Below are positions 1 to 64,000 of a DNA stretch of 64,000 nucleotides, piece after piece. A model generated the notes under the pieces. It had not been told where the DNA came from. It made no database searches and saw only the letters and a list, made by a program, of their open reading frames with translations. This stretch comes from Rhodospirillaceae bacterium. Its GTDB lineage: Bacteria; Pseudomonadota; Alphaproteobacteria; Rhodospirillales; JABHCV01. The position numbers were made by a program, and so were the translations under genes. The stretch covers positions 1-64,000 of the forward strand of contig JABJHA010000037.1 in assembly GCA_018662005.1 (NCBI GenBank), in the 5' to 3' direction. How positions within the stretch are numbered: position 1 is the stretch's first letter; the number at the start of each line of letters is the position of its first letter.

Positions 1-765
1 GAATTGCAGTCCTCGGCCCAGTCGATGACGGCAATTTCCGAAGAAACCTCGACCCAGGCGACGGCGGTGGCCGCGGCTTCCGAAGAAGCCTCGACCAACG
101 TTCAGACGGTAGCCTCGGCAGCCGAAGAACTGTCCTCGTCGATTAGCGAGATCAGCCGTCAGGTTCAACAGTCGACTGAAATCGCAGGCTCTGCGGTGGG
201 TGCCGCCCAAAAGGCCGATGAGATGGTCCAGGGTTTGGCCATGTCGGCCCAGAAAATTGGCGAAGTTGTCGAAATGATCACCGACATCGCCGATCAGACC
301 AACCTGCTGGCCCTCAACGCGACCATTGAAGCGGCCCGCGCCGGTGACGCCGGCAAGGGTTTTGCGGTTGTTGCCTCCGAGGTTAAGAACCTGGCCAACC
401 AAACCGCCAAGGCGACCGAGGAAATCGGTGGTCAGATCAACGGCATCCAGAGCGCCACCCAGGATTCCGTTCAGGCCATTCAGGGCATCACCAAGACCAT
501 CGGCGAGATCAGCGAAATCGCTTCGGCGATTGCGGCGGCGGTCGAAGAACAGGGTGCGGCGACATCTGAAATCGCCCGCAATGTTGAGCAGGCGGCAGCC
601 GGTACCGGCGAGGTATCATCCAACATTCAGGGTGTCACCCAGGCCGCCGGTGAAGCGGGCTCGACGTCCTCGCAGGTGCTCGGTGCGGCCAACGAGCTTT
701 CCGAGCAATCCGAGTTGCTGAAAGTCGAGGTCGACAAGTTCATGGATCAGGTCAGAAAGTCTTGA
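1..765 (+). CDS. Methyl-accepting chemotaxis protein, C-terminal part (5' end outside window)
   Basis: This is the cytoplasmic signalling half of a chemoreceptor, which controls CheA kinase through CheW. The reading frame is open to the first base, so the sensor, membrane and HAMP parts lie upstream of the window. The visible part is a long Ala/Glu/Ser-rich antiparallel coiled coil. Its conserved hairpin tip contains [18 protein letters not shown] followed by [11 protein letters not shown], which is the CheA/CheW contact region. Likely methylation-helix Glu/Gln residues lie on both sides. No C-terminal CheR-docking pentapeptide is seen; the protein ends in a charged [11 protein letters not shown] tail. 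A cheW gene lies close by on the opposite strand, which supports the role. The ligand cannot be inferred from this part. Confidence 0.95.
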
Positions 766-770
766 GCCTG

Positions 771-1082
771 ATGGCCCAGTTATATGACTTTTGCACTTAC
801 CGCACCAACCGCCTGCTAGGATACTTTTCCCGGCAGGCGGCGACGGTGCGCTTGCACTTAAACAGCAACCGCCCTCACCTAACAACCATTGGTCAATGGC
901 TTGATAAGTACAGCAATACCTTAAGGTTATTTAATTTTAAACTGCACGAGCAGCAGTTGGCTTGCCGACAATCCTTAATGTTTAACGAGAAATGTCAGCA
1001 GACTCTTGATCGCCTGGATTTTGAGGAGCTTGTTGAATTTCGGGATTGCCTAGAAAGCCGAATATCGAAGAAACGATCCTGA
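771..1082 (+). CDS. Small hypothetical protein downstream of the chemoreceptor
   Basis: I do not recognise this protein of about 103 residues. It is basic in its N-terminal half (several Arg and His, no signal peptide) and ends with an acidic-then-basic helix, LVEFRDCLESRISKKRS. It contains three scattered Cys and no known catalytic motif. The ATG at 771 is chosen. A TTG at 762 would overlap the receptor stop codon and add three residues; neither start has a clear ribosome-binding site. The gene follows the chemoreceptor almost without a gap, so it is probably co-transcribed and may be a receptor accessory protein. The 3' half of the gene is richer in A+T than its neighbour. Whether it is really expressed is uncertain. 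Confidence 0.55.
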   Translation: MAQLYDFCTYRTNRLLGYFSRQAATVRLHLNSNRPHLTTIGQWLDKYSNTLRLFNFKLHEQQLACRQSLMFNEKCQQTLDRLDFEELVEFRDCLESRISKKRS

Positions 1083-1132
1083 AGGTGTAGGAATTACATC
1101 TGGAGCTCTAAAAAGATAATGGAGCCCTTTTT

Positions 1133-1621
1133 TTATACTTCTTTCATGGTTCCTAGTAATCGCTCCACATCCAGCACCACCATTAACTTGCCTTCAAGCC
1201 GAAAAACACCGCTGGCGAATTCTCGCCATAGTGAATCCAGGGTGCCGGGATTGCTTTCATAAAGGTCGCTGGCAAGGCCGACGACGTCGCCTACCTTATC
1301 GACGAGCAATGTGTAAAGCTCGTGATTATGTTCAATGGTAACGCCCATGCTCTCACTGGGATTTTCCTGTTTGCCCAGACCAAGGCGGACACGCACATCG
1401 ATGACCGTAACAATACGTCCACGCAGATTGATGGAACCTTTTACTTCTGGCGGGGCCAGCGGAACCGAGGCAATGGTCGTTGGCGTCAGAATATCCTGAA
1501 CCTGCAAGACAGGGATGCCGAACATCTGATCCTTTATTGTAAAGGTAACAAAGTTCTCGAGATTGTCTCCGCCGATGGCATCAATATCGTGACCACTCGT
1601 CGTTGCGAGAGCTTGGTTCAT
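1133..1621 (-). CDS. cheW: Chemotaxis coupling protein CheW
   Basis: CheW bridges chemoreceptor tips to the kinase CheA. The 162-residue product matches the single-domain family in length. After about 24 variable residues it has the typical first strand (FVTFTIKDQMFGIPVLQVQDIL), then PEVKGSINLRGRIVTVIDVRVRLGL, the most characteristic CheW stretch, and later LVDKVGDVVGL and a closing VVLDVERLL strand. The ATG at 1621 is preceded by a GGAG site about eight bases away. It is convergent with the receptor and the small gene, so it has its own promoter on the far side. No cheA or cheY is in the window, so the rest of the pathway lies elsewhere. Confidence 0.93.
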   Translation of the reverse strand: MNQALATTSGHDIDAIGGDNLENFVTFTIKDQMFGIPVLQVQDILTPTTIASVPLAPPEVKGSINLRGRIVTVIDVRVRLGLGKQENPSESMGVTIEHNHELYTLLVDKVGDVVGLASDLYESNPGTLDSLWREFASGVFRLEGKLMVVLDVERLLGTMKEV

Positions 1622-1725
1622 TTCACGTCTCCAAAGTCTAAATAAATAAAATCTATCTGTTGGTGATCAATATAGTCGCTTTTTTGTTATTCCCACTCAT
1701 AAAATTTAACATTTATCGATAAATT

Positions 1726-2592
1726 TCAACCACTAACAGTATCAAGCCAGGTTCTGATGGCTTCAATTTGCTCATCTACCATCAATGACGGAGCATGGCC
1801 TGTAGCAGGAAATTCAATTAATTCAGCAGCCGGGCCCCTCTCCAGCATCTGGTGAGCAACGTCGCGTGGCAGGACATCGGATTGCTCGCCTCGCAGGATC
1901 AGAACCGGACAGCTCACTTGCTCCCATAGGGGCCACAGGTCAATGTTCTGAGCCGCCGCCTGCCGGAAAGGAATGGCTATGGCCGGATCATAATGAAGAC
2001 GCCAGGAACCGTCTGTGTTCTCGCGGCCACCATGATGGCACAGGTGATCCCATTGCTCGTCGTTTAAGGGGCCAAAGGTTGAATGGACATTCATTAAATA
2101 GGTTTTCAGGGATTCATAACTCGCAAACGTTTCGTTATGTCCAACGTATTCAGCAATCCGTTTCAGGGCCTCTGCCGGAACAAAGGGGCCGATATCATTG
2201 ATGACCAATGATCTGATCGGTGAATTGGGCTGGGCAGCCAGTGACAGACCGATCAAGCCGCCAAGAGAGGTGCCGACCCAGTCAACCTGCTCAACCCCAA
2301 GACGGGCGATCATCGCGGTCATATCAGACATGTACACAGGAAGAGCGTAATCAGTTGGCTCGCCCAGCCAGTGGCTATGGCCACGGCCCGGTAAATCGGG
2401 ACAAGCGACCCGGCAGTCCGATCCAGCAAGATCGGCAGCGAGAAAGTCAAAATCCCTGCCGTTACGAGTTAGCCCATGGACACAGACAACTGTCCGTTCA
2501 GCGTCTGCACCGCCCCAAAGGGAATAGGCTACACGGTGAAACCCGTGCGGCCCAAGGCTTAGAAAGCCATCTTCTGTATGTTGAACACTCAC
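1726..2592 (-). CDS. Alpha/beta hydrolase
   Basis: This is a serine hydrolase of the alpha/beta fold, 288 residues, probably cytoplasmic because there is no signal peptide. The HG oxyanion motif is at about residue 39 and the nucleophile elbow is GTSLGG, with Ser109. The acid is likely Asp239 in GEQSDVLP and the base His266 in TGHAP, so the catalytic triad is complete. A helical cap lies between about residues 135 and 215. The substrate cannot be read from the sequence; esters, lactones or C-C bonds are all possible in this fold. The start is a GTG with an AAGG about 12 bases upstream. The gene is divergent from the BON lipoprotein gene. Confidence 0.85.
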   Translation of the reverse strand: MSVQHTEDGFLSLGPHGFHRVAYSLWGGADAERTVVCVHGLTRNGRDFDFLAADLAGSDCRVACPDLPGRGHSHWLGEPTDYALPVYMSDMTAMIARLGVEQVDWVGTSLGGLIGLSLAAQPNSPIRSLVINDIGPFVPAEALKRIAEYVGHNETFASYESLKTYLMNVHSTFGPLNDEQWDHLCHHGGRENTDGSWRLHYDPAIAIPFRQAAAQNIDLWPLWEQVSCPVLILRGEQSDVLPRDVAHQMLERGPAAELIEFPATGHAPSLMVDEQIEAIRTWLDTVSG

Positions 2593-2705
2593 TTGAATTT
2601 CGGCCTTTTTGAAACGGTTGATTTGCAGGTCTGTTATTTGCGAACATCAAACATCATTACGGGATTCTATATCTATTTATGCAAGCCGTCCGGGGGAATC
2701 ATACC

Positions 2706-3338
2706 ATGAGCAAAATAAAAATTGCCTTTGCCACAGCAATTCTGTTGGCAAGTTTTTCGCTCAACGCCTGCACACCGACCATTCTGCAGGAAGCCGCCCA
2801 ATCGGCTTTTGAAGACCGTATTACCGAAAACCAAATTACCGATCTTAAAATCGCCAGTTATCTGCTCAAACAACTGATTGAGACAGACAAAAACCTTGCC
2901 CTTGATATCGGCATTGATGTTTGGGAACAACGGCTGTTGCTGACCGGCGGGCTGGATAATACCGAGACCATCAACAAGGTTTTATCGCTGGCCAGCGCCG
3001 ATAGTCGGGTTAAGACCCTGTACAATGAAATCCGCCTTGTTTCGACCAGCGAACGCGACCAGCGTCGCCAACAGGCGGAAAGCCGTGACAGTGCGGAAAG
3101 CGGTGGCGTCCAGCAGACCGTCAATGACTACTGGCTTGAAACAAAGGTCAAGGGGCAGTTGCTTACAGCCAAGGATGTGCATTCGGTCAACTACCGCTGG
3201 CGTTCGGTCATCAATACCATTTACATCATCGGCCGGGCCCGCTCACAAGAAGAGCTGGACACGGTCTTGGCCATTATTCGCGACACCAAGGGCGTCAAAA
3301 ACGTCAAAAGCTTTGTCGAGATCAGGCCGGTATCCTGA
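2706..3338 (+). CDS. BON-domain outer-membrane lipoprotein
   Basis: This is a secreted lipoprotein of 210 residues. It has a type II signal peptide with lipobox LNAC, so the mature protein starts at the Cys near residue 22. Two BON-like modules follow (about 45-110 and 125-205), each with the repeating pattern of conserved small and hydrophobic residues, the second ending DTKGVKNVKSFVEI. Double-BON lipoproteins of the OsmY/DolP type help maintain outer-membrane integrity, and that role is inferred here. The ATG at 2706 is used because GGGGGA lies about eight bases upstream; the TTG at 2679 gives a poorer leader. The CoA-transferase gene begins five bases after its stop codon, so the two are probably co-transcribed. 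Confidence 0.85.
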   Translation: MSKIKIAFATAILLASFSLNACTPTILQEAAQSAFEDRITENQITDLKIASYLLKQLIETDKNLALDIGIDVWEQRLLLTGGLDNTETINKVLSLASADSRVKTLYNEIRLVSTSERDQRRQQAESRDSAESGGVQQTVNDYWLETKVKGQLLTAKDVHSVNYRWRSVINTIYIIGRARSQEELDTVLAIIRDTKGVKNVKSFVEIRPVS

Positions 3339-3342
3339 CAGT

Positions 3343-4500
3343 ATGAAAACAACAGGTCCTTTATCGGGCATTACGGTTATCGACCTGACACGGGTTCTGG
3401 CGGGCCCTTATTGCACCATGGTGCTGGCTGATCTTGGCGCCCGGGTGATTAAGGTGGAAACCCCTGCCGGGGGAGACGACGCCCGCCATTTCGGACCTTT
3501 TATGGGTTCGGACGATGATCAAAAGTCCGCCTATTTCATGTCATTGAACCGGGGCAAGGAAAGCATTGCCCTTAACCTGAAAGATGATGCTGACAAGCTG
3601 GTCTTCGAGCAGCTTTTATCCGAAGCCGACATTCTGGTTGAGAACTATCGTCCGGGAACCATGGAAAAACTCGGTTACGGGTGGGATACGCTCAGCCGGA
3701 CATATCCACGGCTTATTTACGCTGCCGCGTCCGGCTTTGGTCACAGCGGTCCCTACTCAAAGCGCCCGGCTTACGATCTTGTCGTCCAGGGTATGGGCGG
3801 GGTGATGAGTTTGACCGGCCACCCTGATGGCGAACCGACCCGCGTTGGCACCTCAGTTGGCGATATTACGGCAGGTCTGTTCACCACAATCGGCATCAAT
3901 GCAGCACTTTTTCATCGTCAGCAAACGGGCCGGGGTCAAAAAATTGATGTTTCCATGCTTGATTGTCAGGTTGCTATTCTGGAAAACGCCATCGCCCGCT
4001 ACGCTGCCACCGGTGAAGCCCCGGGCCCCATCGGCGCGCGGCATCCGTCGATCACACCTTTTGACGCTTTCAAGGCCTCAGATGGCCACTTGATCATCGC
4101 CGCTGGCAACGACACCCTTTTTGCAAATTTGTGCGAGGTCATCGGTCAGCCTGATTTGGCAAAAAAACCGCTGTTTGAAAGCAATCCATTAAGAACCGAA
4201 CACAATGCAGCCCTGAAAGACGAGTTGGAAAAGGCCCTGAGCGTTAAACCCGTGGCCCAGTGGCTGGATATTCTTGAACAGGCAGGCGTTCCTTCAGGAC
4301 CGATTAACAGTGTCGATCAGGTTCTTGCCGATCAGCAGGTCAATGCCCGGAATATGATTGTCAGCGCCGGTTCGTTAAAAATGGCCGGCAATCCGATCAA
4401 GATGTCAGCTTTTGATGATCCGCCAACCCGCACCCCTGCCCCGGACCTTGACGCGAACAGACAGGCAATCATCGACAACCTGTCAAAAACAGACGATTAA
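3343..4500 (+). CDS. CaiB/BaiF class III CoA-transferase
   Basis: Family III CoA-transferases move CoA between carboxylic acids through an aspartyl-CoA intermediate, and some members racemise 2-methylacyl-CoAs. The 385-residue product opens with LSGITVIDLTRVLAGPYC, the family's N-terminal signature. It contains ENYRPG, the block YDLVVQGMGGVMSLTG, and KIDVSMLD, which carries the likely catalytic Asp. Length is normal for the family. The start is the ATG at 3343, five bases after the lipoprotein stop; an upstream in-frame extension runs through the lipoprotein gene in another frame and is spurious. The 3' end overlaps the convergent methyltransferase gene by four bases. The acyl group handled cannot be told from the sequence. 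Confidence 0.9.
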   Translation: MKTTGPLSGITVIDLTRVLAGPYCTMVLADLGARVIKVETPAGGDDARHFGPFMGSDDDQKSAYFMSLNRGKESIALNLKDDADKLVFEQLLSEADILVENYRPGTMEKLGYGWDTLSRTYPRLIYAAASGFGHSGPYSKRPAYDLVVQGMGGVMSLTGHPDGEPTRVGTSVGDITAGLFTTIGINAALFHRQQTGRGQKIDVSMLDCQVAILENAIARYAATGEAPGPIGARHPSITPFDAFKASDGHLIIAAGNDTLFANLCEVIGQPDLAKKPLFESNPLRTEHNAALKDELEKALSVKPVAQWLDILEQAGVPSGPINSVDQVLADQQVNARNMIVSAGSLKMAGNPIKMSAFDDPPTRTPAPDLDANRQAIIDNLSKTDD

Positions 4501-5285
4501 TTTCGGTAGAGATAGAGCTTCGTTTGCCGGTTGTCGTTCAGCTCAAGCACTTCATCGGCCTGAACGTCCTCAACGTCGAACGAATTACTGATGAACAGGC
4601 TTCCCGGTTCCATTTCCGCCTTCACTTTCTCGTATAAACGGCTCATGGGAACCGGCGACAGGAACGCATAGACGACCTGATAGGCAGACAGGTTCTCTTT
4701 CCAGAAATTTTCCGAACGCATTTCAACATTTTTCAAGCCGCACCACTGCCAGCGAAGCTTTGAAATAAACGCAGGTATGGGGGCAGATTCCATGGACAGT
4801 ATCTGTGCGTCCGGTCTGTTACGGGCCAGATACAGGGCCGTACCGCCAACCCCGCCACCCAGATCAATAATCCGGATGCCTTCTTTTTCAGGCAACACTT
4901 GCGCCAAAGCCGCCCAGGTCGTGGAATTGCTTAGGTAAAGCGGAATTCCGTCGCGGGCGCTGTTCCAATAAATTAAGGCGCACAGGCCAAAAAGCAGCAG
5001 CCAGACAAAGGCGGGGATTTGTAAATGGGCGGAATAAAAAGCGGCAAAGGGAAGCGCCACCTGAACCACAGTCCACCATTTGGCCAAGCCAAAAAATATT
5101 CCGATCGTGGCTGCGACAACACCCTGAACGGCAAAAATAACCGGTAGCGACGGCATCGTGTCGTTAAATGAGGTATAAATTGGGAAAATCACTAAAAACA
5201 GTGAGACAGCTGCCAGGAATTGCGAACCAAACAGCATCACCACTGGCATTTTCAGGAAACTGCGGGCGCTCGACAGGTGTTCCAT
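4497..5285 (-). CDS. Membrane-anchored class I SAM-dependent methyltransferase
   Basis: The 262-residue protein has two parts. Residues about 15-110 hold three or four hydrophobic segments, so the protein sits in the inner membrane. Residues about 125-262 form a Rossmann-type methyltransferase with motif I IIDLGGGVGGTALYLA, an acidic residue at the end of strand 2 (LSMESA), and a later YAFLSPVPM segment at motif IV. The substrate is unknown. The start lies eight bases after the flavin reductase stop, which suggests one transcript with that gene. Its last four bases overlap the convergent CoA-transferase gene. The fusion of membrane helices ahead of a methyltransferase is uncommon and suggests a lipid or membrane-embedded substrate, which is an inference. 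Confidence 0.75.
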   Translation of the reverse strand: MEHLSSARSFLKMPVVMLFGSQFLAAVSLFLVIFPIYTSFNDTMPSLPVIFAVQGVVAATIGIFFGLAKWWTVVQVALPFAAFYSAHLQIPAFVWLLLFGLCALIYWNSARDGIPLYLSNSTTWAALAQVLPEKEGIRIIDLGGGVGGTALYLARNRPDAQILSMESAPIPAFISKLRWQWCGLKNVEMRSENFWKENLSAYQVVYAFLSPVPMSRLYEKVKAEMEPGSLFISNSFDVEDVQADEVLELNDNRQTKLYLYRN

Positions 5286-5293
5286 GGTGGCGA

Positions 5294-5770
5294 TCAGGCT
5301 ATCCGGCCATAGGCACCGTCGAAATAAAGCAAGGGCTTGCCTTCCTCGACTTGTGCGATCCTATTAACCCGCCCGACGATAATCAGGTGATCGCCACCAT
5401 CGTGGACGGCATCGATAATACATTCAAGATTGGCCAGACAACCGCTCAGAATCGGCACCCCCGTATCCCAGGTGTCAAATTCCACTCCTGCGAATCGGTC
5501 CTCAATTTTAGAAGAAAACTTAACCGACAGTTCCTGCTGATCCTCGTCCAGCATATTAAGGGCGAAACCGTCACCTTTGTTAAAGGCATGGATACTGGCC
5601 GTTGACTTGTCCAGACAAAAAAGCACCAGTGGCGGCGCCAGCGACAAGGATGTAAAAGCGTTGACGGTCAGCCCTACGGCAATATTATCCTTGGATTTAC
5701 CGGTTACGACGGTGATACCTGTGGCAAAGCGGCCAAGAACTTTTCGGAATGTTAATTTATCGATGCTCAC
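5294..5770 (-). CDS. Flavin reductase-like protein (FMN-binding split barrel)
   Basis: This 158-residue protein belongs to the small flavin reductase / FMN-binding split-barrel family. Family features are FRKVLGRFATGITVVTG near the start, GLTVNAFTSLSLAPPLVLFCLDKS in the FMN-binding part, LNML in the middle and a C-terminal DHLIIVGRVNRI strand. Such enzymes reduce free FMN or FAD with NAD(P)H, often to supply a partner monooxygenase, but no monooxygenase component is adjacent. The GTG at 5770 is chosen because AGGA lies about nine bases upstream; a GTG at 5824 would add 18 residues with no clear ribosome site. It probably forms an operon with the downstream methyltransferase gene. Confidence 0.85.
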   Translation of the reverse strand: MSIDKLTFRKVLGRFATGITVVTGKSKDNIAVGLTVNAFTSLSLAPPLVLFCLDKSTASIHAFNKGDGFALNMLDEDQQELSVKFSSKIEDRFAGVEFDTWDTGVPILSGCLANLECIIDAVHDGGDHLIIVGRVNRIAQVEEGKPLLYFDGAYGRIA

Positions 5771-5994
5771 GTATTTTTTCCTGATAGAATTACCTTGTGC
5801 GGGTGGGCCATTTTTCTTTACCACAGTATTCGATTGAAAACTGTTCCAGCCATGGGCGAACTTGGTCTATTGTCTGCCAGCAAACAATTGAATGTATAAA
5901 CATATTTTTGAAACTTATAGCCTTCGGACTGCAAATGCGAGAACATCCAGACACGAATAAAAATGAGCAACGGATACCCGGGGGATTCGCCTAA

Positions 5995-6849
5995 ATGTTC
6001 GCAATAATTGGGTATGTTGTCGTTATAGGCAGTGTTATCGGTGTCTACATGGCTGGTGGCGGTCATTTGGACGTGCTTTGGATGCCGTTTGAATTTCTTA
6101 TCATCTTCGGCGGCGCCCTGGGAGCGTTCGTGGCGGGCAATCCCGGTGTATTAAAACGCTCAATTGGGGCATTGGGAACCTTCCTAAAAGGTCCGACATA
6201 CAAGGCTGACGATTATATGGAGCTTATCGGCGTTCTTTATTCGGTCTTCAAACTTGCCAAAAGCAAAGGCGACCTAGCCCTTGAAGCACATGTAGAAAAC
6301 CCCCATGAAAGCGCCCTGTTTCAAAATTTTCCAACCTTTATCGAAGATCACCATGCCGTTGAGTTCCTATGTGATTATTTACGCATGTTGACCCTTGGCA
6401 CGTCGAACGCCCATGAAGTCGCAGAAATCATTGATGTTGAATTAGGCCTGCACCATGATGAAGATCATGCCGTCGCGGGAGCGCTTCAAGGACTAGCCGA
6501 CGCAACCCCGGCATTGGGTATTGTCGCCGCCGTGTTGGGTGTTATCCACACCATGGGGTCGATCACCGAACCGCCCGAAGTTCTGGGCCACCTGATTGGC
6601 GGCGCGCTGGTCGGTACGTTTGCCGGTATCCTTATCGCCTATGGTTTCCTCGCCCCCATCGCCCAATCCGTCGGCTCAAGTTTTGAAGCCGATTCAAAAT
6701 ACCTTAGTTGCATCAAGGCTGGCCTGATAGCCCATATGCAGGGGTATGCACCGCAGGTATCGGTGGAATTCGTCCGTAAAAGTCTTCCCGGAGGCGTGCG
6801 GCCAACGTTTGCCGAAGTCGAAGAAATGATTGGCGAACTACCGAGTTAG
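5995..6849 (+). CDS. motA: Flagellar motor stator protein MotA
   Basis: MotA is the membrane part of the proton-driven stator that turns the flagellar motor. The 284-residue product has two N-terminal membrane helices (FAIIGYVVVIGSVIGVYMAGG and a second with FEFLIIFGGALGAFVAGN). A cytoplasmic region with the charged segment AKSKGDLALEAHVE, which contacts FliG, follows. The last two membrane helices contain TPALGIVAAVLGVIHTMG and GALVGTFAGILIAYGFLAP, the most conserved MotA motifs. The length is that of proton-type MotA. The start has GGGGGA about eight bases upstream. The motB gene follows three bases later, forming the usual motAB operon. Confidence 0.97.
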   Translation: MFAIIGYVVVIGSVIGVYMAGGGHLDVLWMPFEFLIIFGGALGAFVAGNPGVLKRSIGALGTFLKGPTYKADDYMELIGVLYSVFKLAKSKGDLALEAHVENPHESALFQNFPTFIEDHHAVEFLCDYLRMLTLGTSNAHEVAEIIDVELGLHHDEDHAVAGALQGLADATPALGIVAAVLGVIHTMGSITEPPEVLGHLIGGALVGTFAGILIAYGFLAPIAQSVGSSFEADSKYLSCIKAGLIAHMQGYAPQVSVEFVRKSLPGGVRPTFAEVEEMIGELPS

Positions 6850-6852
6850 CAC

Positions 6853-7875
6853 ATGGCAGATCAACAACCCATTATCATCAAGAAAGTCTACAAGTCCGGT
6901 GGTGGACATGGCGGTGGCGCCTGGAAAATCGCTTACGCCGATTTCGTGACCGCGATGATGGCCTTTTTCCTGCTTATGTGGTTGCTCAATTCGGTGACCC
7001 AGGAACAACTCGAAGGCATCGGCAATTACTTCGCACCGTCGACGGCTTCAACAAGTACTTCAGGTAGCGGCGACGTCCTGGCCGGCAAGACGATTGGCGA
7101 GGAAGGTGTCTCCGAACAAGACGCTTCAAGGCCCAGTGTTGTCGTCGATTTGCCACCGCCAAAAATCGGGGCCGCTGACATCAAGGATATCGAGGATGGT
7201 GAGGCTTCGGCCCAACAACTTGAAGAACTGCAAAAACAACAAGAAGAAGCCCAGTTCGACAAAGCCGAAGATGCTCTTAATGAAGCCATTCAGGCCGCGC
7301 CACAGCTCAAACAGCTGGCAGAAAGCCTGATGATCGACAACACCCCTGAAGGCTTGCGCATTCAACTGGTTGATCAGGAGGGGCTGGCGATGTTCCCCAG
7401 TGGCGGATCAGATATGTACCTTCATGCCCAAAAGGTGCTTGAACTTGTCGCCCAGGTGATTTTGGAAATGCCGCAAAACATTGCCATTTCAGGTCATACG
7501 GACGCGGTACCTTTCGTCAGGAACGATGGTTTTAGCAACTGGGAACTGTCAGCTGACCGGGCCAATAATGCCCGCCGGGTCTTAAAAGGATTGGGCGTCG
7601 ATGAAAATAGAGTCGCCCGGGTCGTCGGTCGCGCCGATACCGAACCCCTGATGCCCGATGACCCCAAGAATGCTCGCAACCGCCGCCTGTCCATCGTCCT
7701 TTTGCGCGGCACCGGTATCCAGCCTGTACCCCAGCAAACTCAAGAGAGCACTCAGGAACAACCCGCAGCTTCTACCCCAATCGTCGCACCCATTGCGGCA
7801 CCTGATAACGCTGCTGCGGAAGATGAACAGCCTGAGAGCAGTCCATTGTTTGATGATGAGGAAACTCAGCAATAG
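6853..7875 (+). CDS. motB: Flagellar motor stator protein MotB
   Basis: MotB anchors the stator to peptidoglycan and carries the proton-binding Asp. The 340-residue product starts with a basic, Gly-rich cytoplasmic tail, then a single membrane helix YADFVTAMMAFFLLMWLL. Asp30 corresponds to the essential channel Asp. A Ser/Thr/Gly-rich linker and a short charged coiled coil (about 115-150) lead to an OmpA-like peptidoglycan-binding domain (about 155-285) with SGHTDAVPF and the NWELSADRANNARRVL helix. The C-terminal 50 residues are rich in Gln, Pro, Ala and Glu and look disordered, a longer tail than in the enterobacterial protein. It lies directly behind motA. Confidence 0.96.
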   Translation: MADQQPIIIKKVYKSGGGHGGGAWKIAYADFVTAMMAFFLLMWLLNSVTQEQLEGIGNYFAPSTASTSTSGSGDVLAGKTIGEEGVSEQDASRPSVVVDLPPPKIGAADIKDIEDGEASAQQLEELQKQQEEAQFDKAEDALNEAIQAAPQLKQLAESLMIDNTPEGLRIQLVDQEGLAMFPSGGSDMYLHAQKVLELVAQVILEMPQNIAISGHTDAVPFVRNDGFSNWELSADRANNARRVLKGLGVDENRVARVVGRADTEPLMPDDPKNARNRRLSIVLLRGTGIQPVPQQTQESTQEQPAASTPIVAPIAAPDNAAAEDEQPESSPLFDDEETQQ

Positions 7876-7884
7876 GTCACCGAC

Positions 7885-8643
7885 ATGCGTCATAGCCGCC
7901 TACTGGCCCCGACAAGTGGCACCCATTACTTCTTCACCACCGCCCCTTTGCCTTGCCCGTATTTTGCCGACAGGGTCGAGCGTCGCGTTATAACCGAACT
8001 TGGCGGCGGTCACGCCCAACCCCTGCATGAAACCCTGACTCGCGCCGGATACAGGCGTTCGCACGGCATCGCCTACGCCCCGGCCTGTCCCGGTTGTGAT
8101 GATTGCGTTGCCGTCAGAATTCTCGCCGACCAGTTCACACCTTCACGCACCCAGCGCAAAATACTGTCCCGCAATTCTGAACTTGAAGTGATTGAAGTCG
8201 CCCCCCTCGCTAATGAAGAACAGTTTGCACTGTTTACGACCTATCAAAATTCGCGTCACGCCGGTGGCGACATGGAAAGTATGGATTTTTCCGATTATCA
8301 ATCCCTTGTCGAAGAAAACATCATTGATACGGCGCTGGTCGAATTCCGCCACGAAAACAGACTGGTAGGCGTTATTTTGATCGATAAGCTCAGCGACGGA
8401 TTATCTGCCGTTTACAGCTTCTTCGACACTGACATGGAAACACGCAGAAGCCTTGGTACATATATGATTTTGTGGCTTGCTCAGCACGCCCGTGCACAGG
8501 GGTTACGCTATGTCTATTTGGGCTTCTGGATCGATGGCTGCCGAAAGATGTCTTATAAAACAAGTTTCCAGCCCCTTGAGATGTATTCCTCCAATGGCTG
8601 GCAAGTGCCACAAAGCAAGCAGGATCAAGAGCCTTCAGAATAA
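7885..8643 (+). CDS. bpt: Aspartate/glutamate leucyltransferase (Bpt), N-end rule aminoacyl transferase
   Basis: Bpt transfers leucine from Leu-tRNA to proteins with N-terminal Asp or Glu, marking them for ClpS/ClpAP degradation. The 252-residue product has the usual length and the family cysteines: CPYF near residue 24 and the CPGCDDCVAVR cluster around residue 72, preceded by RRSHGIAYAP. The C-terminal half is a GNAT-like fold with SAVYSFFDTD, GTYMILWLAQHA and a tyrosine-rich YVYLGFWIDGCRKMSYK motif. The ATG lies nine bases behind the motB stop, so it may ride on the motAB transcript although it is not functionally linked. The eukaryotic-type arginyl transferase Ate is related, but the short length fits Bpt. 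Confidence 0.93.
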   Translation: MRHSRLLAPTSGTHYFFTTAPLPCPYFADRVERRVITELGGGHAQPLHETLTRAGYRRSHGIAYAPACPGCDDCVAVRILADQFTPSRTQRKILSRNSELEVIEVAPLANEEQFALFTTYQNSRHAGGDMESMDFSDYQSLVEENIIDTALVEFRHENRLVGVILIDKLSDGLSAVYSFFDTDMETRRSLGTYMILWLAQHARAQGLRYVYLGFWIDGCRKMSYKTSFQPLEMYSSNGWQVPQSKQDQEPSE

Positions 8644-8778
8644 TATAATATGTAAAAAGGTATAAGTTTATTGAAGTGAGCGGCACAATCGGGCATTTTA
8701 AATTCTTAACTTTGGCAAGAACCAAAGCTCGAAGTTTAAAACCAATAATTTGTCAAATTCCAGGGAGGATTTATTTCC

Positions 8779-9876
8779 ATGAAACGTAGAGAATTTTTGA
8801 AAAAAGCCAGTGTTGCTGGCGTTGCAGGTGCCGCAGCAGCCTCGACGTTGGCTGCACCCGCCATCGCGCAATCACGCATTGATATGGTTATGGTTGCTAC
8901 CTGGCCACGGGATTTCCCCGGCCTCGGCACCGGCGCCCAGCGTCTTGCCCAGCGTATCAATGACATGACCGAAGGCCGCATCAATGTGCAGTACTTCGCC
9001 GCCAAAGAACGTGTTGGCGCCTTTGACTCCTTTGATGAAGTCGCATCGGGTAATGCACAGGCTTATCATGCCGCCGATTACTACTGGAAAGGCAAGCATC
9101 TGGGTTGGGCCTACTTTACCGCCGTTCCCTTCGGCCTCACCTACACAGAAATGAATGCCTGGATCCGCTTCGGTGGCGGCCAGCAATTGTGGGACAAACT
9201 GGCCGGTAAATTTGGCCTGAAAAACCTGATGGCCGGTAACACCGGTGTCCAGATGGGCGGTTGGTTCAACAAGGAAATCAATTCAGCCGACGATTTCAAG
9301 GGCCTGAAAATGCGTATTCCCGGTCTGGGCGGCGACGTGCTGGCCAAATTGGGCGCCTCACCTGTTTCAATTCCCGGTGGTCAGATTTATGAAAACCTGG
9401 TTTCCGGCGCCATTGACGCGACCGAGTGGGTTGGTCCCTGGAATGATCGCTTTATGAAGTTCTACGAAGCGGCCAAATACTACTACTTCCCCGGTATGCA
9501 TGAACCCGGCTCGACGTTGGCCCTGGGCATGAATGCTTCCTGGTGGGGTACCCTTTCGAAGACGGATCAAACCATCATCGAAGCTGCCGCCTCCATGGAA
9601 AATGATGTCATGATGGCTGAATACAACGCCAAAAGTGGTGAAGCACTTGCCGATCTGGTCCAGAACCAGGGCGTCAAGCTGCGTGAATTCAACGATGACG
9701 TCTATGACAGCTTCGGCGTTGCCGCGGCTGAAGTATTTGAAACCGTTCGTTCACACAGCCCGCTTGCTGGTGAAATTCACGAAAGTTTCCTGGCAGCCCG
9801 TAAAGATCTGGGTGCCTGGTCGAAAATTTCCGATCAGGCCTATGTGGCCCAACGTAACCGCGTCCTCGGCGTTTAA
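8779..9876 (+). CDS. TRAP transporter periplasmic solute-binding protein (DctP family)
   Basis: This is the periplasmic binding protein of a tripartite ATP-independent transporter. The 365-residue product begins with a Tat signal (MKRREFLKKASVAG, then an Ala-rich core and a cleavage site near AIAQ), so it is probably exported folded. The mature part has TWPRDFPGLGTGAQRLAQRI, the substrate-clamp region FKGLKMRIPGLGGDVLAKLG, which holds the conserved Arg that binds a carboxylate, and DATEWVGPWND. These features fit the subfamily that binds 2-oxo acids or other small organic anions. The exact ligand is not determined. A GGAGG lies about ten bases upstream of the ATG. A strong hairpin follows the stop, before the two membrane subunit genes. 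Confidence 0.93.
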   Translation: MKRREFLKKASVAGVAGAAAASTLAAPAIAQSRIDMVMVATWPRDFPGLGTGAQRLAQRINDMTEGRINVQYFAAKERVGAFDSFDEVASGNAQAYHAADYYWKGKHLGWAYFTAVPFGLTYTEMNAWIRFGGGQQLWDKLAGKFGLKNLMAGNTGVQMGGWFNKEINSADDFKGLKMRIPGLGGDVLAKLGASPVSIPGGQIYENLVSGAIDATEWVGPWNDRFMKFYEAAKYYYFPGMHEPGSTLALGMNASWWGTLSKTDQTIIEAAASMENDVMMAEYNAKSGEALADLVQNQGVKLREFNDDVYDSFGVAAAEVFETVRSHSPLAGEIHESFLAARKDLGAWSKISDQAYVAQRNRVLGV

Positions 9877-9899
9877 GTCGAGACTGCCAAGACCATGCG

Positions 9900-9932
9900 A
9901 AAGCGGAGCCCATAAAACAAGGGCTCCGCTTT
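9900..9932 (+). terminator. Strong hairpin between dctP and dctQ-type genes
   Basis: Bases 9900-9911 and 9921-9932 form a perfect 12-bp stem (AAGCGGAGCCC on the left arm) with a nine-base loop, 24 bases after the binding-protein stop codon. There is only a two-base T tract after it, so it is more likely a partial terminator or an mRNA-stabilising 3' hairpin than a full stop. Either way it would raise the amount of binding protein relative to the membrane subunits, a common need in such operons. Confidence 0.75.
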
Positions 9933-9975
9933 ACGCTATCTATCCTTTGCAAATTTCAATAACGACCATTCATTT

Positions 9976-11073
9976 ATGACAGCGTTATCTGACAATTCAG
10001 TTGCTTATGAAATAAAGCCGACAGCCTTGGGCTTGCGCGCTCTGGCATACGTCGCGATAGCATTTTGTCTGCTGTTTATTTTTAATAATTTTCTGATTTT
10101 CTGGCAAGGTTGGCCAGGGGTTGATGTCCTGTTCGCCCATTATGGCCTATTGGGGATGGAACCGCCAAAATCGCCACTTGAGGGTACGAGATTAACCCTG
10201 GGCTGGTTGCAGTTCTTTATCTATTCAGGTTCAATTGTGGCCAGCATTGTCTTTGTCATGATGACCCGTTCACGCTCCATGCTTGCGGATTCAGAGACCA
10301 TGGCGTTCCTGGCTGCCTACATCGTTCGCTCTGCCTTTTGGTCTATCTTGCTCATTGGTATTGCCGATATCACCATTTCATTTCTCAGGGTTGAAGATTT
10401 TATGGAACAGATGTTCGGCCTGGAAATGACCAAGGAGCTGGGACGGGCCAGTTACCGGGGCATCCACATTCATTATCCCCTGATTGCGATTGGCTTCATC
10501 ATCGGCCTGTTCACCCGTTCACTGGGCTTTATCTGGTTGGCGTTTTTAATTGTCCTGGCTGAGTTGCTGATCGTTATCACCCGCTTTGTCTTTTCCTACG
10601 AGCAGGCTTTCATGGGTGATCTGGTGCGTTTTTGGTACGCCGGCCTGTTCCTGTTTGCCAGCGCCTACACCCTGATCGAGGAAGGCCATGTACGTGTTGA
10701 TATTTTGTATACGAGCTTCAGTGATCGAGGCAAGGCCTGGTCCAACGCCATTGGCTCGCTGATTTTAGGATTACCGGTGTGCTGGATTATTTTGATTTTT
10801 GGCATGTGGGGTAAATCCAACCTGATTAATGCTCCGCTCCTCAGTTACGAAGTGACCCAGAATGGCTACGGTATGTTCGTCAAATACCTGATGGCGGGTT
10901 TCCTGATGATCTACGCGGTCTCAATGATGGTGCAGTTTATCGGTTATTTTTTGAGCAACGCCTCCATTCTAATAGGCGAACCCCAGCCACCCAAAAAAGA
11001 AAAGCCGATTGATAACATGAACAGTGGCTCCGTGCTTTTAGATGCCCTCGAACCAAACGAGCAGAAGGCTTAA
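9976..11073 (+). CDS. TRAP transporter small permease subunit (DctQ family), long form
   Basis: This is the small membrane subunit of the TRAP transporter. The 365-residue product is about twice the usual DctQ length. The C-terminal half (about 190-330) looks like the standard four-helix DctQ unit, with FWYAGLFLFASAYTLIEEGHVRVDILY as its signature. The N-terminal half adds roughly four further hydrophobic segments (about 25-45, 75-95, 110-140 and 165-190). The last 30 residues are polar and probably cytoplasmic. It sits between the binding-protein gene and the large permease gene, eight bases from the latter, so the two permease genes are co-transcribed. What the extra helices do is not known to me. 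Confidence 0.88.
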   Translation: MTALSDNSVAYEIKPTALGLRALAYVAIAFCLLFIFNNFLIFWQGWPGVDVLFAHYGLLGMEPPKSPLEGTRLTLGWLQFFIYSGSIVASIVFVMMTRSRSMLADSETMAFLAAYIVRSAFWSILLIGIADITISFLRVEDFMEQMFGLEMTKELGRASYRGIHIHYPLIAIGFIIGLFTRSLGFIWLAFLIVLAELLIVITRFVFSYEQAFMGDLVRFWYAGLFLFASAYTLIEEGHVRVDILYTSFSDRGKAWSNAIGSLILGLPVCWIILIFGMWGKSNLINAPLLSYEVTQNGYGMFVKYLMAGFLMIYAVSMMVQFIGYFLSNASILIGEPQPPKKEKPIDNMNSGSVLLDALEPNEQKA

Positions 11074-11081
11074 AAGAAACC

Positions 11082-13727
11082 ATGGAAGTCATTTTTCTCT
11101 TGCTGCTGGTTATTCTGCTGATTTCTGCCCTGGCTTCAGGATTCCCCGTTGCCTTTGCCCTGCCCGGCTCGGCCATTATCACAATCGGTGCGGCGTCATT
11201 ATTCGGTTATCTGTTTGCCGGTGATGCCGGTGCTTTCTTCGCCCAGGGCGGCCCCATGCAATGGATCAATGCCGCCATCACCAATTTCCGGGGGATTTAT
11301 TTCGAGGTCGAACGCGACACCCTGATCGCCATTCCGCTGTTTGTTTTCATGGGCATCATGCTGCAGCGCTCGAAAATCGCCGAAGACCTGTTGATCGCCA
11401 TGGCCCAGTTGTTCGGGCCGGTTCCGGGTGGACTTGGAATTTCTGTGGTTTTTGTTGGCGCCTTGCTGGCCGCCACGACCGGCATCGTTGGCGCGACAGT
11501 GATCGCCATGGGGCTGATTTCCCTGCCGGTGATGCTGCGTAATAATTACAACGTTCCCTTGGCTACGGGTACCATCGCCGCTTCGGGAACGCTGGGGCAA
11601 ATTATCCCGCCGTCTATTGTCCTGATTATTCTGGCCGATCAGCTGTCCAGCGCTACTGACCGCGCCGGCACGCTTCGCAAGCAGGAATTCATGGACACCA
11701 CTGGCTCATCGTCCATGCCGGCGGAATTCGGCCTGACATCAACCAGCGCCGGGGAAATGTTCCTGGGCGCACTGTTCCCCGGGCTGGTTCTGGTCGGCCT
11801 GTACATGGCTTACATCCTGATTTATGCCCTTATCAAGCCAAAGGCCGCCCCGCCGGTTCCCTACAAGGGGAAGTACGACCGTGAATTCTACAAGCGGGTA
11901 GTTTTGTCACTGGTGCCACCGCTGACGCTTATTTTTGTTGTTCTGGGCTCGATTGTTCTTGGCGTCGCCACGGTCAACCAGGCCGGCGCCATTGGCGCCG
12001 TTGGCGCCATGGTGATGGCTGGATACCGGTTGATGGATGGCAAAAAGGGGGCCTTCACACCGGCCATTATGGCCATCATCTCGGTCGTGATTATCGGATT
12101 GTTGCTCAACAACTTCGATATCAACATCAAGGCGGCAAAAACCACCGAAGACGTCGTCGTCATCTTCCTGGCATTAGCGGCTGTTACTGTTTTCCTGTTT
12201 GCCATCGGCTGGACGGCATGGCGCACTTACACCATCAATGACACCCTGGGCGGTGTGATGATTGAGACGGCAAAGACGACGTCGCTGGTGTTCATTATTC
12301 TGCTGGGGGCCGCCATGCTGACAGCGGCGTTCCGCGCCTTTGGCGGAGAAGAACTGGTCAAGCACTTCCTGAACGGGTTGCCGGGCGGTTTTATCACCAA
12401 ATTTCTTGTCGTCATGTTTGTTATTTTCCTGCTTGGTTTCTTTCTTGATTTCATTGAAATCGCCGTCGTCGTGGTGCCGATTATCGCCCCGATCCTACTC
12501 GCCGATACATCGGCCAACGTCACCGGTGTCTGGCTTGGTGTGATGATCGGGGTCAACATGCAAACCTCGTTCTTAACGCCACCTTTCGGTTTTGCCCTTT
12601 TCTATCTTCGCGGCGTTGCCCCGGCGACGGTTCGCACTATTCAGATGTACAAGGGCGTCATCCCCTTCATTTTGCTGCAACTTGCAGGTCTGGCAATTGT
12701 TGGCGTGTTCCCGTCGCTGGTGAATTACCTTCCCAACCGGGTCAATTTAACCTCAGAAACCGCGCCACCACCGCGTAATCCCCGCTTGCAGTTGTGTGTC
12801 GAGGAAATGCTCTTTGCCCAATATGACGTTAAGGGTGAAGCGTTGAAGAGCGCCTTTGCGGCAGCTCAAACCCTCGATATCAGCTATCTTCCCCCGAAGC
12901 AGCGCACCGCCCTTGAAGAAGGTTTTGTTGCGGCGACAAAAACTTTCAGCCTTGTTGATCGTGTCCGCCAAGCAGATACAGCGCTCAGCTCCTATATCCC
13001 CGACTACACACCCCTGCACCGTGAAGCTCGTGATATTGAGGCAAAAATTCGCCGTATGAAAGCCGCAAGCAAAAAGCAGCAAGAGCTGATGCGCAGACAG
13101 TCCGGCGGAGACAGTCGGGCAATGGAGCAGGAAATTGACTCCATAAATGCCGCCGTTGCCGAACTTGAGAAAACCATTCCGGAAAACTGGAAAGCATCAC
13201 GTGATGGTTATCTGAAACTGGCCAAGGCAAACAAGGACGCACGCAGGAAGTACCGCCGCACTGTTGATGATGCCTATGAGCCGCTTGCCGAAGTGATAAA
13301 AATCATCGCCGACGCCGACGCCCTGGCGGCAATGGAAAGCCAGATCAAGGCGCTGGTGGGGATCATTGCCAGCAAACCCCATAAGGAAGCAGCCGAGGAC
13401 ATAAAACTTGTCGAAAAATCCCTTGGCGCGATCAAGGGCGCAAACCCGATCAGGTCAGGGCTTTCCAAAGTCAGGCGGGCATTCAGGGGCAACACGCCCA
13501 ATCCTGAAAAAGCCGCCAAGGAACTGACCAAGGCTCTCGCCACCTACGCCTCGGAAGTGACATGGCGCAAACGGGCGGCCAGTGAACTGGCGGCAGGCCT
13601 GAATGACTATGACATGGTTATCCGCGACACCATCGGCCTGCGCCAGCAAGAACGCCTAAGCCCCGAACAGGCAACAGAAGTCGCCAGCTGCAGGGCCGTG
13701 CACCGGGATATTTCTCTGGATTTCTAG
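11082..13727 (+). CDS. TRAP transporter large permease subunit (DctM family) with long C-terminal extension
   Basis: This is the ion-coupled large permease of the TRAP transporter, 881 residues. Residues 1 to about 554 are the membrane domain, with DctM motifs such as FPVAFALPG, DTLIAIPLFVFMG, TTGIVGATVIAMGLISLP and SGTLGQIIPPSIVLIILADQL in the first half, and FLDFIEIAVVVVPIIAPI and LTPPFGFALFYLRGV in the second. Inserted loops at about 190-225 and 320-385 make it larger than the usual 430 residues. From about residue 555 a polar, Lys/Glu/Ala-rich tail of some 327 residues follows, predicted by eye to be mostly helical with coiled-coil stretches. The reading frame is unbroken through the junction, so this is a true fusion or extension. 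Confidence 0.9.
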   Translation: MEVIFLLLLVILLISALASGFPVAFALPGSAIITIGAASLFGYLFAGDAGAFFAQGGPMQWINAAITNFRGIYFEVERDTLIAIPLFVFMGIMLQRSKIAEDLLIAMAQLFGPVPGGLGISVVFVGALLAATTGIVGATVIAMGLISLPVMLRNNYNVPLATGTIAASGTLGQIIPPSIVLIILADQLSSATDRAGTLRKQEFMDTTGSSSMPAEFGLTSTSAGEMFLGALFPGLVLVGLYMAYILIYALIKPKAAPPVPYKGKYDREFYKRVVLSLVPPLTLIFVVLGSIVLGVATVNQAGAIGAVGAMVMAGYRLMDGKKGAFTPAIMAIISVVIIGLLLNNFDINIKAAKTTEDVVVIFLALAAVTVFLFAIGWTAWRTYTINDTLGGVMIETAKTTSLVFIILLGAAMLTAAFRAFGGEELVKHFLNGLPGGFITKFLVVMFVIFLLGFFLDFIEIAVVVVPIIAPILLADTSANVTGVWLGVMIGVNMQTSFLTPPFGFALFYLRGVAPATVRTIQMYKGVIPFILLQLAGLAIVGVFPSLVNYLPNRVNLTSETAPPPRNPRLQLCVEEMLFAQYDVKGEALKSAFAAAQTLDISYLPPKQRTALEEGFVAATKTFSLVDRVRQADTALSSYIPDYTPLHREARDIEAKIRRMKAASKKQQELMRRQSGGDSRAMEQEIDSINAAVAELEKTIPENWKASRDGYLKLAKANKDARRKYRRTVDDAYEPLAEVIKIIADADALAAMESQIKALVGIIASKPHKEAAEDIKLVEKSLGAIKGANPIRSGLSKVRRAFRGNTPNPEKAAKELTKALATYASEVTWRKRAASELAAGLNDYDMVIRDTIGLRQQERLSPEQATEVASCRAVHRDISLDF

Positions 13728-13782
13728 GGTTTGAACGCCGCTACCTTTGCTCTTTAACTCTTCGTCATTTCTTGGTGACAAC

Positions 13783-13804
13783 AAAGGTTTTTTCATAACC
13801 TTTT
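13783..13804 (+). terminator. Weak terminator-like hairpin between dctM and the cyclase gene
   Basis: A seven-base-pair stem (AAAGGTT pairing with AACCTTT) with a seven-base loop lies between the convergent ends of the TRAP operon and the cyclase gene, overlapping the last codons of the latter. The stem is short and the T run is part of the loop and arm, so termination is only possible, not certain. Confidence 0.35.
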
Positions 13805-14731
13805 GAATCCCGGTTGCGTAAAATCAATTGTCTCGTCCGCATAAACTTTTAGTGAACCGCTGTAACCTTTAATTCCACTTATTTTTAATATATTGCCGGT
13901 GTCTGCATCCATGAGTTTTTCGAATAACCATGGAGACATATCGAAGTGATAGATTGCACCAGCAGGACGAGCTAATGACTCTAGTCTTGCCGCAAGATTA
14001 AGTACAGACCCGGCGTAGTCAATATTTGTGCCGTAATCAAGCCGCCAAGCATGCCCTTTTGCTACTCCAAAACCGATCCTGAGCTCTTGAACATGTTGAG
14101 AATAAGCGTCCATTTCGTATGGCAATAGTGAGTCAACGAAATTTATATTAAAGCGCCACTCTATATTTTCCACAACTTGCATTATTTGTTGGGCAAGGTT
14201 TCCCTGATCAATTAACGATAAAGATGGTGGCACTTCCCATACCATCATAGCTCCATCACCAAGATTCTTGTAACTGGTAGGAATAACCAGTTCCTTGATA
14301 TCCAGGTTCCGTTGCTGGACGGTTCGAAATTCTTCATCTGTATGTTCAACGAACCAGTCAAGTAAGCCCTGGTTAAAGATTTTAGAAAATGATTTTAGAA
14401 AGTTTTGAACTTTCCTGTCTTGCATTTCTACCTGTAATTTTCTGCAATATTCAGTAAAACCACGAACATCTGCAAAACAAACGAATATTTCAGTGTCGGT
14501 GATTTCAGGCTCAAATGAGCAACTAATAAAGTTCTTAAACTTTAGTATGGTATCCAACACTCCGCGTCGGTCAGATCTTCTATCGTTTCGCTTTTTTAAT
14601 TTTTCTTTATCGACATCATTTTTGTGAGTCGTTTTAGCTACGGCTTTACTACTTTGCGATTCGTTTTGAGAAGTCTTGCTCTTGGGAGTTTTGGCGGAAC
14701 GTGGATTTTTTGAAGTACTGCTTTTGGCCAT
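13793..14731 (-). CDS. Class III adenylate/guanylate cyclase domain protein
   Basis: This is a predicted nucleotide cyclase of 312 residues. The catalytic residues of class III cyclases are all in place: metal-binding Asp88 in FADVRGFTEY and Asp159 in NLGDGAMMVW, base-contacting Lys155 and Asp238, and the transition-state pair Asn245 and Arg249 in VLNLAARLE. Lys and Asp at the base-contact positions favour ATP as substrate. The first 55 residues are a Lys/Ser/Thr-rich disordered tail like a histone H1 tail, with no sensor domain. The ATG at 14731 has AAAGGTG six bases upstream. The gene is clearly richer in A+T than its neighbours, which may indicate acquisition by transfer. Confidence 0.85.
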   Translation of the reverse strand: MAKSSTSKNPRSAKTPKSKTSQNESQSSKAVAKTTHKNDVDKEKLKKRNDRRSDRRGVLDTILKFKNFISCSFEPEITDTEIFVCFADVRGFTEYCRKLQVEMQDRKVQNFLKSFSKIFNQGLLDWFVEHTDEEFRTVQQRNLDIKELVIPTSYKNLGDGAMMVWEVPPSLSLIDQGNLAQQIMQVVENIEWRFNINFVDSLLPYEMDAYSQHVQELRIGFGVAKGHAWRLDYGTNIDYAGSVLNLAARLESLARPAGAIYHFDMSPWLFEKLMDADTGNILKISGIKGYSGSLKVYADETIDFTQPGFKRL

Positions 14732-14939
14732 AATAATCACCTTTTACAAGCATTTTATCACGCTCGTAATTATACATGCAGACTCGGTGATTATCAACTT
14801 TAGGAATTATAAAAACAATCTATAAAGAATTTTGTCGATCCAATTTCGCATTTACATTTCTGTAAAATGAATTGGAGAAAATACCAAAGCTTATTACTTC
14901 AAAGTGCATCAACAAGGTTTTTAAGCTTTATAGCATTCC

Positions 14940-14980
14940 AAAAAATGTAGGGTTTAGCCAAGAATACTCTCAGCTAAACC
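14940..14980 (-). terminator. Rho-independent terminator of parC
   Basis: On the minus strand, GGTTTAGC (14980-14973) pairs with GCTAAACC (14958-14951) across a 14-base loop, followed within a few bases by six T residues (14945-14940). The left arm lies inside the last codons and the stop codon of parC. It is a plausible terminator for parC and the genes ahead of it. Confidence 0.65.
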
Positions 14981-17198
14981 TGCCCGTTGTCGGGAAGCCG
15001 CGGGGGACTTTTAGTCCGGCCCCGGCGCGCTTACCGACCCAGGTCTTGATATCGGGTTCGGTGCGGGTTCGTTCGCCGGTTTTCCAGCTTAGTCCATCGG
15101 CCAGTTTGAAGGTTTTGGCGTCGGCGAGACCGCCCTTGGCGAAGCGTTGCAGAATGTTGCCGCGTCCGCGGGTCATTTCCGGCAACTCATCAATCGGGAA
15201 AACCAGCAGCTTACGGTTCTGGCCAACGGCGGCGACGTGATCGGCATCCTTCTCGACGATGGCGGCCACCGTGCCCTCCTCATCCGGGCTCAAATTCAGA
15301 ACCAGCTTGCCGTTCTTGGTCTGGGCTATCACATCGTTCTCGCCAACGATGAAACCGCGCCCTGCATCTGAAACAACCAGCAAGCGCCGGTCCGGTGCAT
15401 GGACGAACATGGCGACCAGTTCATCTTCGTTGCCAAGATCGATCATCAGCCGCAGCGGCTCCCCATGACCACGGCCACCGGGCAACTTGTCACAGCCGAT
15501 GGTGTAAAAGCGGCCATTGGTGGCGAAGACGAGCAACTTGTCGGTGGTTTGGGCGTGCAGGAAGAACTTGCCGTCGTCTCCTTCCTTGTATTTCAGGTCA
15601 CCGCCGTCATCAGCGTGACCTTTGATAGCCCTGATCCAGCCCTTGGCGGAACAGACCACGGTAATCGGCTCGCGTTCAATCATCGCTTCCAGCGGGACAA
15701 TGACCGCACTTGGTGGCGCACCAATGACGGTACGGCGTTTGCCAATGTCGGTCTTGGCACCAAATTGCTTTTTGATTTCGGATATTTCCCCGGCGATCAC
15801 CTTCCAGCGTGCCTTTTCATCCTTAAGCAGGGATTGGATTTCTTTTTTCTCAGCACTCAGCTTTATGTTTTCTTTCTGGATTTCGATTTCCTCAAGCTTG
15901 CGCAATTGGCGCAAGCGCATGTTGAGGATCGCCTCGGCCTGGATTTCGCTTAACTCGAAAGCCTTGATCAATGAAGACTTGGCGTCATCCTCCTCGCGGA
16001 TAATGCGGATCACCTCATCCAAATTGAGAAAAGCAGCCAGGAAGCCGCCCAGAATTTCAAGCCGGTGCTCAATTTTGCCCAGACGGAATTCGGAACGGCG
16101 GACCAGAACATCATGACGATGATCGAGAAACGCCTGCAGGACTTCACGCAAGTTCATCACCCGCGGCACGCCCTGGGCGTCCAGCACATTCATGTTCAGG
16201 CCAAAGCGGGTTTCCATATCGGTTTGCTTGAACAGGTGTTCCATCAACATGGCCGGTTCAACCGTGCGGTTTTTAGGCTCCAGAACGATGCGTAACTCGT
16301 CCGTTGATTCGTCTCGAATATCGGCCAGCATGGGTAATTTTCGCAAGTTCATCAGTTCAGCAATTTTTTCTATCAGTCTGGATTTTTGAACCTGATAGGG
16401 AATTTCAGTGACAACGATCTGATAAAGACCATGGCTGAGCTTTTCTTTTTTCCAGCGTGCACGCAACCGAAAGCCGCCGCGCCCGGTCCGATAGGACTCG
16501 ACGATAGCCTCGCGCGGCTCGACCAGTTCACCGCCGGTCGGAAAATCCGGCCCGGGGATCAGATCAACCAGCTTATCGAATGTGACATTGGGAAACTTGA
16601 TCATGTGGGCCAGCGCCGTCGCCAGCTCGTCTATGTTATGAGGAGCAATGGAGGTCGCCATGCCAACGGCGATTCCGGCCGATCCGTTAGCCAGCAAATT
16701 GGGAATACGGGCGGGTAGAACGACAGGTTCGGAATCCTCGCCGTCATAGGTATCACGAAAATCAACGGCGTCCTCATCAATGCCGTCCAGCAGGGCCGTG
16801 GCCGCCGTCGTCATCCGCGATTCCGTGTAGCGCATGGCCGCCGCGTTATCGCCATCGACATTGCCAAAATTACCCTGCCCGTCGATCAGGGGATAGCGCA
16901 CGGAAAAATCCTGGGCCAGACGGACCAACGTGTCATAAATGGCGACATCGCCGTGCGGATGATATTTACCCATCACATCACCAACGACGCGGGCGCATTT
17001 CTTGAAACCGGAAGCCGGGTCCAGTTTTAACTGGCGCATGGCGTAAAGCAGTCGGCGGTGAACCGGTTTCAGACCGTCACGTACATCAGGCAGTGAGCGC
17101 GACATGATGGTCGAAAGCGCATAGCTCAAATAACGTTCGCCGAGAGCATCGGCGAGTCGGGTGTCACGAATTTCCCCGATCGGGGCGATCTTGCTCAT
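14970..17198 (-). CDS. parC: DNA topoisomerase IV subunit A (ParC)
   Basis: ParC is the DNA-cleaving subunit of topoisomerase IV, which unlinks daughter chromosomes. The 742-residue product has the N-terminal winged-helix region with KPVHRRLLYAM, the quinolone-determining stretch GKYHPHGDVAIYDTLVRLAQ, and the catalytic Tyr124 in AAMRYTESRM. The coiled-coil gate and a beta-pinwheel C-terminal domain of about 240 residues follow. The pinwheel lacks a clear GyrA box, and the short length also fits ParC rather than GyrA. Position 85, equivalent to Ser80 of the E. coli protein, is Val. It lies downstream of recO as in related genomes, but with three inserted genes between. Confidence 0.95.
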   Translation of the reverse strand: MSKIAPIGEIRDTRLADALGERYLSYALSTIMSRSLPDVRDGLKPVHRRLLYAMRQLKLDPASGFKKCARVVGDVMGKYHPHGDVAIYDTLVRLAQDFSVRYPLIDGQGNFGNVDGDNAAAMRYTESRMTTAATALLDGIDEDAVDFRDTYDGEDSEPVVLPARIPNLLANGSAGIAVGMATSIAPHNIDELATALAHMIKFPNVTFDKLVDLIPGPDFPTGGELVEPREAIVESYRTGRGGFRLRARWKKEKLSHGLYQIVVTEIPYQVQKSRLIEKIAELMNLRKLPMLADIRDESTDELRIVLEPKNRTVEPAMLMEHLFKQTDMETRFGLNMNVLDAQGVPRVMNLREVLQAFLDHRHDVLVRRSEFRLGKIEHRLEILGGFLAAFLNLDEVIRIIREEDDAKSSLIKAFELSEIQAEAILNMRLRQLRKLEEIEIQKENIKLSAEKKEIQSLLKDEKARWKVIAGEISEIKKQFGAKTDIGKRRTVIGAPPSAVIVPLEAMIEREPITVVCSAKGWIRAIKGHADDGGDLKYKEGDDGKFFLHAQTTDKLLVFATNGRFYTIGCDKLPGGRGHGEPLRLMIDLGNEDELVAMFVHAPDRRLLVVSDAGRGFIVGENDVIAQTKNGKLVLNLSPDEEGTVAAIVEKDADHVAAVGQNRKLLVFPIDELPEMTRGRGNILQRFAKGGLADAKTFKLADGLSWKTGERTRTEPDIKTWVGKRAGAGLKVPRGFPTTGRFS

Positions 17199-17296
17199 GG
17201 AATGTCCTAAAAGATGGTCCGCATTGTGGTGAAATCTACCACATATAGTACCCGATAGGACTAAATCGTCAAACTGTCGTGTTTAAAAAAAACGCC

Positions 17297-17830
17297 TTAT
17301 TTGTCATTAACGATCACCACTGTTTGGGTTCCGGCGAATTTATTGATGACCATTCCGGGATAACCGGCAACGTCTGTCACCGTTCCGGAAAAGGGGCTTT
17401 TGAGGGCCGTATTGTGCAATCGCCACCCTGTAATTTCGGCACGTGAGCGCGCTTTCTCATACGTCGCAAAGGCATGGGCATGAGCAATTTCAGCCTTTTC
17501 AACCTCTTCTTGCGAGGTCGAAAGCGCATCAAACAGGTCCCGCATTTGGGTCAGTTTTACTTCCGCCAATTCAACAATGAGTTTGCTCGCCTTGGCATTG
17601 GCATCTGCGGAACGCTTGCGGGCTTTATGGACAGTCGGGTCAAGGATCGCCAAAACGTCCCCCGCCTTGACGTGGTCGCCAACTTTAACTTTTAACGCGA
17701 TGACGACACCGGAAACACCAAAAGACAGTTTTCTGTCAACGGCCTGGGCAGGGTTGGCTCCCAATGTCAAAAACAGTGTCAATAAAAGGAGAGCCAATGG
17801 GCGCAAAACGACATTTAATTTGGAGTTCAT
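17297..17830 (-). CDS. Short periplasmic adaptor (HlyD/RND membrane-fusion-like)
   Basis: This is a secreted protein of 177 residues with a signal peptide (hydrophobic core at about 10-25, cleavage near AQA). It has the first half of a lipoyl/barrel-sandwich motif (GVVIALKVKVGDHVKAGDVLAILD), an alpha-hairpin of about 75 residues (70-140) and the second lipoyl half (LKSPFSGTVTDVAGYPGMVI). It then stops. The beta-barrel and membrane-proximal domains of normal adaptors (about 350 residues) are missing. The stop codon is clean and no continuation is visible downstream. Its ATG overlaps the stop of the TolC-like gene by one base, so the two are translationally coupled. It presumably helps that channel, but no inner-membrane pump is encoded nearby. 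Confidence 0.8.
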   Translation of the reverse strand: MNSKLNVVLRPLALLLLTLFLTLGANPAQAVDRKLSFGVSGVVIALKVKVGDHVKAGDVLAILDPTVHKARKRSADANAKASKLIVELAEVKLTQMRDLFDALSTSQEEVEKAEIAHAHAFATYEKARSRAEITGWRLHNTALKSPFSGTVTDVAGYPGMVINKFAGTQTVVIVNDK

Positions 17831-19215
17831 TATTCGATATTCCTGTTCACCTTGTCCTGATCATCCTGACCAAAACCACTGCCGCCCTTGGGGACGAAAT
17901 CTTCCGCAGGTCCCGCTTGTCCATCAAGCACCGAAGCGAGCAAACCATCCTCAAGCCCCTGAGCAGGATTAAGGCCCAGAAGGACAGCGATACGGGCCAT
18001 TTCGACATTATAGGCACCGGTTGCCCTGATCAATTCAGCCTCGGCCGTTGAGTTGTCAATCATCGCCCGTCCCAGATCAGCAACCCTTTCCTGAGAATAC
18101 AATTGCTGACGTCGAAGCAGGTTCTTCTGGGCATAATCCAGCCCTGCCCTGGCCGCAATCACTCTTTGATAGGCATCGTGACGGTCCATCAGGACAGCAA
18201 AGGCCTGTCTGCGCAAATGCCGACGTTTCACTTCCAGCATGGCACCGAAACGACTTTCCTCGGCCGCTAACTGATTTCGCTCGGCTTTTTCAATACCGCC
18301 ATTAAAGATTGACCATGATAATCGTGCGCCAAGCGCATATTCGTTACGGCCACGCATATCACGACTTGAATGACCCAGGTTACCGAAGGCCTCAAGATTG
18401 GGAAAATTTGAAACACCGCCCCGACGCAAACGCGTTGCCTGAACCTGTTTGACCAAGGCCGCCGTTTGCGGGTTGCGTTTGATAACGACAAGGGCGAATT
18501 CTTCCCGGTCCACTTCCATGGGCGCTTTTTGCGGTGGTGGCGGCGGTGATATGAGCTCTTGGGGAAGTTCCTGGGCGATCAATTCCTCCAGGCGAATGCG
18601 GAAGGTGTTGTTACGACTGCGTTCGCGGTAATAATCAAGGCGGGTTTTCTCGACCAGCGCCAGCGCCTTGGCAACGTCTAACGGGCTTGCCCGCCCCAGA
18701 TCAAGCTGTTCTTTAGCCCGGTCCCAGCGCACGTAAGCCGAGGCATGAATTTCATTATAGGCGCGCAGTTGCAATTCAGAAGCATGAAGTTCAAAAAACA
18801 AGGCCATGCCTTCAAGCAAGACCGCATTACGGGCGCTCACCAAGGCCATTTCTGCGGCTTCCACGTCCGAACCGGCGGCATCAATAGCGGCACCTGATTT
18901 ACCGAAATCGTAGATCGGCTGAACAACTTCCAGGCCACCGTAAATTTCGGCATTGTCTTCAAGCCACTTTTGTGTCGATTGGTAACCTTGACCCGTGGCG
19001 TTAAGGGACAGCCTGGGGTAAAGAGCTGACTTGGCCTGGTCACGCCTTGCCCGGGCGATATCAATATCAGCCGCAGCTGCGGCGAATGCGTAACTGCCGT
19101 TGCTTTCAATGAGCTCGATAATCTGGTGGACGTTCAGTTCCGGGATTTCTTCCTGGGCGTGGGAAACACTGATCCATGCGAAAAAAAAGGCAGCAACGAA
19201 CCCGAATAATTTCAT
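17830..19215 (-). CDS. TolC-family outer-membrane channel protein
   Basis: This is an outer-membrane efflux protein of 461 residues with a signal peptide (cleavage near SHAQ). It shows the two-fold repeat of the family: two blocks of long heptad-rich helices separated by beta-strand segments such as YPRLSLNATGQGYQS and LSWSIFNGGIEKAERNQLAAE. The second is the characteristic [LF]-x-[IVL]-F-[ND]-GG region of TolC proteins. A proline-rich linker (about residue 218-226) divides the halves. It is co-transcribed with the thioredoxin-like gene (three bases upstream) and the short adaptor gene (one-base overlap). A tripartite pump would also need an ABC, RND or MFS component, which is absent here. 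Confidence 0.88.
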   Translation of the reverse strand: MKLFGFVAAFFFAWISVSHAQEEIPELNVHQIIELIESNGSYAFAAAAADIDIARARRDQAKSALYPRLSLNATGQGYQSTQKWLEDNAEIYGGLEVVQPIYDFGKSGAAIDAAGSDVEAAEMALVSARNAVLLEGMALFFELHASELQLRAYNEIHASAYVRWDRAKEQLDLGRASPLDVAKALALVEKTRLDYYRERSRNNTFRIRLEELIAQELPQELISPPPPPQKAPMEVDREEFALVVIKRNPQTAALVKQVQATRLRRGGVSNFPNLEAFGNLGHSSRDMRGRNEYALGARLSWSIFNGGIEKAERNQLAAEESRFGAMLEVKRRHLRRQAFAVLMDRHDAYQRVIAARAGLDYAQKNLLRRQQLYSQERVADLGRAMIDNSTAEAELIRATGAYNVEMARIAVLLGLNPAQGLEDGLLASVLDGQAGPAEDFVPKGGSGFGQDDQDKVNRNIE

Positions 19216-19218
19216 CGC

Positions 19219-19725
19219 TCAGTTCTGTTCCTGAAGGTAGCGGAAAAAGGATTTCTTTGTTTTATGAACCCCTTCAACGACATATTTACCTGCCAGAAGG
19301 AATTTGTCAGGATCAAGAAAACCGGTTGTTCTAAGGGCCGGCGTGCCATCCGTATCATAAAATATAAAAACCGGGGTCGCCCGGACCCTGACCTTTTTGG
19401 CAAAATCGACTTCGGTGCTTTGCGTTCCATCGGGTGTGACAATATCAAGGTTGCCCCGGATGTTGCTTTCCATCATGACAAAATTATCAGTGAAATAATC
19501 CATCACTTTGGCAACAGGGTGGACGCGGGCACGCATTTTGTCGCAATAGGGGCAGCCAGCTTGATGGAAGAACAAGACAAGAAACTTGCCTTCCTCGGCC
19601 AGGGCTTCAATTTCGCCCTGATAATCGTTGTCGAGACTCTCTTCACGGTATTCGCTTTGCCCAATAGTAGGGATCAGCAACAAGACCGCCAAAAACGCCA
19701 ATCGTAAAACCTGTCTCAATTCCAA
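19219..19725 (-). CDS. Periplasmic thioredoxin-like protein (CPYC)
   Basis: This is a secreted thioredoxin-fold protein of 168 residues with a signal peptide (core LAFLAVLLLIPTI). The active site is FFHQAGCPYCDKM, followed by the cis-Pro loop RVRATPVFIFYD, as in SoxW/DsbC-type proteins. The CPYC pair suggests disulfide reduction or isomerisation rather than strong oxidation. A long acidic stretch precedes the fold. It heads the three-gene cassette with the TolC-like channel and the short adaptor, and its stop is three bases from the channel's start. A role in maintaining exported cysteine proteins of this cassette is an inference from position only. Confidence 0.85.
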   Translation of the reverse strand: MELRQVLRLAFLAVLLLIPTIGQSEYREESLDNDYQGEIEALAEEGKFLVLFFHQAGCPYCDKMRARVHPVAKVMDYFTDNFVMMESNIRGNLDIVTPDGTQSTEVDFAKKVRVRATPVFIFYDTDGTPALRTTGFLDPDKFLLAGKYVVEGVHKTKKSFFRYLQEQN

Positions 19726-19758
19726 CTCCCATCCCGCGAGAATACTATATTAGGGTCT

Positions 19759-20484
19759 TTATATATTCCTGCGCAACCGTTCAAGCAACCGATGACGGGC
19801 CGCCGGCAGGGATTTGGAGCGTAAATGTCCGTATACATGACGTTCCAGGAAAAAACCGGTCAGGACAAGGCCGTCGACAATTTCCCCAGGCTCTCCGCTT
19901 ACGCCCGCTCGAAGCAGGAACGGTGGCAATTTAAGCATTTTAGCTTTGTAGATGTCGCCGGCCTCGGCAGATACCGCCCGTCCTGACTTCGGCGATACAT
20001 AAATCAGTTCTTCCGTAACCCCGGTGGACGCGCAGCAACTGAAATCAAGCCCAAAACCCAGTTCTCCCAACAACCCGAGTTCCCACTTTACATAGACGCT
20101 GGGCCAGTCCTCGCCTTCCAGGGATGCAAGCAAGATCCCCAGCCCCTCATAGACGGATGGGTGTGGTTCGCGTTCGGGCAAAGCGCTTTCACAGGTCGCA
20201 AGGGCGGCGCTCAAACAGGCCAGTGCGTCCGGATCATCCATCAGCAGGGCGGCGTGGGCTTTATGAACTTCACATACATATGAGCCTAAGTGTTCGGCCA
20301 ATCGCCCGCGCCAATGTGCCTGAACACGGTTTCCCGGTTGCAAGTCACCACGCTTGCGTTTTCCCGCCCCGCCCCTGACCAGGCCTGCGTGAACGCCGTA
20401 GGTGCTTGTCATCAAAGTGACAATTGCTGATGTTTCACCATGCTTTCTTGCCGATAGCACGATTGCCTGGTCCGACCATTCCAT
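19759..20484 (-). CDS. recO: DNA repair protein RecO
   Basis: RecO works with RecR and RecF to load RecA at gaps in single-stranded DNA. The 241-residue product starts with an OB fold (WSDQAIVLSARKHGETSAIVTLMTSTYGVHAGLVRGG) and continues with the helical domain, ending in RHRLLERLRRNI. The motif DFSCCASTG...LIYVSPKSGRAVS is typical of alphaproteobacterial RecO. Gene position between era and parC is conserved in the class, although here an unrelated gene on the opposite strand separates it from era. It is followed 33 bases later by the thioredoxin-like gene. Confidence 0.92.
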   Translation of the reverse strand: MEWSDQAIVLSARKHGETSAIVTLMTSTYGVHAGLVRGGAGKRKRGDLQPGNRVQAHWRGRLAEHLGSYVCEVHKAHAALLMDDPDALACLSAALATCESALPEREPHPSVYEGLGILLASLEGEDWPSVYVKWELGLLGELGFGLDFSCCASTGVTEELIYVSPKSGRAVSAEAGDIYKAKMLKLPPFLLRAGVSGEPGEIVDGLVLTGFFLERHVYGHLRSKSLPAARHRLLERLRRNI

Positions 20485-20544
20485 CTGATACCGCGATGCC
20501 CTACATGTTATAAAATAATCAACGAATCAGATTAGAGTGTAACG

Positions 20545-21108
20545 GTGCATAAAAAAATTATCGAGAAAGCCTTGGCTAACATGGACCCTGACCGGGCGTC
20601 CTATTTTGGTGCGATCGCCAACAAGCTGGATGAAGATCCCCGCATCGAAAACAATGCCAATCTGGTATTTTCCGTTCTCAAGGACGTGATGCTGGAATTA
20701 CCCCTCTATCTTGAGGAAAAGGAACTGATCAACCAGCTGCTTGAGTTTACCAATAAAAATTACGCAAGCCTGAAAGCCGCCCTCTACGATCCCGAATTTA
20801 TTCACCATCCTTCTTCACTGCGGGCCGTGACCGGTGCATTCGTTCATCAAATCGTCAAGATATCATTGAAAAAACACGATGACGGTGAAATCGAGGAAGC
20901 CAAACTCAGCGTTCATACATTAACATGGCCATACAGGGACACCGATGTCGTCGACCCGGAAGAAGAACCCGATGCCTGGGCTGAGGCTTTGTCGAAAAAC
21001 GAGAAATGGCGGCTGGAAAATGGTGGTGTGGATCGGCGCAGTTCAGGGGCTGCGCGTATTGAAGATGTGGTGAACAAGGCCTCAAAAAAAGCTGACCCGG
21101 AAGAATAA
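20545..21108 (+). CDS. Hypothetical protein on the opposite strand between era and recO
   Basis: I do not recognise this 187-residue protein. It appears all-helical and soluble: a basic start (MHKKIIEKALANM), a Leu/Glu-rich middle (VLKDVMLELPLYLEEKELINQLLEFTNKNYASLKAAL) and an acidic C-terminal third (DPEEEPDAWAEALSKNEKW). There is no signal peptide, membrane segment or metal motif. Start is a GTG at 20545 with only a weak upstream purine run. It is transcribed against its neighbours and divergently from recO. Codon use resembles the surrounding genes, and an uninterrupted frame of this length with coherent composition supports a real gene. Confidence 0.7.
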   Translation: MHKKIIEKALANMDPDRASYFGAIANKLDEDPRIENNANLVFSVLKDVMLELPLYLEEKELINQLLEFTNKNYASLKAALYDPEFIHHPSSLRAVTGAFVHQIVKISLKKHDDGEIEEAKLSVHTLTWPYRDTDVVDPEEEPDAWAEALSKNEKWRLENGGVDRRSSGAARIEDVVNKASKKADPEE

Positions 21109-21118
21109 TCAACGCCTG

Positions 21119-22027
21119 TTATTTGGCGTTAAAGTCCAACCCCCATTCATGATAGCGCTCGGGGTCATCCCCCCATTTTTCACGCACTTTGACGAATAGG
21201 AAAAGGTGGACGCGATGGCCCAACAGGTTTTCCAGTTCTTTGCGAGAGGCCTCGCCAATTTTTTTAATGCGTGAGCCTTTTTTACCCAGCACGATGGCCT
21301 TCTGCCCCGGACGTTCAACAAAAATGACCTGATCGACCCTGGCCGAGCCATCATCGCGCTGTTCCCACTTTTCCGTTTCGACAGTTACCGCGTAGGGTAA
21401 TTCCTGATGCAGTTGCAGGAAAACCTTCTCGCGGGTGATTTCGGCAGCCAAAAGTCTGGACGGCATATCTGAAATCTGATCTTCGGGATACATCCACGGA
21501 CTTTCGCCCGCACTGGCCGACAGATAATTCATCAAGTCTTCGACACCATCGCCGGTTTCAGCCGAAATCATGAATATTTCGGTAAAAAGTCCGGTCGCTG
21601 ATAAGGTCGCGGCAAGATCCAGCAGGACCGGTTTTTTAACCAGATCAACCTTGTTGATGCCGAGCATAACCTGTCGATTTTGTTTTTTCAGGCCGTCCAG
21701 TATGACTTGTGTATCGGCATTGATGCCGCGTTGGGCATCTACCAGCAAAAGCACACCGTCGGCATCGGACACGCCGCCCCAAGCGCTGGCGACCATGGCC
21801 CGGTCCAACCGGCGTTTGGGCGCGAAAATACCCGGCGTATCAATAAAAATAACCTGCGCCTGATCCTTGATCGCTATGCCCAGTACCCGTGTTCTTGTTG
21901 TTTGTACTTTCGGCGAGACGATGGAAACCTTGGCCCCGACAAGGCGATTGACGAGTGTCGATTTACCAACGTTGGGTGCGCCAATCAGGGCAAAGAAGCC
22001 GCAGCGTGTTTTTGACGAACCGGTCAC
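21119..22027 (-). CDS. era: GTPase Era
   Basis: Era is an essential GTPase that helps 16S rRNA maturation and 30S assembly. The 302-residue product has G1 GAPNVGKST, G3 DTPG and G4 NKVD, with SAETGDG as G5. A C-terminal KH domain with VLGKKGSRIKKIGEASRKEL follows. The protein ends in the usual short tail after LFLFVKVREKW. The start is a GTG placed immediately after the rnc stop codon, so translation is coupled. Length and order (rnc then era) are standard. Confidence 0.97.
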   Translation of the reverse strand: MTGSSKTRCGFFALIGAPNVGKSTLVNRLVGAKVSIVSPKVQTTRTRVLGIAIKDQAQVIFIDTPGIFAPKRRLDRAMVASAWGGVSDADGVLLLVDAQRGINADTQVILDGLKKQNRQVMLGINKVDLVKKPVLLDLAATLSATGLFTEIFMISAETGDGVEDLMNYLSASAGESPWMYPEDQISDMPSRLLAAEITREKVFLQLHQELPYAVTVETEKWEQRDDGSARVDQVIFVERPGQKAIVLGKKGSRIKKIGEASRKELENLLGHRVHLFLFVKVREKWGDDPERYHEWGLDFNAK

Positions 22028-22729
22028 CTACTGGGTTTCCTCAACATCGATACCCAGATGATGCAACATGGCAGAGGCGGCGCCTTGTTCGGCCTGACGT
22101 TTGGATCTTCCCTTACCTGACAGAAACTGATCATTATCGATGGAAACCTCGATGGTGAAAATCGGATCATGGGGCGGGCCTTCACGCAAGGCTTCACGGT
22201 AGGTGGGCAAATTCATTCCCTTGGACTGAACATATTCCTGCAAGGTCGTCTTTGCATCCTTGGGCGGTGATAAATCTTCGGACATAAGTGGTGTCCAGTG
22301 GCGTCGAATAAAGGATTCTGCTGTGCCCAGTCCACCGTCCATAAACAGGGCCGCGATAATCGCTTCACAGGTGTCGGCCAGCAGGGCTTCATTGTCGCGC
22401 CCCCCGCTTTCTTCTTCAGACGGCGCCATCAGGATAAAACTACCCAGTCTCAAATCAAGGGCGACACGGGCCAGGGCTTCCTTGCGCACAAGCGCCGTGT
22501 GGCGGCGCGCCATGGCGCCTTCTTCTTCGTCTGGAAAGGTTTCGTAGATCATGCCCGCTATCACCAGCCCCAGAACCCTGTCACCAAGAAATTCGAGGCG
22601 TTGATTTGTCTGGTCCCGATCGGCACGACTTTTAGCAAGGCTTGAATGGGATAACGCAAGGCTCAGCAGCTGGGGGCTGGAAAACGTGTAATCCAGGATT
22701 AATTCAAGTTCTGAGAGAGGTCCTGCCAT
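22028..22729 (-). CDS. rnc: Ribonuclease III
   Basis: RNase III cuts double-stranded RNA, including the rRNA precursor. The 233-residue product carries the signature RLEFLGDRVLGL and the second catalytic cluster ADTCEAIIAALFMDGG in its N-terminal endonuclease domain (about 1-150). A C-terminal double-stranded RNA-binding domain (about 160-230) has KTTLQEYVQSKG and GKGRSKRQAEQGAA. It directly abuts era and lies eleven bases after lepB, forming a lepB-rnc-era unit. Confidence 0.97.
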   Translation of the reverse strand: MAGPLSELELILDYTFSSPQLLSLALSHSSLAKSRADRDQTNQRLEFLGDRVLGLVIAGMIYETFPDEEEGAMARRHTALVRKEALARVALDLRLGSFILMAPSEEESGGRDNEALLADTCEAIIAALFMDGGLGTAESFIRRHWTPLMSEDLSPPKDAKTTLQEYVQSKGMNLPTYREALREGPPHDPIFTIEVSIDNDQFLSGKGRSKRQAEQGAASAMLHHLGIDVEETQ

Positions 22730-22740
22730 CTTAACGGGTC

Positions 22741-23517
22741 TTATTCAATACCGTCGAAGAAACGATCAAAACGTGCCGTTGATGGCCATTGCCAGAATTT
22801 CCAGCCATCACCATCAACCGAGAAAAATTTAACCTCCGCCCGACCGATCAGATTTTGACGGGGAATATAACCAACCCTGTCAAGATAACGACTGTCAGAG
22901 GAATTGTCCCGGTTGTCGCCCATGGCAAAATAATGGCCTTCGGGAACTGTATAGACAGGGGTGTTGTCACTGGGCCCGGTGTCGCCCTGTGCTTCATTAA
23001 TATAATGCTTGCGACCACCCGGCAGAGTCTCAATGTATCTTGGCACCCGACGGACGCTGCCAAAACCATTATCAATCAGGTAATCATCAACCTTTTCACG
23101 TTTCACGGCTGTTGCGTTGATATGCAGGATGCCTTGCTTGACCTGAATTGTATCACCCGGAAGACCAACGAAGCGCTTGATGTAATCTTTATCCGTATCC
23201 GTGGGCAGCCTGAAAACAACAACATCGCCGCGCTCGGGTTCGCTAAACAGGATACGGTCAGGAATGAGCGGCAGGCTTAAGGGAAGTGAAAAGCGACTGT
23301 AGCCATAGGAAAGTTTTGAAACGAATAAATAATCACCAACAACCAAAGTTGGAATCATCGATCCTGAAGGAATTGAAAACGGCTCATAGGCGAAAGAGCG
23401 AATACCCAGGGCGATCAGGCCTGCATAGACGATTGTAATAAGCGTATCCTTGATACCGCCGCTCTCTGCTGCATTTCCGCTCTCGTGGGTTGGGCTGTCG
23501 CCATCGGTCGGATTCAT
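22741..23517 (-). CDS. lepB: Signal peptidase I
   Basis: LepB removes signal peptides from exported proteins at the inner membrane. The 258-residue product has one N-terminal membrane helix (about 24-43). The catalytic Ser53 follows in the motif PSGSMIPTL, and the general-base Lys114 is in YIKRFVGLPGD. A third conserved box GDNRDNSSDSR is near residue 200. The length is short for the family, as usual in Alphaproteobacteria, where the second membrane helix is missing. It lies between pdxJ and rnc; acpS, which often sits upstream of it, is absent. Confidence 0.96.
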   Translation of the reverse strand: MNPTDGDSPTHESGNAAESGGIKDTLITIVYAGLIALGIRSFAYEPFSIPSGSMIPTLVVGDYLFVSKLSYGYSRFSLPLSLPLIPDRILFSEPERGDVVVFRLPTDTDKDYIKRFVGLPGDTIQVKQGILHINATAVKREKVDDYLIDNGFGSVRRVPRYIETLPGGRKHYINEAQGDTGPSDNTPVYTVPEGHYFAMGDNRDNSSDSRYLDRVGYIPRQNLIGRAEVKFFSVDGDGWKFWQWPSTARFDRFFDGIE

Positions 23518-23577
23518 GGATGTCCATTCATTTAAATAAATCGCATGGGCAAGGATTTGATAAGTCTCGCCTGAAAA

Positions 23578-23603
23578 GCGCCGCGATCAAGCCATCGCGG
23601 TGC
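23578..23603. promoter_or_regulatory. Stable hairpin in the pdxJ-lepB gap
   Basis: In the 99-base gap between pdxJ and lepB, bases 23578-23587 pair with 23594-23603 (core CCGCGAT / ATCGCGG, one G-T wobble) around a six-base loop. There is no T tract on the minus strand, so it is not a standard terminator. It may stabilise or process the transcript, or be what is left of a repeat element at the place where acpS is usually found. Confidence 0.5.
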
Positions 23604-23616
23604 CTCGATGTCAAGT

Positions 23617-24354
23617 TTAAGCCGATGCTCTCGCTTCATCCATGAGCCTGCGCATGGAATGGATACTGTCTTCAAGGCCGATGAAGATGGCCTCGCCAAT
23701 AAGAAAGTGGCCAATATTGAGCTCGGCAATTGTCTGGATGGCAGCGACCGGGGCGACGGTGTCAAAAGTAAGGCCGTGTCCGGCGTGGCATTCAAGGCCG
23801 ATTTTTTCTGCATGAGCGGCGGCGGCCACAATACGGGCGAATTCTCTTTCCTGATCAGCACCCGTCGAATCGCAATAGGCCCCGACATGCAGTTCAACAA
23901 CTGGCGCTCCCAGTGCTTTGGCGCCATCAAGCTGGCCAATGTCGGGCTCGATAAACACTGAAACCCGAATGCCGGCCTTTACCAGAACGTCAACATAGGG
24001 CATCAGGCGATTGTGGCCTGAAACCACATTCAGCCCACCTTCCGTCGTTCTTTCCTCGCGTTTTTCAGGAACAATACAGGCGGCGTGGGGAACATGGCCC
24101 AAGGCGATTTCCAACATTTCATCGGTCGCGGCCATTTCAAAATTCAGGGGTTTGTCGACTTCGTTGCACAGGCGGGTGATGTCGTTATCGGAGATATGCC
24201 GACGGTCCTCACGCAGATGGGCGGTGATGCCATCGGCGCCCGCCTTCACGGCCAGCTTTGCAGCGTCAACAGGATCGGGGTGAATGCCGCCACGGGCATT
24301 GCGGATGGTGGCGACGTGGTCAATGTTGACCCCCAGACGCAAAGGTATGGTCAT
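23617..24354 (-). CDS. pdxJ: Pyridoxine 5'-phosphate synthase
   Basis: PdxJ makes pyridoxine 5'-phosphate from 1-deoxyxylulose 5-phosphate and 3-amino-2-oxopropyl phosphate, the ring-closing step of the DXP-dependent vitamin B6 pathway. The 245-residue TIM barrel starts with LGVNIDHVATIRNARGG. It has the family blocks HLREDRRHI, NFEMAATDEM, VVSGHNRLMPYV and CHAGHGLTFDT, and ends with HFLIGEAIFIGLEDSI. The ATG overlaps the stop of the DUF2062 gene by four bases, so the two are coupled. Confidence 0.97.
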   Translation of the reverse strand: MTIPLRLGVNIDHVATIRNARGGIHPDPVDAAKLAVKAGADGITAHLREDRRHISDNDITRLCNEVDKPLNFEMAATDEMLEIALGHVPHAACIVPEKREERTTEGGLNVVSGHNRLMPYVDVLVKAGIRVSVFIEPDIGQLDGAKALGAPVVELHVGAYCDSTGADQEREFARIVAAAAHAEKIGLECHAGHGLTFDTVAPVAAIQTIAELNIGHFLIGEAIFIGLEDSIHSMRRLMDEARASA

Positions 24355-24953
24355 TGTTCTGTTTCCTGTATTTTGGTTTCTATTTCTTTGCGCATTCTTT
24401 GCTCTCTGCGTTTGGCCTGATAGTTATCTATGAGCGGTCTAAGGGTAAAATAAAACACCATCCAGACGATGGCAAAAGCCGGTATCCCGCCAATAAACAT
24501 AGGCCATAACACGGGCCACGCGGTTTCCATAAGGTAAACCAGATCGAACCTCAATAAAGCGTCCATGCAGGATGAAAAGATTGTCGGAAAATCAGGATCG
24601 CTGGCCGCCGAACCATTGCCCCCTGCCCCCATCCAGACGCCCAGGTTATAAATCAACGTCCAGATAAAAGGGAACGACCACGGGTTGCCAACGGCTGTGC
24701 CAATGATCGAGGCCATGATATTGGCGCGAATAGCCCACGCACAGATACCACCGAAAACAAAATGTAAGCCGACAAAGGGGGTAAATGAGATCGCTGCACC
24801 ACAGGCAAAACCAGCGGCAATGGTATGAGATGAGCCCGGCAACCTGCCAATTCTGTGAAAAAGATACTCCGTCGAACGTTTCCACCCCAAGCTGGGCCAC
24901 AAGAAATCCCGTGCCCTGTGGTGTAATTTTGGCTTTTCACGACGCTTGAACAT
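24351..24953 (-). CDS. DUF2062 membrane protein
   Basis: This is a 200-residue inner-membrane protein of the DUF2062 family. It has a basic N-terminus (MFKRREKPKLHHRARDFLWPS) and the family core GFACGAAISFTPFVGLHFVFGGICAWAIRANIMASIIGTAVGNPWSFPFIW, which spans about residues 50-105 with two membrane helices. A last helix follows at about 150-170, and then a Lys/Arg/Glu-rich cytoplasmic tail. The function of the family is not established. It is common beside pdxJ and lepB in Alphaproteobacteria. It overlaps pdxJ by four bases and lies 82 bases downstream of rsh. Confidence 0.88.
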   Translation of the reverse strand: MFKRREKPKLHHRARDFLWPSLGWKRSTEYLFHRIGRLPGSSHTIAAGFACGAAISFTPFVGLHFVFGGICAWAIRANIMASIIGTAVGNPWSFPFIWTLIYNLGVWMGAGGNGSAASDPDFPTIFSSCMDALLRFDLVYLMETAWPVLWPMFIGGIPAFAIVWMVFYFTLRPLIDNYQAKRREQRMRKEIETKIQETEQ

Positions 24954-25035
24954 AGACGAGAATATACGCCTATAGATCAGATAAGGTGAAGGAAAAGAAC
25001 GTCTTAGGATACAATATTATATATTACGAGGCCGC

Positions 25036-27183
25036 TTATCCCCGTGCACGCTCGACCATATCAATAGCTGGGGTGGCACGCAGGGCGGCGATGATTTCTG
25101 TCAGGTGTTTAAGGTTCTCGACCTCGATATCGATCAGAAGATCATAAAATTCCTGCGACCGGTTAATGATTTTAAGATTAGAAATATTGCCGCCATTCTT
25201 GCCGATAACCATGGACAACGTGCCCAGAACACCAGGTTCGTTAATCACCGTCAAATGAACGCGACCAACATAAATGTCAGGTGTTTCTGTTTGCTGTTGC
25301 CAGGATACATCAAGCCAGCGTTCAGGCGTATCGGCATAGGTTTCAAGGCTGTCGCAATCGATGGTGTGAATGGTGACGCCTTTACCTGTGGTAATGATGC
25401 CAACGATCCTGTCCCCTGGCAGCGGGTGACAGCATCCCGCGTAATGAACGGCCATACCGGCAATCAAGCCCTTGATGGGAATGGCGTTTTGCGATTTTTT
25501 CTTGCCTGTTTTCGACTTTGCCTTGGTTAGGGGGACAACATTCTGATCGCGTTTCTTCTTGCTGCCGGGAAATACGGCTTCAACAATGTCGCGGGCGTGT
25601 ATGTGTCCGGCCCCGACCTGTGATGTCAGGTCATCTGTCGATCCCTGATTAAAGACCTTGAGCACACCAGAGAGCGCTTTATCGGCGTACTCATAACCTT
25701 CCTCGCGAAAAGCCCGCTGCAGGATCGCCCGGCCCAGTTGTTGATACTGTTCACGTTCCTGGGAATGAACAAAGCGACGAATACGGGCACGCGCCTTGCC
25801 GGTTACGACAAATCGCTCCCACGTCGGTGACGGGGTCTGAACCTTTGAGGTCAGAATTTCAACCTGATCACCATTTCGCAACTCCTTGCGCAACGGGATC
25901 ATCCGGCCATTGACCTTTGCGCCAACACACCTGTCGCCCACTTCCGAATGGACGGCGTAGGCAAAGTCAACGGGTGTCGCCCCTTGCGGCATATTGATCA
26001 AATCACCACGCGGGGTGAAGCAGAAGACCTGATCCTGATACATTTCCAGCTTGGTATGCTCAAGAAATTCATCGGGTGAGGCGGCGTGGTCAAGAATATC
26101 AAGCAATTCCCTGATCCAGCGATACTGCCGCCCTTCGGTTTTGCCGGTCTTCTGTTTATACGTCCAGTGGGCGGCGACACCGTTTTCAGCGATGTCATGC
26201 ATTTCATGAGACTTGATCTGGATTTCAATACGGTGCTGTTCAGGCCCCAACACCCCTGTATGGAGGGAGCGGTAGCCATTTGGCTTGGCCGTCGAGATGT
26301 AATCCTTAAAGCGTCCCGGAACGACCCGGTAAGCACTGTGGATGATGCCAAGGGCGTGATAGCAATCTTCGACCGAACCAACCAGCACGCGGAAAGCCAT
26401 AATGTCGGACAATTGCTCGAAGGCGACATCCTTGTGTTGCATCTTGCGCCAGATGGAGAACGGCAGTTTTTCCCGGCCCCTGATTTCTACCTTTATTCCG
26501 GCCTTAGCCAGGGTTTGCGTTAATTCCGTCTTGATCCGCGAAACCAGATCACTGCCTTCTTCACGCAGGAATTCCAGCCGCGCCATAATCGACCTGCGAG
26601 CCTCTGGATTGGTTTGTGAGAAAGCCAGATCTTCGAGTTCGTTTTTCATTTCCTGCATACCGATGCGCTCGGCCAGCGGCGCATAAATTTCCATGGTTTC
26701 CATGGCGATGCGCAAACGCTTCTCTTCGTTTTTTATGTAATGAAGGGTGCGCATGTTGTGTAGACGGTCAGCCAGCTTGACCAGCAAGACGCGAATGTCA
26801 TCGGACATCGCCAACAGCAATTTGCGGAAGTTTTCGGCCTGCTTGGCGTGGTCCGACTGCATTTCAATGCGGGTCAGCTTGGTGACCCCGTCAACCAGGC
26901 GGCCAACTTCTTTACCGAACAGCTTGTCGATTTCTTCCTGGGTCGCCAGGGTATCTTCGATGGTGTCGTGCAGAAGTGCCGTGATGATGGTTGAACCATC
27001 CAGCTTGTATTCGGTCAGAATGCCGGCAACTTCCAGGGGATGCAGGAAATAGGGATCACCCGAGGCGCGCTTTTGATTTCCGTGCGCCTTCATGGAAAAA
27101 ACATAGGCGCGATCAAGCGCCTTTTCATCCGCATTGGGGTCGTAAGATTTTACCAGATCGACAAGTTCAAATTGCCGGATCAT
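25036..27183 (-). CDS. rsh: Bifunctional (p)ppGpp synthetase/hydrolase (Rsh, RelA/SpoT family)
   Basis: This single alphaproteobacterial Rsh both makes and degrades the alarmone ppGpp. The 715-residue protein has an HD hydrolase domain (His48 in FLHPLEVA, HD at 72-73 in LLHDTIEDT, then LVKLADRLHNMRTL). The synthetase domain (about 230-345) contains GRFKDYISTAKPNGYRSLHT. The TGS domain is near residue 390 (FCFTPRGDLINMPQGATPVDFAYAVH), and the helical/zinc-finger region has AGCCHPLPGD. A C-terminal ACT domain begins near residue 640. Both catalytic sites keep their key residues, so both activities are expected. rpoZ lies immediately upstream, as usual in the class. Confidence 0.96.
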   Translation of the reverse strand: MIRQFELVDLVKSYDPNADEKALDRAYVFSMKAHGNQKRASGDPYFLHPLEVAGILTEYKLDGSTIITALLHDTIEDTLATQEEIDKLFGKEVGRLVDGVTKLTRIEMQSDHAKQAENFRKLLLAMSDDIRVLLVKLADRLHNMRTLHYIKNEEKRLRIAMETMEIYAPLAERIGMQEMKNELEDLAFSQTNPEARRSIMARLEFLREEGSDLVSRIKTELTQTLAKAGIKVEIRGREKLPFSIWRKMQHKDVAFEQLSDIMAFRVLVGSVEDCYHALGIIHSAYRVVPGRFKDYISTAKPNGYRSLHTGVLGPEQHRIEIQIKSHEMHDIAENGVAAHWTYKQKTGKTEGRQYRWIRELLDILDHAASPDEFLEHTKLEMYQDQVFCFTPRGDLINMPQGATPVDFAYAVHSEVGDRCVGAKVNGRMIPLRKELRNGDQVEILTSKVQTPSPTWERFVVTGKARARIRRFVHSQEREQYQQLGRAILQRAFREEGYEYADKALSGVLKVFNQGSTDDLTSQVGAGHIHARDIVEAVFPGSKKKRDQNVVPLTKAKSKTGKKKSQNAIPIKGLIAGMAVHYAGCCHPLPGDRIVGIITTGKGVTIHTIDCDSLETYADTPERWLDVSWQQQTETPDIYVGRVHLTVINEPGVLGTLSMVIGKNGGNISNLKIINRSQEFYDLLIDIEVENLKHLTEIIAALRATPAIDMVERARG

Positions 27184-27224
27184 CAGACCCCCCGGATATA
27201 TTCAGCGGAGGTTCTGTGCATTCG

Positions 27225-27617
27225 TCACGCGCCCTTTGTGGTCGCCTCGTCATTCGGGTTAGCCGACAGATCGGCATCTTCGTACATGGAAGAAAGTTTC
27301 TCCATGGGCGGATTTGCGCCTTCTTCATCGCCGTCCTGGTCCTGCTGAACAGACAACAAGTCCATATCATCTTCTTCGGGCTCTTCCGTTTCGACATGCT
27401 GTTGCAGACCCTTGATCAGGGATTCCTGCAATTCATCGATTTCGATGGTTTCATCGGCGATTTCGCGAAGCGCTATAACCGGGTTCTTGTCATCATCCCT
27501 TTCGATGGTCAAGCCTGCGCCAGCAGTGATATTACGGGCCCTTTGGGCAGCCAGCATCACCAAATCGAAACGATTGGGAATTTTTAGAACGCAATCTTCA
27601 ACTGTAACGCGGGCCAT
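27225..27617 (-). CDS. rpoZ: RNA polymerase omega subunit
   Basis: Omega helps assemble RNA polymerase by folding the beta' subunit. The 130-residue product starts with the conserved [30 protein letters not shown] region and has the [15 protein letters not shown] helix. The C-terminal 60 residues are acidic and disordered ([11 protein letters not shown] and onward), as is typical of alphaproteobacterial omega. It precedes rsh by 41 bases and presumably shares its transcript. This pairing makes biological sense because in many bacteria omega forms part of a ppGpp-binding site on the polymerase. Confidence 0.96.
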
Positions 27618-27707
27618 AGGTTTCTCTCTCTACCAACAAAACTGTAAATGAATCGCCGATTATATATTGGGCATTGGCTAACAAAGCAAGGAAATAGACT
27701 GAAATTA

Positions 27708-28265
27708 TCAGCCATTTTTGCTGCTTTTGTCACGAATTGTCTGCTGATCGGGATCAAGGGCGGCAATCATTTCATCCAATGACAGGAGCAGGACCGGATG
27801 CGACCAGTCAGGGGCGATTTCCTGTAACGGCAAAAGCACGAACCCCCGCTCATTCATGCGCGGGTGTGGAATGATCAACTCTGCTGTCTCGTCATCATCC
27901 CAACCGGTGATCGTTTCGCCATATGCAATCAGATCAAGGTCCAGCGTTCGGGCGGCGTTTCTGTGTTCGCGAGTACGCCCGAAATCAGCCTCGATACCGG
28001 CCATCAAAGCCAGCAACCCGGTGGGTTCTATAGACGTTTCAACGGCGATAACGCCATTGATAAACCAGGGTTGTGATGAAATGGGGACGGGCGCTGATTT
28101 ATACCAATTGGACTGTTCTAAAATGACCAGGCCGGCCTGTTTCAAGGCTTTGAGCGCTGCCTCGCAAGTCGCCCGTGGAGAGCCCCACTGCTTACTGGAA
28201 AGGTTGGCGCCAATGCCAATCAGAATTGGTGATTGGGATTTCGTTACAGGATTTTCTGAGCTCAT
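27708..28265 (-). CDS. folK: 2-amino-4-hydroxy-6-hydroxymethyldihydropteridine pyrophosphokinase
   Basis: FolK pyrophosphorylates hydroxymethyl-dihydropterin on the way to folate. The product of about 185 residues has the start ILIGIGANLSS, the central YKSAPVPISSQPWFINGVIAV and the signature RNAARTLDLDLIAYG. These are followed by IPHPRMNERGFVLLPLQEIAPDW, all diagnostic. The ATG at 28265 is preferred; a longer frame runs up to 28340 but adds a leader unlike the family. It lies 90 bases upstream of rpoZ on the same strand and is divergent from the NYN-domain gene. Confidence 0.95.
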   Translation of the reverse strand: MSSENPVTKSQSPILIGIGANLSSKQWGSPRATCEAALKALKQAGLVILEQSNWYKSAPVPISSQPWFINGVIAVETSIEPTGLLALMAGIEADFGRTREHRNAARTLDLDLIAYGETITGWDDDETAELIIPHPRMNERGFVLLPLQEIAPDWSHPVLLLSLDEMIAALDPDQQTIRDKSSKNG

Positions 28266-28429
28266 AATTTCATCTTGCCAGTCGCTTAAATGATACCTAC
28301 CTATAGTTAACCTGATTAGACAGGTTGCGGCCACGGACATTTTTTCGGGGTCAAAACAGCTAAAAATTATTTTAATAAGTTAAATCATTAAAATTATGTA
28401 TGTAATTATTTTTAAAGGATATTTTAGTT

Positions 28430-29026
28430 ATGATTATTTACAAAGACGAAAAAATTGCACTTTTTATTGATGGATCCAATTTGTACGCAGCGGCGCGGGC
28501 GCTGGGCTTTGATATCGACTACAAACAGCTGCTGAAGATATTTCAGGGAGAAGGACGTCTGGTTCGTGCGCTTTATTACACGGCGCTTCTGGAAGATCAG
28601 GAATACTCTCCGATCAGACCGCTTGTCGACTGGCTCGATTATAACGGTTACACCATGGTCACCAAGCCGACCAAGGAATTTACCGATTCAGCCGGGCGGC
28701 GTAAAATCAAGGGCAATATGGACATCGAAATCGCCATTGATGCGCTGGAGATGTGCGAACAACTTGATCATATCGTGTTATTTTCCGGTGATGGCGACTT
28801 CCGGCGGCTTGTTGAGGCCGTGCAAAGGCGCGGAACCCGGGTCAGCGTTGTCAGCACCGTTCGTTCGCACCCCCCCATGGCAGCCGATGAATTACGCCGA
28901 CAAGCCGATGCCTTCATCGAACTTGATGATCTGCGTGAAAAAATTGCCCGTTCTTCCAACGCTCAAGGCAATGATGACCACCCGCCTCATCCTGACGAAG
29001 AAGATTTCAACCTGGAATCTGCTTGA
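28430..29026 (+). CDS. NYN-domain (LabA/DUF88-like) predicted RNase
   Basis: This is a 198-residue protein of the NYN family, PIN-like predicted ribonucleases. The acidic active-site residues are seen in ALFIDGSNLYAAA, KGNMDIEIAIDALEM and FSGDGDFRRLVEAV, which are the three NYN motifs in order. The C-terminal 30 residues are acidic and disordered (HPPHPDEEDF). The ATG is preceded by AAAGGA in a very A+T-rich upstream stretch. The same family sits beside folK, rpoZ and smpB in many Alphaproteobacteria. Its target RNA is unknown. The uracil-DNA glycosylase gene begins immediately after its stop. Confidence 0.88.
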   Translation: MIIYKDEKIALFIDGSNLYAAARALGFDIDYKQLLKIFQGEGRLVRALYYTALLEDQEYSPIRPLVDWLDYNGYTMVTKPTKEFTDSAGRRKIKGNMDIEIAIDALEMCEQLDHIVLFSGDGDFRRLVEAVQRRGTRVSVVSTVRSHPPMAADELRRQADAFIELDDLREKIARSSNAQGNDDHPPHPDEEDFNLESA

Positions 29027-29674
29027 GTGAGTGACCAGCCTGAACACGAGTGCCCGCTATGTCCGCGCTTACTCGCCTACCGAAATGACAATCGCCAACG
29101 GTTTCCCGACTGGCACAATGGGCCGGTTGTCTCCTTTGGCAGCCCGGATGCTTGCCTTTTGATCGTCGGATTGGCACCTGGCCTGAAAGGCGCCAACCGC
29201 ACCGGACGACCATTTACCGGCGATGTTGCCGGTGATTTGCTCTATCCAACACTGATCAAGTTCGGCCTGGCCCACGGAACATTTGGGGCGGAACCAGATG
29301 ACGGCCTTGAATTGCGCGACTGCCGGATCACCAATGCCGTTCGCTGCGCCCCACCCCAAAACAAGGTAACGGGACCGGAAATAGCGGCTTGCAGGCCCTT
29401 CCTTTCGACCGAGATTGCCAACATGAAGAAACTAAAAGTAATTTTAGCACTTGGTGTTGTCGCCCATGGCGCTGTGTTGTCATGCCTTGGCGAGAAAAAA
29501 AGTGCGATCCCCTTCGCCCACGCTGCCCGCCACCAGTTAACGGGTGGCCTGACCCTGATGGACAGCTATCACTGCTCGCGCTACAACACCAATACGGGTC
29601 GTTTGACGACTGAAATGTTTGAAGGCGTCTTTAATAGTCTTGTGGGGGAAATTCGTGGAGATCGTTTGTCTTGA
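29027..29674 (+). CDS. Family 5 uracil-DNA glycosylase (UdgB type)
   Basis: This iron-sulfur uracil-DNA glycosylase removes uracil, and in this family also other deaminated bases, from DNA. The 215-residue product has two cysteines at the start (CPLCPRL) and two more in NAVRCAPPQNKVTGPEIAACRPF, together the likely 4Fe-4S ligands. The UdgB motif is GLAPGLKGANRTGRPFTGD, and the closing motif HCSRYNTNTGRLT is close to the HPSxxNxxTGRLT of the family, with Cys in place of Pro. It starts with GTG directly after the NYN stop, and its last 20 bases overlap the start of thrH. Confidence 0.92.
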   Translation: MSDQPEHECPLCPRLLAYRNDNRQRFPDWHNGPVVSFGSPDACLLIVGLAPGLKGANRTGRPFTGDVAGDLLYPTLIKFGLAHGTFGAEPDDGLELRDCRITNAVRCAPPQNKVTGPEIAACRPFLSTEIANMKKLKVILALGVVAHGAVLSCLGEKKSAIPFAHAARHQLTGGLTLMDSYHCSRYNTNTGRLTTEMFEGVFNSLVGEIRGDRLS

Positions 29675-30257
29675 CCTTGAAGGGGTGCTGGTTCCTGAAA
29701 TCTGGATCAATTTTGCCGAACGAACCGGCATTGATGAATTGCGGGCAACCACCCGCGATATACCTGATTATGACCAGTTGATGGCCCAGCGGCTGGCCAT
29801 TCTTGACCAGCACGATTTGGGGATTGAGGACATTCAGAAAGTTATCGCCACCATGGCCCCTATGGAGGGTGCCCTTGAATTCGTTGAAAGCCTGAGAACC
29901 CGCTATCAGGTTGTCATTTTGTCAGACACATTTTACGAATTTGCCAAACCTCTGATGGCGCAGCTCAACTGGCCTACGTTGTTTTGCCATCGCCTGCATG
30001 TAGAAAATGCCAGAATATCTGGTTACACATTACGTATGGCCGACCATAAACGGGCCGCTGTAATGGCCTTTAAGACATTGAATTTCAAGGTTTTTGCTGC
30101 CGGTGATTCCTACAACGACACAGCCATGCTGGAAGAAGCCGAACTGGGGGTCCTGTTTCAGGCACCCGACAATGTCATTGCCGAATTCCCTCACCTGCCC
30201 TTAAGTCACAGCTATCAGGAATTGAGTGAAATTTTTGAAAAGGCCAAAGCCGGTTAA
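29655..30257 (+). CDS. thrH: ThrH: phosphoserine phosphatase / homoserine phosphotransferase
   Basis: ThrH is a HAD-superfamily enzyme known in Pseudomonas to dephosphorylate phosphoserine and transfer the phosphate to homoserine. The 200-residue product matches the family closely: VCLDLEGVLVPEIWI with the nucleophile Asp, TTRDIPDYDQLM, EFVESLRTRYQVVILSDTFYEF, and AAGDSYNDTAML for the metal site. The start is the GTG at 29655, with GGGGGA about eight bases upstream, which gives the family's normal N-terminus. It overlaps the glycosylase gene by 20 bases and the convergent LuxR-type gene by four. Confidence 0.94.
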   Translation: MEIVCLDLEGVLVPEIWINFAERTGIDELRATTRDIPDYDQLMAQRLAILDQHDLGIEDIQKVIATMAPMEGALEFVESLRTRYQVVILSDTFYEFAKPLMAQLNWPTLFCHRLHVENARISGYTLRMADHKRAAVMAFKTLNFKVFAAGDSYNDTAMLEEAELGVLFQAPDNVIAEFPHLPLSHSYQELSEIFEKAKAG

Positions 30258-30820
30258 GAATTGGCACCCTCTACCTGAGGAGGCAAGGCATTCATGATAT
30301 CACTCAACGACTCGCCTGACAGCAGGTCTTCGACAAAATAGGCGACCAGTTCATTGCGGCCTTTAACCTCTGCCTTCCTGTAAATGGCGCTGCACTGGCT
30401 TTTGATGGTGCCCGTTTTGGTCTCTCTGATATCGGCGATTTCCTGTATCGATAAGCCTTTGATCAGCAGCAAGGCGACCTCGCGTTCCGAAACAGAAAGT
30501 TTCCAGTCTGTAAACTTGCCGCCAAGGATGAACAGGAACTCGCCCGAGGCGATACCAAGGAGTGATCGGAATTGACGGTTTTCAATAATGAGGCGCCAAA
30601 AATCGGCCCCGAGGACGATCAGCGTCAAACCAAGAAAAAAAACCGCCGAAGCTTCAATAATGCCGTGATATTCACTGTATATATCAAAATCAAAATACAG
30701 AGACTCGGAGACGACATCGAGAATTAACAGAATTTCACAAACCAGTAATACGATTAATGAGCCCCCAAGGAACTTAATTCGCCAGGAGTTGCGAAAATTA
30801 TGAAGGCTGGCATTGGCCAT
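30254..30820 (-). CDS. Membrane-bound LuxR-type transcriptional regulator
   Basis: This 188-residue protein has two membrane helices (about 17-37 and 52-72) with a short extracytoplasmic loop rich in Tyr, Asp and Ser. A cytoplasmic LuxR helix-turn-helix follows at about 108-165 (LSVSEREVALLLIKGLSIQEIADIRETKTGTIKSQCSAIYRKA). No receiver or ligand-binding domain is present, so any signal is likely sensed through the membrane part or the loop. It is followed by about 540 bases without a gene and then, on the other strand, the duplicated cytochrome, which makes it a candidate regulator of that gene. That link is positional only. Confidence 0.85.
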   Translation of the reverse strand: MANASLHNFRNSWRIKFLGGSLIVLLVCEILLILDVVSESLYFDFDIYSEYHGIIEASAVFFLGLTLIVLGADFWRLIIENRQFRSLLGIASGEFLFILGGKFTDWKLSVSEREVALLLIKGLSIQEIADIRETKTGTIKSQCSAIYRKAEVKGRNELVAYFVEDLLSGESLSDIMNALPPQVEGANS

Positions 30821-31356
30821 TCAAGGCTCCGTCCTAAAATTGAATTCGGCCTACACTATCATGCATAAGGCAGATATGAACAGCTCTGTATTTTTGCCGT
30901 TAATTAATTGAAATTATTAGTGAAATTATCAAAATACTTAAGCGTGAAAAAATTTTCTTCCCCCAAAAACTCAAGGCTTTCAATTTTTACCATTCAAACT
31001 TTAGTTTATGGACGATTTCCCCATTCATACTTTTGTTGATTGAGGTTTATAGGCAACCAAGGCCAGTATAAATTTCTTAGAAGCGCTTTTATCATGTATA
31101 GTCGCGTCAATATGTCGGGGGAGTGTACATTAAGAATAACGAGAGGGGCACAGGGGAACACCACACATTCGAGAAAAAGGTCCGTTCAGTTCTATGGGCG
31201 GCCCATACTCATACAACATGGGTGATGTGTTTTCGTGCGCTAAACAATCCAAAGAGAGGCTGTTAAAAATATAAGCCTCCAATGTCTCTTGCTAATTCAT
31301 TTAAAAACGGCAGAAAAGCTTAGGCGTTTCTAAATAACTGAGGAGAGGAGAGACGA
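30821..31356. other. Long A+T-rich intergenic region between luxR-type and cytochrome genes
   Basis: No convincing gene is seen in these 536 bases. Short open frames, including one of about 61 codons around 31040-31225, have no ribosome site and no coherent composition. The region is A+T-rich in its first half. It holds a 15-base palindrome at 31193-31207 and a weak stem at 31256-31279, and ends with a very strong purine-rich ribosome-binding site just before the cytochrome ATG. It presumably carries the promoters of the two divergent genes and perhaps a long 5' leader. Confidence 0.6.
31193..31207. promoter_or_regulatory. Palindromic candidate operator TATGGGC-g-GCCCATA
   Basis: A perfect seven-base inverted repeat (TATGGGC / GCCCATA) with a one-base centre lies about 150 bases upstream of the cytochrome gene, inside the divergent region shared with the membrane-bound LuxR-type regulator. 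Its size and symmetry fit a dimeric regulator site. No regulator is proven. Confidence 0.4.
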
Positions 31357-32265
31357 ATGAAGAAGTTTCCACTTAAGGGTCTCGTTGTGGGGGCCATCAT
31401 GGCGACCATGGCCACAGCCTGCGTTAGCAGCAACAAAATGGTTACAGAAAGCACCCCTGGTGCGATCAAAGCAGTTGATCTTATCGGTGCCTGGGTTGAT
31501 TCCGGTGCGCCAAAGACCGGCTTTTCCTACACAGACATGAGCGGCAATTCCACGTTGGGTGATTTTACCACTGACATCCTGCCGCTCTTTACCGCGGAAG
31601 GTATTTGGGGCGAAGGTACCGCCTCTTGCACTTCCTGTCATTTTGACAACAGCGAAGAATCCTATCACGAAATGGATCTTTCCTCGTACGAAGGCATCAT
31701 GAAGGGCGGCGACGTTCTTTCCCAGCCTCCGGGAGTTCCGCTTTTCGGTCAGTCTCAAATCGGCGCTGCCGATTATGACTGGGGTCATTCAAAGATGAGG
31801 GCACGTCTGCGTAACAACCGTATGCCCCCGGGCGTTGAATTTGACATCACCGAAGAAAATCGTGACGGCCCGACCGGTACCGAGGTTGGCATGATCAAGG
31901 CATGGGTTGCTGCTGGCGCCAAGAACGACAGCACCTTTAGCAGCAAAATCCTTCCGCTGTTCACCATGGATGGTGCATGGGGCGAAGGCACAGATGCTTG
32001 CACCTCTTGCCACTTCGACAACAGCGAAGAGTCCTATCACGAAATGGATCTTTCCTCGTACGAAGGCATCATGAAGGGCGGCGACGTTCTTTCCCAGCCT
32101 CCGGGAGTTCCGCTTTTCGGTCAGTCAAGTATTGGTGCTACCGACTATGACTGGGGTCATTCTAAGATGAAGGAGCGTCTGCGTAACAACCGTATGCCTC
32201 CTAGCATCGAGTTTGACATTACCGAAGAAAACCGTGACGGCCCGATTGTTGCTCACGGGATGTAG
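31357..32265 (+). CDS. Di-heme cytochrome c lipoprotein with internal tandem duplication
   Basis: This 302-residue exported lipoprotein has a signal peptide with lipobox ATAC at Cys22. It carries two heme c sites, CTSCH at residues 91-95 and 215-219, each followed by a conserved block and by RLRNNRMPP, whose Met (156, 280) is the likely sixth heme ligand. The two modules are about 124 residues apart and nearly identical. A tail motif AWVxxGA, which normally ends such a domain, appears before the first heme (about 45-51) and between the hemes (about 182-188) but not after the second. It probably carries electrons in the periplasm. A terminator follows directly, then a PQQ-type propeller gene. 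Confidence 0.85.
   Translation: MKKFPLKGLVVGAIMATMATACVSSNKMVTESTPGAIKAVDLIGAWVDSGAPKTGFSYTDMSGNSTLGDFTTDILPLFTAEGIWGEGTASCTSCHFDNSEESYHEMDLSSYEGIMKGGDVLSQPPGVPLFGQSQIGAADYDWGHSKMRARLRNNRMPPGVEFDITEENRDGPTGTEVGMIKAWVAAGAKNDSTFSSKILPLFTMDGAWGEGTDACTSCHFDNSEESYHEMDLSSYEGIMKGGDVLSQPPGVPLFGQSSIGATDYDWGHSKMKERLRNNRMPPSIEFDITEENRDGPIVAHGM
31645..31754 (+). repeat. Copy 1 of near-identical internal DNA repeat (cytochrome gene)
   Basis: These 110 bases match 32017-32126 with a single mismatch (31659 versus 32031). The last 95 bases (31660-31754 and 32032-32126) are identical, including third codon positions. The offset is 372 bases, or 124 codons, so the frame is kept. Confidence 0.95.
32017..32126 (+). 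repeat. Copy 2 of near-identical internal DNA repeat (cytochrome gene)
   Basis: This is the partner of 31645-31754. It encodes the segment just after the second CTSCH, from DNSEESYHEMDLSSYEG through PPGVPLFGQS. Sequence outside the block is still similar in protein but differs at many silent sites. Confidence 0.95.
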
Positions 32266-32290
32266 TCACAAGACACTTCGTTAAGTTATA

Positions 32291-32324
32291 AAGGCGGGAG
32301 GTTTTTCCTCCCGCCTTTTTTTTT
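32291..32324 (+). terminator. Rho-independent terminator after the cytochrome gene
   Basis: AAGGCGGGAGG (32291-32301) pairs perfectly with CCTCCCGCCTT (32307-32317) around a five-T loop, followed by an unbroken T tract to 32324. This is the strongest terminator in the window. It ends only eleven bases before the ATG of the next gene on the same strand. Confidence 0.93.
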
Positions 32325-32335
32325 GGATATTGACG

Positions 32336-33478
32336 ATGACCCGACCCCGTAAAATATTTGCCTTTTTGATCCTTACCAGTGCCTTGGCCTGGGTGGGATT
32401 GAGCACCATCTCGAAAGCAGGCAGTGACTCCATCAAACTGGCTTGGCGTGTTGATACAGGCAAGGCGATCAACCAGCCTCCCCTGGTCATTGGCAACCAT
32501 GTGCTGGTCATACCCAAGGGCTTACCCCTGGTCGCCTACGACAAATCCAATGGTGCCGAGAAATGGCAATACGCACCGGCCGAAGGACTTTGGAGCCGCG
32601 CCATGGGGACTGACGGCAAGCGGGTTTTTGTCTGCCTGAAAGGTGGTGATCTGGCTGCCCTTGATGGCAAAGACGGACGTTTGTTGTGGAGGATCAAGCT
32701 CGGCATCAATTGCCAACGCCAACCACATATTTCTGAGGGCAGCCTTTATGTATCAACCGCGCTGGTCGGTCAGGGCATCACCACAGAAACCTACAGCGGT
32801 GCCAAGCTGTTTTCCATCAATCCGGTCGACGGCAAATTAAATTGGGTCTTCACCAGCGAAAATTATCTTCTGCAAACCGCCTTCCAAAAGGCCGGAACCG
32901 TCTATGTTGGTGGAAGTTACATTAATCCAAAAATTGTGGTGGATGAAGGTGGCCCGGCGCGTTTTTACGCCCTGAACAGCCAGACGGGACAGCAAAAATG
33001 GATTTATGAGTCCGATGACGGCTTGCCAAAAGCCTCGTACGCGACCAAAAACCGGCTCGTTTTTGTCGGCTATCAGGATTACATGAACGGATTGGACACC
33101 ACCACTGGCAAATTGGTCTGGCGTCGTGATACCGGCAACTGGGTTCCCTCGGTCATTGGTCAGGGAGACGTGCTCTACTATGGTTCGGCTAACACCAAGG
33201 TCCATGCCTGGAACACCAAAGATGGCAATTCCCGCTGGGAATTTAACATTCCGGGCGGAAACTTCAATTATCTGCTGATCAAACCGGTCATTGCAGACGC
33301 AAAAATGTACTTCTTGAGTCAACGCGGCACGGTCTTTGCCCTTGATCTTGAAGATGGTACGGAGCTTTGGTCTCAACCGACAGGCATGGACTCTCGCACT
33401 GGCCCCAGTATTAGCGGCGACACCCTGTTTATGGGTGACTCATCGGGCACAGTCTACGCTTACAAAATTTTGAAGTAG
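32336..33478 (+). CDS. PQQ-type beta-propeller repeat protein, exported
   Basis: This is a 380-residue secreted protein with a signal peptide (core IFAFLILTSALAWVGL, cleavage near SKAG). The mature part consists of about seven repeated beta-propeller blades with the usual PQQ/BamB-like signature of Ala-Leu-Asp/Asn-x-x-(D/T)G-x-x-x-W (for example LAALDGKDGRLLWRI, FALDLEDGTELWSQ, YALNSQTGQQKWIYE). No catalytic Asp/Glu or paired Cys of true quinoprotein dehydrogenases is obvious, so it may be a structural or binding propeller. The ATG at 32336 has a GGA eight bases upstream, within the tail of the preceding terminator. Its position suggests a partnership with the cytochrome. Confidence 0.85.
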   Translation: MTRPRKIFAFLILTSALAWVGLSTISKAGSDSIKLAWRVDTGKAINQPPLVIGNHVLVIPKGLPLVAYDKSNGAEKWQYAPAEGLWSRAMGTDGKRVFVCLKGGDLAALDGKDGRLLWRIKLGINCQRQPHISEGSLYVSTALVGQGITTETYSGAKLFSINPVDGKLNWVFTSENYLLQTAFQKAGTVYVGGSYINPKIVVDEGGPARFYALNSQTGQQKWIYESDDGLPKASYATKNRLVFVGYQDYMNGLDTTTGKLVWRRDTGNWVPSVIGQGDVLYYGSANTKVHAWNTKDGNSRWEFNIPGGNFNYLLIKPVIADAKMYFLSQRGTVFALDLEDGTELWSQPTGMDSRTGPSISGDTLFMGDSSGTVYAYKILK

Positions 33479-33481
33479 CCT

Positions 33482-33745
33482 TTATTCGTCGGCAGGGCCG
33501 TGTTCATGATCCTCTGTTGCCTCTCCCGTTTCAGGGTCGAACAGGCGATGCAGGTGGACGATCACGTACTTGATGTCAGCTTCATCAACGCGGGCATGTG
33601 ACGCCCCGCGCCAGGCATCCAGCGCATCTTGGTAATTTGGAAAAATCCCGACAACATCAATATTGTCGCAACTGGTGAATTCCAGTTTGAGCGGATCTTC
33701 GACGTGACCGCCGAAAACCAGGTGCAGAAGCGGCTTTTCAGTCAT
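33482..33745 (-). CDS. DUF4170 family small protein
   Basis: This 87-residue soluble protein resembles the alphaproteobacterial DUF4170 family: LHLVFGGHVEDPLKLEF, the central FPNYQDALDAWRGASHARVDEADIKYVIVHLHRLFDP, and an acidic tail (ATEDHEHGPADE). Its function is unknown. It is convergent with the propeller gene (three-base gap) and lies 85 bases downstream of smpB. Confidence 0.8.
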   Translation of the reverse strand: MTEKPLLHLVFGGHVEDPLKLEFTSCDNIDVVGIFPNYQDALDAWRGASHARVDEADIKYVIVHLHRLFDPETGEATEDHEHGPADE

Positions 33746-33830
33746 TCAGGATATTTCCTTAACTAATAATGTGAATGCACCTGAAACATAAGCATGGTCT
33801 GCAGAGTGAACAAGTTGATTGTCGAAGCCC

Positions 33831-34307
33831 TTACCTTTTGTCCCGCATCAATCTTGCCTTGTCGCGCTTCCAGTCACGTTCCTTGATGTCGGCGCGTTTA
33901 TCGTGGTGTTGCTTACCGCGCGCCAGCCCCAAATCAACCTTGGCGATGCCGCGTTCGTTGAAATAAACACCGAGCGCGACAAGTGTCATGCCTTTGCGAT
34001 TTATGGCATTGAGCAGTTTTTCAATCTCGCGGTGGTGCATCAACAGTTTGCGTGGCCGCTTGGGGTCGTGATTGAAGTGCTTGGCCGAGTCGTATTCGGG
34101 GATATAGGCGTTAAACAGATATAACTCGCCATCCTGATCACCGGCAAAAGCCTCGGTAATAGTGGCCCGGCCGGCGCGCAGGGATTTAACCTCGGAGCCC
34201 GCGAGCATGATGCCAGCCTCGAAGTTCTCTTCGATAAAATAATTGTGACGGGCCTTACGGTTCTGGGCGGCGAAATTGACTGCCGTTTTCTTTTTCTTGG
34301 CTGCCAT
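33831..34307 (-). CDS. smpB: SsrA-binding protein SmpB
   Basis: SmpB binds tmRNA and brings it to stalled ribosomes. The 158-residue product has a basic start, then [63 protein letters not shown] and the C-terminal tail with [24 protein letters not shown], which enters the mRNA channel. All are family hallmarks, and the length is typical. It starts ten bases after the dapA stop, so the two are probably co-transcribed. The tmRNA gene itself was not found in the window. Confidence 0.96.
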
Positions 34308-34317
34308 TAGATTAATT

Positions 34318-35193
34318 TCAGTTTAGCAGGCCGACGTGAACAAGCGCGTCCTTGACCTGCTTCTTGTGAGGTTCGGAAATCTCGCAAATCGGCAATCGCG
34401 CTTCTGATGAGCAAAGACCAAGCAGCTCGCCTGCGTATTTGACAGGACCCGGACTGGATTCACAGAACATGGCGTCGTGCAGGGGCATCAAACGGAACTG
34501 CAACTCCATGGCGGTTTTCAGATCACCTTCGCGCCATGCCCGCTGCATGTCTGAACACAGCCGCGGCGCCACATTGGCACTGACAGAAATACAGCCGACG
34601 CCGCCGCCAATCAGGTGCGCTAATGCGGTCGCGTCTTCCCCAGAAAGTTGACAGAAGCCTTCGCCAAGGGTGTTACGGGTCTGGATTGGTCGCACCAGGT
34701 CACCCGTCGCGTCCTTGACGCCGACAATATTCGGCAATTCGGCCAGCCGAGCCATTGTTTCCATCGTCATATCGACGACGCTACGGCCGGGAATGTTGTA
34801 AATAATGATCGGCAGCTCACAGGCATCGTGAACGGCCTTGAAGTGCTGATATTGCCCCTCGGGTGTCGGCTTGTTGTAATAAGGCATGACAACCAGGGCG
34901 GCATCGGCGCCAGCCTTCTTGGCGTGCACGGCCAACATGATCGCTTCATCCGTTGAATTGGAGCCAGCCCCGGCGATAACCGGCACACGGCCAGCCGCAA
35001 CCTCGATGCACAATTCGGTGACGTGCATGTGTTCTTCATGGCTCAAGGTCGGTGACTCGCCGGTGGTGCCGCAGGGAACGAGACCGTTGGAGCCTTCCTG
35101 GATCTGCCAATCAACGAGTTTTTTAAAGGCAGCCGTATCCACTTTGCCGTTGGCCATTGGTGTCATTAGTGCGGGCATGGATCCCTGAAACAT
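34318..35193 (-). CDS. dapA: 4-hydroxy-tetrahydrodipicolinate synthase
   Basis: DapA condenses pyruvate with aspartate semialdehyde in lysine and diaminopimelate synthesis. The 291-residue TIM barrel has the Schiff-base Lys160 in [10 protein letters not shown], the catalytic Tyr132 in IIYNIPGRS, and Thr44 with Tyr106 of the proton relay (GTTGESPTL and MPYYNKPT). Length is normal. The start has a perfect AGGAGG six bases upstream. It is divergent from the lytic transglycosylase gene and followed by smpB. Confidence 0.96.
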
Positions 35194-35360
35194 GGCTACC
35201 TCCTAAAGTCTCGAATAACAAGGCGCGCACAATAGCCCTAGCACCACTGGGGAGCAAGTACGCTTATGTAATGGTACAACTTGCTATAGCTCCCTGCCCC
35301 ATCGTAGAGTTTCTTTAATCTTTAGAAGACTATAGTGTCGTCGAAACAGGAGCATGACCG

Positions 35361-37349
35361 ATGCGGCCAGGCCGCTTCATTTTTACTTTGCTGATCTTCG
35401 CCATCGTCGCCATCGATGCGCCCGCCTTAAGTCATGCGGACAGCACTGGTCTTGGCCAGAATGATGAAAAAAACCTCAAGGCAGCGCTAGGTGCCGCCTC
35501 GAAGAACCAATGGAAGAACGCGCGCGCCTTTGCAAAACGATTAAAGGACCCGCTGACAAAAAAAATCGTCCATTATTTCGATCTTGAGCGCCGCGAAACA
35601 AAGGCCTCATTTAAGGATATTGCTTCATTTATCGACGAAAACCCGCATTGGCCTTCCTACAAGACACTTCGTAAACGTGCCGAAGCAGCCATGCGAGACG
35701 ACTTATACCATACGCGTATTCTTCAATGGTTTGATGGCCATGATCCGGTCAGTACCGATGGCTGGGTACAGTACGGCCGTGCTCTTTTGGCATCAGGCGA
35801 AAAGGAAAAAGCCAGGCAGGTTATTCGCGACACCTGGATCAACAGAAATTTTGCCAAACGCCCGGAAAAGATTTTTTACAAGCGATACCGCAGGTACTTA
35901 AGTGCTGAAGATCACGTCAAACGTCTTGATCGCCTACTTTGGGAAGGGCGCAACTGGCCGGTCAGGCGCATGTTGTGGAAGGTCAAACCGGGTATCAAGG
36001 CACTCGCCGAAGCGCGCCTGATGTTGCGCCACCGTTTCGGAAACGTCGATACGGCCATCAAAAAGGTTCCCGAAGAATTGCTCGACGATCCGGGCCTGAT
36101 CTATGAACGTCTGCGCTGGCGGCGCCGTAAAGGCCGCTATGAGCAATCGTTAGAACTGCTGATGCCGCCGCCAGACAATCTTGTTCGACCTGAAAAGTGG
36201 TGGCAGGAACGGGCCTACCTGGCCAGGATGGCTCTGCAAAAAGGCCATATCACGGATGCTTACCGACTGGTCAATGATCACAAGCTAAAAGAAGGCTCCG
36301 GTTTTGCAGATGCTGAATGGCTGGCTGGCTGGATAGCGCTTCGCTTTATGAAAGAGCCTAAAACCGCCTTCACCCATTTCCAGACCATGTATCAGTACGT
36401 CAACTTTCCCATCAGCCGGGCCAGAGGCGCCTATTGGACCGGCCGCGCTGCAATGGCCATGGGCAATGATGAGGCGGCAAAGATGTGGTTCCATATCGCA
36501 GCCGAACACCCGACTGCCTATTATGGCCAGTTAGCCGCCGCCCGTTTAAGTGTCGGCCATGGACTTTTGTTGCCCGTGCAACTGGATGCTGATGCCGATG
36601 AAAGTAAGGAATTTCAGGACCTGGATCTGGTGCGGGTCATAAAAATTCTCGACGGGATTGGCGAGAAAGAACGCCTGAAACCCTTCCTTTTGGCCCTCAA
36701 CAGTTACAAGGATACACCAGGCTGGCACGCCTTAAGCGCCGGGTTGGCAGGTCTTCATGGAAGGCCTGATGTCGGTATATCCATCGCCAAAAAATCAAGC
36801 CGTCAGGGTACGGAACTGATTGATGCGGGGTATCCCCGGGTTGAGCCGCCGAAGCTAAGAACGCGATCATCAAAATACGCTCTTGAGACACCTCTTGTCC
36901 TGGCGATGATCCGTCAGGAAAGCGCCTTCTTCGTTGGCGCTAAAAGTCACGCCAACGCTCGTGGGTTGATGCAAGTTTTGCCGCGCACCGCAAAGAAAGT
37001 CGCTCGCAGCCTAAAAATAAACTATTCAAAAAGCAGACTGACCAGCGACCCGGCCTATAACATGACCATTGGTCAAACTTACCTTGCCGGTTTGATTGAT
37101 GAATTCAATGGTTCCTACGTATTGGCGCTGGCCGGTTATAACGCCGGTCCCGGCAGGGCCCGAAAATGGGAAAGACAAAACGGCAATCCCCGTGAAAGAA
37201 CGATAGACACCATTGACTGGATTGAAATGATACCCTTTAACGAAACCCGAAATTACGTTCAGCGGGTTCTTGAGAACCTGCAAATTTACCGGCTTAAACT
37301 GGCCGATACGGAAGTCGCCGAATCCCTGGACCAGGATCTGGTTCGTTAA
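35361..37349 (+). CDS. slt: Soluble lytic murein transglycosylase (Slt70-like)
   Basis: This exported enzyme cleaves peptidoglycan glycan strands. The 662-residue product has a signal peptide (core FTLLIFAIVAIDAPALSHA) and a long helical superhelix (U and L domains, about 40-490). The C-terminal lysozyme-like domain has the catalytic Glu520 in MIRQESAFF, then SHANARGLMQVLPRTAKKVA, and later LALAGYNAGPGRARKW. The ATG has AGGAG eight bases upstream. It is divergent from dapA, an arrangement frequent in the class. The HAD gene follows 31 bases later. Confidence 0.95.
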   Translation: MRPGRFIFTLLIFAIVAIDAPALSHADSTGLGQNDEKNLKAALGAASKNQWKNARAFAKRLKDPLTKKIVHYFDLERRETKASFKDIASFIDENPHWPSYKTLRKRAEAAMRDDLYHTRILQWFDGHDPVSTDGWVQYGRALLASGEKEKARQVIRDTWINRNFAKRPEKIFYKRYRRYLSAEDHVKRLDRLLWEGRNWPVRRMLWKVKPGIKALAEARLMLRHRFGNVDTAIKKVPEELLDDPGLIYERLRWRRRKGRYEQSLELLMPPPDNLVRPEKWWQERAYLARMALQKGHITDAYRLVNDHKLKEGSGFADAEWLAGWIALRFMKEPKTAFTHFQTMYQYVNFPISRARGAYWTGRAAMAMGNDEAAKMWFHIAAEHPTAYYGQLAAARLSVGHGLLLPVQLDADADESKEFQDLDLVRVIKILDGIGEKERLKPFLLALNSYKDTPGWHALSAGLAGLHGRPDVGISIAKKSSRQGTELIDAGYPRVEPPKLRTRSSKYALETPLVLAMIRQESAFFVGAKSHANARGLMQVLPRTAKKVARSLKINYSKSRLTSDPAYNMTIGQTYLAGLIDEFNGSYVLALAGYNAGPGRARKWERQNGNPRERTIDTIDWIEMIPFNETRNYVQRVLENLQIYRLKLADTEVAESLDQDLVR

Positions 37350-37380
37350 GGTCACTCCTCCCGTCAAAATAATTAGGAAA

Positions 37381-38064
37381 ATGATGATGATGCAAGATAT
37401 CGATGCCTGTGTATTTGACGCCTACGGAACCTTGTTCGATGTCGCCGCCGCTGCGGCCCATTGCCGGGATGATCTTGGTGACAAGGCCGATTCCTTAAGC
37501 GCCATCTGGCGTACAAAACAACTGGAATACACCTGGCTTCGCAGCCTGATGGGTGAATATATCGATTTTTGGCAGGTCACAAGCGACGGCCTGGATTACG
37601 CGCTGGAAACACTGGGGCTGGATGGTGATGAAGCGCTGCGTGAGAAATTACAAAGCCTGTACATGAAACTGGATTGCTATCCAGAAGTTCCGGCCATGTT
37701 GAAAGCCCTTAACGGGGGCGGACTGAAATGCGCCATTCTATCAAACGGATCGCCAAAAATGCTGGCATCCGCCGTCGAAAATGCGGGAATTTCTGATGAT
37801 CTGGTCGACAACTATTCAGTCGATCAACTGGGTATCTACAAGCCAACCCCCAAGGTGTACCAGATGGCCGTCGATGGACTGAATGTGCCCAAGGAAAGAA
37901 TTTGTTTCATGTCGTCCAATGCCTGGGACGCCGCCGCCGCGGCTAATTTCGGTTTCCGGGTGGTCTGGGTCAATCGCTTCGGTCAAAAAAAGGAACGCCT
38001 TCCCGGTACGCCCGAACATGAAATTTCGACATTAAGCGACCTGCCGCCGCTGCTGGGACTGTAA
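37381..38064 (+). CDS. Haloacid dehalogenase type II-like HAD hydrolase
   Basis: This HAD-superfamily hydrolase has about 225-228 residues and is closest to the L-2-haloacid dehalogenase group. The nucleophile Asp is in CVFDAYGTLFD, followed by a helical cap with WRTKQLEYTWLRSLMGEYIDFW. SNGSPKML gives the second motif and LGIYKPTPKVY the third with Lys. The type II dehalogenase signature is MSSNAWDAAAAANFGF. A natural substrate other than haloacids is quite possible. Four in-frame ATG codons stand in a row (37381-37392) behind an AGGA, which fits the second or third best. Threonine dehydratase starts directly after its stop. Confidence 0.88.
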   Translation: MMMMQDIDACVFDAYGTLFDVAAAAAHCRDDLGDKADSLSAIWRTKQLEYTWLRSLMGEYIDFWQVTSDGLDYALETLGLDGDEALREKLQSLYMKLDCYPEVPAMLKALNGGGLKCAILSNGSPKMLASAVENAGISDDLVDNYSVDQLGIYKPTPKVYQMAVDGLNVPKERICFMSSNAWDAAAAANFGFRVVWVNRFGQKKERLPGTPEHEISTLSDLPPLLGL

Positions 38065-39045
38065 ATGTTGGATACGCTTCCTAACGCCACTGATGTGCGT
38101 AGCGCCGCCTTGCGCATCGAAGGCAAAGCCTACAAGACGCCGCTGCTCGAAGTCCCACTGTTGAATGAACACCTCGGTTTTCGTCTGCTGGTCAAACCCG
38201 AAACCCTGCAACGGACCGGTTCGTTCAAATTCCGCGGAGCCTATAACCGCATATCGCGTATTCCCGAAGATCAGCAGCAAGGCGGCGTTGTTGCTTTTTC
38301 ATCAGGCAATCATGCTCAGGGTGTCGCTGCAGCAGCCCAAATACATGACCTTCCGGCACTTATTGTCATGCCCAGCGATACCCCGGAAATAAAAATCGCC
38401 AATACCCGTGCCTACGGTGCAGAGATCGTTTTTTATGACCGTTTCGGCGAGGACCGCGAGGCAATAGCCGAAAAACTGGTCGCGGAGAAAAAAGCAACAC
38501 TCGTTCGCCCCTTTGATGACCCGATGATTATCGCCGGACAAGGAACTGTTGGCCTGGAAATGGCGCAACAGGCACGGGCCCTGGACACCACACTGGACGC
38601 CGTATTAAGCCCGTGTGGCGGTGGTGGCCTGGTAGGTGGATCAGCACTTGCGCTTGCTTCTGAAAGCCCGCAAACGGAAGTCTACGCGGTCGAGCCTGAG
38701 GACTTCGATGACACGGCCCGCTCGATGGTCGCCGGAGAACGCCTGAGTATTGAACCCGGAGCAACATCCTTTTGTGACGCCCTGCTGTCGCCTGAACCGG
38801 GCAGATTAACATTGCAAATCAACAGCCGGCTTTTGTCAGGAGGGTTAACGGTCAGTGACAAGGCCGTCACCCAGGCCATGCAGATTGCCTTCAGGTATCT
38901 GAAACTTGTCGTAGAACCGGGGGGTGCGGTGGCTTTGGCTGCCCTGCTTTCAGGTCAGTACGACGGACGCGGTAAAACCGTCGGCATTATTCTATCGGGT
39001 GGAAATGTTGATGAAGAAGTTTTCCGAAAAGCGCTCGAAACCTAA
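38065..39045 (+). CDS. Threonine/serine dehydratase (PLP-dependent, no ACT domain)
   Basis: This deaminates threonine or serine to the 2-oxo acid. The 326-residue fold-type II PLP enzyme has the PLP lysine in GSFKFRGAYNRI, the asparagine loop FSSGNHAQGVA, the phosphate loop CGGGGLVGG and the closing LSGGNVD. It lacks the C-terminal regulatory ACT domain of biosynthetic IlvA, so it resembles the catabolic or racemase-like group. It begins with the base after the HAD gene's stop. The last three bases overlap the convergent bactofilin gene. Confidence 0.92.
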   Translation: MLDTLPNATDVRSAALRIEGKAYKTPLLEVPLLNEHLGFRLLVKPETLQRTGSFKFRGAYNRISRIPEDQQQGGVVAFSSGNHAQGVAAAAQIHDLPALIVMPSDTPEIKIANTRAYGAEIVFYDRFGEDREAIAEKLVAEKKATLVRPFDDPMIIAGQGTVGLEMAQQARALDTTLDAVLSPCGGGGLVGGSALALASESPQTEVYAVEPEDFDDTARSMVAGERLSIEPGATSFCDALLSPEPGRLTLQINSRLLSGGLTVSDKAVTQAMQIAFRYLKLVVEPGGAVALAALLSGQYDGRGKTVGIILSGGNVDEEVFRKALET

Positions 39046-39518
39046 CTTCCGGTAGCCGTCTTCTTGTCGTCGGTTGCCAGCGCTGCAGGGGCAGGCTTGC
39101 CTTCAACAAGATTGATCTTTGCACTGTCGGCCAATTGCGATCCCGTCATGCGTTTGCTCAACCCTTCAAGGAAGGCACCGGTTTCAATGGACAGGTCTTC
39201 ATGCAGAATATCGCCAATTACGTGGGCCGTCTTGGCCAAAATCACCGAACGGGCCTTGATTTGGCCACTCACATTGCCATGGACGCGCACGTTATCGGCA
39301 AAAATCTCGCCTTTAATGTTGGCGGTCTTGCCAATGAGCAGCGTCTTGGTGCGGATATCACCAACGATGGTGCCATCAACCTGAATTTCACCATCGCTGT
39401 TCAGATCGCCGGTCATTTTCAAATCACCGCTGATGATGGACGGAACGGACGGTTTCACAGGTAGCGCCTGTTTTGGGTCGCCTGGCTTTGGTGCGTTTTT
39501 GTTATTCCTGGAAAACAT
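39042..39518 (-). CDS. Bactofilin (polymer-forming cytoskeletal protein)
   Basis: Bactofilins form filaments that organise local cell-wall synthesis, stalks or magnetosomes. The 158-residue product has a short Pro/Lys-rich leader and the central beta-helix of repeated strands (SIISGDLKMTGDLNSDGEIQVDGTIVGDIRTKTLLIGKTANIKGEIFADNVRVHGNVSGQI). The tail is disordered and basic-to-acidic. Length is typical. Its start overlaps the M23 peptidase gene by 17 bases, so the pair is translationally coupled, an association seen widely in Proteobacteria. Confidence 0.94.
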   Translation of the reverse strand: MFSRNNKNAPKPGDPKQALPVKPSVPSIISGDLKMTGDLNSDGEIQVDGTIVGDIRTKTLLIGKTANIKGEIFADNVRVHGNVSGQIKARSVILAKTAHVIGDILHEDLSIETGAFLEGLSKRMTGSQLADSAKINLVEGKPAPAALATDDKKTATGS

Positions 39519-40803
39519 ATCGTCCGGCCTTAAAAAATTTCAACGGGTTCATACTTCTGCCCTTGAAGATAACTTCATAATGAAGATGAGCACCGGTACT
39601 GCGTCCGGTTGAACCAAGCAGTCCAACCTTATCACGGAAATTGACCTGCTGTCCCTTTTTGACAAGAATTTTATTCAAATGACCAAAACGGGTTTTCAAT
39701 CCGGCGCCATGGTCGATTTCGATCATCTTTCCGAATTTGCCATTCCAGCCGGCGAACTTGACCACACCGGGTGCGGCCACATAAACCGGTGACTTGAACG
39801 GTGAACCCATGTCCAGACCGTAATGAGCGGCCCATTTCTTGTTGATCGGATCGCGACGCTTGCCGAACGAACTGGTCACCCGGTAGGACGTCAGCGGCGG
39901 CGCCATGGGCAGTCTGCGCATGATGTCCTGCAGTCCCTCACTTTGCTGCAAATGCTGCTCCAGATCGGTCAATCCGGCCTTTAGCTTGCTTGCGGATTTA
40001 CCATCCGGTGTGGCGGCGATGAAGGGTCCACCCTGGCCTTTGGGTAATGATTTGTTGGCTCGCACCAGTTTTTCAACGTCAAGCCCCGCCATTTCCACGA
40101 CCCGTTCCATGGAATCGTTCAGGTTAATGGTCCGTTCAGTCAATTGCTGGACAGCACCTTGCTCGGTGGTCTCCAGATCCGACAGACGGGTATCAAGCTC
40201 TTTGATTTGGCGGCGCATACGGGTGCCATTAAACAGCGCGTCATTGCGTTCGCTTAAGGCAATCTGCAAATCAGACTCGACAGTTTCAAGATTATCCTTA
40301 AGAGCAAAATTTCGGCTGTTTAAAGAACGTAAATCGTTTTCGTTAACAGCCAGCTTTTCCCGCAAAGCCTGACGGACGGCGAGGACGCTTTCGCGTTCCT
40401 GTTCGGTGGTCTTAAGCTGGCTTGAGACGGTTTTCAGATTTTGCTGTAACGAGGCGTTTTTTTCGACCAGTTCCAGCATCATCGAATGATTGGATTCAAG
40501 ATCGCCTGTGATCGTCGAGAATTTACGCTGATATGCAGATACCTGTGAGAGCAGGCTACGGTAGGCCAAACGGGCGTTGGCGACCTGATTGTCCTTGTTG
40601 TCCAGGAACTGGCCGTAAAATACATAACTGACCGAAGCAAATGCAGACCAGCCAACCAACGCCAGCACAGCCGCAAAAGCGGTCAATTGTAGATGCTTTG
40701 AAAGCACCAGATAGGAAACCCGGCCTTCGCTTCGGAGCATCAGTTGACGCTCAGGGAACCAGCGGTCCAAAGCCCTGGAAATTTTACCTTCTTGAATCGG
40801 CAC
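39502..40803 (-). CDS. Membrane-anchored M23 (LytM) peptidoglycan endopeptidase
   Basis: This zinc endopeptidase or LytM regulator acts in the periplasm. The 433-residue protein has one membrane helix (about 38-62), a long coiled coil (about 75-210), a linker, and an M23 domain. The domain's zinc motifs are HYGLDMG and HLHYEV, with GHLNKI between, so metal and catalytic residues are complete and activity is expected. Gene coupling with bactofilin suggests the filament places this enzyme. The start is a GTG with a poor ribosome site; an internal ATG about 20 codons later is possible. Confidence 0.92.
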   Translation of the reverse strand: MPIQEGKISRALDRWFPERQLMLRSEGRVSYLVLSKHLQLTAFAAVLALVGWSAFASVSYVFYGQFLDNKDNQVANARLAYRSLLSQVSAYQRKFSTITGDLESNHSMMLELVEKNASLQQNLKTVSSQLKTTEQERESVLAVRQALREKLAVNENDLRSLNSRNFALKDNLETVESDLQIALSERNDALFNGTRMRRQIKELDTRLSDLETTEQGAVQQLTERTINLNDSMERVVEMAGLDVEKLVRANKSLPKGQGGPFIAATPDGKSASKLKAGLTDLEQHLQQSEGLQDIMRRLPMAPPLTSYRVTSSFGKRRDPINKKWAAHYGLDMGSPFKSPVYVAAPGVVKFAGWNGKFGKMIEIDHGAGLKTRFGHLNKILVKKGQQVNFRDKVGLLGSTGRSTGAHLHYEVIFKGRSMNPLKFFKAGRYVFQE

Positions 40804-41060
40804 GTGTTAAGTAGCCCCTGCTATCAATCCCGCTTTTAGAAACAACCCCTGCTTCTTTAGCACTTTCGTAAATGAGAAAATATCGGCTGCCGGAGCAACA
40901 TGCAAGCCCAATTGACCTAAGTCTCTGGATTAAAACAAAATACCACCCAAAATTGACCGTCAAAAGATTAATTTTCCTGATTTCGGCGGTGCCCAATGAG
41001 GTTTAAGGTGGATCAGTGATTCTTGAACCGTTCACGAATCCGTTTTTAGAGCGCTAAAAA

Positions 41061-41576
41061 ATGAACAGTAACATACCGGAAACAAAGCATTTCCAGGCAT
41101 TATCGGATCCGGCGGTCCTGCTGGCGACGTGGTTCGGTTCAGGTTTGTTGCCAATGATACCGGGAACATGGGGTTCACTGGCCGCCCTGCCCTTTGCCTG
41201 GGCCCTGCATATAACGTTTGGTTGGGCTGGATTGGCCCTTGCGACGATTGTCGCCTTTGTGATCGGGATTTGGGCCTCAAACGGATACGTCACGCGCCTG
41301 GGCGGTGATGATCCGGGGCCTGTCGTCATTGATGAAGTCGCCGGACAGTGGCTAACACTGGTTCCGGCAGCCTATCTGGCTCCTTCAACCCCTGATCTGA
41401 TCACCTATCTGATCGCATTCATATTGTTTCGCATTGCCGATATCTTCAAACCATGGCCAGCCTCGTGGGCAGACAGAACCATCCATGGCGGTTTGGGCAT
41501 CATGCTCGATGACATCATTGCCGCCATTTATTCCGGTCTGTGCCTAACCGTTTACATTCAATATTTGGGAAATTGA
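41061..41576 (+). CDS. pgpA: Phosphatidylglycerophosphatase A
   Basis: PgpA dephosphorylates phosphatidylglycerophosphate to phosphatidylglycerol in the inner membrane. The 171-residue product has the family start LATWFGSGLLPMIPGTWGSLAALPFAW and the motif DDPGPVVIDEVAGQWLTL. IADIFKPWPASWADRTIHGGLGIMLDDIIAAIYSG contains the acidic metal-binding residues. There are three or four hydrophobic helices. It lies four bases ahead of pncC and is divergent from the M23 peptidase gene. Confidence 0.95.
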   Translation: MNSNIPETKHFQALSDPAVLLATWFGSGLLPMIPGTWGSLAALPFAWALHITFGWAGLALATIVAFVIGIWASNGYVTRLGGDDPGPVVIDEVAGQWLTLVPAAYLAPSTPDLITYLIAFILFRIADIFKPWPASWADRTIHGGLGIMLDDIIAAIYSGLCLTVYIQYLGN

Positions 41577-41580
41577 GCAG

Positions 41581-42072
41581 ATGTTCAACAACCAACTCAT
41601 GGCTCTGGCGGAAGACGTCATCAAGTTATTTAAGGCGCAAAATCTTCACCTGGCGACAGCTGAATCCTGCACTGGTGGGCTGATTGCAGGATGTTTGACC
41701 GCCGTTGCCGGTGCTTCAGAGGTGTTAACGCACGGCTATGTCACATATGCCAATCAGGCAAAAATCAACCTTCTGGGCATAACGCAAGATCAATTGGTTA
41801 AACATGGCGCTGTTAGTGAAACCGTATCACGGGCCATGGCTGAAGGCGCCATATCGGATGAACACGCCGATGTCGCCGTATCGGTCACCGGTATTGCCGG
41901 CCCCGGTGGTGGTTCGGCTGAAAAACCGGTCGGCCTGGTTTATATCTCGGTTGCTCAAAAAGGCCAGGAAACCCTGCATGAACGCCATGTTTTTTCAGGC
42001 GATCGCAACGCCGTACGCCTGCAAACCATTGAAGCTGCGTTCAGGCTGATACTCAGCCGTAAAGAGACTTAG
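41581..42072 (+). CDS. pncC: Nicotinamide-nucleotide amidohydrolase (CinA C-terminal domain family)
   Basis: This is a single-domain CinA family member of 163 residues that deamidates nicotinamide mononucleotide to nicotinic acid mononucleotide, for NAD recycling. Diagnostic segments are LATAESCTGGLIAGCLTAVAGAS, GYVTYANQAKINLLG, HGAVSETVSRAMAEGA and VAVSVTGIAGPGGGSAEKPVGLVYI. The N-terminal molybdopterin-like domain of full CinA is absent, as usual for PncC. It is four bases behind pgpA, and its last 20 bases overlap the convergent ratA gene. Confidence 0.93.
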   Translation: MFNNQLMALAEDVIKLFKAQNLHLATAESCTGGLIAGCLTAVAGASEVLTHGYVTYANQAKINLLGITQDQLVKHGAVSETVSRAMAEGAISDEHADVAVSVTGIAGPGGGSAEKPVGLVYISVAQKGQETLHERHVFSGDRNAVRLQTIEAAFRLILSRKET

Positions 42073-42484
42073 CCCTTTTTTCAAAGGCGGCGACCATCAT
42101 CAAGACCGCCTCGGTAAAAACTTTACCAATGGCCATCTCGAGCAACGAGGAACGGAATTCAAATTCAACGCTGAAATCAACAAGGCAATTGCCGTCCTTG
42201 TCCGATGCAAATTTCCATTGATTTTTCAAATACTTAAATGGCCCTCTTTCATACTCTACCTTAATACTGCCGGGGCGATCCAGGGTGACGCGCGAAGTAA
42301 ACTGTTCACGAAACATTTTGAAACCGATGACCATGTCGGCAATCAGGTGGGTTTCATCTTCCGAACGAATACGGGTGGCGATACACCAGGGCAGGAAATC
42401 AGGATAAGCCGCTACATCGGCGACCATGTCGAACATCTGATCTGGTGTGTAGGGCAGGACTTTCTTTTCGGCGTGAGAATGCAT
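42053..42484 (-). CDS. RatA/Coq10-like START-domain protein
   Basis: This small lipid-binding START-family protein of 143 residues resembles mitochondrial Coq10 (a ubiquinone-binding protein) and E. coli RatA. Recognisable parts are VLPYTPDQMFDMVADVAAYPDFLPWC, ADMVIGFKMFREQFTSRVTL, and LVDFSVEFEFRSSLLEMAIGKVF. In Alphaproteobacteria it commonly lies downstream of lipA, and it fits a role in quinone handling rather than as a toxin. It overlaps pncC by 20 bases tail to tail. Confidence 0.88.
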   Translation of the reverse strand: MHSHAEKKVLPYTPDQMFDMVADVAAYPDFLPWCIATRIRSEDETHLIADMVIGFKMFREQFTSRVTLDRPGSIKVEYERGPFKYLKNQWKFASDKDGNCLVDFSVEFEFRSSLLEMAIGKVFTEAVLMMVAAFEKRAKSLYG

Positions 42485-42525
42485 CTAACGGGCGTTCAAC
42501 TTAAGACGGTTGGCTTTAGTGCAAC

Positions 42526-42545
42526 CTGCCCTCGGATGAGGGCAG
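42526..42545. promoter_or_regulatory. Hairpin between lipA and ratA
   Basis: CTGCCCTC (42526-42533) pairs perfectly with GAGGGCAG (42538-42545) around a four-base loop, in the 94-base gap between lipA and ratA. Neither strand has a T run behind it. It may be a processing or stabilising stem on the lipA transcript rather than a terminator. Confidence 0.5.
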
Positions 42546-42578
42546 ATAAATTGCCCTAACTCATATATTTCGATCAAA

Positions 42579-43526
42579 TTATCCGCCATCAAATGACTCC
42601 ATTTGAAGGCGGTTTGATCTAAGGGCGGCAAAATCCGCATCCGCATGATAGGACGAGCGTGTTAGCGGTGTTGCCGCGACCAGCAGGAAGCCTTTTGAAA
42701 GACCAATATTCTTCAGGCCATCAAACTCCTCAGGGGTGACGAAGCGCTCAATACCGGCATGTTTGGGTGTTGGTTGCAGGTATTGTCCGATGGTCAGGAA
42801 ATCCACATTGGCACTGCGCAAATCATCCATGACCTGCATAATTTCCGCCTTTTCCTCCCCCAAACCGACCATGATTCCGGATTTAGTGAAAATTTCAGGG
42901 TCCATTTTTTTTGCCTGATCGAGAATTTTCAAAGAATGAAAATAACGGGCCCCGGGCCTGATTGCCGGATAAAGACGGGGCACGGTTTCAAGATTGTGGT
43001 TAAACACATCAGGCTTGGCCGCCACAACAGCCTCCAACGCGCCTTCCTTATCGCGAAAATCCGGTGTCAGCACCTCAACGGTGGTATCCGGTGCTTCCTT
43101 GCGGAGCGCCCTGATCGTCTCAACGAACTGCGCCGCCCCGCCATCAGCCAGATCATCCCGGTCAACAGAGGTCACAACCACATGGCGCAGCCCCAGTTTG
43201 GCGACGGAAAGCCCAACATTTGCAGGTTCCAGTGCATCGACAGCCCCCGGCTTGCCGGTTGCAACGTTGCAGAAGGCACAGGCGCGGGTGCAGATATCAC
43301 CCAGAATCATCATCGTTGCGTGTTTGTTGCCCCAGCACTCGCCGATATTGGGGCACGCCGCTTCCTCGCAGACCGTGTTCAGGCCATGCTCGCGCATGAG
43401 CCTGCGGGTTTCCCCGTAAGCCTTGGACGTCGGCGCCTTGACCCTGATCCACGTAGGTTTGCGCGGGCTCGGGTTATCGGCTTTGCGGGCCTTTTCAGGA
43501 TGACGAAGGGTGGTTGCGGTACTCAT
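42579..43526 (-). CDS. lipA: Lipoyl synthase
   Basis: LipA is a radical SAM enzyme that inserts two sulfurs into octanoyl groups on lipoyl domains. The 315-residue product has the auxiliary-cluster cysteines in [13 protein letters not shown] and the radical SAM motif CTRACAFC. Further family features are [25 protein letters not shown] and the C-terminal RSSYHAD. It is placed close to the pyruvate dehydrogenase genes, whose E2 and E1-beta products carry the lipoyl domains it modifies. The ratA-like gene follows 94 bases later. Confidence 0.97.
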
Positions 43527-43567
43527 GGCTTTATGACATGGCGTGAATGTGGTTTCGGGTCAAGTCC

Positions 43568-44011
43568 TCAGGTGCTGACTTCGTAGATCACCCAGTCGCT
43601 GGCGGCGGTGATCTTTTCGTAGAGGGCGCGTGCGGTGGCGTTGTCCTGTTTGGTTTGCCAGTAGACGCGCTGCCAGCCCTGGGTGCGGCTTTTGGCGACA
43701 ACGGCCTCAATCAGGGCGCGACCGCCACCCTTGCCCCGTGCTTCGGGTGCAACGAACAGGTCTTCCAGATAACACATATCCCTTTTCGACCAGGTGCCCG
43801 CATGAACGACACAGTTGGTGAAGCCGACCACGTTTCCGTTTTCGTCCTCGGCCAGTAAACCGAACAGCGGGCTTTCTTCATCGAGCAGGCGGGTCCAGGT
43901 GTTCTCGGTAACCACCGGCGGCACCGACTCCTCGTAAAAATCACAATACCCCTGCCACAATTGCTTCCAGGTCTCGAAGTCAGATGGGGATGGCGGGCGG
44001 ACTGTGATCAT
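43568..44011 (-). CDS. GNAT family N-acetyltransferase
   Basis: This is a 147-residue acetyltransferase of the GNAT fold. The acetyl-CoA loop is VAPEARGKGGGRALIEAVVAKSRTQG, preceded by MCYLEDLFV and followed by VYWQTKQDNATARALYEKI, all typical. The substrate is unknown, perhaps an amine or peptide N-terminus. Its ATG overlaps the lpd stop by one base, so it is translationally coupled to the dehydrogenase genes. An acetyltransferase at this spot is an addition to the common lpd-lipA order. Confidence 0.88.
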   Translation of the reverse strand: MITVRPPSPSDFETWKQLWQGYCDFYEESVPPVVTENTWTRLLDEESPLFGLLAEDENGNVVGFTNCVVHAGTWSKRDMCYLEDLFVAPEARGKGGGRALIEAVVAKSRTQGWQRVYWQTKQDNATARALYEKITAASDWVIYEVST

Positions 44012-45396
44012 CAGAAATGAATGGCCCGCCCGAAGGCGTCGAGCACACTTTCGTGCATCATTTCCGACAGCGTCGGGTGCGGGAAAACCGTATGCATGAG
44101 CTCGGCTTCGGTGGTTTCCAAGGTCTTGGCGACGGAGTACCCCTGAATCAGCTCGGTCACTTCCGCGCCGATCATGTGGGCGCCCAATAGCTCGCCAGTC
44201 TTTTCATCAAACACCGTTTTAACCAGTCCTTCCGGCTCGCCCAGAGCAATCGCCTTGCCGTTGCCCATGAACGGGAAGCGCCCGACCTTGACCTTGTAGC
44301 CCTGATCCTTGGCCGCTTGTTCGGTAAGACCAATACTGGCGACCTGCGGACGACAATAAGTACAACCGGGTATGCGTAAGGTATCGAGCGGGTGCACGTC
44401 TTTAACCCCGGCGATCTTCTCGACACAGATAAAACCTTCATGGGAAGCCTTGTGGGCAAGCCACGGCGGACCTGCGATATCGCCGATGGCATAGACTCCG
44501 GGCTCGCCCGTCTGGCACCACTGGTCGATTTCAATGTGGGTGCGATCAACCTTAACCTTGGTGCCTTCCAGTCCCAGATCCTCAACATTTCCGACAATGC
44601 CAACGGCGAGAATAACCCGATCGACCGTTAATTCGGATGACTTGCCCCCGGCTTCGATGGTAGCGGTGACTGTATTCTTGCCCTTTTTCAGGGCCTTGAC
44701 CGTGGCCGAGGTCATGATCTTCATGCCCTCTTTTTCAAACGCCTTGTGGGCATGATCTGAGATTTCGGCATCTTCGACCGGCAACACCCGGTCCATCACT
44801 TCGACAACCGTGACATCGGAGCCCATGGAATTAAAGAAGCTGGCGAATTCGATGCCAATGGCGCCCGATCCAACAACCAGAAGGCGCTTGGGCACGGTGT
44901 CCGGAACCAGCGCGTTCTTGTAGGTCCAGATCAACTTACCGTCAGGCTCCAACCCCGGCAAAGTACGAGCCCGGGCACCGGTGGCCAGAATAATATGTTT
45001 GGCGCTGAGCGTGGTTTTATCGACCTGTACTTTGCCCGGTCCGGCCAGCTTGGCCGTGCCGTCAAAAACCGTGACCTTGTTCTTTTTGAGCAAATGACCG
45101 ACGCCGCCGCTCAGTTGACCGGCGATCTTGCGCGAGCGCTCAACGATCTTGGCCAGATCAAAGCCCTGCCCCTTGACGCTCAAACCATAATCACCGGCGT
45201 GTTTGATGCCTTCATAGATTTCCGCCGAACGCAGTAGCGCCTTGGTCGGGATGCAACCCCAGTTGAGGCAGATACCGCCCAGGTGTTCACGCTCGACCAG
45301 CGCCACCTTCATTTTAAGCTGGGCAGCGCGAATGGCGGCGACATAACCACCGGGTCCGCCGCCGATAACAATAAGATCGAATGAAGTGTCTGCCAT
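44011..45396 (-). CDS. lpdA: Dihydrolipoyl dehydrogenase (E3)
   Basis: E3 reoxidises dihydrolipoyl groups with NAD+ in 2-oxoacid dehydrogenase complexes. The 461-residue flavoprotein has the FAD motif IGGGPGGYVAAIRAAQL and the redox disulfide GGICLNWGCIPTKALL. The NAD motif is VVGSGAIGIEFASFF, the second FAD motif is YAIGDIAGPPWLAHKASHEG, and the C-terminal HPHPTLSE carries the active-site His. It lies twelve bases after pdhC, with AGGAGG upstream of its ATG, and is clearly dedicated to this operon. Confidence 0.96.
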   Translation of the reverse strand: MADTSFDLIVIGGGPGGYVAAIRAAQLKMKVALVEREHLGGICLNWGCIPTKALLRSAEIYEGIKHAGDYGLSVKGQGFDLAKIVERSRKIAGQLSGGVGHLLKKNKVTVFDGTAKLAGPGKVQVDKTTLSAKHIILATGARARTLPGLEPDGKLIWTYKNALVPDTVPKRLLVVGSGAIGIEFASFFNSMGSDVTVVEVMDRVLPVEDAEISDHAHKAFEKEGMKIMTSATVKALKKGKNTVTATIEAGGKSSELTVDRVILAVGIVGNVEDLGLEGTKVKVDRTHIEIDQWCQTGEPGVYAIGDIAGPPWLAHKASHEGFICVEKIAGVKDVHPLDTLRIPGCTYCRPQVASIGLTEQAAKDQGYKVKVGRFPFMGNGKAIALGEPEGLVKTVFDEKTGELLGAHMIGAEVTELIQGYSVAKTLETTEAELMHTVFPHPTLSEMMHESVLDAFGRAIHF

Positions 45397-45408
45397 ATCC
45401 GTCTCCTC

Positions 45409-46662
45409 CTACAGCATCATCGTCAGCGGTTCCTCAATCATCCGCTTGAAGGCGGCGAGGAACTGGGCGCCGACAGCGCCGTCTACGGAACGGTGATCGA
45501 CTGATAGCGTGCAGGTCATGACGGTGGCCACGGCGAGCGCCCCGTCCTTGACGATGGGCCTTTGCTCACCGGCGCCAACGGCCAGAATGCATGACTGCGG
45601 CGGGTTGATAATGGCGGCGAAGTCCTTGACCCCGAACATGCCCAGGTTGGAAATGGTGAAACCGCCACCCTGGTATTCTTCGGGCATCAATTTACCGTCA
45701 CGGCCACGGGCCGCCAGGTCCTTGATCTCGTTTGAAATCATCGCCAATCCCTTTTCATCGGCACGGCGCACCACTGGCGTGATCAGACCGTTGGGTGTGG
45801 CGACAGCAACGGAAACATCGACATCGTTGAAAAGACGGATGGCGGCATCGGTCCAGGTGGCGTTGGCGGCGGGGACCTGACGCAAGGCAAGCGCCGTTGC
45901 CCGGATAACGAAATCATTGACTGATATTTTGTATCCGCCGTCGCCTTCCGGGGCAGCCGCGTTCAGCTTCGCCCGCATGGCCAACAACTGATCGAGTTGA
46001 CAATCTACGCTTAGGTAAAAATGCGGCACGGTTTGTTTGGATTCCAGCAATCTTGATGCGATGATTTTGCGCATGGTCGAATTGGGGACCTCGGTATAAC
46101 CGCCGGTTCCTTCGACAACTGCCGGGGCCGCAGTGGCGGTCGGAGCGATGGCTGGAACGCCACCAGAAACAGCGCCCTCGACATCGCGTTTAACGATACG
46201 ACCGTTTGGACCACTGCCGGTGACACCGCCAAGATCAAGCCCTGCCTGTTCGGCGATACGACGCGCAAGCGGACTGGCAAAGACCCGTGAACCTTTAGCG
46301 ACAGGAGCCGCAGCAGGAGCAGCAACGGGAGCGGTTGGTGTCTCTGCAACCGGTTCAGCTGAAGCGACAGGTGCCGGGGCCGGTGCAGCGGCGACATCCC
46401 CAATGTCCGCAGCGCTTTCACCGTCTTCGAGAATAATGGCGATGGGTGCGTTGACCAGAACCCCTTCGGTGCCTTCAGGGACGATGACTTTGCCCAGCAC
46501 GCCTTCATCGACGGCTTCGACTTCCATCGTCGCCTTGTCGGTTTCGATTTCGCACAAGACATCACCGCTTTCGACGGTGTCGCCTTCTTTTTTGTGCCAC
46601 TTGGCCAGATTGCCTTCGGTCATTGTCGGTGACAGGGCGGGCATGAGAACTTGAATGGGCAT
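45409..46662 (-). CDS. pdhC: Pyruvate dehydrogenase complex E2 (dihydrolipoamide acetyltransferase)
   Basis: E2 transfers the acetyl group from lipoate to CoA and forms the core of the complex. The 417-residue product has one lipoyl domain (1-80, Lys43 in [10 protein letters not shown]), an Ala/Pro-rich linker and a subunit-binding domain (about 130-165, FASPLARRIAEQAGLDLGGVTGSGPNGRIVKRDV). A second linker leads to the catalytic domain, which ends with LSVDHRSVDGAVGAQFL, holding the active-site His and Asp. Length fits alphaproteobacterial PdhC. Its first 92 residues are almost the same as those of PdhB. Confidence 0.96.
   Translation of the reverse strand: MPIQVLMPALSPTMTEGNLAKWHKKEGDTVESGDVLCEIETDKATMEVEAVDEGVLGKVIVPEGTEGVLVNAPIAIILEDGESAADIGDVAAAPAPAPVASAEPVAETPTAPVAAPAAAPVAKGSRVFASPLARRIAEQAGLDLGGVTGSGPNGRIVKRDVEGAVSGGVPAIAPTATAAPAVVEGTGGYTEVPNSTMRKIIASRLLESKQTVPHFYLSVDCQLDQLLAMRAKLNAAAPEGDGGYKISVNDFVIRATALALRQVPAANATWTDAAIRLFNDVDVSVAVATPNGLITPVVRRADEKGLAMISNEIKDLAARGRDGKLMPEEYQGGGFTISNLGMFGVKDFAAIINPPQSCILAVGAGEQRPIVKDGALAVATVMTCTLSVDHRSVDGAVGAQFLAAFKRMIEEPLTMML
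46387..46662 (-). repeat. Lipoyl-domain coding repeat, copy in pdhC
   Basis: The first 92 codons of pdhC and of pdhB (47760-48035) encode lipoyl domains that differ at only eight residues and are very similar in DNA. The two copies are direct repeats 1373 bases apart that flank most of pdhB. Confidence 0.85.
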
Positions 46663-46676
46663 TATTTTTCCCTCCC

Positions 46677-48035
46677 CTAACGATAACAGACGGATTTAGC
46701 CGCCGCGGCGATGCCGTCAGGTTTCGGTAACGACAGCGCTTCCAGATTAGCCGCATAAGGCATGGGAATATCCTCGCCACAAACCCGCACGACCGGTGCG
46801 TCGAGATAATCAAAGGCCTGTTCCATTATGATCGCGGCCATTTCCGCACCCATTCCGGCAACCGGCCAGCCTTCCTCAACTGAAACCAGACGATTGGTCT
46901 TTTTAACCGAATTGACGATGGTTTCCGTATCCAGCGGACGTAAGGTGCGAAGGTTAATAACTTCCGCATCAATGCCTTCGGCAGCCAGCAGTTCCGCGGC
47001 TTCCAGGGCTTTACCGACCATGATTGAAAAGGCGACGATGGTGACATCCGCACCGGCCCGTTCAATTTTGGCCTTGCCGATGGGCACGGTAAAGTCCGGA
47101 TCGTCAGGAACATCGAAGCTGGCCCCGTAGAGGATTTCATTTTCCAGAAACACCACCGGGTTGGGGTCGCGAATGGATGCTTTAAGCAAACCCTTGGCAT
47201 CCGCCGCCGACCACGGTGCGACAACCTTGAGGCCGGGGCAATGGGCGTACCACGAGGCGTAGCACTGTGAATGCTGGGCCCCAACCCGCGAAGCAGCACC
47301 GTTGGCGCCTCGAAAAACAATCGGACAGCCCATCTGACCGCCAGACATATACAAAGTCTTGGCGGCAGAGTTGATGATGTGATCGATGGCCTGCATGGAG
47401 AAATTAAAGGTCATGAATTCAACAATCGGCTTAAGGCCTGAAAAAGCGGCCCCGACACTCAAACCCGAAAAACCGATTTCGGTGATCGGCGTGTCGATAA
47501 CCCGTTTGTCGCCGAATTCATCGAGCAACCCTTGAGAGATTTTGTAAGCACCCTGGTACTGCGCGACCTCCTCACCAATCAGAAAGACGTTCTCATCGGC
47601 GCGCATTTCTTCAGCCATGGCGTCCCGTAAGGCTTCACGAACGGTGATATTGACCATTGGTCCGTCGTATACGGCCTCAGCCGCCACGGGGGCCACAGCA
47701 GGAGCCGCGGCAGTTGGTTGGGCCGGAGCCGCTTCGATGGCCGGTGCCGCTACAGAGGCTGCGGCGACATCGCCAATGTCGGCGGCGCTTTCACCATCTT
47801 CAAGAATGATGGCGATGGGCATGTTGACCAGCACCCCTTCGGTGCCTTCGGGAACTATGATTTTGCCTAAAATGCCTTCATCGACGGCTTCGACTTCCAT
47901 GGTCGCCTTGTCGGTTTCGATTTCACATAAGGCATCGCCGCTTTCGACGGCGTCGCCTTCTTTTTTGAGCCACTTGGCCAGATTGCCTTCAGTCATTGTC
48001 GGAGACAGGGCGGGCATGAGTACTTGAACAGCCAT
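46677..48035 (-). CDS. pdhB: Pyruvate dehydrogenase E1 beta subunit with N-terminal lipoyl domain
   Basis: E1 beta joins E1 alpha to decarboxylate pyruvate with thiamine diphosphate. The 452-residue product has a lipoyl domain (1-80, Lys43), an Ala/Pro linker (about 92-122), and then the usual E1 beta sequence: [66 protein letters not shown], and the end [22 protein letters not shown]. The lipoyl fusion on E1 beta is a known alphaproteobacterial trait. It lies five bases after pdhA and 14 bases before pdhC. Confidence 0.96.
47760..48035 (-). repeat. Lipoyl-domain coding repeat, copy in pdhB
   Basis: This is the partner of 46387-46662. The eight differing residues include H/L at 23, T/A at 29, V/A at 35 and A/M at 72. 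The lipoyl-lysine segment is identical in both copies. Confidence 0.85.
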
Positions 48036-48040
48036 AATCT

Positions 48041-49075
48041 TTATGCCTCCACCAGAATATCTGTATAAAGTTCGCTTGGATCAGGTTCCGGGCTTTCTTG
48101 GGCAAAGTTGGCCGCTTCGGTCACCAACGCCTTGATCTCACGATCAATTTCCTTGAGCGCCTCTTCGGTTGTGGTTTTGTGTTTCATCATCAACTGACGC
48201 AGATTGTCGATGGGATCGCTCTCCTTGCGCACCTTGGAAACTTCATCCTTGGAGCGGTATTTGGCCGGGTCGGACATGGAATGACCACGGTAACGATAGG
48301 TTTCCATCTCCAGAATGTACGGACCCTTGCCGGTACGGCAGTATTTCAGGGCTTTTTCGGCAGCGCTCCTGACCGCCAGTACGTCCATGCCGTCGATCTT
48401 GACGCCGGGAATTCCGTGCGCTGAACCACGCTGGAAAAGCTCTGTCGTCGCCGAGGCACGCTCAATGGCCGTGCCCATGCCGTACTTGTTGTTTTCAATG
48501 ACGTAGATCACCGGTAAGGACCACAATTGCGCCATGTTGAATGATTCATAGACCTGGCCCTGGTTGATCGCCCCGTCGCCGAAGTAGGCCATGTTGACGC
48601 CGCCGTCGCCTTTGTATTTGTGAGCAAAGGCGAGGCCCGTACCCAGCGGAACCTGGGCCCCGACGATGCCATGACCGCCGTAGAAGTTCTTCTCGCTCGA
48701 GAACATGTGCATGGAGCCGCCCTTGCCCCTGGAATAACCACCTGCGCGTCCGGTCAGTTCAGCCATGACGCCTTTCGGATCCATGCCGCAGGCCAGCATA
48801 TGACCATGATCGCGGTAACTGGTAATCACCGAGTCCACATCCTTGGCCGCTGACTGCATGCCGACAACGACCGCCTCCTGACCAATATACAGATGGCAGA
48901 AACCACCGATCAGGCCCATGCCGTACAACTGGCCGGCCTTTTCCTCGAAGCGGCGGATCATCAGCATTTGCCGATAGTAATCCAGAAGCTCATCGGCGGA
49001 TGCCGCAGGCGCCTTCTTGTCAGATTTAATACGAGCCGGTTTTTTGGCGGCAGATTTCTTGGCGGTTTTGGGCAT
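48041..49075 (-). CDS. pdhA: Pyruvate dehydrogenase E1 alpha subunit
   Basis: E1 alpha binds thiamine diphosphate and decarboxylates pyruvate. The 344-residue product has a Lys/Ala-rich disordered leader of about 28 residues. [43 protein letters not shown] and the thiamine motif [20 protein letters not shown]...[11 protein letters not shown] follow. The phosphorylation-loop region is [20 protein letters not shown]. The ATG at 49075 is chosen because it gives the family's normal start; an open frame extends to 49285 through non-coding sequence. It is the first gene of pdhABC-lpd. Confidence 0.96.
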
Positions 49076-49405
49076 GGTTATAAATACCTCAATTGTACGC
49101 GTCCGGATTGCCAACGCTTCCTTAAGTGGGGAACTTTGCAGGCCATGAACTGGTAATCTAGGGATTGTCAGACACTCAGGCAAGCAACAAATTCCATGAA
49201 AGTCCTTGTAAATAAAAGGAAATTCTAATTTAACTGAAATACGATTAATCGACGCGAACGATCTATTCGCTGCACAGCACTGCAAATGCAGTTTTGTTTC
49301 AAAGGCTTAAGCCGATATTGAAACAATCGCAAAAACACCGCACTTTTGCCTTCGCAAATGCAGCAAATGAAAAAAGTTCAAAATGTTGGAAAAATTTGGT
49401 GGATG
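49076..49405. other. pdhA upstream region
   Basis: These 330 bases between the ABM-domain gene and pdhA contain no convincing gene. The region is A+T-rich, with several GCAAA-type words. The word GCAAATGCAG occurs twice, at 49282-49291 and 49354-49363. It most likely carries the promoter and control sites of the pyruvate dehydrogenase operon. Confidence 0.6.
49282..49363. promoter_or_regulatory. Paired GCAAATGCAG direct repeats upstream of pdhA
   Basis: Two identical ten-base words, GCAAATGCAG, start 72 bases apart (49282 and 49354), about seven helical turns. The first is preceded by CT, giving the near-palindrome CTGCAAATGCAG. They lie 207-290 bases upstream of the pdhA start and could be binding sites for a carbon-metabolism regulator. 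The regulator is not identified. Confidence 0.35.
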
Positions 49406-49723
49406 CTAGGCCCGTTCGACCCTGGCGACACGCAGGGAAAAGGTTTCGTACCACTTTTCACGACCCAACTGCTGGGCTTCAAGGTGGTCGCTGTTGATAC
49501 GCCAGTTCTCTATGGCCTCAAGATCACGCCAGTAAGAGACCGTGATACCGAAACCCTCTGCGTCGCGGGCCGTATCGACGCCCAGATAACCCGGTTGCCT
49601 CTGGGCCAGTTCAAACATTCGCTCAGCCATGGCGTCGTAGCCAGCAGGGTCTTCGGCTGTTCGTTGATTGGCGAAGATAACGCTGTAGTACGGTGGTTCG
49701 GGGCACGTACAGGGTTTGCTCAT
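49406..49723 (-). CDS. Antibiotic biosynthesis monooxygenase (ABM) domain protein
   Basis: This is a small dimeric alpha+beta barrel protein of 105 residues. The fold is recognised from YYSVIFANQRTAEDPAGYDAMAERMFELAQRQPGYLGVDTARDAEGFGITVSYWRDLEAIENWRINSDHLEAQQLG, the usual ABM pattern with a strand-end WRD and the W..N..H segment. A short Cys/Pro-rich start (CTCPEPP) is unusual. Activity is unknown; members range from heme-degrading enzymes to quinol monooxygenases. Its ATG overlaps the ftsB stop by four bases, so the two are coupled. Confidence 0.85.
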   Translation of the reverse strand: MSKPCTCPEPPYYSVIFANQRTAEDPAGYDAMAERMFELAQRQPGYLGVDTARDAEGFGITVSYWRDLEAIENWRINSDHLEAQQLGREKWYETFSLRVARVERA

Positions 49724-50073
49724 TCGGTTTTACCGGCTTTGTCATCTGTCCAAATGACATCCACATCAGGAATGATGATCACTTCATCTTCAAAACCGTA
49801 ATTGAGCATAATCCGGGCCCGCTCATCGAGCATGTCCGGATCCAGGCTGTTGGGATTAAGAAGGCTAACTTTGTGTTCAAGTTCCATGCGTTTTGATTTG
49901 ATCGTCGCGTATTCAAGGCGGGCGACTTCAACACGGTGTGACAGTTGGCGCAAAGCCAAAAGGCCGCGATCACCCCGAATGGCGTGAAAAGCGAAGTAAC
50001 CGATTGCGCAAATACCCAGGACTGGCCCGACAATATAGCGTGCGCGTAATCGTAGTTCAGAAAATAGACCCAT
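49720..50073 (-). CDS. ftsB: Septum formation initiator FtsB/DivIC
   Basis: FtsB is a bitopic division protein that links FtsL and FtsQ. The 117-residue product has a basic N-terminus and one membrane helix (about 13-30). A coiled coil follows (about 35-70, LALRQLSHRVEVARLEYATIKSKRMELEHKVSLL), then the family box LDPDMLDERARIMLNYGFEDEVII. Position between eno and pdhA is standard for the class. Here the radical SAM gene separates it from eno. Confidence 0.92.
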   Translation of the reverse strand: MGLFSELRLRARYIVGPVLGICAIGYFAFHAIRGDRGLLALRQLSHRVEVARLEYATIKSKRMELEHKVSLLNPNSLDPDMLDERARIMLNYGFEDEVIIIPDVDVIWTDDKAGKTE

Positions 50074-50233
50074 TAGACTTGAGCGCCATTGTTATTATTA
50101 ACAGAGCGCCCACAGTCCCTTACCCACGGCTATTATCACGCCGGAAAAGTTAACAAGAGATTAGCAGGGGAATTAAATCCCCTTCCCAATCATCAATTTC
50201 GTTAAATAATAGCCAAAAGGCGACGTTAGGATA

Positions 50234-52261
50234 TTAATCGGCAGTCATTGACAGATCGTATTTAAGCTGTGATCTCGGGACCATAAATTGAAGTGCCTGA
50301 AAATAAAATTCAGACGCAGGCAGGTCAGAAAAAGATTGCTCAAATTTTGGAAATTTTGCGACAAATTCGTGATTCTCGCTGAATTTCAGCTCTTTCGGTC
50401 CAATTTTGTAGTGATCCAATGGGCGCCTGAATTTATCCTTCTTCCAGCTGACCAGATCAAAGTCGCAGATCAGTGCCTCAGGGGTTTTTCTGTCTTTCAG
50501 ATTTATACGCTCCTGATGGCACAAGGTGATCAGGGTTTCGGCTGTCTCAAACACAGATGGGTTTTCCTGCCGGTCGATAAAGTTCTCAAGCGTAGCGATC
50601 AGGGCGGCGGCGATGCTGTCCCCGTCCAGGCAAATCATTCTCGCCCCGTATGAAACATTTAACAGCGTTGGCGGCCCCACCTGATTGCCGTTTTCACAGA
50701 ACGCCTCATAGGCCGCCTGCTTCGCCGCTTCCGGTGTTTCGTACAGTTCGTCCAGGGCGGCGGCTTCAAGATTTTTGACAAAGTTTGTCCAGTTGGCAAT
50801 CGATGAATTGACGCTGTCGGTGTCGCATAAATGGGCAATGTAATCGACAAGCGGAATACCGCTATGGCGCACAAACTGGAAGAACCACGTATAAAAACCC
50901 AGTGAGAAAATGGCGTAAAACATGAAGTTCAAACGCCGCATGAACTTGAAATCATCGAAGGAAAAGCTGTTTGTTGAAACCACAACTTCGTCCAGTTCAA
51001 CGCAAAAGATGTCACCCAGATAGCCCTGATTGGCATTGATAAGGCGGAACCGGGATTGCACCTGATGCTTCTCGCGATAGCCGTCGCGGGCCATCTCGAC
51101 ACCATCGAGCATGATTAGGTTATTGATGTTGATGGCGTCAAAACCGCGGTCCAGAGCGTTGTTCAATAGCTGAATGAAACTGTCTTTGGTTTCATAAGGA
51201 AGGCCAAAAATCAGCTCTGTCGTGGAATTAAGGCCCTGTGATGAAGCCCACCCAATCGCTTCATCAAGTTGCTCAGGGGTCAGATTGCGCCGCTTGATCT
51301 CTTTTAAGGTATCGGGATTTTCCGTCTGCAGGGATAGGGCCATGCCGTAGAGCGTCATATTGCCCAAGTTGCCGATAACTTTTTTAGCCGTTTCACCAAA
51401 ACGCTTGTCGTTATAAAAATAAATGCCCTTGGGATAGCCCCGGGTTTTGGAACTTTCCAGGATCATTTCAGACAACGCACCATCGCGTTCAATGATGCCA
51501 AAGTTTTCATCGACCAGATGCATGGGCAGGTGTGGCTTGTCCTTATAGTGATCGACAATGAAGGTGATTTCATCGCTCACCTGGGCGTAAGGAAATGCCC
51601 GTAGCTTGCCGCGATTTTTGCCGGAAACACAAAAAGTACAGGTGTAGGGACAAAGCCTGGAGGTTTGCAACTCGGCCAAATAGTCGCCACCAATAAACGG
51701 GTCCATGAGCCCTGTCAGGTATGGGGAATCCAGCTCTGCAAGGTCGAGAGACAAACCGACAACCGCTCCTTGCACAAGCTCACCGCCTTGTTTGAAAACG
51801 ACGCCGTCAATGGGCGCTTGCCACATATCCTGCTTATCATTGGCCAGTCTTTCGCCAAGCAGACCGGCGAACCCCAACTCGCCCTCGTTGGCGACAAAGG
51901 CGTCAACCTGGGGGAACCTGTCAAAAAGTCTGGATTGCTGGGTGGTGTCCGTATCGACGGAAGGCCCACCCCAAACGACCAGCAACTGGTCACCCAGAAC
52001 ATCCCTCGCCTTCTCTGTCATGGCTTGGTTTAAGGCGGTATTCCAATAGTAAAAGGACAGGCCCAACACATCGGGTTTCTGGATTTTGATCTGCTCAAGC
52101 ATCTCCTCGGGGTCTTTGAACAGGGTAATGTCGATATCTTCGGCGTACAGTTTCTTTGCATACGCCGCCACATATCCGATGTTTAACGGCACAAACAGAT
52201 TGAAACGATTTTGGGCGTTGATATAGCTTAAATCACCCAAAAATATCTTTAGCTTTGCCAA
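50234..52261 (-). CDS. Radical SAM protein with N-terminal cobalamin-binding-like domain
   Basis: This is a 675-residue radical SAM enzyme of the B12-binding class. The N-terminal Rossmann-like part (about 1-140) has PLNIGYVAAYAKKL, PDVLGLSFYYWNTAL and VVWGGPSVD. The cluster motif is SRLCPYTCTFC with Cys204, 208 and 211, followed by an Elp3-type barrel with LVDENFGI and TTELIFGLPYETKDSFIQLL. The last 270 residues are not recognised. Relatives modify lipids, peptides, tRNA or natural products; the substrate here is unknown. It stands alone, 160 bases from ftsB and about 280 from eno, inside an otherwise conserved operon. Confidence 0.85.
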   Translation of the reverse strand: MAKLKIFLGDLSYINAQNRFNLFVPLNIGYVAAYAKKLYAEDIDITLFKDPEEMLEQIKIQKPDVLGLSFYYWNTALNQAMTEKARDVLGDQLLVVWGGPSVDTDTTQQSRLFDRFPQVDAFVANEGELGFAGLLGERLANDKQDMWQAPIDGVVFKQGGELVQGAVVGLSLDLAELDSPYLTGLMDPFIGGDYLAELQTSRLCPYTCTFCVSGKNRGKLRAFPYAQVSDEITFIVDHYKDKPHLPMHLVDENFGIIERDGALSEMILESSKTRGYPKGIYFYNDKRFGETAKKVIGNLGNMTLYGMALSLQTENPDTLKEIKRRNLTPEQLDEAIGWASSQGLNSTTELIFGLPYETKDSFIQLLNNALDRGFDAININNLIMLDGVEMARDGYREKHQVQSRFRLINANQGYLGDIFCVELDEVVVSTNSFSFDDFKFMRRLNFMFYAIFSLGFYTWFFQFVRHSGIPLVDYIAHLCDTDSVNSSIANWTNFVKNLEAAALDELYETPEAAKQAAYEAFCENGNQVGPPTLLNVSYGARMICLDGDSIAAALIATLENFIDRQENPSVFETAETLITLCHQERINLKDRKTPEALICDFDLVSWKKDKFRRPLDHYKIGPKELKFSENHEFVAKFPKFEQSFSDLPASEFYFQALQFMVPRSQLKYDLSMTAD

Positions 52262-52538
52262 TTATTGACCCCTTTAAATGCGGGTAGAACAACATCTCGT
52301 TTTGCCCTTCCGCATGAAATAAAGATGTGCAAGCAATCAAAATAAAAACGGCAATTGAATCTTTGTAAACATTCTGAACTGACCAAGCAACAGGGCGGGG
52401 GACTTGCAATTTCGCTCAGGGTCAAAAGAAGACATAATTTCATGCCTCGATTAACTTCCCCCCAATCCACATAGCGGAGGCTGTTATCGCTTGATCTTAA
52501 TGGCGCGAATGCGCCCGTCCGGGGTTTGGGTGCCTGGC

Positions 52539-53807
<1,269 letters not shown>

Positions 53808-53819
53808 TCACTTTCAGAT

Positions 53820-54668
53820 TTAGACGCTAACCGGGCGCTCTTTTGCGAGCCGGTCAAATTGAATCAATGTCTCAAGAATTTCCGGTAACTGCTTGACCGG
53901 AATCATGTTTGGTCCATCGCTGAGACCCTCATCAGGGTTTTCATGAGTCTCGATAAAGACCCCGGCGACGCCGATGGAAACGGCGGCCCGGGCGAGGACG
54001 GCAGCAAACTCGCGCTGACCACCCGACGTGTCACCCTGCCCGCCCGGCTGCTGGACCGAATGAGTGGCGTCAAAGATCACCGGGCAGCCGGTCCTGGCCA
54101 GCACCGGCAGCGCCCGCATATCGGAAACCAGGGTATTGTAGCCGAAGCTGGCGCCGCGTTCGCAGACCATGACATTGTCATTTCCGGTGCCGCGAACCTT
54201 GGCAACCACGTTGGCCATATCCCAGGGAGCCAGAAACTGGCCCTTTTTAACGTTGATGGTCAGCCCGGTATTGCCGGCGGCCAGCAGCAAATCAGTCTGG
54301 CGGCACAGAAAGGCCGGTATTTGCAAGACATCGACAACGCCGGAACGCTCAAGAACGCCGCACTGGTCGGCCGAATGTACGTCGGTCAGGACGGGGATCC
54401 CGTAAGTTTTGCGAATGTCGGCAAAGGCCATCAGCGCTTCGTCGACACCAACGCCGCGCGGGCTGTCGGCGCTGGTCCGGTTGGCCTTGTCAAACGAGGT
54501 TTTGAAAACCAGACCCAATTCCAGTTTTGCACAGATTTCCTTGAGCTTCCCTGCCATATCCATAGCGTGGTCATGACTTTCCATGGCGCAAGGACCGGCA
54601 ATCAGGACCAGCGGCATGTCATTACCGAAGGTCACGGAACCGGCAGAGACGTGACGGCTTTCACTCAT
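53820..54668 (-). CDS. kdsA: 3-deoxy-8-phosphooctulonate (KDO-8-P) synthase
   Basis: KdsA joins phosphoenolpyruvate and arabinose 5-phosphate to start KDO synthesis for lipopolysaccharide. The 282-residue barrel has LIAGPCAMES, FKTSFDKANRTS, GVGVDEALMAFADI, LTDVHSADQC, QIPAFLCRQTDLL, VKKGQFLAPWDM, FDATHSVQQPGGQGDTSGGQREF and FIETHENPDEGLSDGPNMIP. It is the non-metal or metal form depending on the residue in NVKKGQF; the Asn there instead of Cys suggests the metal-independent type. The presence of this gene implies a KDO-containing outer membrane. Confidence 0.96.
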   Translation of the reverse strand: MSESRHVSAGSVTFGNDMPLVLIAGPCAMESHDHAMDMAGKLKEICAKLELGLVFKTSFDKANRTSADSPRGVGVDEALMAFADIRKTYGIPVLTDVHSADQCGVLERSGVVDVLQIPAFLCRQTDLLLAAGNTGLTINVKKGQFLAPWDMANVVAKVRGTGNDNVMVCERGASFGYNTLVSDMRALPVLARTGCPVIFDATHSVQQPGGQGDTSGGQREFAAVLARAAVSIGVAGVFIETHENPDEGLSDGPNMIPVKQLPEILETLIQFDRLAKERPVSV

Positions 54669-54683
54669 TGATTAGCCAGACCT

Positions 54684-56474
<1,791 letters not shown>

Positions 56475-56810
56475 CTATTGGGCTTGTGGAACTTTTGGCC
56501 CATCAGGCTCAACGGGTTCGGCTGGCTCCTCAACAGCAGCCGGTTTATCCATAATCGATGTCGGATTGCGATCACCCCCGGCCATGATCGCCAGGATCAG
56601 GGATGTCGACATAAACCCGGCAGCCAGAACCCCCGTTGTCCGGGTCAGAAAATTAGCCGTATCGCGGCCGGTCATAAAACCGCCCATACCACCGCCGCCA
56701 CCGCCTCCGCCGCCCATACCAAGGCCACCGCCTTCACTGCGTTGAAGCAGGACGGTGCCAACAAGGGCGATCGCGAGAATAAGATGAATAACAATAATGA
56801 CCGTGAGCAT
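56475..56810 (-). CDS. secG: Preprotein translocase subunit SecG
   Basis: SecG is a small subunit of the Sec translocon. The 111-residue product has a first membrane helix (VIIVIHLILAIALVGTVLLQ) and the conserved QRSEGGGLGMGGGGGGGGGMGGFMTGRDTANFLTRTTGVLAAGFMSTSLILA, which covers the Gly loop and the second helix. An acidic Pro/Glu tail (AAVEEPAEPVEPDGPK) follows. The very long Gly stretch is typical of the class. It lies 110 bases downstream of tpiA. Confidence 0.95.
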   Translation of the reverse strand: MLTVIIVIHLILAIALVGTVLLQRSEGGGLGMGGGGGGGGGMGGFMTGRDTANFLTRTTGVLAAGFMSTSLILAIMAGGDRNPTSIMDKPAAVEEPAEPVEPDGPKVPQAQ

Positions 56811-56868
56811 GATCAGGTTCCGGATTGATTAAGGGCTTAAAATAAAAACAAGTGTTGGCGCAGCTTTT

Positions 56869-56888
56869 AATCCCTGTTGACAGGGATT
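56869..56888. promoter_or_regulatory. Hairpin in the tpiA-secG gap
   Basis: AATCCCTG (56869-56876) pairs perfectly with CAGGGATT (56881-56888) around TTGA in the gap between tpiA and secG. On the minus strand it is followed by AAAA rather than T residues, so it is not a standard terminator. It could lower read-through or protect the tpiA end. Confidence 0.45.
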
Positions 56889-56920
56889 GCTAGGAGAAAG
56901 TTTGCGCCATGTATTTTCCC

Positions 56921-57685
56921 TTAAGGGCAACTCTCGCCAATCGTCCAGAAATCTTCGGGCTTCAGGCTGGCGCCGCCGATCAGGCCGCCGTCGACATCGG
57001 CCAGGGCCAATAATTCTTCGGCGTTGCCCGGGTTCATGGAACCGCCGTACAAAAGCCGCACACCATCGGCTACATCCTGGCCCAACTTGCTGGCCAGCTC
57101 TGCGCGGATGAAGGCATGTACTTCCTGCACTTCGTCGCTGGTTGGTGTGCGACCAGTGCCGATGGCCCACACCGGTTCGTAAGCAACGACCGTGTTGGCG
57201 GCCGTGGCGCTGTCCGGAACCGAACCGGCGATCTGGCTTTTGACCACATTCAGGGTCTCGCCCGCGTCACGTTCGGCCTCTGTCTCGCCAATGCAGATAA
57301 TAGCGTTCAGGCCGGCGCCATTGACCGCTTCGGCCTTGGCTTTGACCAGTTCGTCACTTTCGCCGTGATCGGCGCGGCGTTCGGAATGACCGACAATAAT
57401 TGATGAGCAACCGGCATCGGCAAGCATGGCACATGAAATATCACCCGTATGGGCACCCTGCCCGGCGGTATGGCAATCCTGAGCACCCACATGCAAAGGT
57501 GTGCCCGAAGCAGCCGCAACAACCGCACCGATCAATGTATAGGGCGGACAAACCAACATATCGAAAGGGATATCGCCTGCTGTTTGCAAATTTCCTGCGA
57601 CGGCACGGGCCAGGGCCACGCCATCGTCCTGCAATCCGTTCATTTTCCAGTTTCCGGCGATAAGAATACGTCTGGCAGCAGTCAT
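56921..57685 (-). CDS. tpiA: Triosephosphate isomerase
   Basis: TpiA interconverts dihydroxyacetone phosphate and glyceraldehyde 3-phosphate. The 254-residue barrel has the substrate Lys in AGNWKMNG, the catalytic His in IIVGHSERR, the catalytic Glu in [12 protein letters not shown] with the phosphate-gripping loop, and the closing [36 protein letters not shown]. Length is normal. It is divergent from ppiD, the usual arrangement in the class. Confidence 0.97.
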
Positions 57686-57861
57686 GGTTTGGTTCCTTAA
57701 ATTTCAAGTCAAATCAGCGGCCACATTCCTAACACAGGCGACCCAAATGACAAATCCCCCTAATGGGTGGGCGAAGGGCATTAATTCACTGGTTGCCCCC
57801 CCACCCCGGCGCTCTTATGATGCCGCCGACTTTCTAACATTTTGGACCAAAGAACACATTC

Positions 57862-59733
57862 ATGCTTGAAGCCATTCGTAAACGTTCCGCCGGTATCGTC
57901 GTCAAGAGCCTGCTAGGGCTATTGATCCTGAGTTTCGCCATGTGGGGGATCGCCGATGTTTTTAACCCCAGCGGCAGAGACCAAACCCTTGCCACCATTG
58001 GTGAAATCGAAGTTCAACCCGAACAGGTACGGCGTGAATACCAACGTGAAATCGAGCGTTTATCGACCGCTTTCGGGACCCGTCTTGACGCAGAACAGGC
58101 ACGCATGTTTGGCATCGGACAGGCCGTCGTTCAGCGCCTGGTCGAGCGCTCCCTGTATGACCTGGGTGCGCGTGAGTTGGGTATTCTGGTCAATGATGAC
58201 CTTGTCCGTCGGGATATTCGTAATTTTAGCGGCTTCAAAAACGCCAATGGTGAATTTGAACGGGCCCGCTTTTCGCAAGTCCTGCAATCCAATCGCCTGT
58301 CCGAAGGCGCTTATATTGAAATGACCAGAAACGATATCGCCCGCAAACAGTACCTGAGCATGATCAACTCCAAGACGCTGGCGCCCAAACAACTGGCCCG
58401 TGCGCTCTATACATATCGCAACGAGCAACGCATCGCCGAAACCGTGACCTTCAAATACGACGCTGTGAGCAGTGTTGCTGAACCGGACACTGCTGCATTA
58501 ACCAAATTTCACAACGACAATGCGCAAAGCTACACCGCACCCGAATACCGCAACCTGACTTTCATCAGTTTGACGGCGGAAGAAATCGCCAAGGAAATGG
58601 CCATATCCGACGACACCATCGCCACAGCCTATGAAGAAAGGATCGGCGAATATTCCGAACCCGAAAAACGCGATCTTCTGCAAATTCGTTTCAAGGATGA
58701 AGCCAGTGCCGGGGCCGGTTACGACAGACTGCAAGCCGGCGACGATTTTTTGAAAATTGCCAAGGAACTGGCTGATATGGAACCTGAGGCCACGCAATTG
58801 GGAAGTATGAAGCAGTCTGAACTGCTTCCAGGGCTTGCCGAAGCCGCCTTCGGGCTTGTTCCCGAGGGTTACACAAAACCCCTGAAAAGCGTTCTGGGAT
58901 GGCATATCCTGCGCCTGAAAAGCATTCAGGCGGCACGCAGTAAATCTCTTGAAGAAGTCACCCCGGAACTGGAAAAAACGATCGCCGCCGAACAGGCTAT
59001 CGATTCTTTGTATAATCTTGCCAACCGGATGGAAGATCATCTTGGTGGGGGTTCCTCCCTTGAAGAAACCGCTCTCGCCCTGAATTTGACCCTTAAAAAA
59101 CAGGCTGACGTCAGCAAAACCGGTATGACCCCTGCTGAAACCAAAGTCTCGGGCCTGCCGGCAGGCAATTTCCTCGAAGTCGCTTTTTCCACCCCAAACG
59201 GGCAGGAAAGTTCCTTAACGGAAGCCGGTGATGATGGTTATTTCATCGTCCGCGTCGACAACGTGACCGAGTCCGCCCTTCGCCCCCTTGAGAGTGTCAG
59301 GGCAAATGTCGTTGCCGGTTGGCAAGACCAGAAGCGAAGAGAGATCGCCCAAAAAAGCGCCGACGCCCTGATTGAAAAAATCAATAGTGGCGGCGATTTT
59401 GCCAAACTGGCGGCTGAAAAAGGCTTGAGCGTTACATCGAGAGAACCTGTCGGTCGCAATGGCGGTCAAGGACTGCCGCGTGATTTGATCAGTGGCTTGT
59501 TTGAAGCCAAAATCGGAAAAGCCGTGGCGGCTGCCGGTGGTGACGGTTATATCGTCGCCCTATTGAAAGAGACCCTGTCTGCGAACCCGATCGCCGATGC
59601 TGACAAGGTCAAGGCCTTAAGCGGAGAGCTTAGCAATTCCATTCGCGGCGACCTGATGAGCCAGCTCGCCCAAGGCCTTCGTCAGTGGTACCCGGTGAGT
59701 GTTAATGCCGAGGCCATCAACGCCCAGTTTTAG
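57862..59733 (+). CDS. ppiD: Peptidylprolyl isomerase / periplasmic chaperone PpiD (SurA N-terminal domain)
   Basis: This is an inner-membrane-anchored periplasmic folding factor. The 623-residue product has the typical start MLEAIRKRSAGIVVKSLLGLLILSFAMWGIADVF (cytoplasmic tail plus one helix, about 12-34). A SurA-like helical domain follows (about 40-200), then a parvulin domain (about 230-360) with LLQIRFKDEA, GSMKQSELLPGLAEAAFGL and SVLGWHILRLKSI. A C-terminal domain resembles a second, degenerate parvulin unit. It lies ten bases ahead of trpE and so shares its transcript. Confidence 0.93.
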   Translation: MLEAIRKRSAGIVVKSLLGLLILSFAMWGIADVFNPSGRDQTLATIGEIEVQPEQVRREYQREIERLSTAFGTRLDAEQARMFGIGQAVVQRLVERSLYDLGARELGILVNDDLVRRDIRNFSGFKNANGEFERARFSQVLQSNRLSEGAYIEMTRNDIARKQYLSMINSKTLAPKQLARALYTYRNEQRIAETVTFKYDAVSSVAEPDTAALTKFHNDNAQSYTAPEYRNLTFISLTAEEIAKEMAISDDTIATAYEERIGEYSEPEKRDLLQIRFKDEASAGAGYDRLQAGDDFLKIAKELADMEPEATQLGSMKQSELLPGLAEAAFGLVPEGYTKPLKSVLGWHILRLKSIQAARSKSLEEVTPELEKTIAAEQAIDSLYNLANRMEDHLGGGSSLEETALALNLTLKKQADVSKTGMTPAETKVSGLPAGNFLEVAFSTPNGQESSLTEAGDDGYFIVRVDNVTESALRPLESVRANVVAGWQDQKRREIAQKSADALIEKINSGGDFAKLAAEKGLSVTSREPVGRNGGQGLPRDLISGLFEAKIGKAVAAAGGDGYIVALLKETLSANPIADADKVKALSGELSNSIRGDLMSQLAQGLRQWYPVSVNAEAINAQF

Positions 59734-59743
59734 ATTTAAACTC

Positions 59744-61246
59744 ATGGACCTTTTTCCGGACGCTTCCGCTTTTAAGAAAGCTTATCAGGCTGGAACTTCC
59801 CAGGTTGTCTGGACGACCCTTGTATCGGATCTGGACACGCCGGTTTCGGCGTTCCTAAAACTGGCCAAGGATCAGGCAAACAGTTTCCTGCTGGAATCAG
59901 TTGAGGGCGGGGCTATTCGCGGTCGCTATTCGTTCATCGGCCTGAAACCGGACTTGATCTGGCGCTGCGTTGGCGACAAGGCCGAAATCAACCGACAGGC
60001 CGCGACCAATGCCGACGCCTTCGAGGCTTGCGACGAACCTTCAATCCCATCGCTTAAAGCACTGGTCGAAGAATCCTGTATCGATCTGCCTTACGGTCTG
60101 CCGCCGATGGCCGCCGGTCTTGTCGGTTATATGGCTTACGACAGTGTGCGACTGGTCGAGAACCTTCCTGACATAAATCCTGATGTGCTGGGTGTGCCCG
60201 ATGGTATTTTTGTTCGCCCGACGATCATGGCCGTGTTTGACACCATTGAAGACACGGTCACACTGATCACCCCGGCCAGGCCTGTAGAGGGTATCAGCGC
60301 TGATGATGCTTTCGATAACGCCGTGAACCGGTTGGCTGAAGCCGTCTCGCTGATGGAAAGCAGCCTGCCCCAGCAAAGCGACCGTAAGGAGCTGGAGACG
60401 CCTGAGCCGGTCTCCAACATGCCCCATAGTCGCTTTCACGAAATTGTCGAAAAAGCCAAACAGTACATTCTGGCCGGTGATATCTTTCAGGTTGTCCTGT
60501 CGCAGCGCTTTGCCGTGCCGTTCAAACTGCCGCCGTTTTCCTTGTACCGGGCCTTGCGCCGTCTGAACCCTTCACCATTCCTTTTTCACCTCAATTTCGG
60601 TGATTTTTCCATCGTCGGCTCAAGCCCTGAAATTCTCGTGCGGGTGCGCGAGGGCAAGGTGACGATCCGGCCCATCGCCGGAACAAGGCCGCGCGGGGCG
60701 ACGCCTGATGAAGACGAGGCGCTGGCCGCAGAACTTCTCGCCGATCCAAAAGAACTTGCCGAACACCTGATGCTTCTTGATCTTGGTCGCAACGATGTCG
60801 GACGGGTCGCCAAGGTCGGCACCGTCAAGGTCACAGAGCAGATGAAGATCGAGCGCTATTCCCACGTCATGCACATTGTCTCCAATGTGGAGGGCGAACT
60901 GGCCCCGGACTACGACGCCATTGGCGCCCTTTTCGCAGGCTTCCCGGCAGGCACGGTGTCAGGCGCACCGAAAGTCCGGGCGATGGAAATTATCGACGAA
61001 CTGGAGAATGAAAAACGCGGCATTTATGCGGGTTGCATCGGCTACTTCGGCGCTAACGGCGATATGGATACCTGCATCGCGCTCCGTACCGCCGTGGTCA
61101 AGGATGACACCATGTACGTTCAGGCTGGCGGTGGCATCGTTGCCGATAGCGACCCGGAAGCCGAATACCAGGAAAGCCGTAACAAGGCCCGCGCCCTGAT
61201 CCGCGCCGCCGAAGAAGCGGTTCGCTTCGCCAGCGCCCGCAATTAA
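59744..61246 (+). CDS. trpE: Anthranilate synthase component I
   Basis: TrpE makes anthranilate from chorismate, the first step of tryptophan synthesis. The 500-residue product has the N-terminal region with SFLLESVEGGAIRGRYSFIG, whose Leu-Leu-Glu-Ser is the tryptophan-feedback site. The catalytic half has QVVLSQRF, FSIVGSSPEILV, TIRPIAGTRPRG, EHLMLLDLGRNDVGRV, SHVMHIVSNVEG, FPAGTVSGAPKVRAMEII and QAGGGIVADSDPEAEY. The ATG at 59744 is chosen, since a longer frame runs back into ppiD. No trpG or trpD follows; a terminator comes directly after the stop. Confidence 0.96.
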   Translation: MDLFPDASAFKKAYQAGTSQVVWTTLVSDLDTPVSAFLKLAKDQANSFLLESVEGGAIRGRYSFIGLKPDLIWRCVGDKAEINRQAATNADAFEACDEPSIPSLKALVEESCIDLPYGLPPMAAGLVGYMAYDSVRLVENLPDINPDVLGVPDGIFVRPTIMAVFDTIEDTVTLITPARPVEGISADDAFDNAVNRLAEAVSLMESSLPQQSDRKELETPEPVSNMPHSRFHEIVEKAKQYILAGDIFQVVLSQRFAVPFKLPPFSLYRALRRLNPSPFLFHLNFGDFSIVGSSPEILVRVREGKVTIRPIAGTRPRGATPDEDEALAAELLADPKELAEHLMLLDLGRNDVGRVAKVGTVKVTEQMKIERYSHVMHIVSNVEGELAPDYDAIGALFAGFPAGTVSGAPKVRAMEIIDELENEKRGIYAGCIGYFGANGDMDTCIALRTAVVKDDTMYVQAGGGIVADSDPEAEYQESRNKARALIRAAEEAVRFASARN

Positions 61247-61278
61247 AAACACCCCCGAGGTTTCCCCCGGGGGTGTTT
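61247..61278. terminator. Terminator between trpE and the convergent coiled-coil gene
   Basis: AAACACCCCCG (61247-61257) pairs perfectly with CGGGGGTGTTT (61268-61278) around a ten-base loop that can itself pair partly. The stem begins at the trpE stop codon. A/T runs on both sides make it likely to work in both directions between the two convergent genes. Confidence 0.85.
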
Positions 61279-61300
61279 GAAAATTCAATTTTATTGTAAA

Positions 61301-61885
61301 TTAGACGCGTGAGAACTGTTTCAATTCTCTTGTCAGGTGGTTGAGAAAACTGCTGACTTTGCCGAGTTCTTGATGCCCCTTTTCGACTTCGGCTTTAAGC
61401 TTTTCGATATCCTTGAACATTTTCTTGTCCTTGGATTTTTCCATCTTTTCGATTTCATGCAGCATACCCTTGAGCTTTTCTTCCAGGTGACGAGCCCTGT
61501 TTTTAAGATGGCGGCCCAGTTCATCGGCCATTCTTATGCCATTTCTTAATTGCTCTTTCACCTTGTGGTGCATGAAAGCGATCTTTTTCATTTCATGTTG
61601 AAATTTGTTGAGCTCGTGTTCGGCCTGCTTCTTCTCATTTTCGTTTTTGGCTTTTTTCAGCTTCCCCCGCAATTCACTGAAAACCTTCTTCATTTCCTCG
61701 CCCTTACGGTCTAATTGTTTGTCTTCTTCCGCTATTTTGCGTAGGTGATGAATAATATTGATGGCTTCGTGCTCGGCCTGCTGAAGGGCGGCCAACTGAA
61801 CGTTTTCGGCTACTGCGGTTGTCGGGTTGAGTGCGCTGAAAGCGATCATTGCGGCGGTGGTTGTAATGGCCAGTGTCTTGAACAT
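61301..61885 (-). CDS. Secreted coiled-coil protein of unknown function
   Basis: I do not recognise this 194-residue protein. It has a signal peptide (MFKTLAITTTAAMIAFSALN, cleavage near AVAE). Almost all of the mature part is one highly charged helix rich in Lys, Glu, His and Leu with heptad spacing (for example EMKKVFSELRGKLKKAKNENEKKQAEHEL). The many His residues could bind metal. The start at 61885 has AGGAG seven bases upstream. It is convergent with trpE. A periplasmic coiled-coil scaffold or a Spy-like holdase is possible, but no motif supports a choice. Confidence 0.75.
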   Translation of the reverse strand: MFKTLAITTTAAMIAFSALNPTTAVAENVQLAALQQAEHEAINIIHHLRKIAEEDKQLDRKGEEMKKVFSELRGKLKKAKNENEKKQAEHELNKFQHEMKKIAFMHHKVKEQLRNGIRMADELGRHLKNRARHLEEKLKGMLHEIEKMEKSKDKKMFKDIEKLKAEVEKGHQELGKVSSFLNHLTRELKQFSRV

Positions 61886-61987
61886 TTGAAATTCTCCTGT
61901 TGAATAAATCATGAAACCGTTTGTGTCTGTATGGCGACGATATTTTCAGAAATGTTAAAATATAACCAATATATAGATTTTATATTT

Positions 61988-62008
61988 TATATTGAATTTT
62001 TCAATATA
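61988..62008. promoter_or_regulatory. A+T-rich palindrome in divergent promoter region
   Basis: TATATTGAA (61988-61996) and TTCAATATA (62000-62008) form a perfect nine-base inverted repeat around TTT. It lies in the 226-base A+T-rich region between the coiled-coil gene and the small exported protein gene, and is a candidate operator for either. Confidence 0.4.
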
Positions 62009-62111
62009 TAGAGAAAAACCAAGCCATGCCGTATCCCGGTGGAGGGCGTCGGGCTGTCATTTTTCGTGAAAATTTGTTACTATGGTCTGTTCAATGTCGC
62101 AGGAGGACTGA

Positions 62112-62450
62112 ATGATGGCGAGGAAATCAGGCATCCGGGCCCAGAGCAAACACCCTGGCGTCAGTATGCTTTTAACATCTGCAATTATGGCGGTGCTACT
62201 AACACCCTTCGTTTCCCTGGGCGCAGGTGGCGAGGAAACCGTCAATGGTTTGCGTCAGGCGGGTTGGCAAATGGTTGAAAAGACCGCCCATGATGAATGG
62301 TTGGCGGGCATTGCACCGTATGAAGATCTGGGTCGCCTGATCTATGTTGTTACCTACACTATGCAGAAAGACGACAAAACGATGACCTGCACTTTGGCCA
62401 GGGACAACATGCATGACACCTTCCAGCAAAGTTGCAGCCCGGCAAAATAA
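62112..62450 (+). CDS. Small exported protein of unknown function
   Basis: This 112-residue protein has a basic start and a hydrophobic segment (VSMLLTSAIMAVLLTPFVSLGAG) that looks like a signal peptide. A soluble domain of about 70 residues follows, with two Cys near the end (TCTLARDNMHDTFQQSC) that could form a disulfide. I do not recognise the family. AGGAGG lies five bases upstream of the first ATG and eight upstream of a second ATG at 62115, which is the better start by spacing. It ends six bases from the convergent copper chaperone gene. Confidence 0.72.
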   Translation: MMARKSGIRAQSKHPGVSMLLTSAIMAVLLTPFVSLGAGGEETVNGLRQAGWQMVEKTAHDEWLAGIAPYEDLGRLIYVVTYTMQKDDKTMTCTLARDNMHDTFQQSCSPAK

Positions 62451-62456
62451 AAGCCT

Positions 62457-62660
62457 TTAAACCGAACCGGCGAATTCAAATCCGGCATCATCCACAGCCT
62501 GAGCAATCACGGCCTGATCGTCACAACCGTCAACGGTTATCTGCTTGGCATCCAGATTAACGCTAATATCGGACTGTGGCGCCGCTGTCTTGATGGCGTT
62601 TGTGACCGCGTTGGCGCACCCCTGGCACGTCATTCCCAAAACACTGTAGGTCGCTGACAT
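62457..62660 (-). CDS. Copper chaperone / heavy-metal-associated domain protein
   Basis: This is a CopZ-like 67-residue ferredoxin-fold protein. The metal-binding motif is GMTCQGC near residue 9, followed by the usual helix ANAVTNAIK and strands ending in VDDAGFEF. It is cytoplasmic and should bind Cu(I) through the two cysteines. The 3' end of a CueR/HmrR-type regulator lies upstream on the same strand beyond the deacetylase gene. A shared copper response is therefore possible, although a terminator hairpin stands directly upstream of this gene. Confidence 0.9.
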   Translation of the reverse strand: MSATYSVLGMTCQGCANAVTNAIKTAAPQSDISVNLDAKQITVDGCDDQAVIAQAVDDAGFEFAGSV

Positions 62661-62695
62661 CGTCTTATTCCCTTTCCCGAAACAATGACCTCATT

Positions 62696-62721
62696 AAAGA
62701 CCTTCCCGCAGCGGGAAGGTC
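62696..62721 (-). terminator. Hairpin terminator at the end of the deacetylase gene
   Basis: GACCTTCCCG (62699-62708) pairs perfectly with CGGGAAGGTC (62712-62721) around CAG. On the minus strand it overlaps the deacetylase stop codon and is followed by TTTAAT. The stem is very stable but the T run is short. Confidence 0.65.
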
Positions 62722-63823
62722 AAGGGCTGGCGTTACGCAGGACAAGGGTTGTCAGCGGCACCAGCGTGAAGCCCCGCCCCTCAATGTCCTTAAGCCATTC
62801 ACTTAAGGCCCTGATCGTGACGTCCCTTGGATGGCCGATGGCAATCACCGAGCCTTTGGAGCGGGCCAGTTGTTCAACTTTCCTCAACTGGGCATGGACA
62901 GCCTCGATGGTGTTTTCGTGATCGAGGAAAATATTACGTTCGGCCACGGGCACGCCCATTTTCCGGGCCAGTTTTGCGCCAACTGTCCGGCCCGAGGTTC
63001 GCGAGTCGAGAAATAACAATCCCCGGTTTTTGATTTCCTCAATGACAATACTCATGGCCTTGCTGTTAGCGGTAAACTTCGAGCCCATGTGGTTGTTGAC
63101 CCCGACATACGTGGAAAAACGCCCGAAACTCCATTCAAGACGACGACGCAGTTCATCATCACTTAACGACGTCAGCAAAGCGTTTGGACCCGGATCGACT
63201 GCGCTTGAACCCGGCTCCATGGACACATGCAGCATCAATTCGTGGCCCCGGTTGCGGGCTCTTTGGGTTTGCTTTTCGATATCCTTGGCGTAGGTCAGGA
63301 ACGACAAGGTCAATGGCCCTTGTAAATCAATGGCCAGGGCGGAACGTCTTTTGTCGACCCCCATGTCATCAATAACAATGGCAATCAGTGGTTTTTGACC
63401 GCTAACGGGTGTCGCCACCGAATATTTTCGCCACCGTTGCAATTCCGGGGTTGCCGGTAACGCCGCCACTTGCGGCGCACTCACCTGTTCTGGGGCCCTT
63501 TCAACAACCGGCGGCACATAGGTTTCCTTGGGCAACGCTTCTTCGTAGGCGCGGGCGTCCTGCTGGTCTTCAACTTCAGGGAACAAGGGCAAGTCCGGCG
63601 TCGTAATCATTGACGGTGGCGGGCTTTGCTGCTGATACCAGGGTGTCGGTTTGGGCTTCGCGGAAGTTTGCCCAGCAACCTGATCGGGATCAGGTTTTTT
63701 TTGAACAGGTCCAATAAAAAAGGTGGTCAGCAAGTAGGCGGCTATAATGACCGCCAGCAAAGACCCCGCATAGGCCATTTGGCGTCCAAAATTTGGCCGA
63801 AACTGTTTTCGCTCACTTTCCAC
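62720..63823 (-). CDS. Divergent polysaccharide deacetylase family protein
   Basis: This protein of 367 residues has one N-terminal membrane helix (about 15-38) and a Pro-rich linker (about 40-130). The linker is followed by the divergent polysaccharide deacetylase domain with IAIVIDDMGVDKRRS, LSFLTYAKD, HELMLHVSMEP, VGVNNHMGSKFTA and LLFLDSRTSG. The NodB-like catalytic Asp and His are partly kept. The family is periplasmic and its substrate unproven. It often sits next to the ctpA/envC group, but not here. Start is a GTG overlapping the regulator's stop by one base (TAGTG). Confidence 0.85.
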   Translation of the reverse strand: MESERKQFRPNFGRQMAYAGSLLAVIIAAYLLTTFFIGPVQKKPDPDQVAGQTSAKPKPTPWYQQQSPPPSMITTPDLPLFPEVEDQQDARAYEEALPKETYVPPVVERAPEQVSAPQVAALPATPELQRWRKYSVATPVSGQKPLIAIVIDDMGVDKRRSALAIDLQGPLTLSFLTYAKDIEKQTQRARNRGHELMLHVSMEPGSSAVDPGPNALLTSLSDDELRRRLEWSFGRFSTYVGVNNHMGSKFTANSKAMSIVIEEIKNRGLLFLDSRTSGRTVGAKLARKMGVPVAERNIFLDHENTIEAVHAQLRKVEQLARSKGSVIAIGHPRDVTIRALSEWLKDIEGRGFTLVPLTTLVLRNASP

Positions 63824-64000
63824 TACTTGGTCAGTCCATCAAGGATTGGGCAATCCGGCCTGTCGTCGCCGTGACAATTGTTGGTCAGGCTAATCAGGGT
63901 TTCGCGGATTGAATTGAGCTCTTCGATCTTATCCTCGATTTCCTTGATGTGTTCAATGGCCAGGTTCTTAACATCGCTGCTGACCCGGTTTTTGTCCTGC
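63823..64000 (-). CDS. MerR-family copper regulator CueR/HmrR, C-terminal part (5' end outside window)
   Basis: Reading the minus strand inward from the window edge gives 58 residues in one frame. They form a dimerisation helix with VKNLAIEHIKEIEDKIEEL, then LISLTNNCHGDDRPDCPILDGL and a stop. The CHGDDRPDCPIL loop holds the two cysteines that bind Cu(I) in CueR and HmrR. The winged-helix DNA-binding part lies beyond the window. Its stop overlaps the start of the deacetylase gene by one base, and a copper chaperone gene lies further on. Confidence 0.92.
   Translation of the reverse strand, partial: QDKNRVSSDVKNLAIEHIKEIEDKIEELNSIRETLISLTNNCHGDDRPDCPILDGLTK

Follow-up and report, generated by a model that had tools for sequence, protein, structure and literature searches.

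The window, as we call the whole analysed stretch of 64,000 nucleotides from a Rhodospirillaceae bacterium, carries on its + strand (31357-32265) a gene for a di-heme c-type cytochrome of 302 amino acids built of two modules. Taken as a whole, the evidence makes it probable that this protein is a permuted member of the FoxE family, encoded by an ancient two-module gene that has undergone recurrent conversion, and that it serves electron intake. Judged by homology, the protein is a relative of FoxE over both hemes: phmmer aligned residues 74-295, which span both, with FoxE (E 3.7e-28), and FoxE was the only match of the sequence search at E <= 1. Likewise, FoxE chains were the only PDB matches of Foldseek at E <= 0.001 (best E 2.5e-13), with a poor superposition (TM 0.35-0.38 by query; rmsd about 7; TM 0.37 and rmsd 7.2 for the match at E 2.5e-13). 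VIA gave Z 13.6 to 5mab_C (rmsd 6.5 over 195) and Z 7.1 to 5mvo_A (rmsd 6.9). The AlphaFold2 model is of moderate quality (pLDDT 75.2, pTM 0.66, 17 sequences), and the other four models reached 33-57. Pfam and NCBIfam yielded little beyond matches to the heme motif. The likeness to the PSCyt1 (Planctomycete-type cytochrome c) and Geobacter CxxCH families consists of weak matches around CxxCH, which do not exceed the curated cut-offs and barely extend beyond the heme motif. Within its own genome the cytochrome gene was the sole match at E <= 0.01.

All features of the gene and its downstream region are given for the + strand. The protein starts with a signal peptide (31357-31422) ending in ...ATAC (Cys22), which we take to be a lipobox-like motif. 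Lipobox-like signal-peptide ends were also seen in Anaerolineae relatives. The mature FoxE-type di-heme cytochrome c would reside in the periplasm, probably held there by a lipid anchor. A conserved RM(P) methionine stands after the CTSCH motif of heme 1 (residues 91-95, 31627-31641) and another after that of heme 2 (residues 215-219, 31999-32013), namely Met156 (31822-31824) and Met280 (32194-32196), both in NNRMPP and both likely axial ligands. The cysteines and histidines of the two motifs (C91, C94, H95; C215, C218, H219) as well as both methionines are invariant in a 17-row alignment (A1). According to passages of PMC10654088, heme I of FoxE receives its Met from the second half of the protein and heme II from the first (model compared with 5MAB). 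If this ligand order applies, Met156 would bind heme 2 and Met280 heme 1, so that the axial Met of each heme would be supplied by the opposite half and the two half-units would complete each other. The tail motif AWVDSGA precedes heme 1 (tail 0, AVDLIGAWVDSGAP, 31471-31512, predicted helix of residues 39-48) and AWVAAGA sits between the hemes (tail 1, VGMIKAWVAAGA, 31885-31920, predicted helix of residues 176-185), while no AWVxxGA-like tail follows heme 2 in the window protein, just as the first-pass annotation had described it.

Canonical FoxE, by which we mean FoxE of Rhodobacter ferrooxidans SW2 (PDB 5MAB, 5MVO) and proteins of the same order, shares with the window type two c-type hemes in homologous heme modules, the RMP-type Met after each heme and the W-x-x-x-GA tails. 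However, canonical FoxE is arranged as heme-tail-heme-tail, whereas the window type reads tail-heme(-Met)-tail-heme(-Met) and lacks a tail after heme 2. Moreover, the two modules of canonical FoxE are differentiated, whereas those of the window type are near-identical and number up to four in Anaerolineae. A Cys at position +21 of heme 1 together with a C-terminal Cys was present in 24/24 canonical proteins (L010-L030, L066, L067 and L069; L070 was dropped because of a masked stretch, and six further canonical-type matches were unread), and neither residue occurred in the window-type set (0/18; L037 is cut at the C-terminus). By their spacings these residues fit the disulfide Cys58-Cys236 that, as passages of PMC10654088 describe, holds the turned-back C-terminus of canonical FoxE. 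The canonical topology, with a C-terminal tail after module 2 and this Cys pair, is accordingly absent from the window type. Several window-type proteins have a different pair of cysteines, located after Met 1 and ahead of tail 1. In profile comparisons tail 0 matched canonical tail 1 best (E 2.3e-5, probability 76%), followed by tail 2 (E 0.0017) and the canonical N-terminus (E 0.42), and both window-type heme modules were closest to canonical heme module 2. The window-type modules formed one clade in the protein tree (support 100) and canonical module 1 another (support 100); canonical module 2 formed no clade unless the window-type modules were included. We therefore read the window type, as far as sequences can tell, as FoxE in a circular-permutation-like form, whose N-terminal tail would serve the heme 1 pocket as the C-terminal tail does in FoxE. 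The repeat unit of tail plus heme that had been proposed for this gene is borne out by the profile and positional evidence, while the idea that the array had been cut from a longer chain of domains is better replaced by that of a permuted FoxE-type pair.

In the predicted structure, residues 37-38, which immediately precede the helix of tail 0, and residues 297-298 (32245-32250) are strands without another partner (DSSP string), which suggests by elimination that the chain ends meet and would close the protein to a ring. A second model (L047) is compatible with ring closure and does not decide between the readings. Among 199 relatives, 37 genomes had a match at E <= 1e-5; by identity 10 of them carry the window type and 27 the canonical type, and none of the 37 carries both. 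For the canonical-type genomes both modules were read in 23, with G012 partly masked and G009, G156 and G164 unread.

Directly downstream of the cytochrome gene lies a FoxY-like gene for a PQQ-type beta-propeller (32336-33478; PF13360, E 3.1e-40; ATG at 32336, with the ORF tool starting at TTG 32330). A propeller homologue adjoins the cytochrome gene in 22/25 loci, and the contigs of the other three (L037, L049, L053) end inside the gene; among the canonical genes L010-L030 a propeller gene was found within 1.5 kb of 7/21. Two canonical-type loci, L021 and L028 (C-terminus GAWCK), have nearby ORFs that presumably resemble NapC-type and other c-type cytochromes. In four Chloroflexota loci (L047, L050, L051, L052) the cytochrome gene has two consecutive propeller paralogues as neighbours. 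Passages of PMC10654088 describe foxEYZ as encoding the di-heme FoxE, the PQQ-containing, eight-bladed propeller FoxY and the transporter FoxZ; they also mention foxEY-like pairs in Rhodospirillaceae and that FoxZ is usually missing in the other listed taxa. The downstream gene resembles FoxY, as described there, in being a PQQ_2/BamB-like propeller, but its identity to the propellers that accompany canonical genes is only 23-25%, and a strong hairpin parts it from the cytochrome gene. By eye, no FoxZ-like ORF was recognised just downstream in the window. The hairpin (32290-32318) resembles an intrinsic terminator, with a 12-pair stem and a T run (-23.7 kcal/mol, z -5.87). Similar hairpins were found in seven other proteobacterial loci (L031-L036, L048) and a weaker one in L040, and L041, L042 and L044 showed none or a poor one. 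Its position suggests that more cytochrome than propeller may be made. Upstream of the cytochrome gene, a LuxR-type regulator gene lies on the other strand (30254-30820), with the same placement in L031. At L040 (3415-4818, on a contig of Candidatus Thioglobus perditus) exact direct repeats of 118 and 56 nt with a spacing of 1229 were observed upstream.

Regarding function, the most likely role by analogy is periplasmic electron intake, perhaps from Fe(II), in non-phototrophic lithoautotrophs, and Fe(II) oxidation is plausible as a candidate activity. Electrons from Fe(II) or another donor would enter the cytochrome and pass, with the propeller protein taking part, to the respiratory chain. 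In the window genome and five relatives with the gene, a COX1-family match was present in 6/6 and RuBisCO in 5/6, and a match to the reaction centre in 0/6; the window genome itself has three COX1-family matches, RuBisCO and SoxB. Counted by hand and with kinship uncontrolled, RuBisCO (E <= 1e-78) was found in 34/37 bearers of the FoxE family, including 8/10 of the window type, versus 47/162 other genomes, and SoxB over its cut-off in 32/37 versus 54/162. The search's own tally for RuBisCO was 109/199 relatives at E <= 0.001. Both genes thus associate equally plainly with the FoxE family, a pattern that fits non-phototrophic lithoautotrophs and does not favour iron over sulfur.

It is against this background that a serious alternative has to be weighed, namely that the protein is no iron oxidase and instead carries electrons in sulfur or general respiratory metabolism; we give it somewhat less than an even chance. 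The SoxB association agrees with it, as do the two heme modules, which are alike and thus unlike the differentiated canonical ones, and the cytochrome oxidase genes of Chloroflexota, where COX2, COX1 and COX3 are close neighbours of the cytochrome gene in 5/11 loci (L037, L038, L039, L045, L047) and SCO1 in three. These Chloroflexota genes were clustered by BLAST and named by Pfam only for L039, an Anaerolineae homologue. L046 and L049, with about 5 kb of upstream sequence, showed no COX2, COX1 or COX3 there, and the other four Chloroflexota loci hold little or no upstream sequence. However, the only solved relative is FoxE, which the passages of PMC10654088 describe with FoxY beside it, and the enrichment of RuBisCO fits any lithotrophic donor and therefore does not discriminate.

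Turning to the repeat itself, the CTSCH motifs start at residues 91 and 215, i.e. 124 codons or 372 bases apart, and the modules share a block of 110 bases (31645-31754 and 32017-32126) with one mismatch (31659 versus 32031). It is made up of 14 identical bases (31645-31658), the mismatch and 95 unbroken identical bases (31660-31754 versus 32032-32126), as had been reported for this gene before, and the surrounding 300-nt repeat is 85% identical. At codons 11-41 past the heme Cys, 0/29 degenerate codons for the same residue differed between the modules, compared with 20/48 outside the block (Fisher p = 2.1e-5, with boundaries picked post hoc), and the length of the identical run gave a permutation p of 0.00045. 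A fixed cut between core and flank was not significant for the window alone (core 6/39, flank 12/36, p = 0.10); the signal is therefore a sharp block rather than the whole core.

Comparison with L031, a relative presumably of the same genus, allowed us to address the direction of the copying. The flanks of the two genes pair mostly by position. At codons 12-41, where the window modules 1 and 2 are identical, they matched L031 module 2 alone at 7 codons, L031 module 1 alone at 2 and neither at 1, and there was no codon in this stretch at which window module 1 matched L031 module 1 against window module 2. Most likely, module 2 (putative donor, 32017-32126) overwrote module 1 (putative recipient, 31645-31754) in the window lineage after the split from L031; alternatively, the conversion may be older and L031 module 1 may have changed later. 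On these comparisons the block is a real and recent conversion inside an old two-module gene, and the recent copying or conversion of the block proposed by the first-pass annotation is thus upheld.

An artefact of short-read metagenome assembly would also produce identical blocks. The window genome is a draft of 53 contigs and the 25 named records are all MAGs. Moreover, 8/25 contigs (L037, L048-L050, L052-L055) end within the 900-nt gene versus an expectation of about 2.7 (P 0.002), which suggests that the repeat interferes with assembly, and L039 and L045 have exact tracts of 750 nt that agree in length and place. Long identical tracts may therefore be partly due to assembly collapse, which may also have raised the tract lengths of L039, L045 and L092. 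For the window block, however, this explanation is improbable: common short-read lengths exceed its 95 nt and the contig runs through it. Furthermore, the silent differences to L031 follow a structured pattern, and the two modules of L032 group as sisters despite a wide divergence at silent sites of the core (0.46 of same-residue codons).

The two-module layout is older than the block. The order tail-heme-tail-heme is common to homologues in Alphaproteobacteria, Gammaproteobacteria, SAR324 and Chloroflexota. We compared 18 genes (the window, L008, L031-L037 and L039-L047), leaving out L038 because of a frame break, L048-L055 as fragmentary, interrupted by N runs or broken in frame, L002-L007 and L009, which presumably lie on the same contigs as named loci, and the later added L092-L095. 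Lineage labels were assigned by hand, and L042 (titled Deltaproteobacteria) and L043 (Proteobacteria) were grouped with L044 (SAR324). With these labels, the best matches in other lineages fell at the same position for 32/36 tails and 30/36 module ends, whereas those of the heme cores fell 19 times at the same and 16 times at the other position, with 1 tie. In 18/18 genes the similarity of the two cores exceeded the mean between lineages. A tree with modules 1 and 2 as reciprocally monophyletic groups was rejected (delta lnL 302, AU p 1e-17). Core and flank offered too little sequence for clear nucleotide trees, and the conclusions were drawn from the protein tree together with the AU and positional tests instead. 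Since tails and ends keep a position-specific identity while cores do not and resemble their own twin, the comparisons point to an ancient two-module gene homogenised by recurrent, patchy intragenic conversion. The position-specific tails in several phyla speak against the recent duplication that had been assumed for this gene.

A separate recent duplication of a single module in each lineage would account for the finding that in 7/18 genes module 1 groups with module 2 of its own gene at a support of 99-100. Nevertheless, it is very unlikely, as it does not explain why tails and ends, unlike cores, find their best match at the same position elsewhere in a layout that is the same from Alphaproteobacteria to Chloroflexota. 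Module number varies among the relatives. Four-module genes exist in L039 and L045, each with an exact tract of 750 nt, and in L092, where the tract measures 509 nt; at least three modules are present in L037, and the gene of L038 contains a frame break. By contrast, 13/13 complete proteobacterial and SAR324-type genes that were read have two modules and give no sign of expansion or contraction by slippage.

The preferred reading, an old gene with recurrent conversion, was examined for each gene by its silent sites. The run test gave p < 0.05 (uncorrected) in 4/18 comparisons of modules 1 and 2, namely the window, L037, L041 (0.016) and L039 (0.047). Silent differences were lower in the core of L033 (p 0.005), L045 (0.001) and L037 (below 1e-4), and lower in the flank of L040 (0.0004) and marginally of L032; the idea that conversion always falls in the core is contradicted by the latter two. 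In L041-L044, 0.52-0.68 of the same-residue core codons differ between the modules, and no low-divergence segment was detected between the modules of these four genes. As a control, the core was the less diverged part in 12/26 between-species comparisons; silent sites of the heme core are thus under no intrinsic conservation. It is also very unlikely that purifying selection on the protein and codon bias produced the near-identity without gene conversion. High conservation of the core and the shared residues encoded by both window copies over the block would agree with it, but L041-L044 keep the protein while their silent sites diverge, the control shows the core less diverged in just those 12 comparisons, the window block stands apart from its surroundings in silent sites, and all 18 genes have cores that resemble their own twin. 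The first-pass annotation had regarded identical modules and blocks in distant genera as a sign of constraint. The two modules do recur there; however, the sequence of the block differs from lineage to lineage, and in some lineages its silent sites are saturated, so that constraint alone fails to explain the block.

When 398 genomes sampled evenly across the phylum were searched with a profile and the first 5-6 candidates per genome scored, only the window's own gene was found at E <= 1e-20; in the class of G199 (L045, titled Anaerolineae) 6/298 genomes had a match at E <= 1e-40, scored in the same way. With this depth of scoring, either search may have missed bearers. A FoxE-like gene in Rhodospirillaceae is not new in itself, as passages of PMC10654088 and of PMC8446621, the latter on foxE in North Pond Rhodospirillaceae, report such genes. 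Chloroflexota MAGs with iron-oxidation marker genes from a set including FoxEYZ are mentioned in a passage of PMC12501874, which leaves the gene unspecified. Among the matches listed from the open-licence PMC literature, the titles and excerpts contain no description of this permuted FoxE variant.

A more far-reaching picture is tentative and on balance doubtful: a sister branch of FoxE in at least Proteobacteria, SAR324 and Chloroflexota, made from a re-cut closed pair whose symmetry is kept by recurrent conversion, would support Fe(II)-dependent lithoautotrophy in the dark, with a four-heme relay near COX in Anaerolineae. In excerpts of PMC7005843 (FeGenie) foxEYZ serves as a marker for Fe(II) oxidation, and according to a passage of PMC12501874 FoxE is frequently taken to indicate light-dependent iron oxidation. 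If our reading is true, a permuted branch in genomes with 0/6 matches to a reaction centre would change how FoxE marker matches are to be read. In addition, the gene would be a natural case of concerted evolution within one redox protein, in which the cores are kept alike and the tails diverge by position. Conversion would thereby keep the two hemes near-identical, and two hemes of near-equal potential are predicted.
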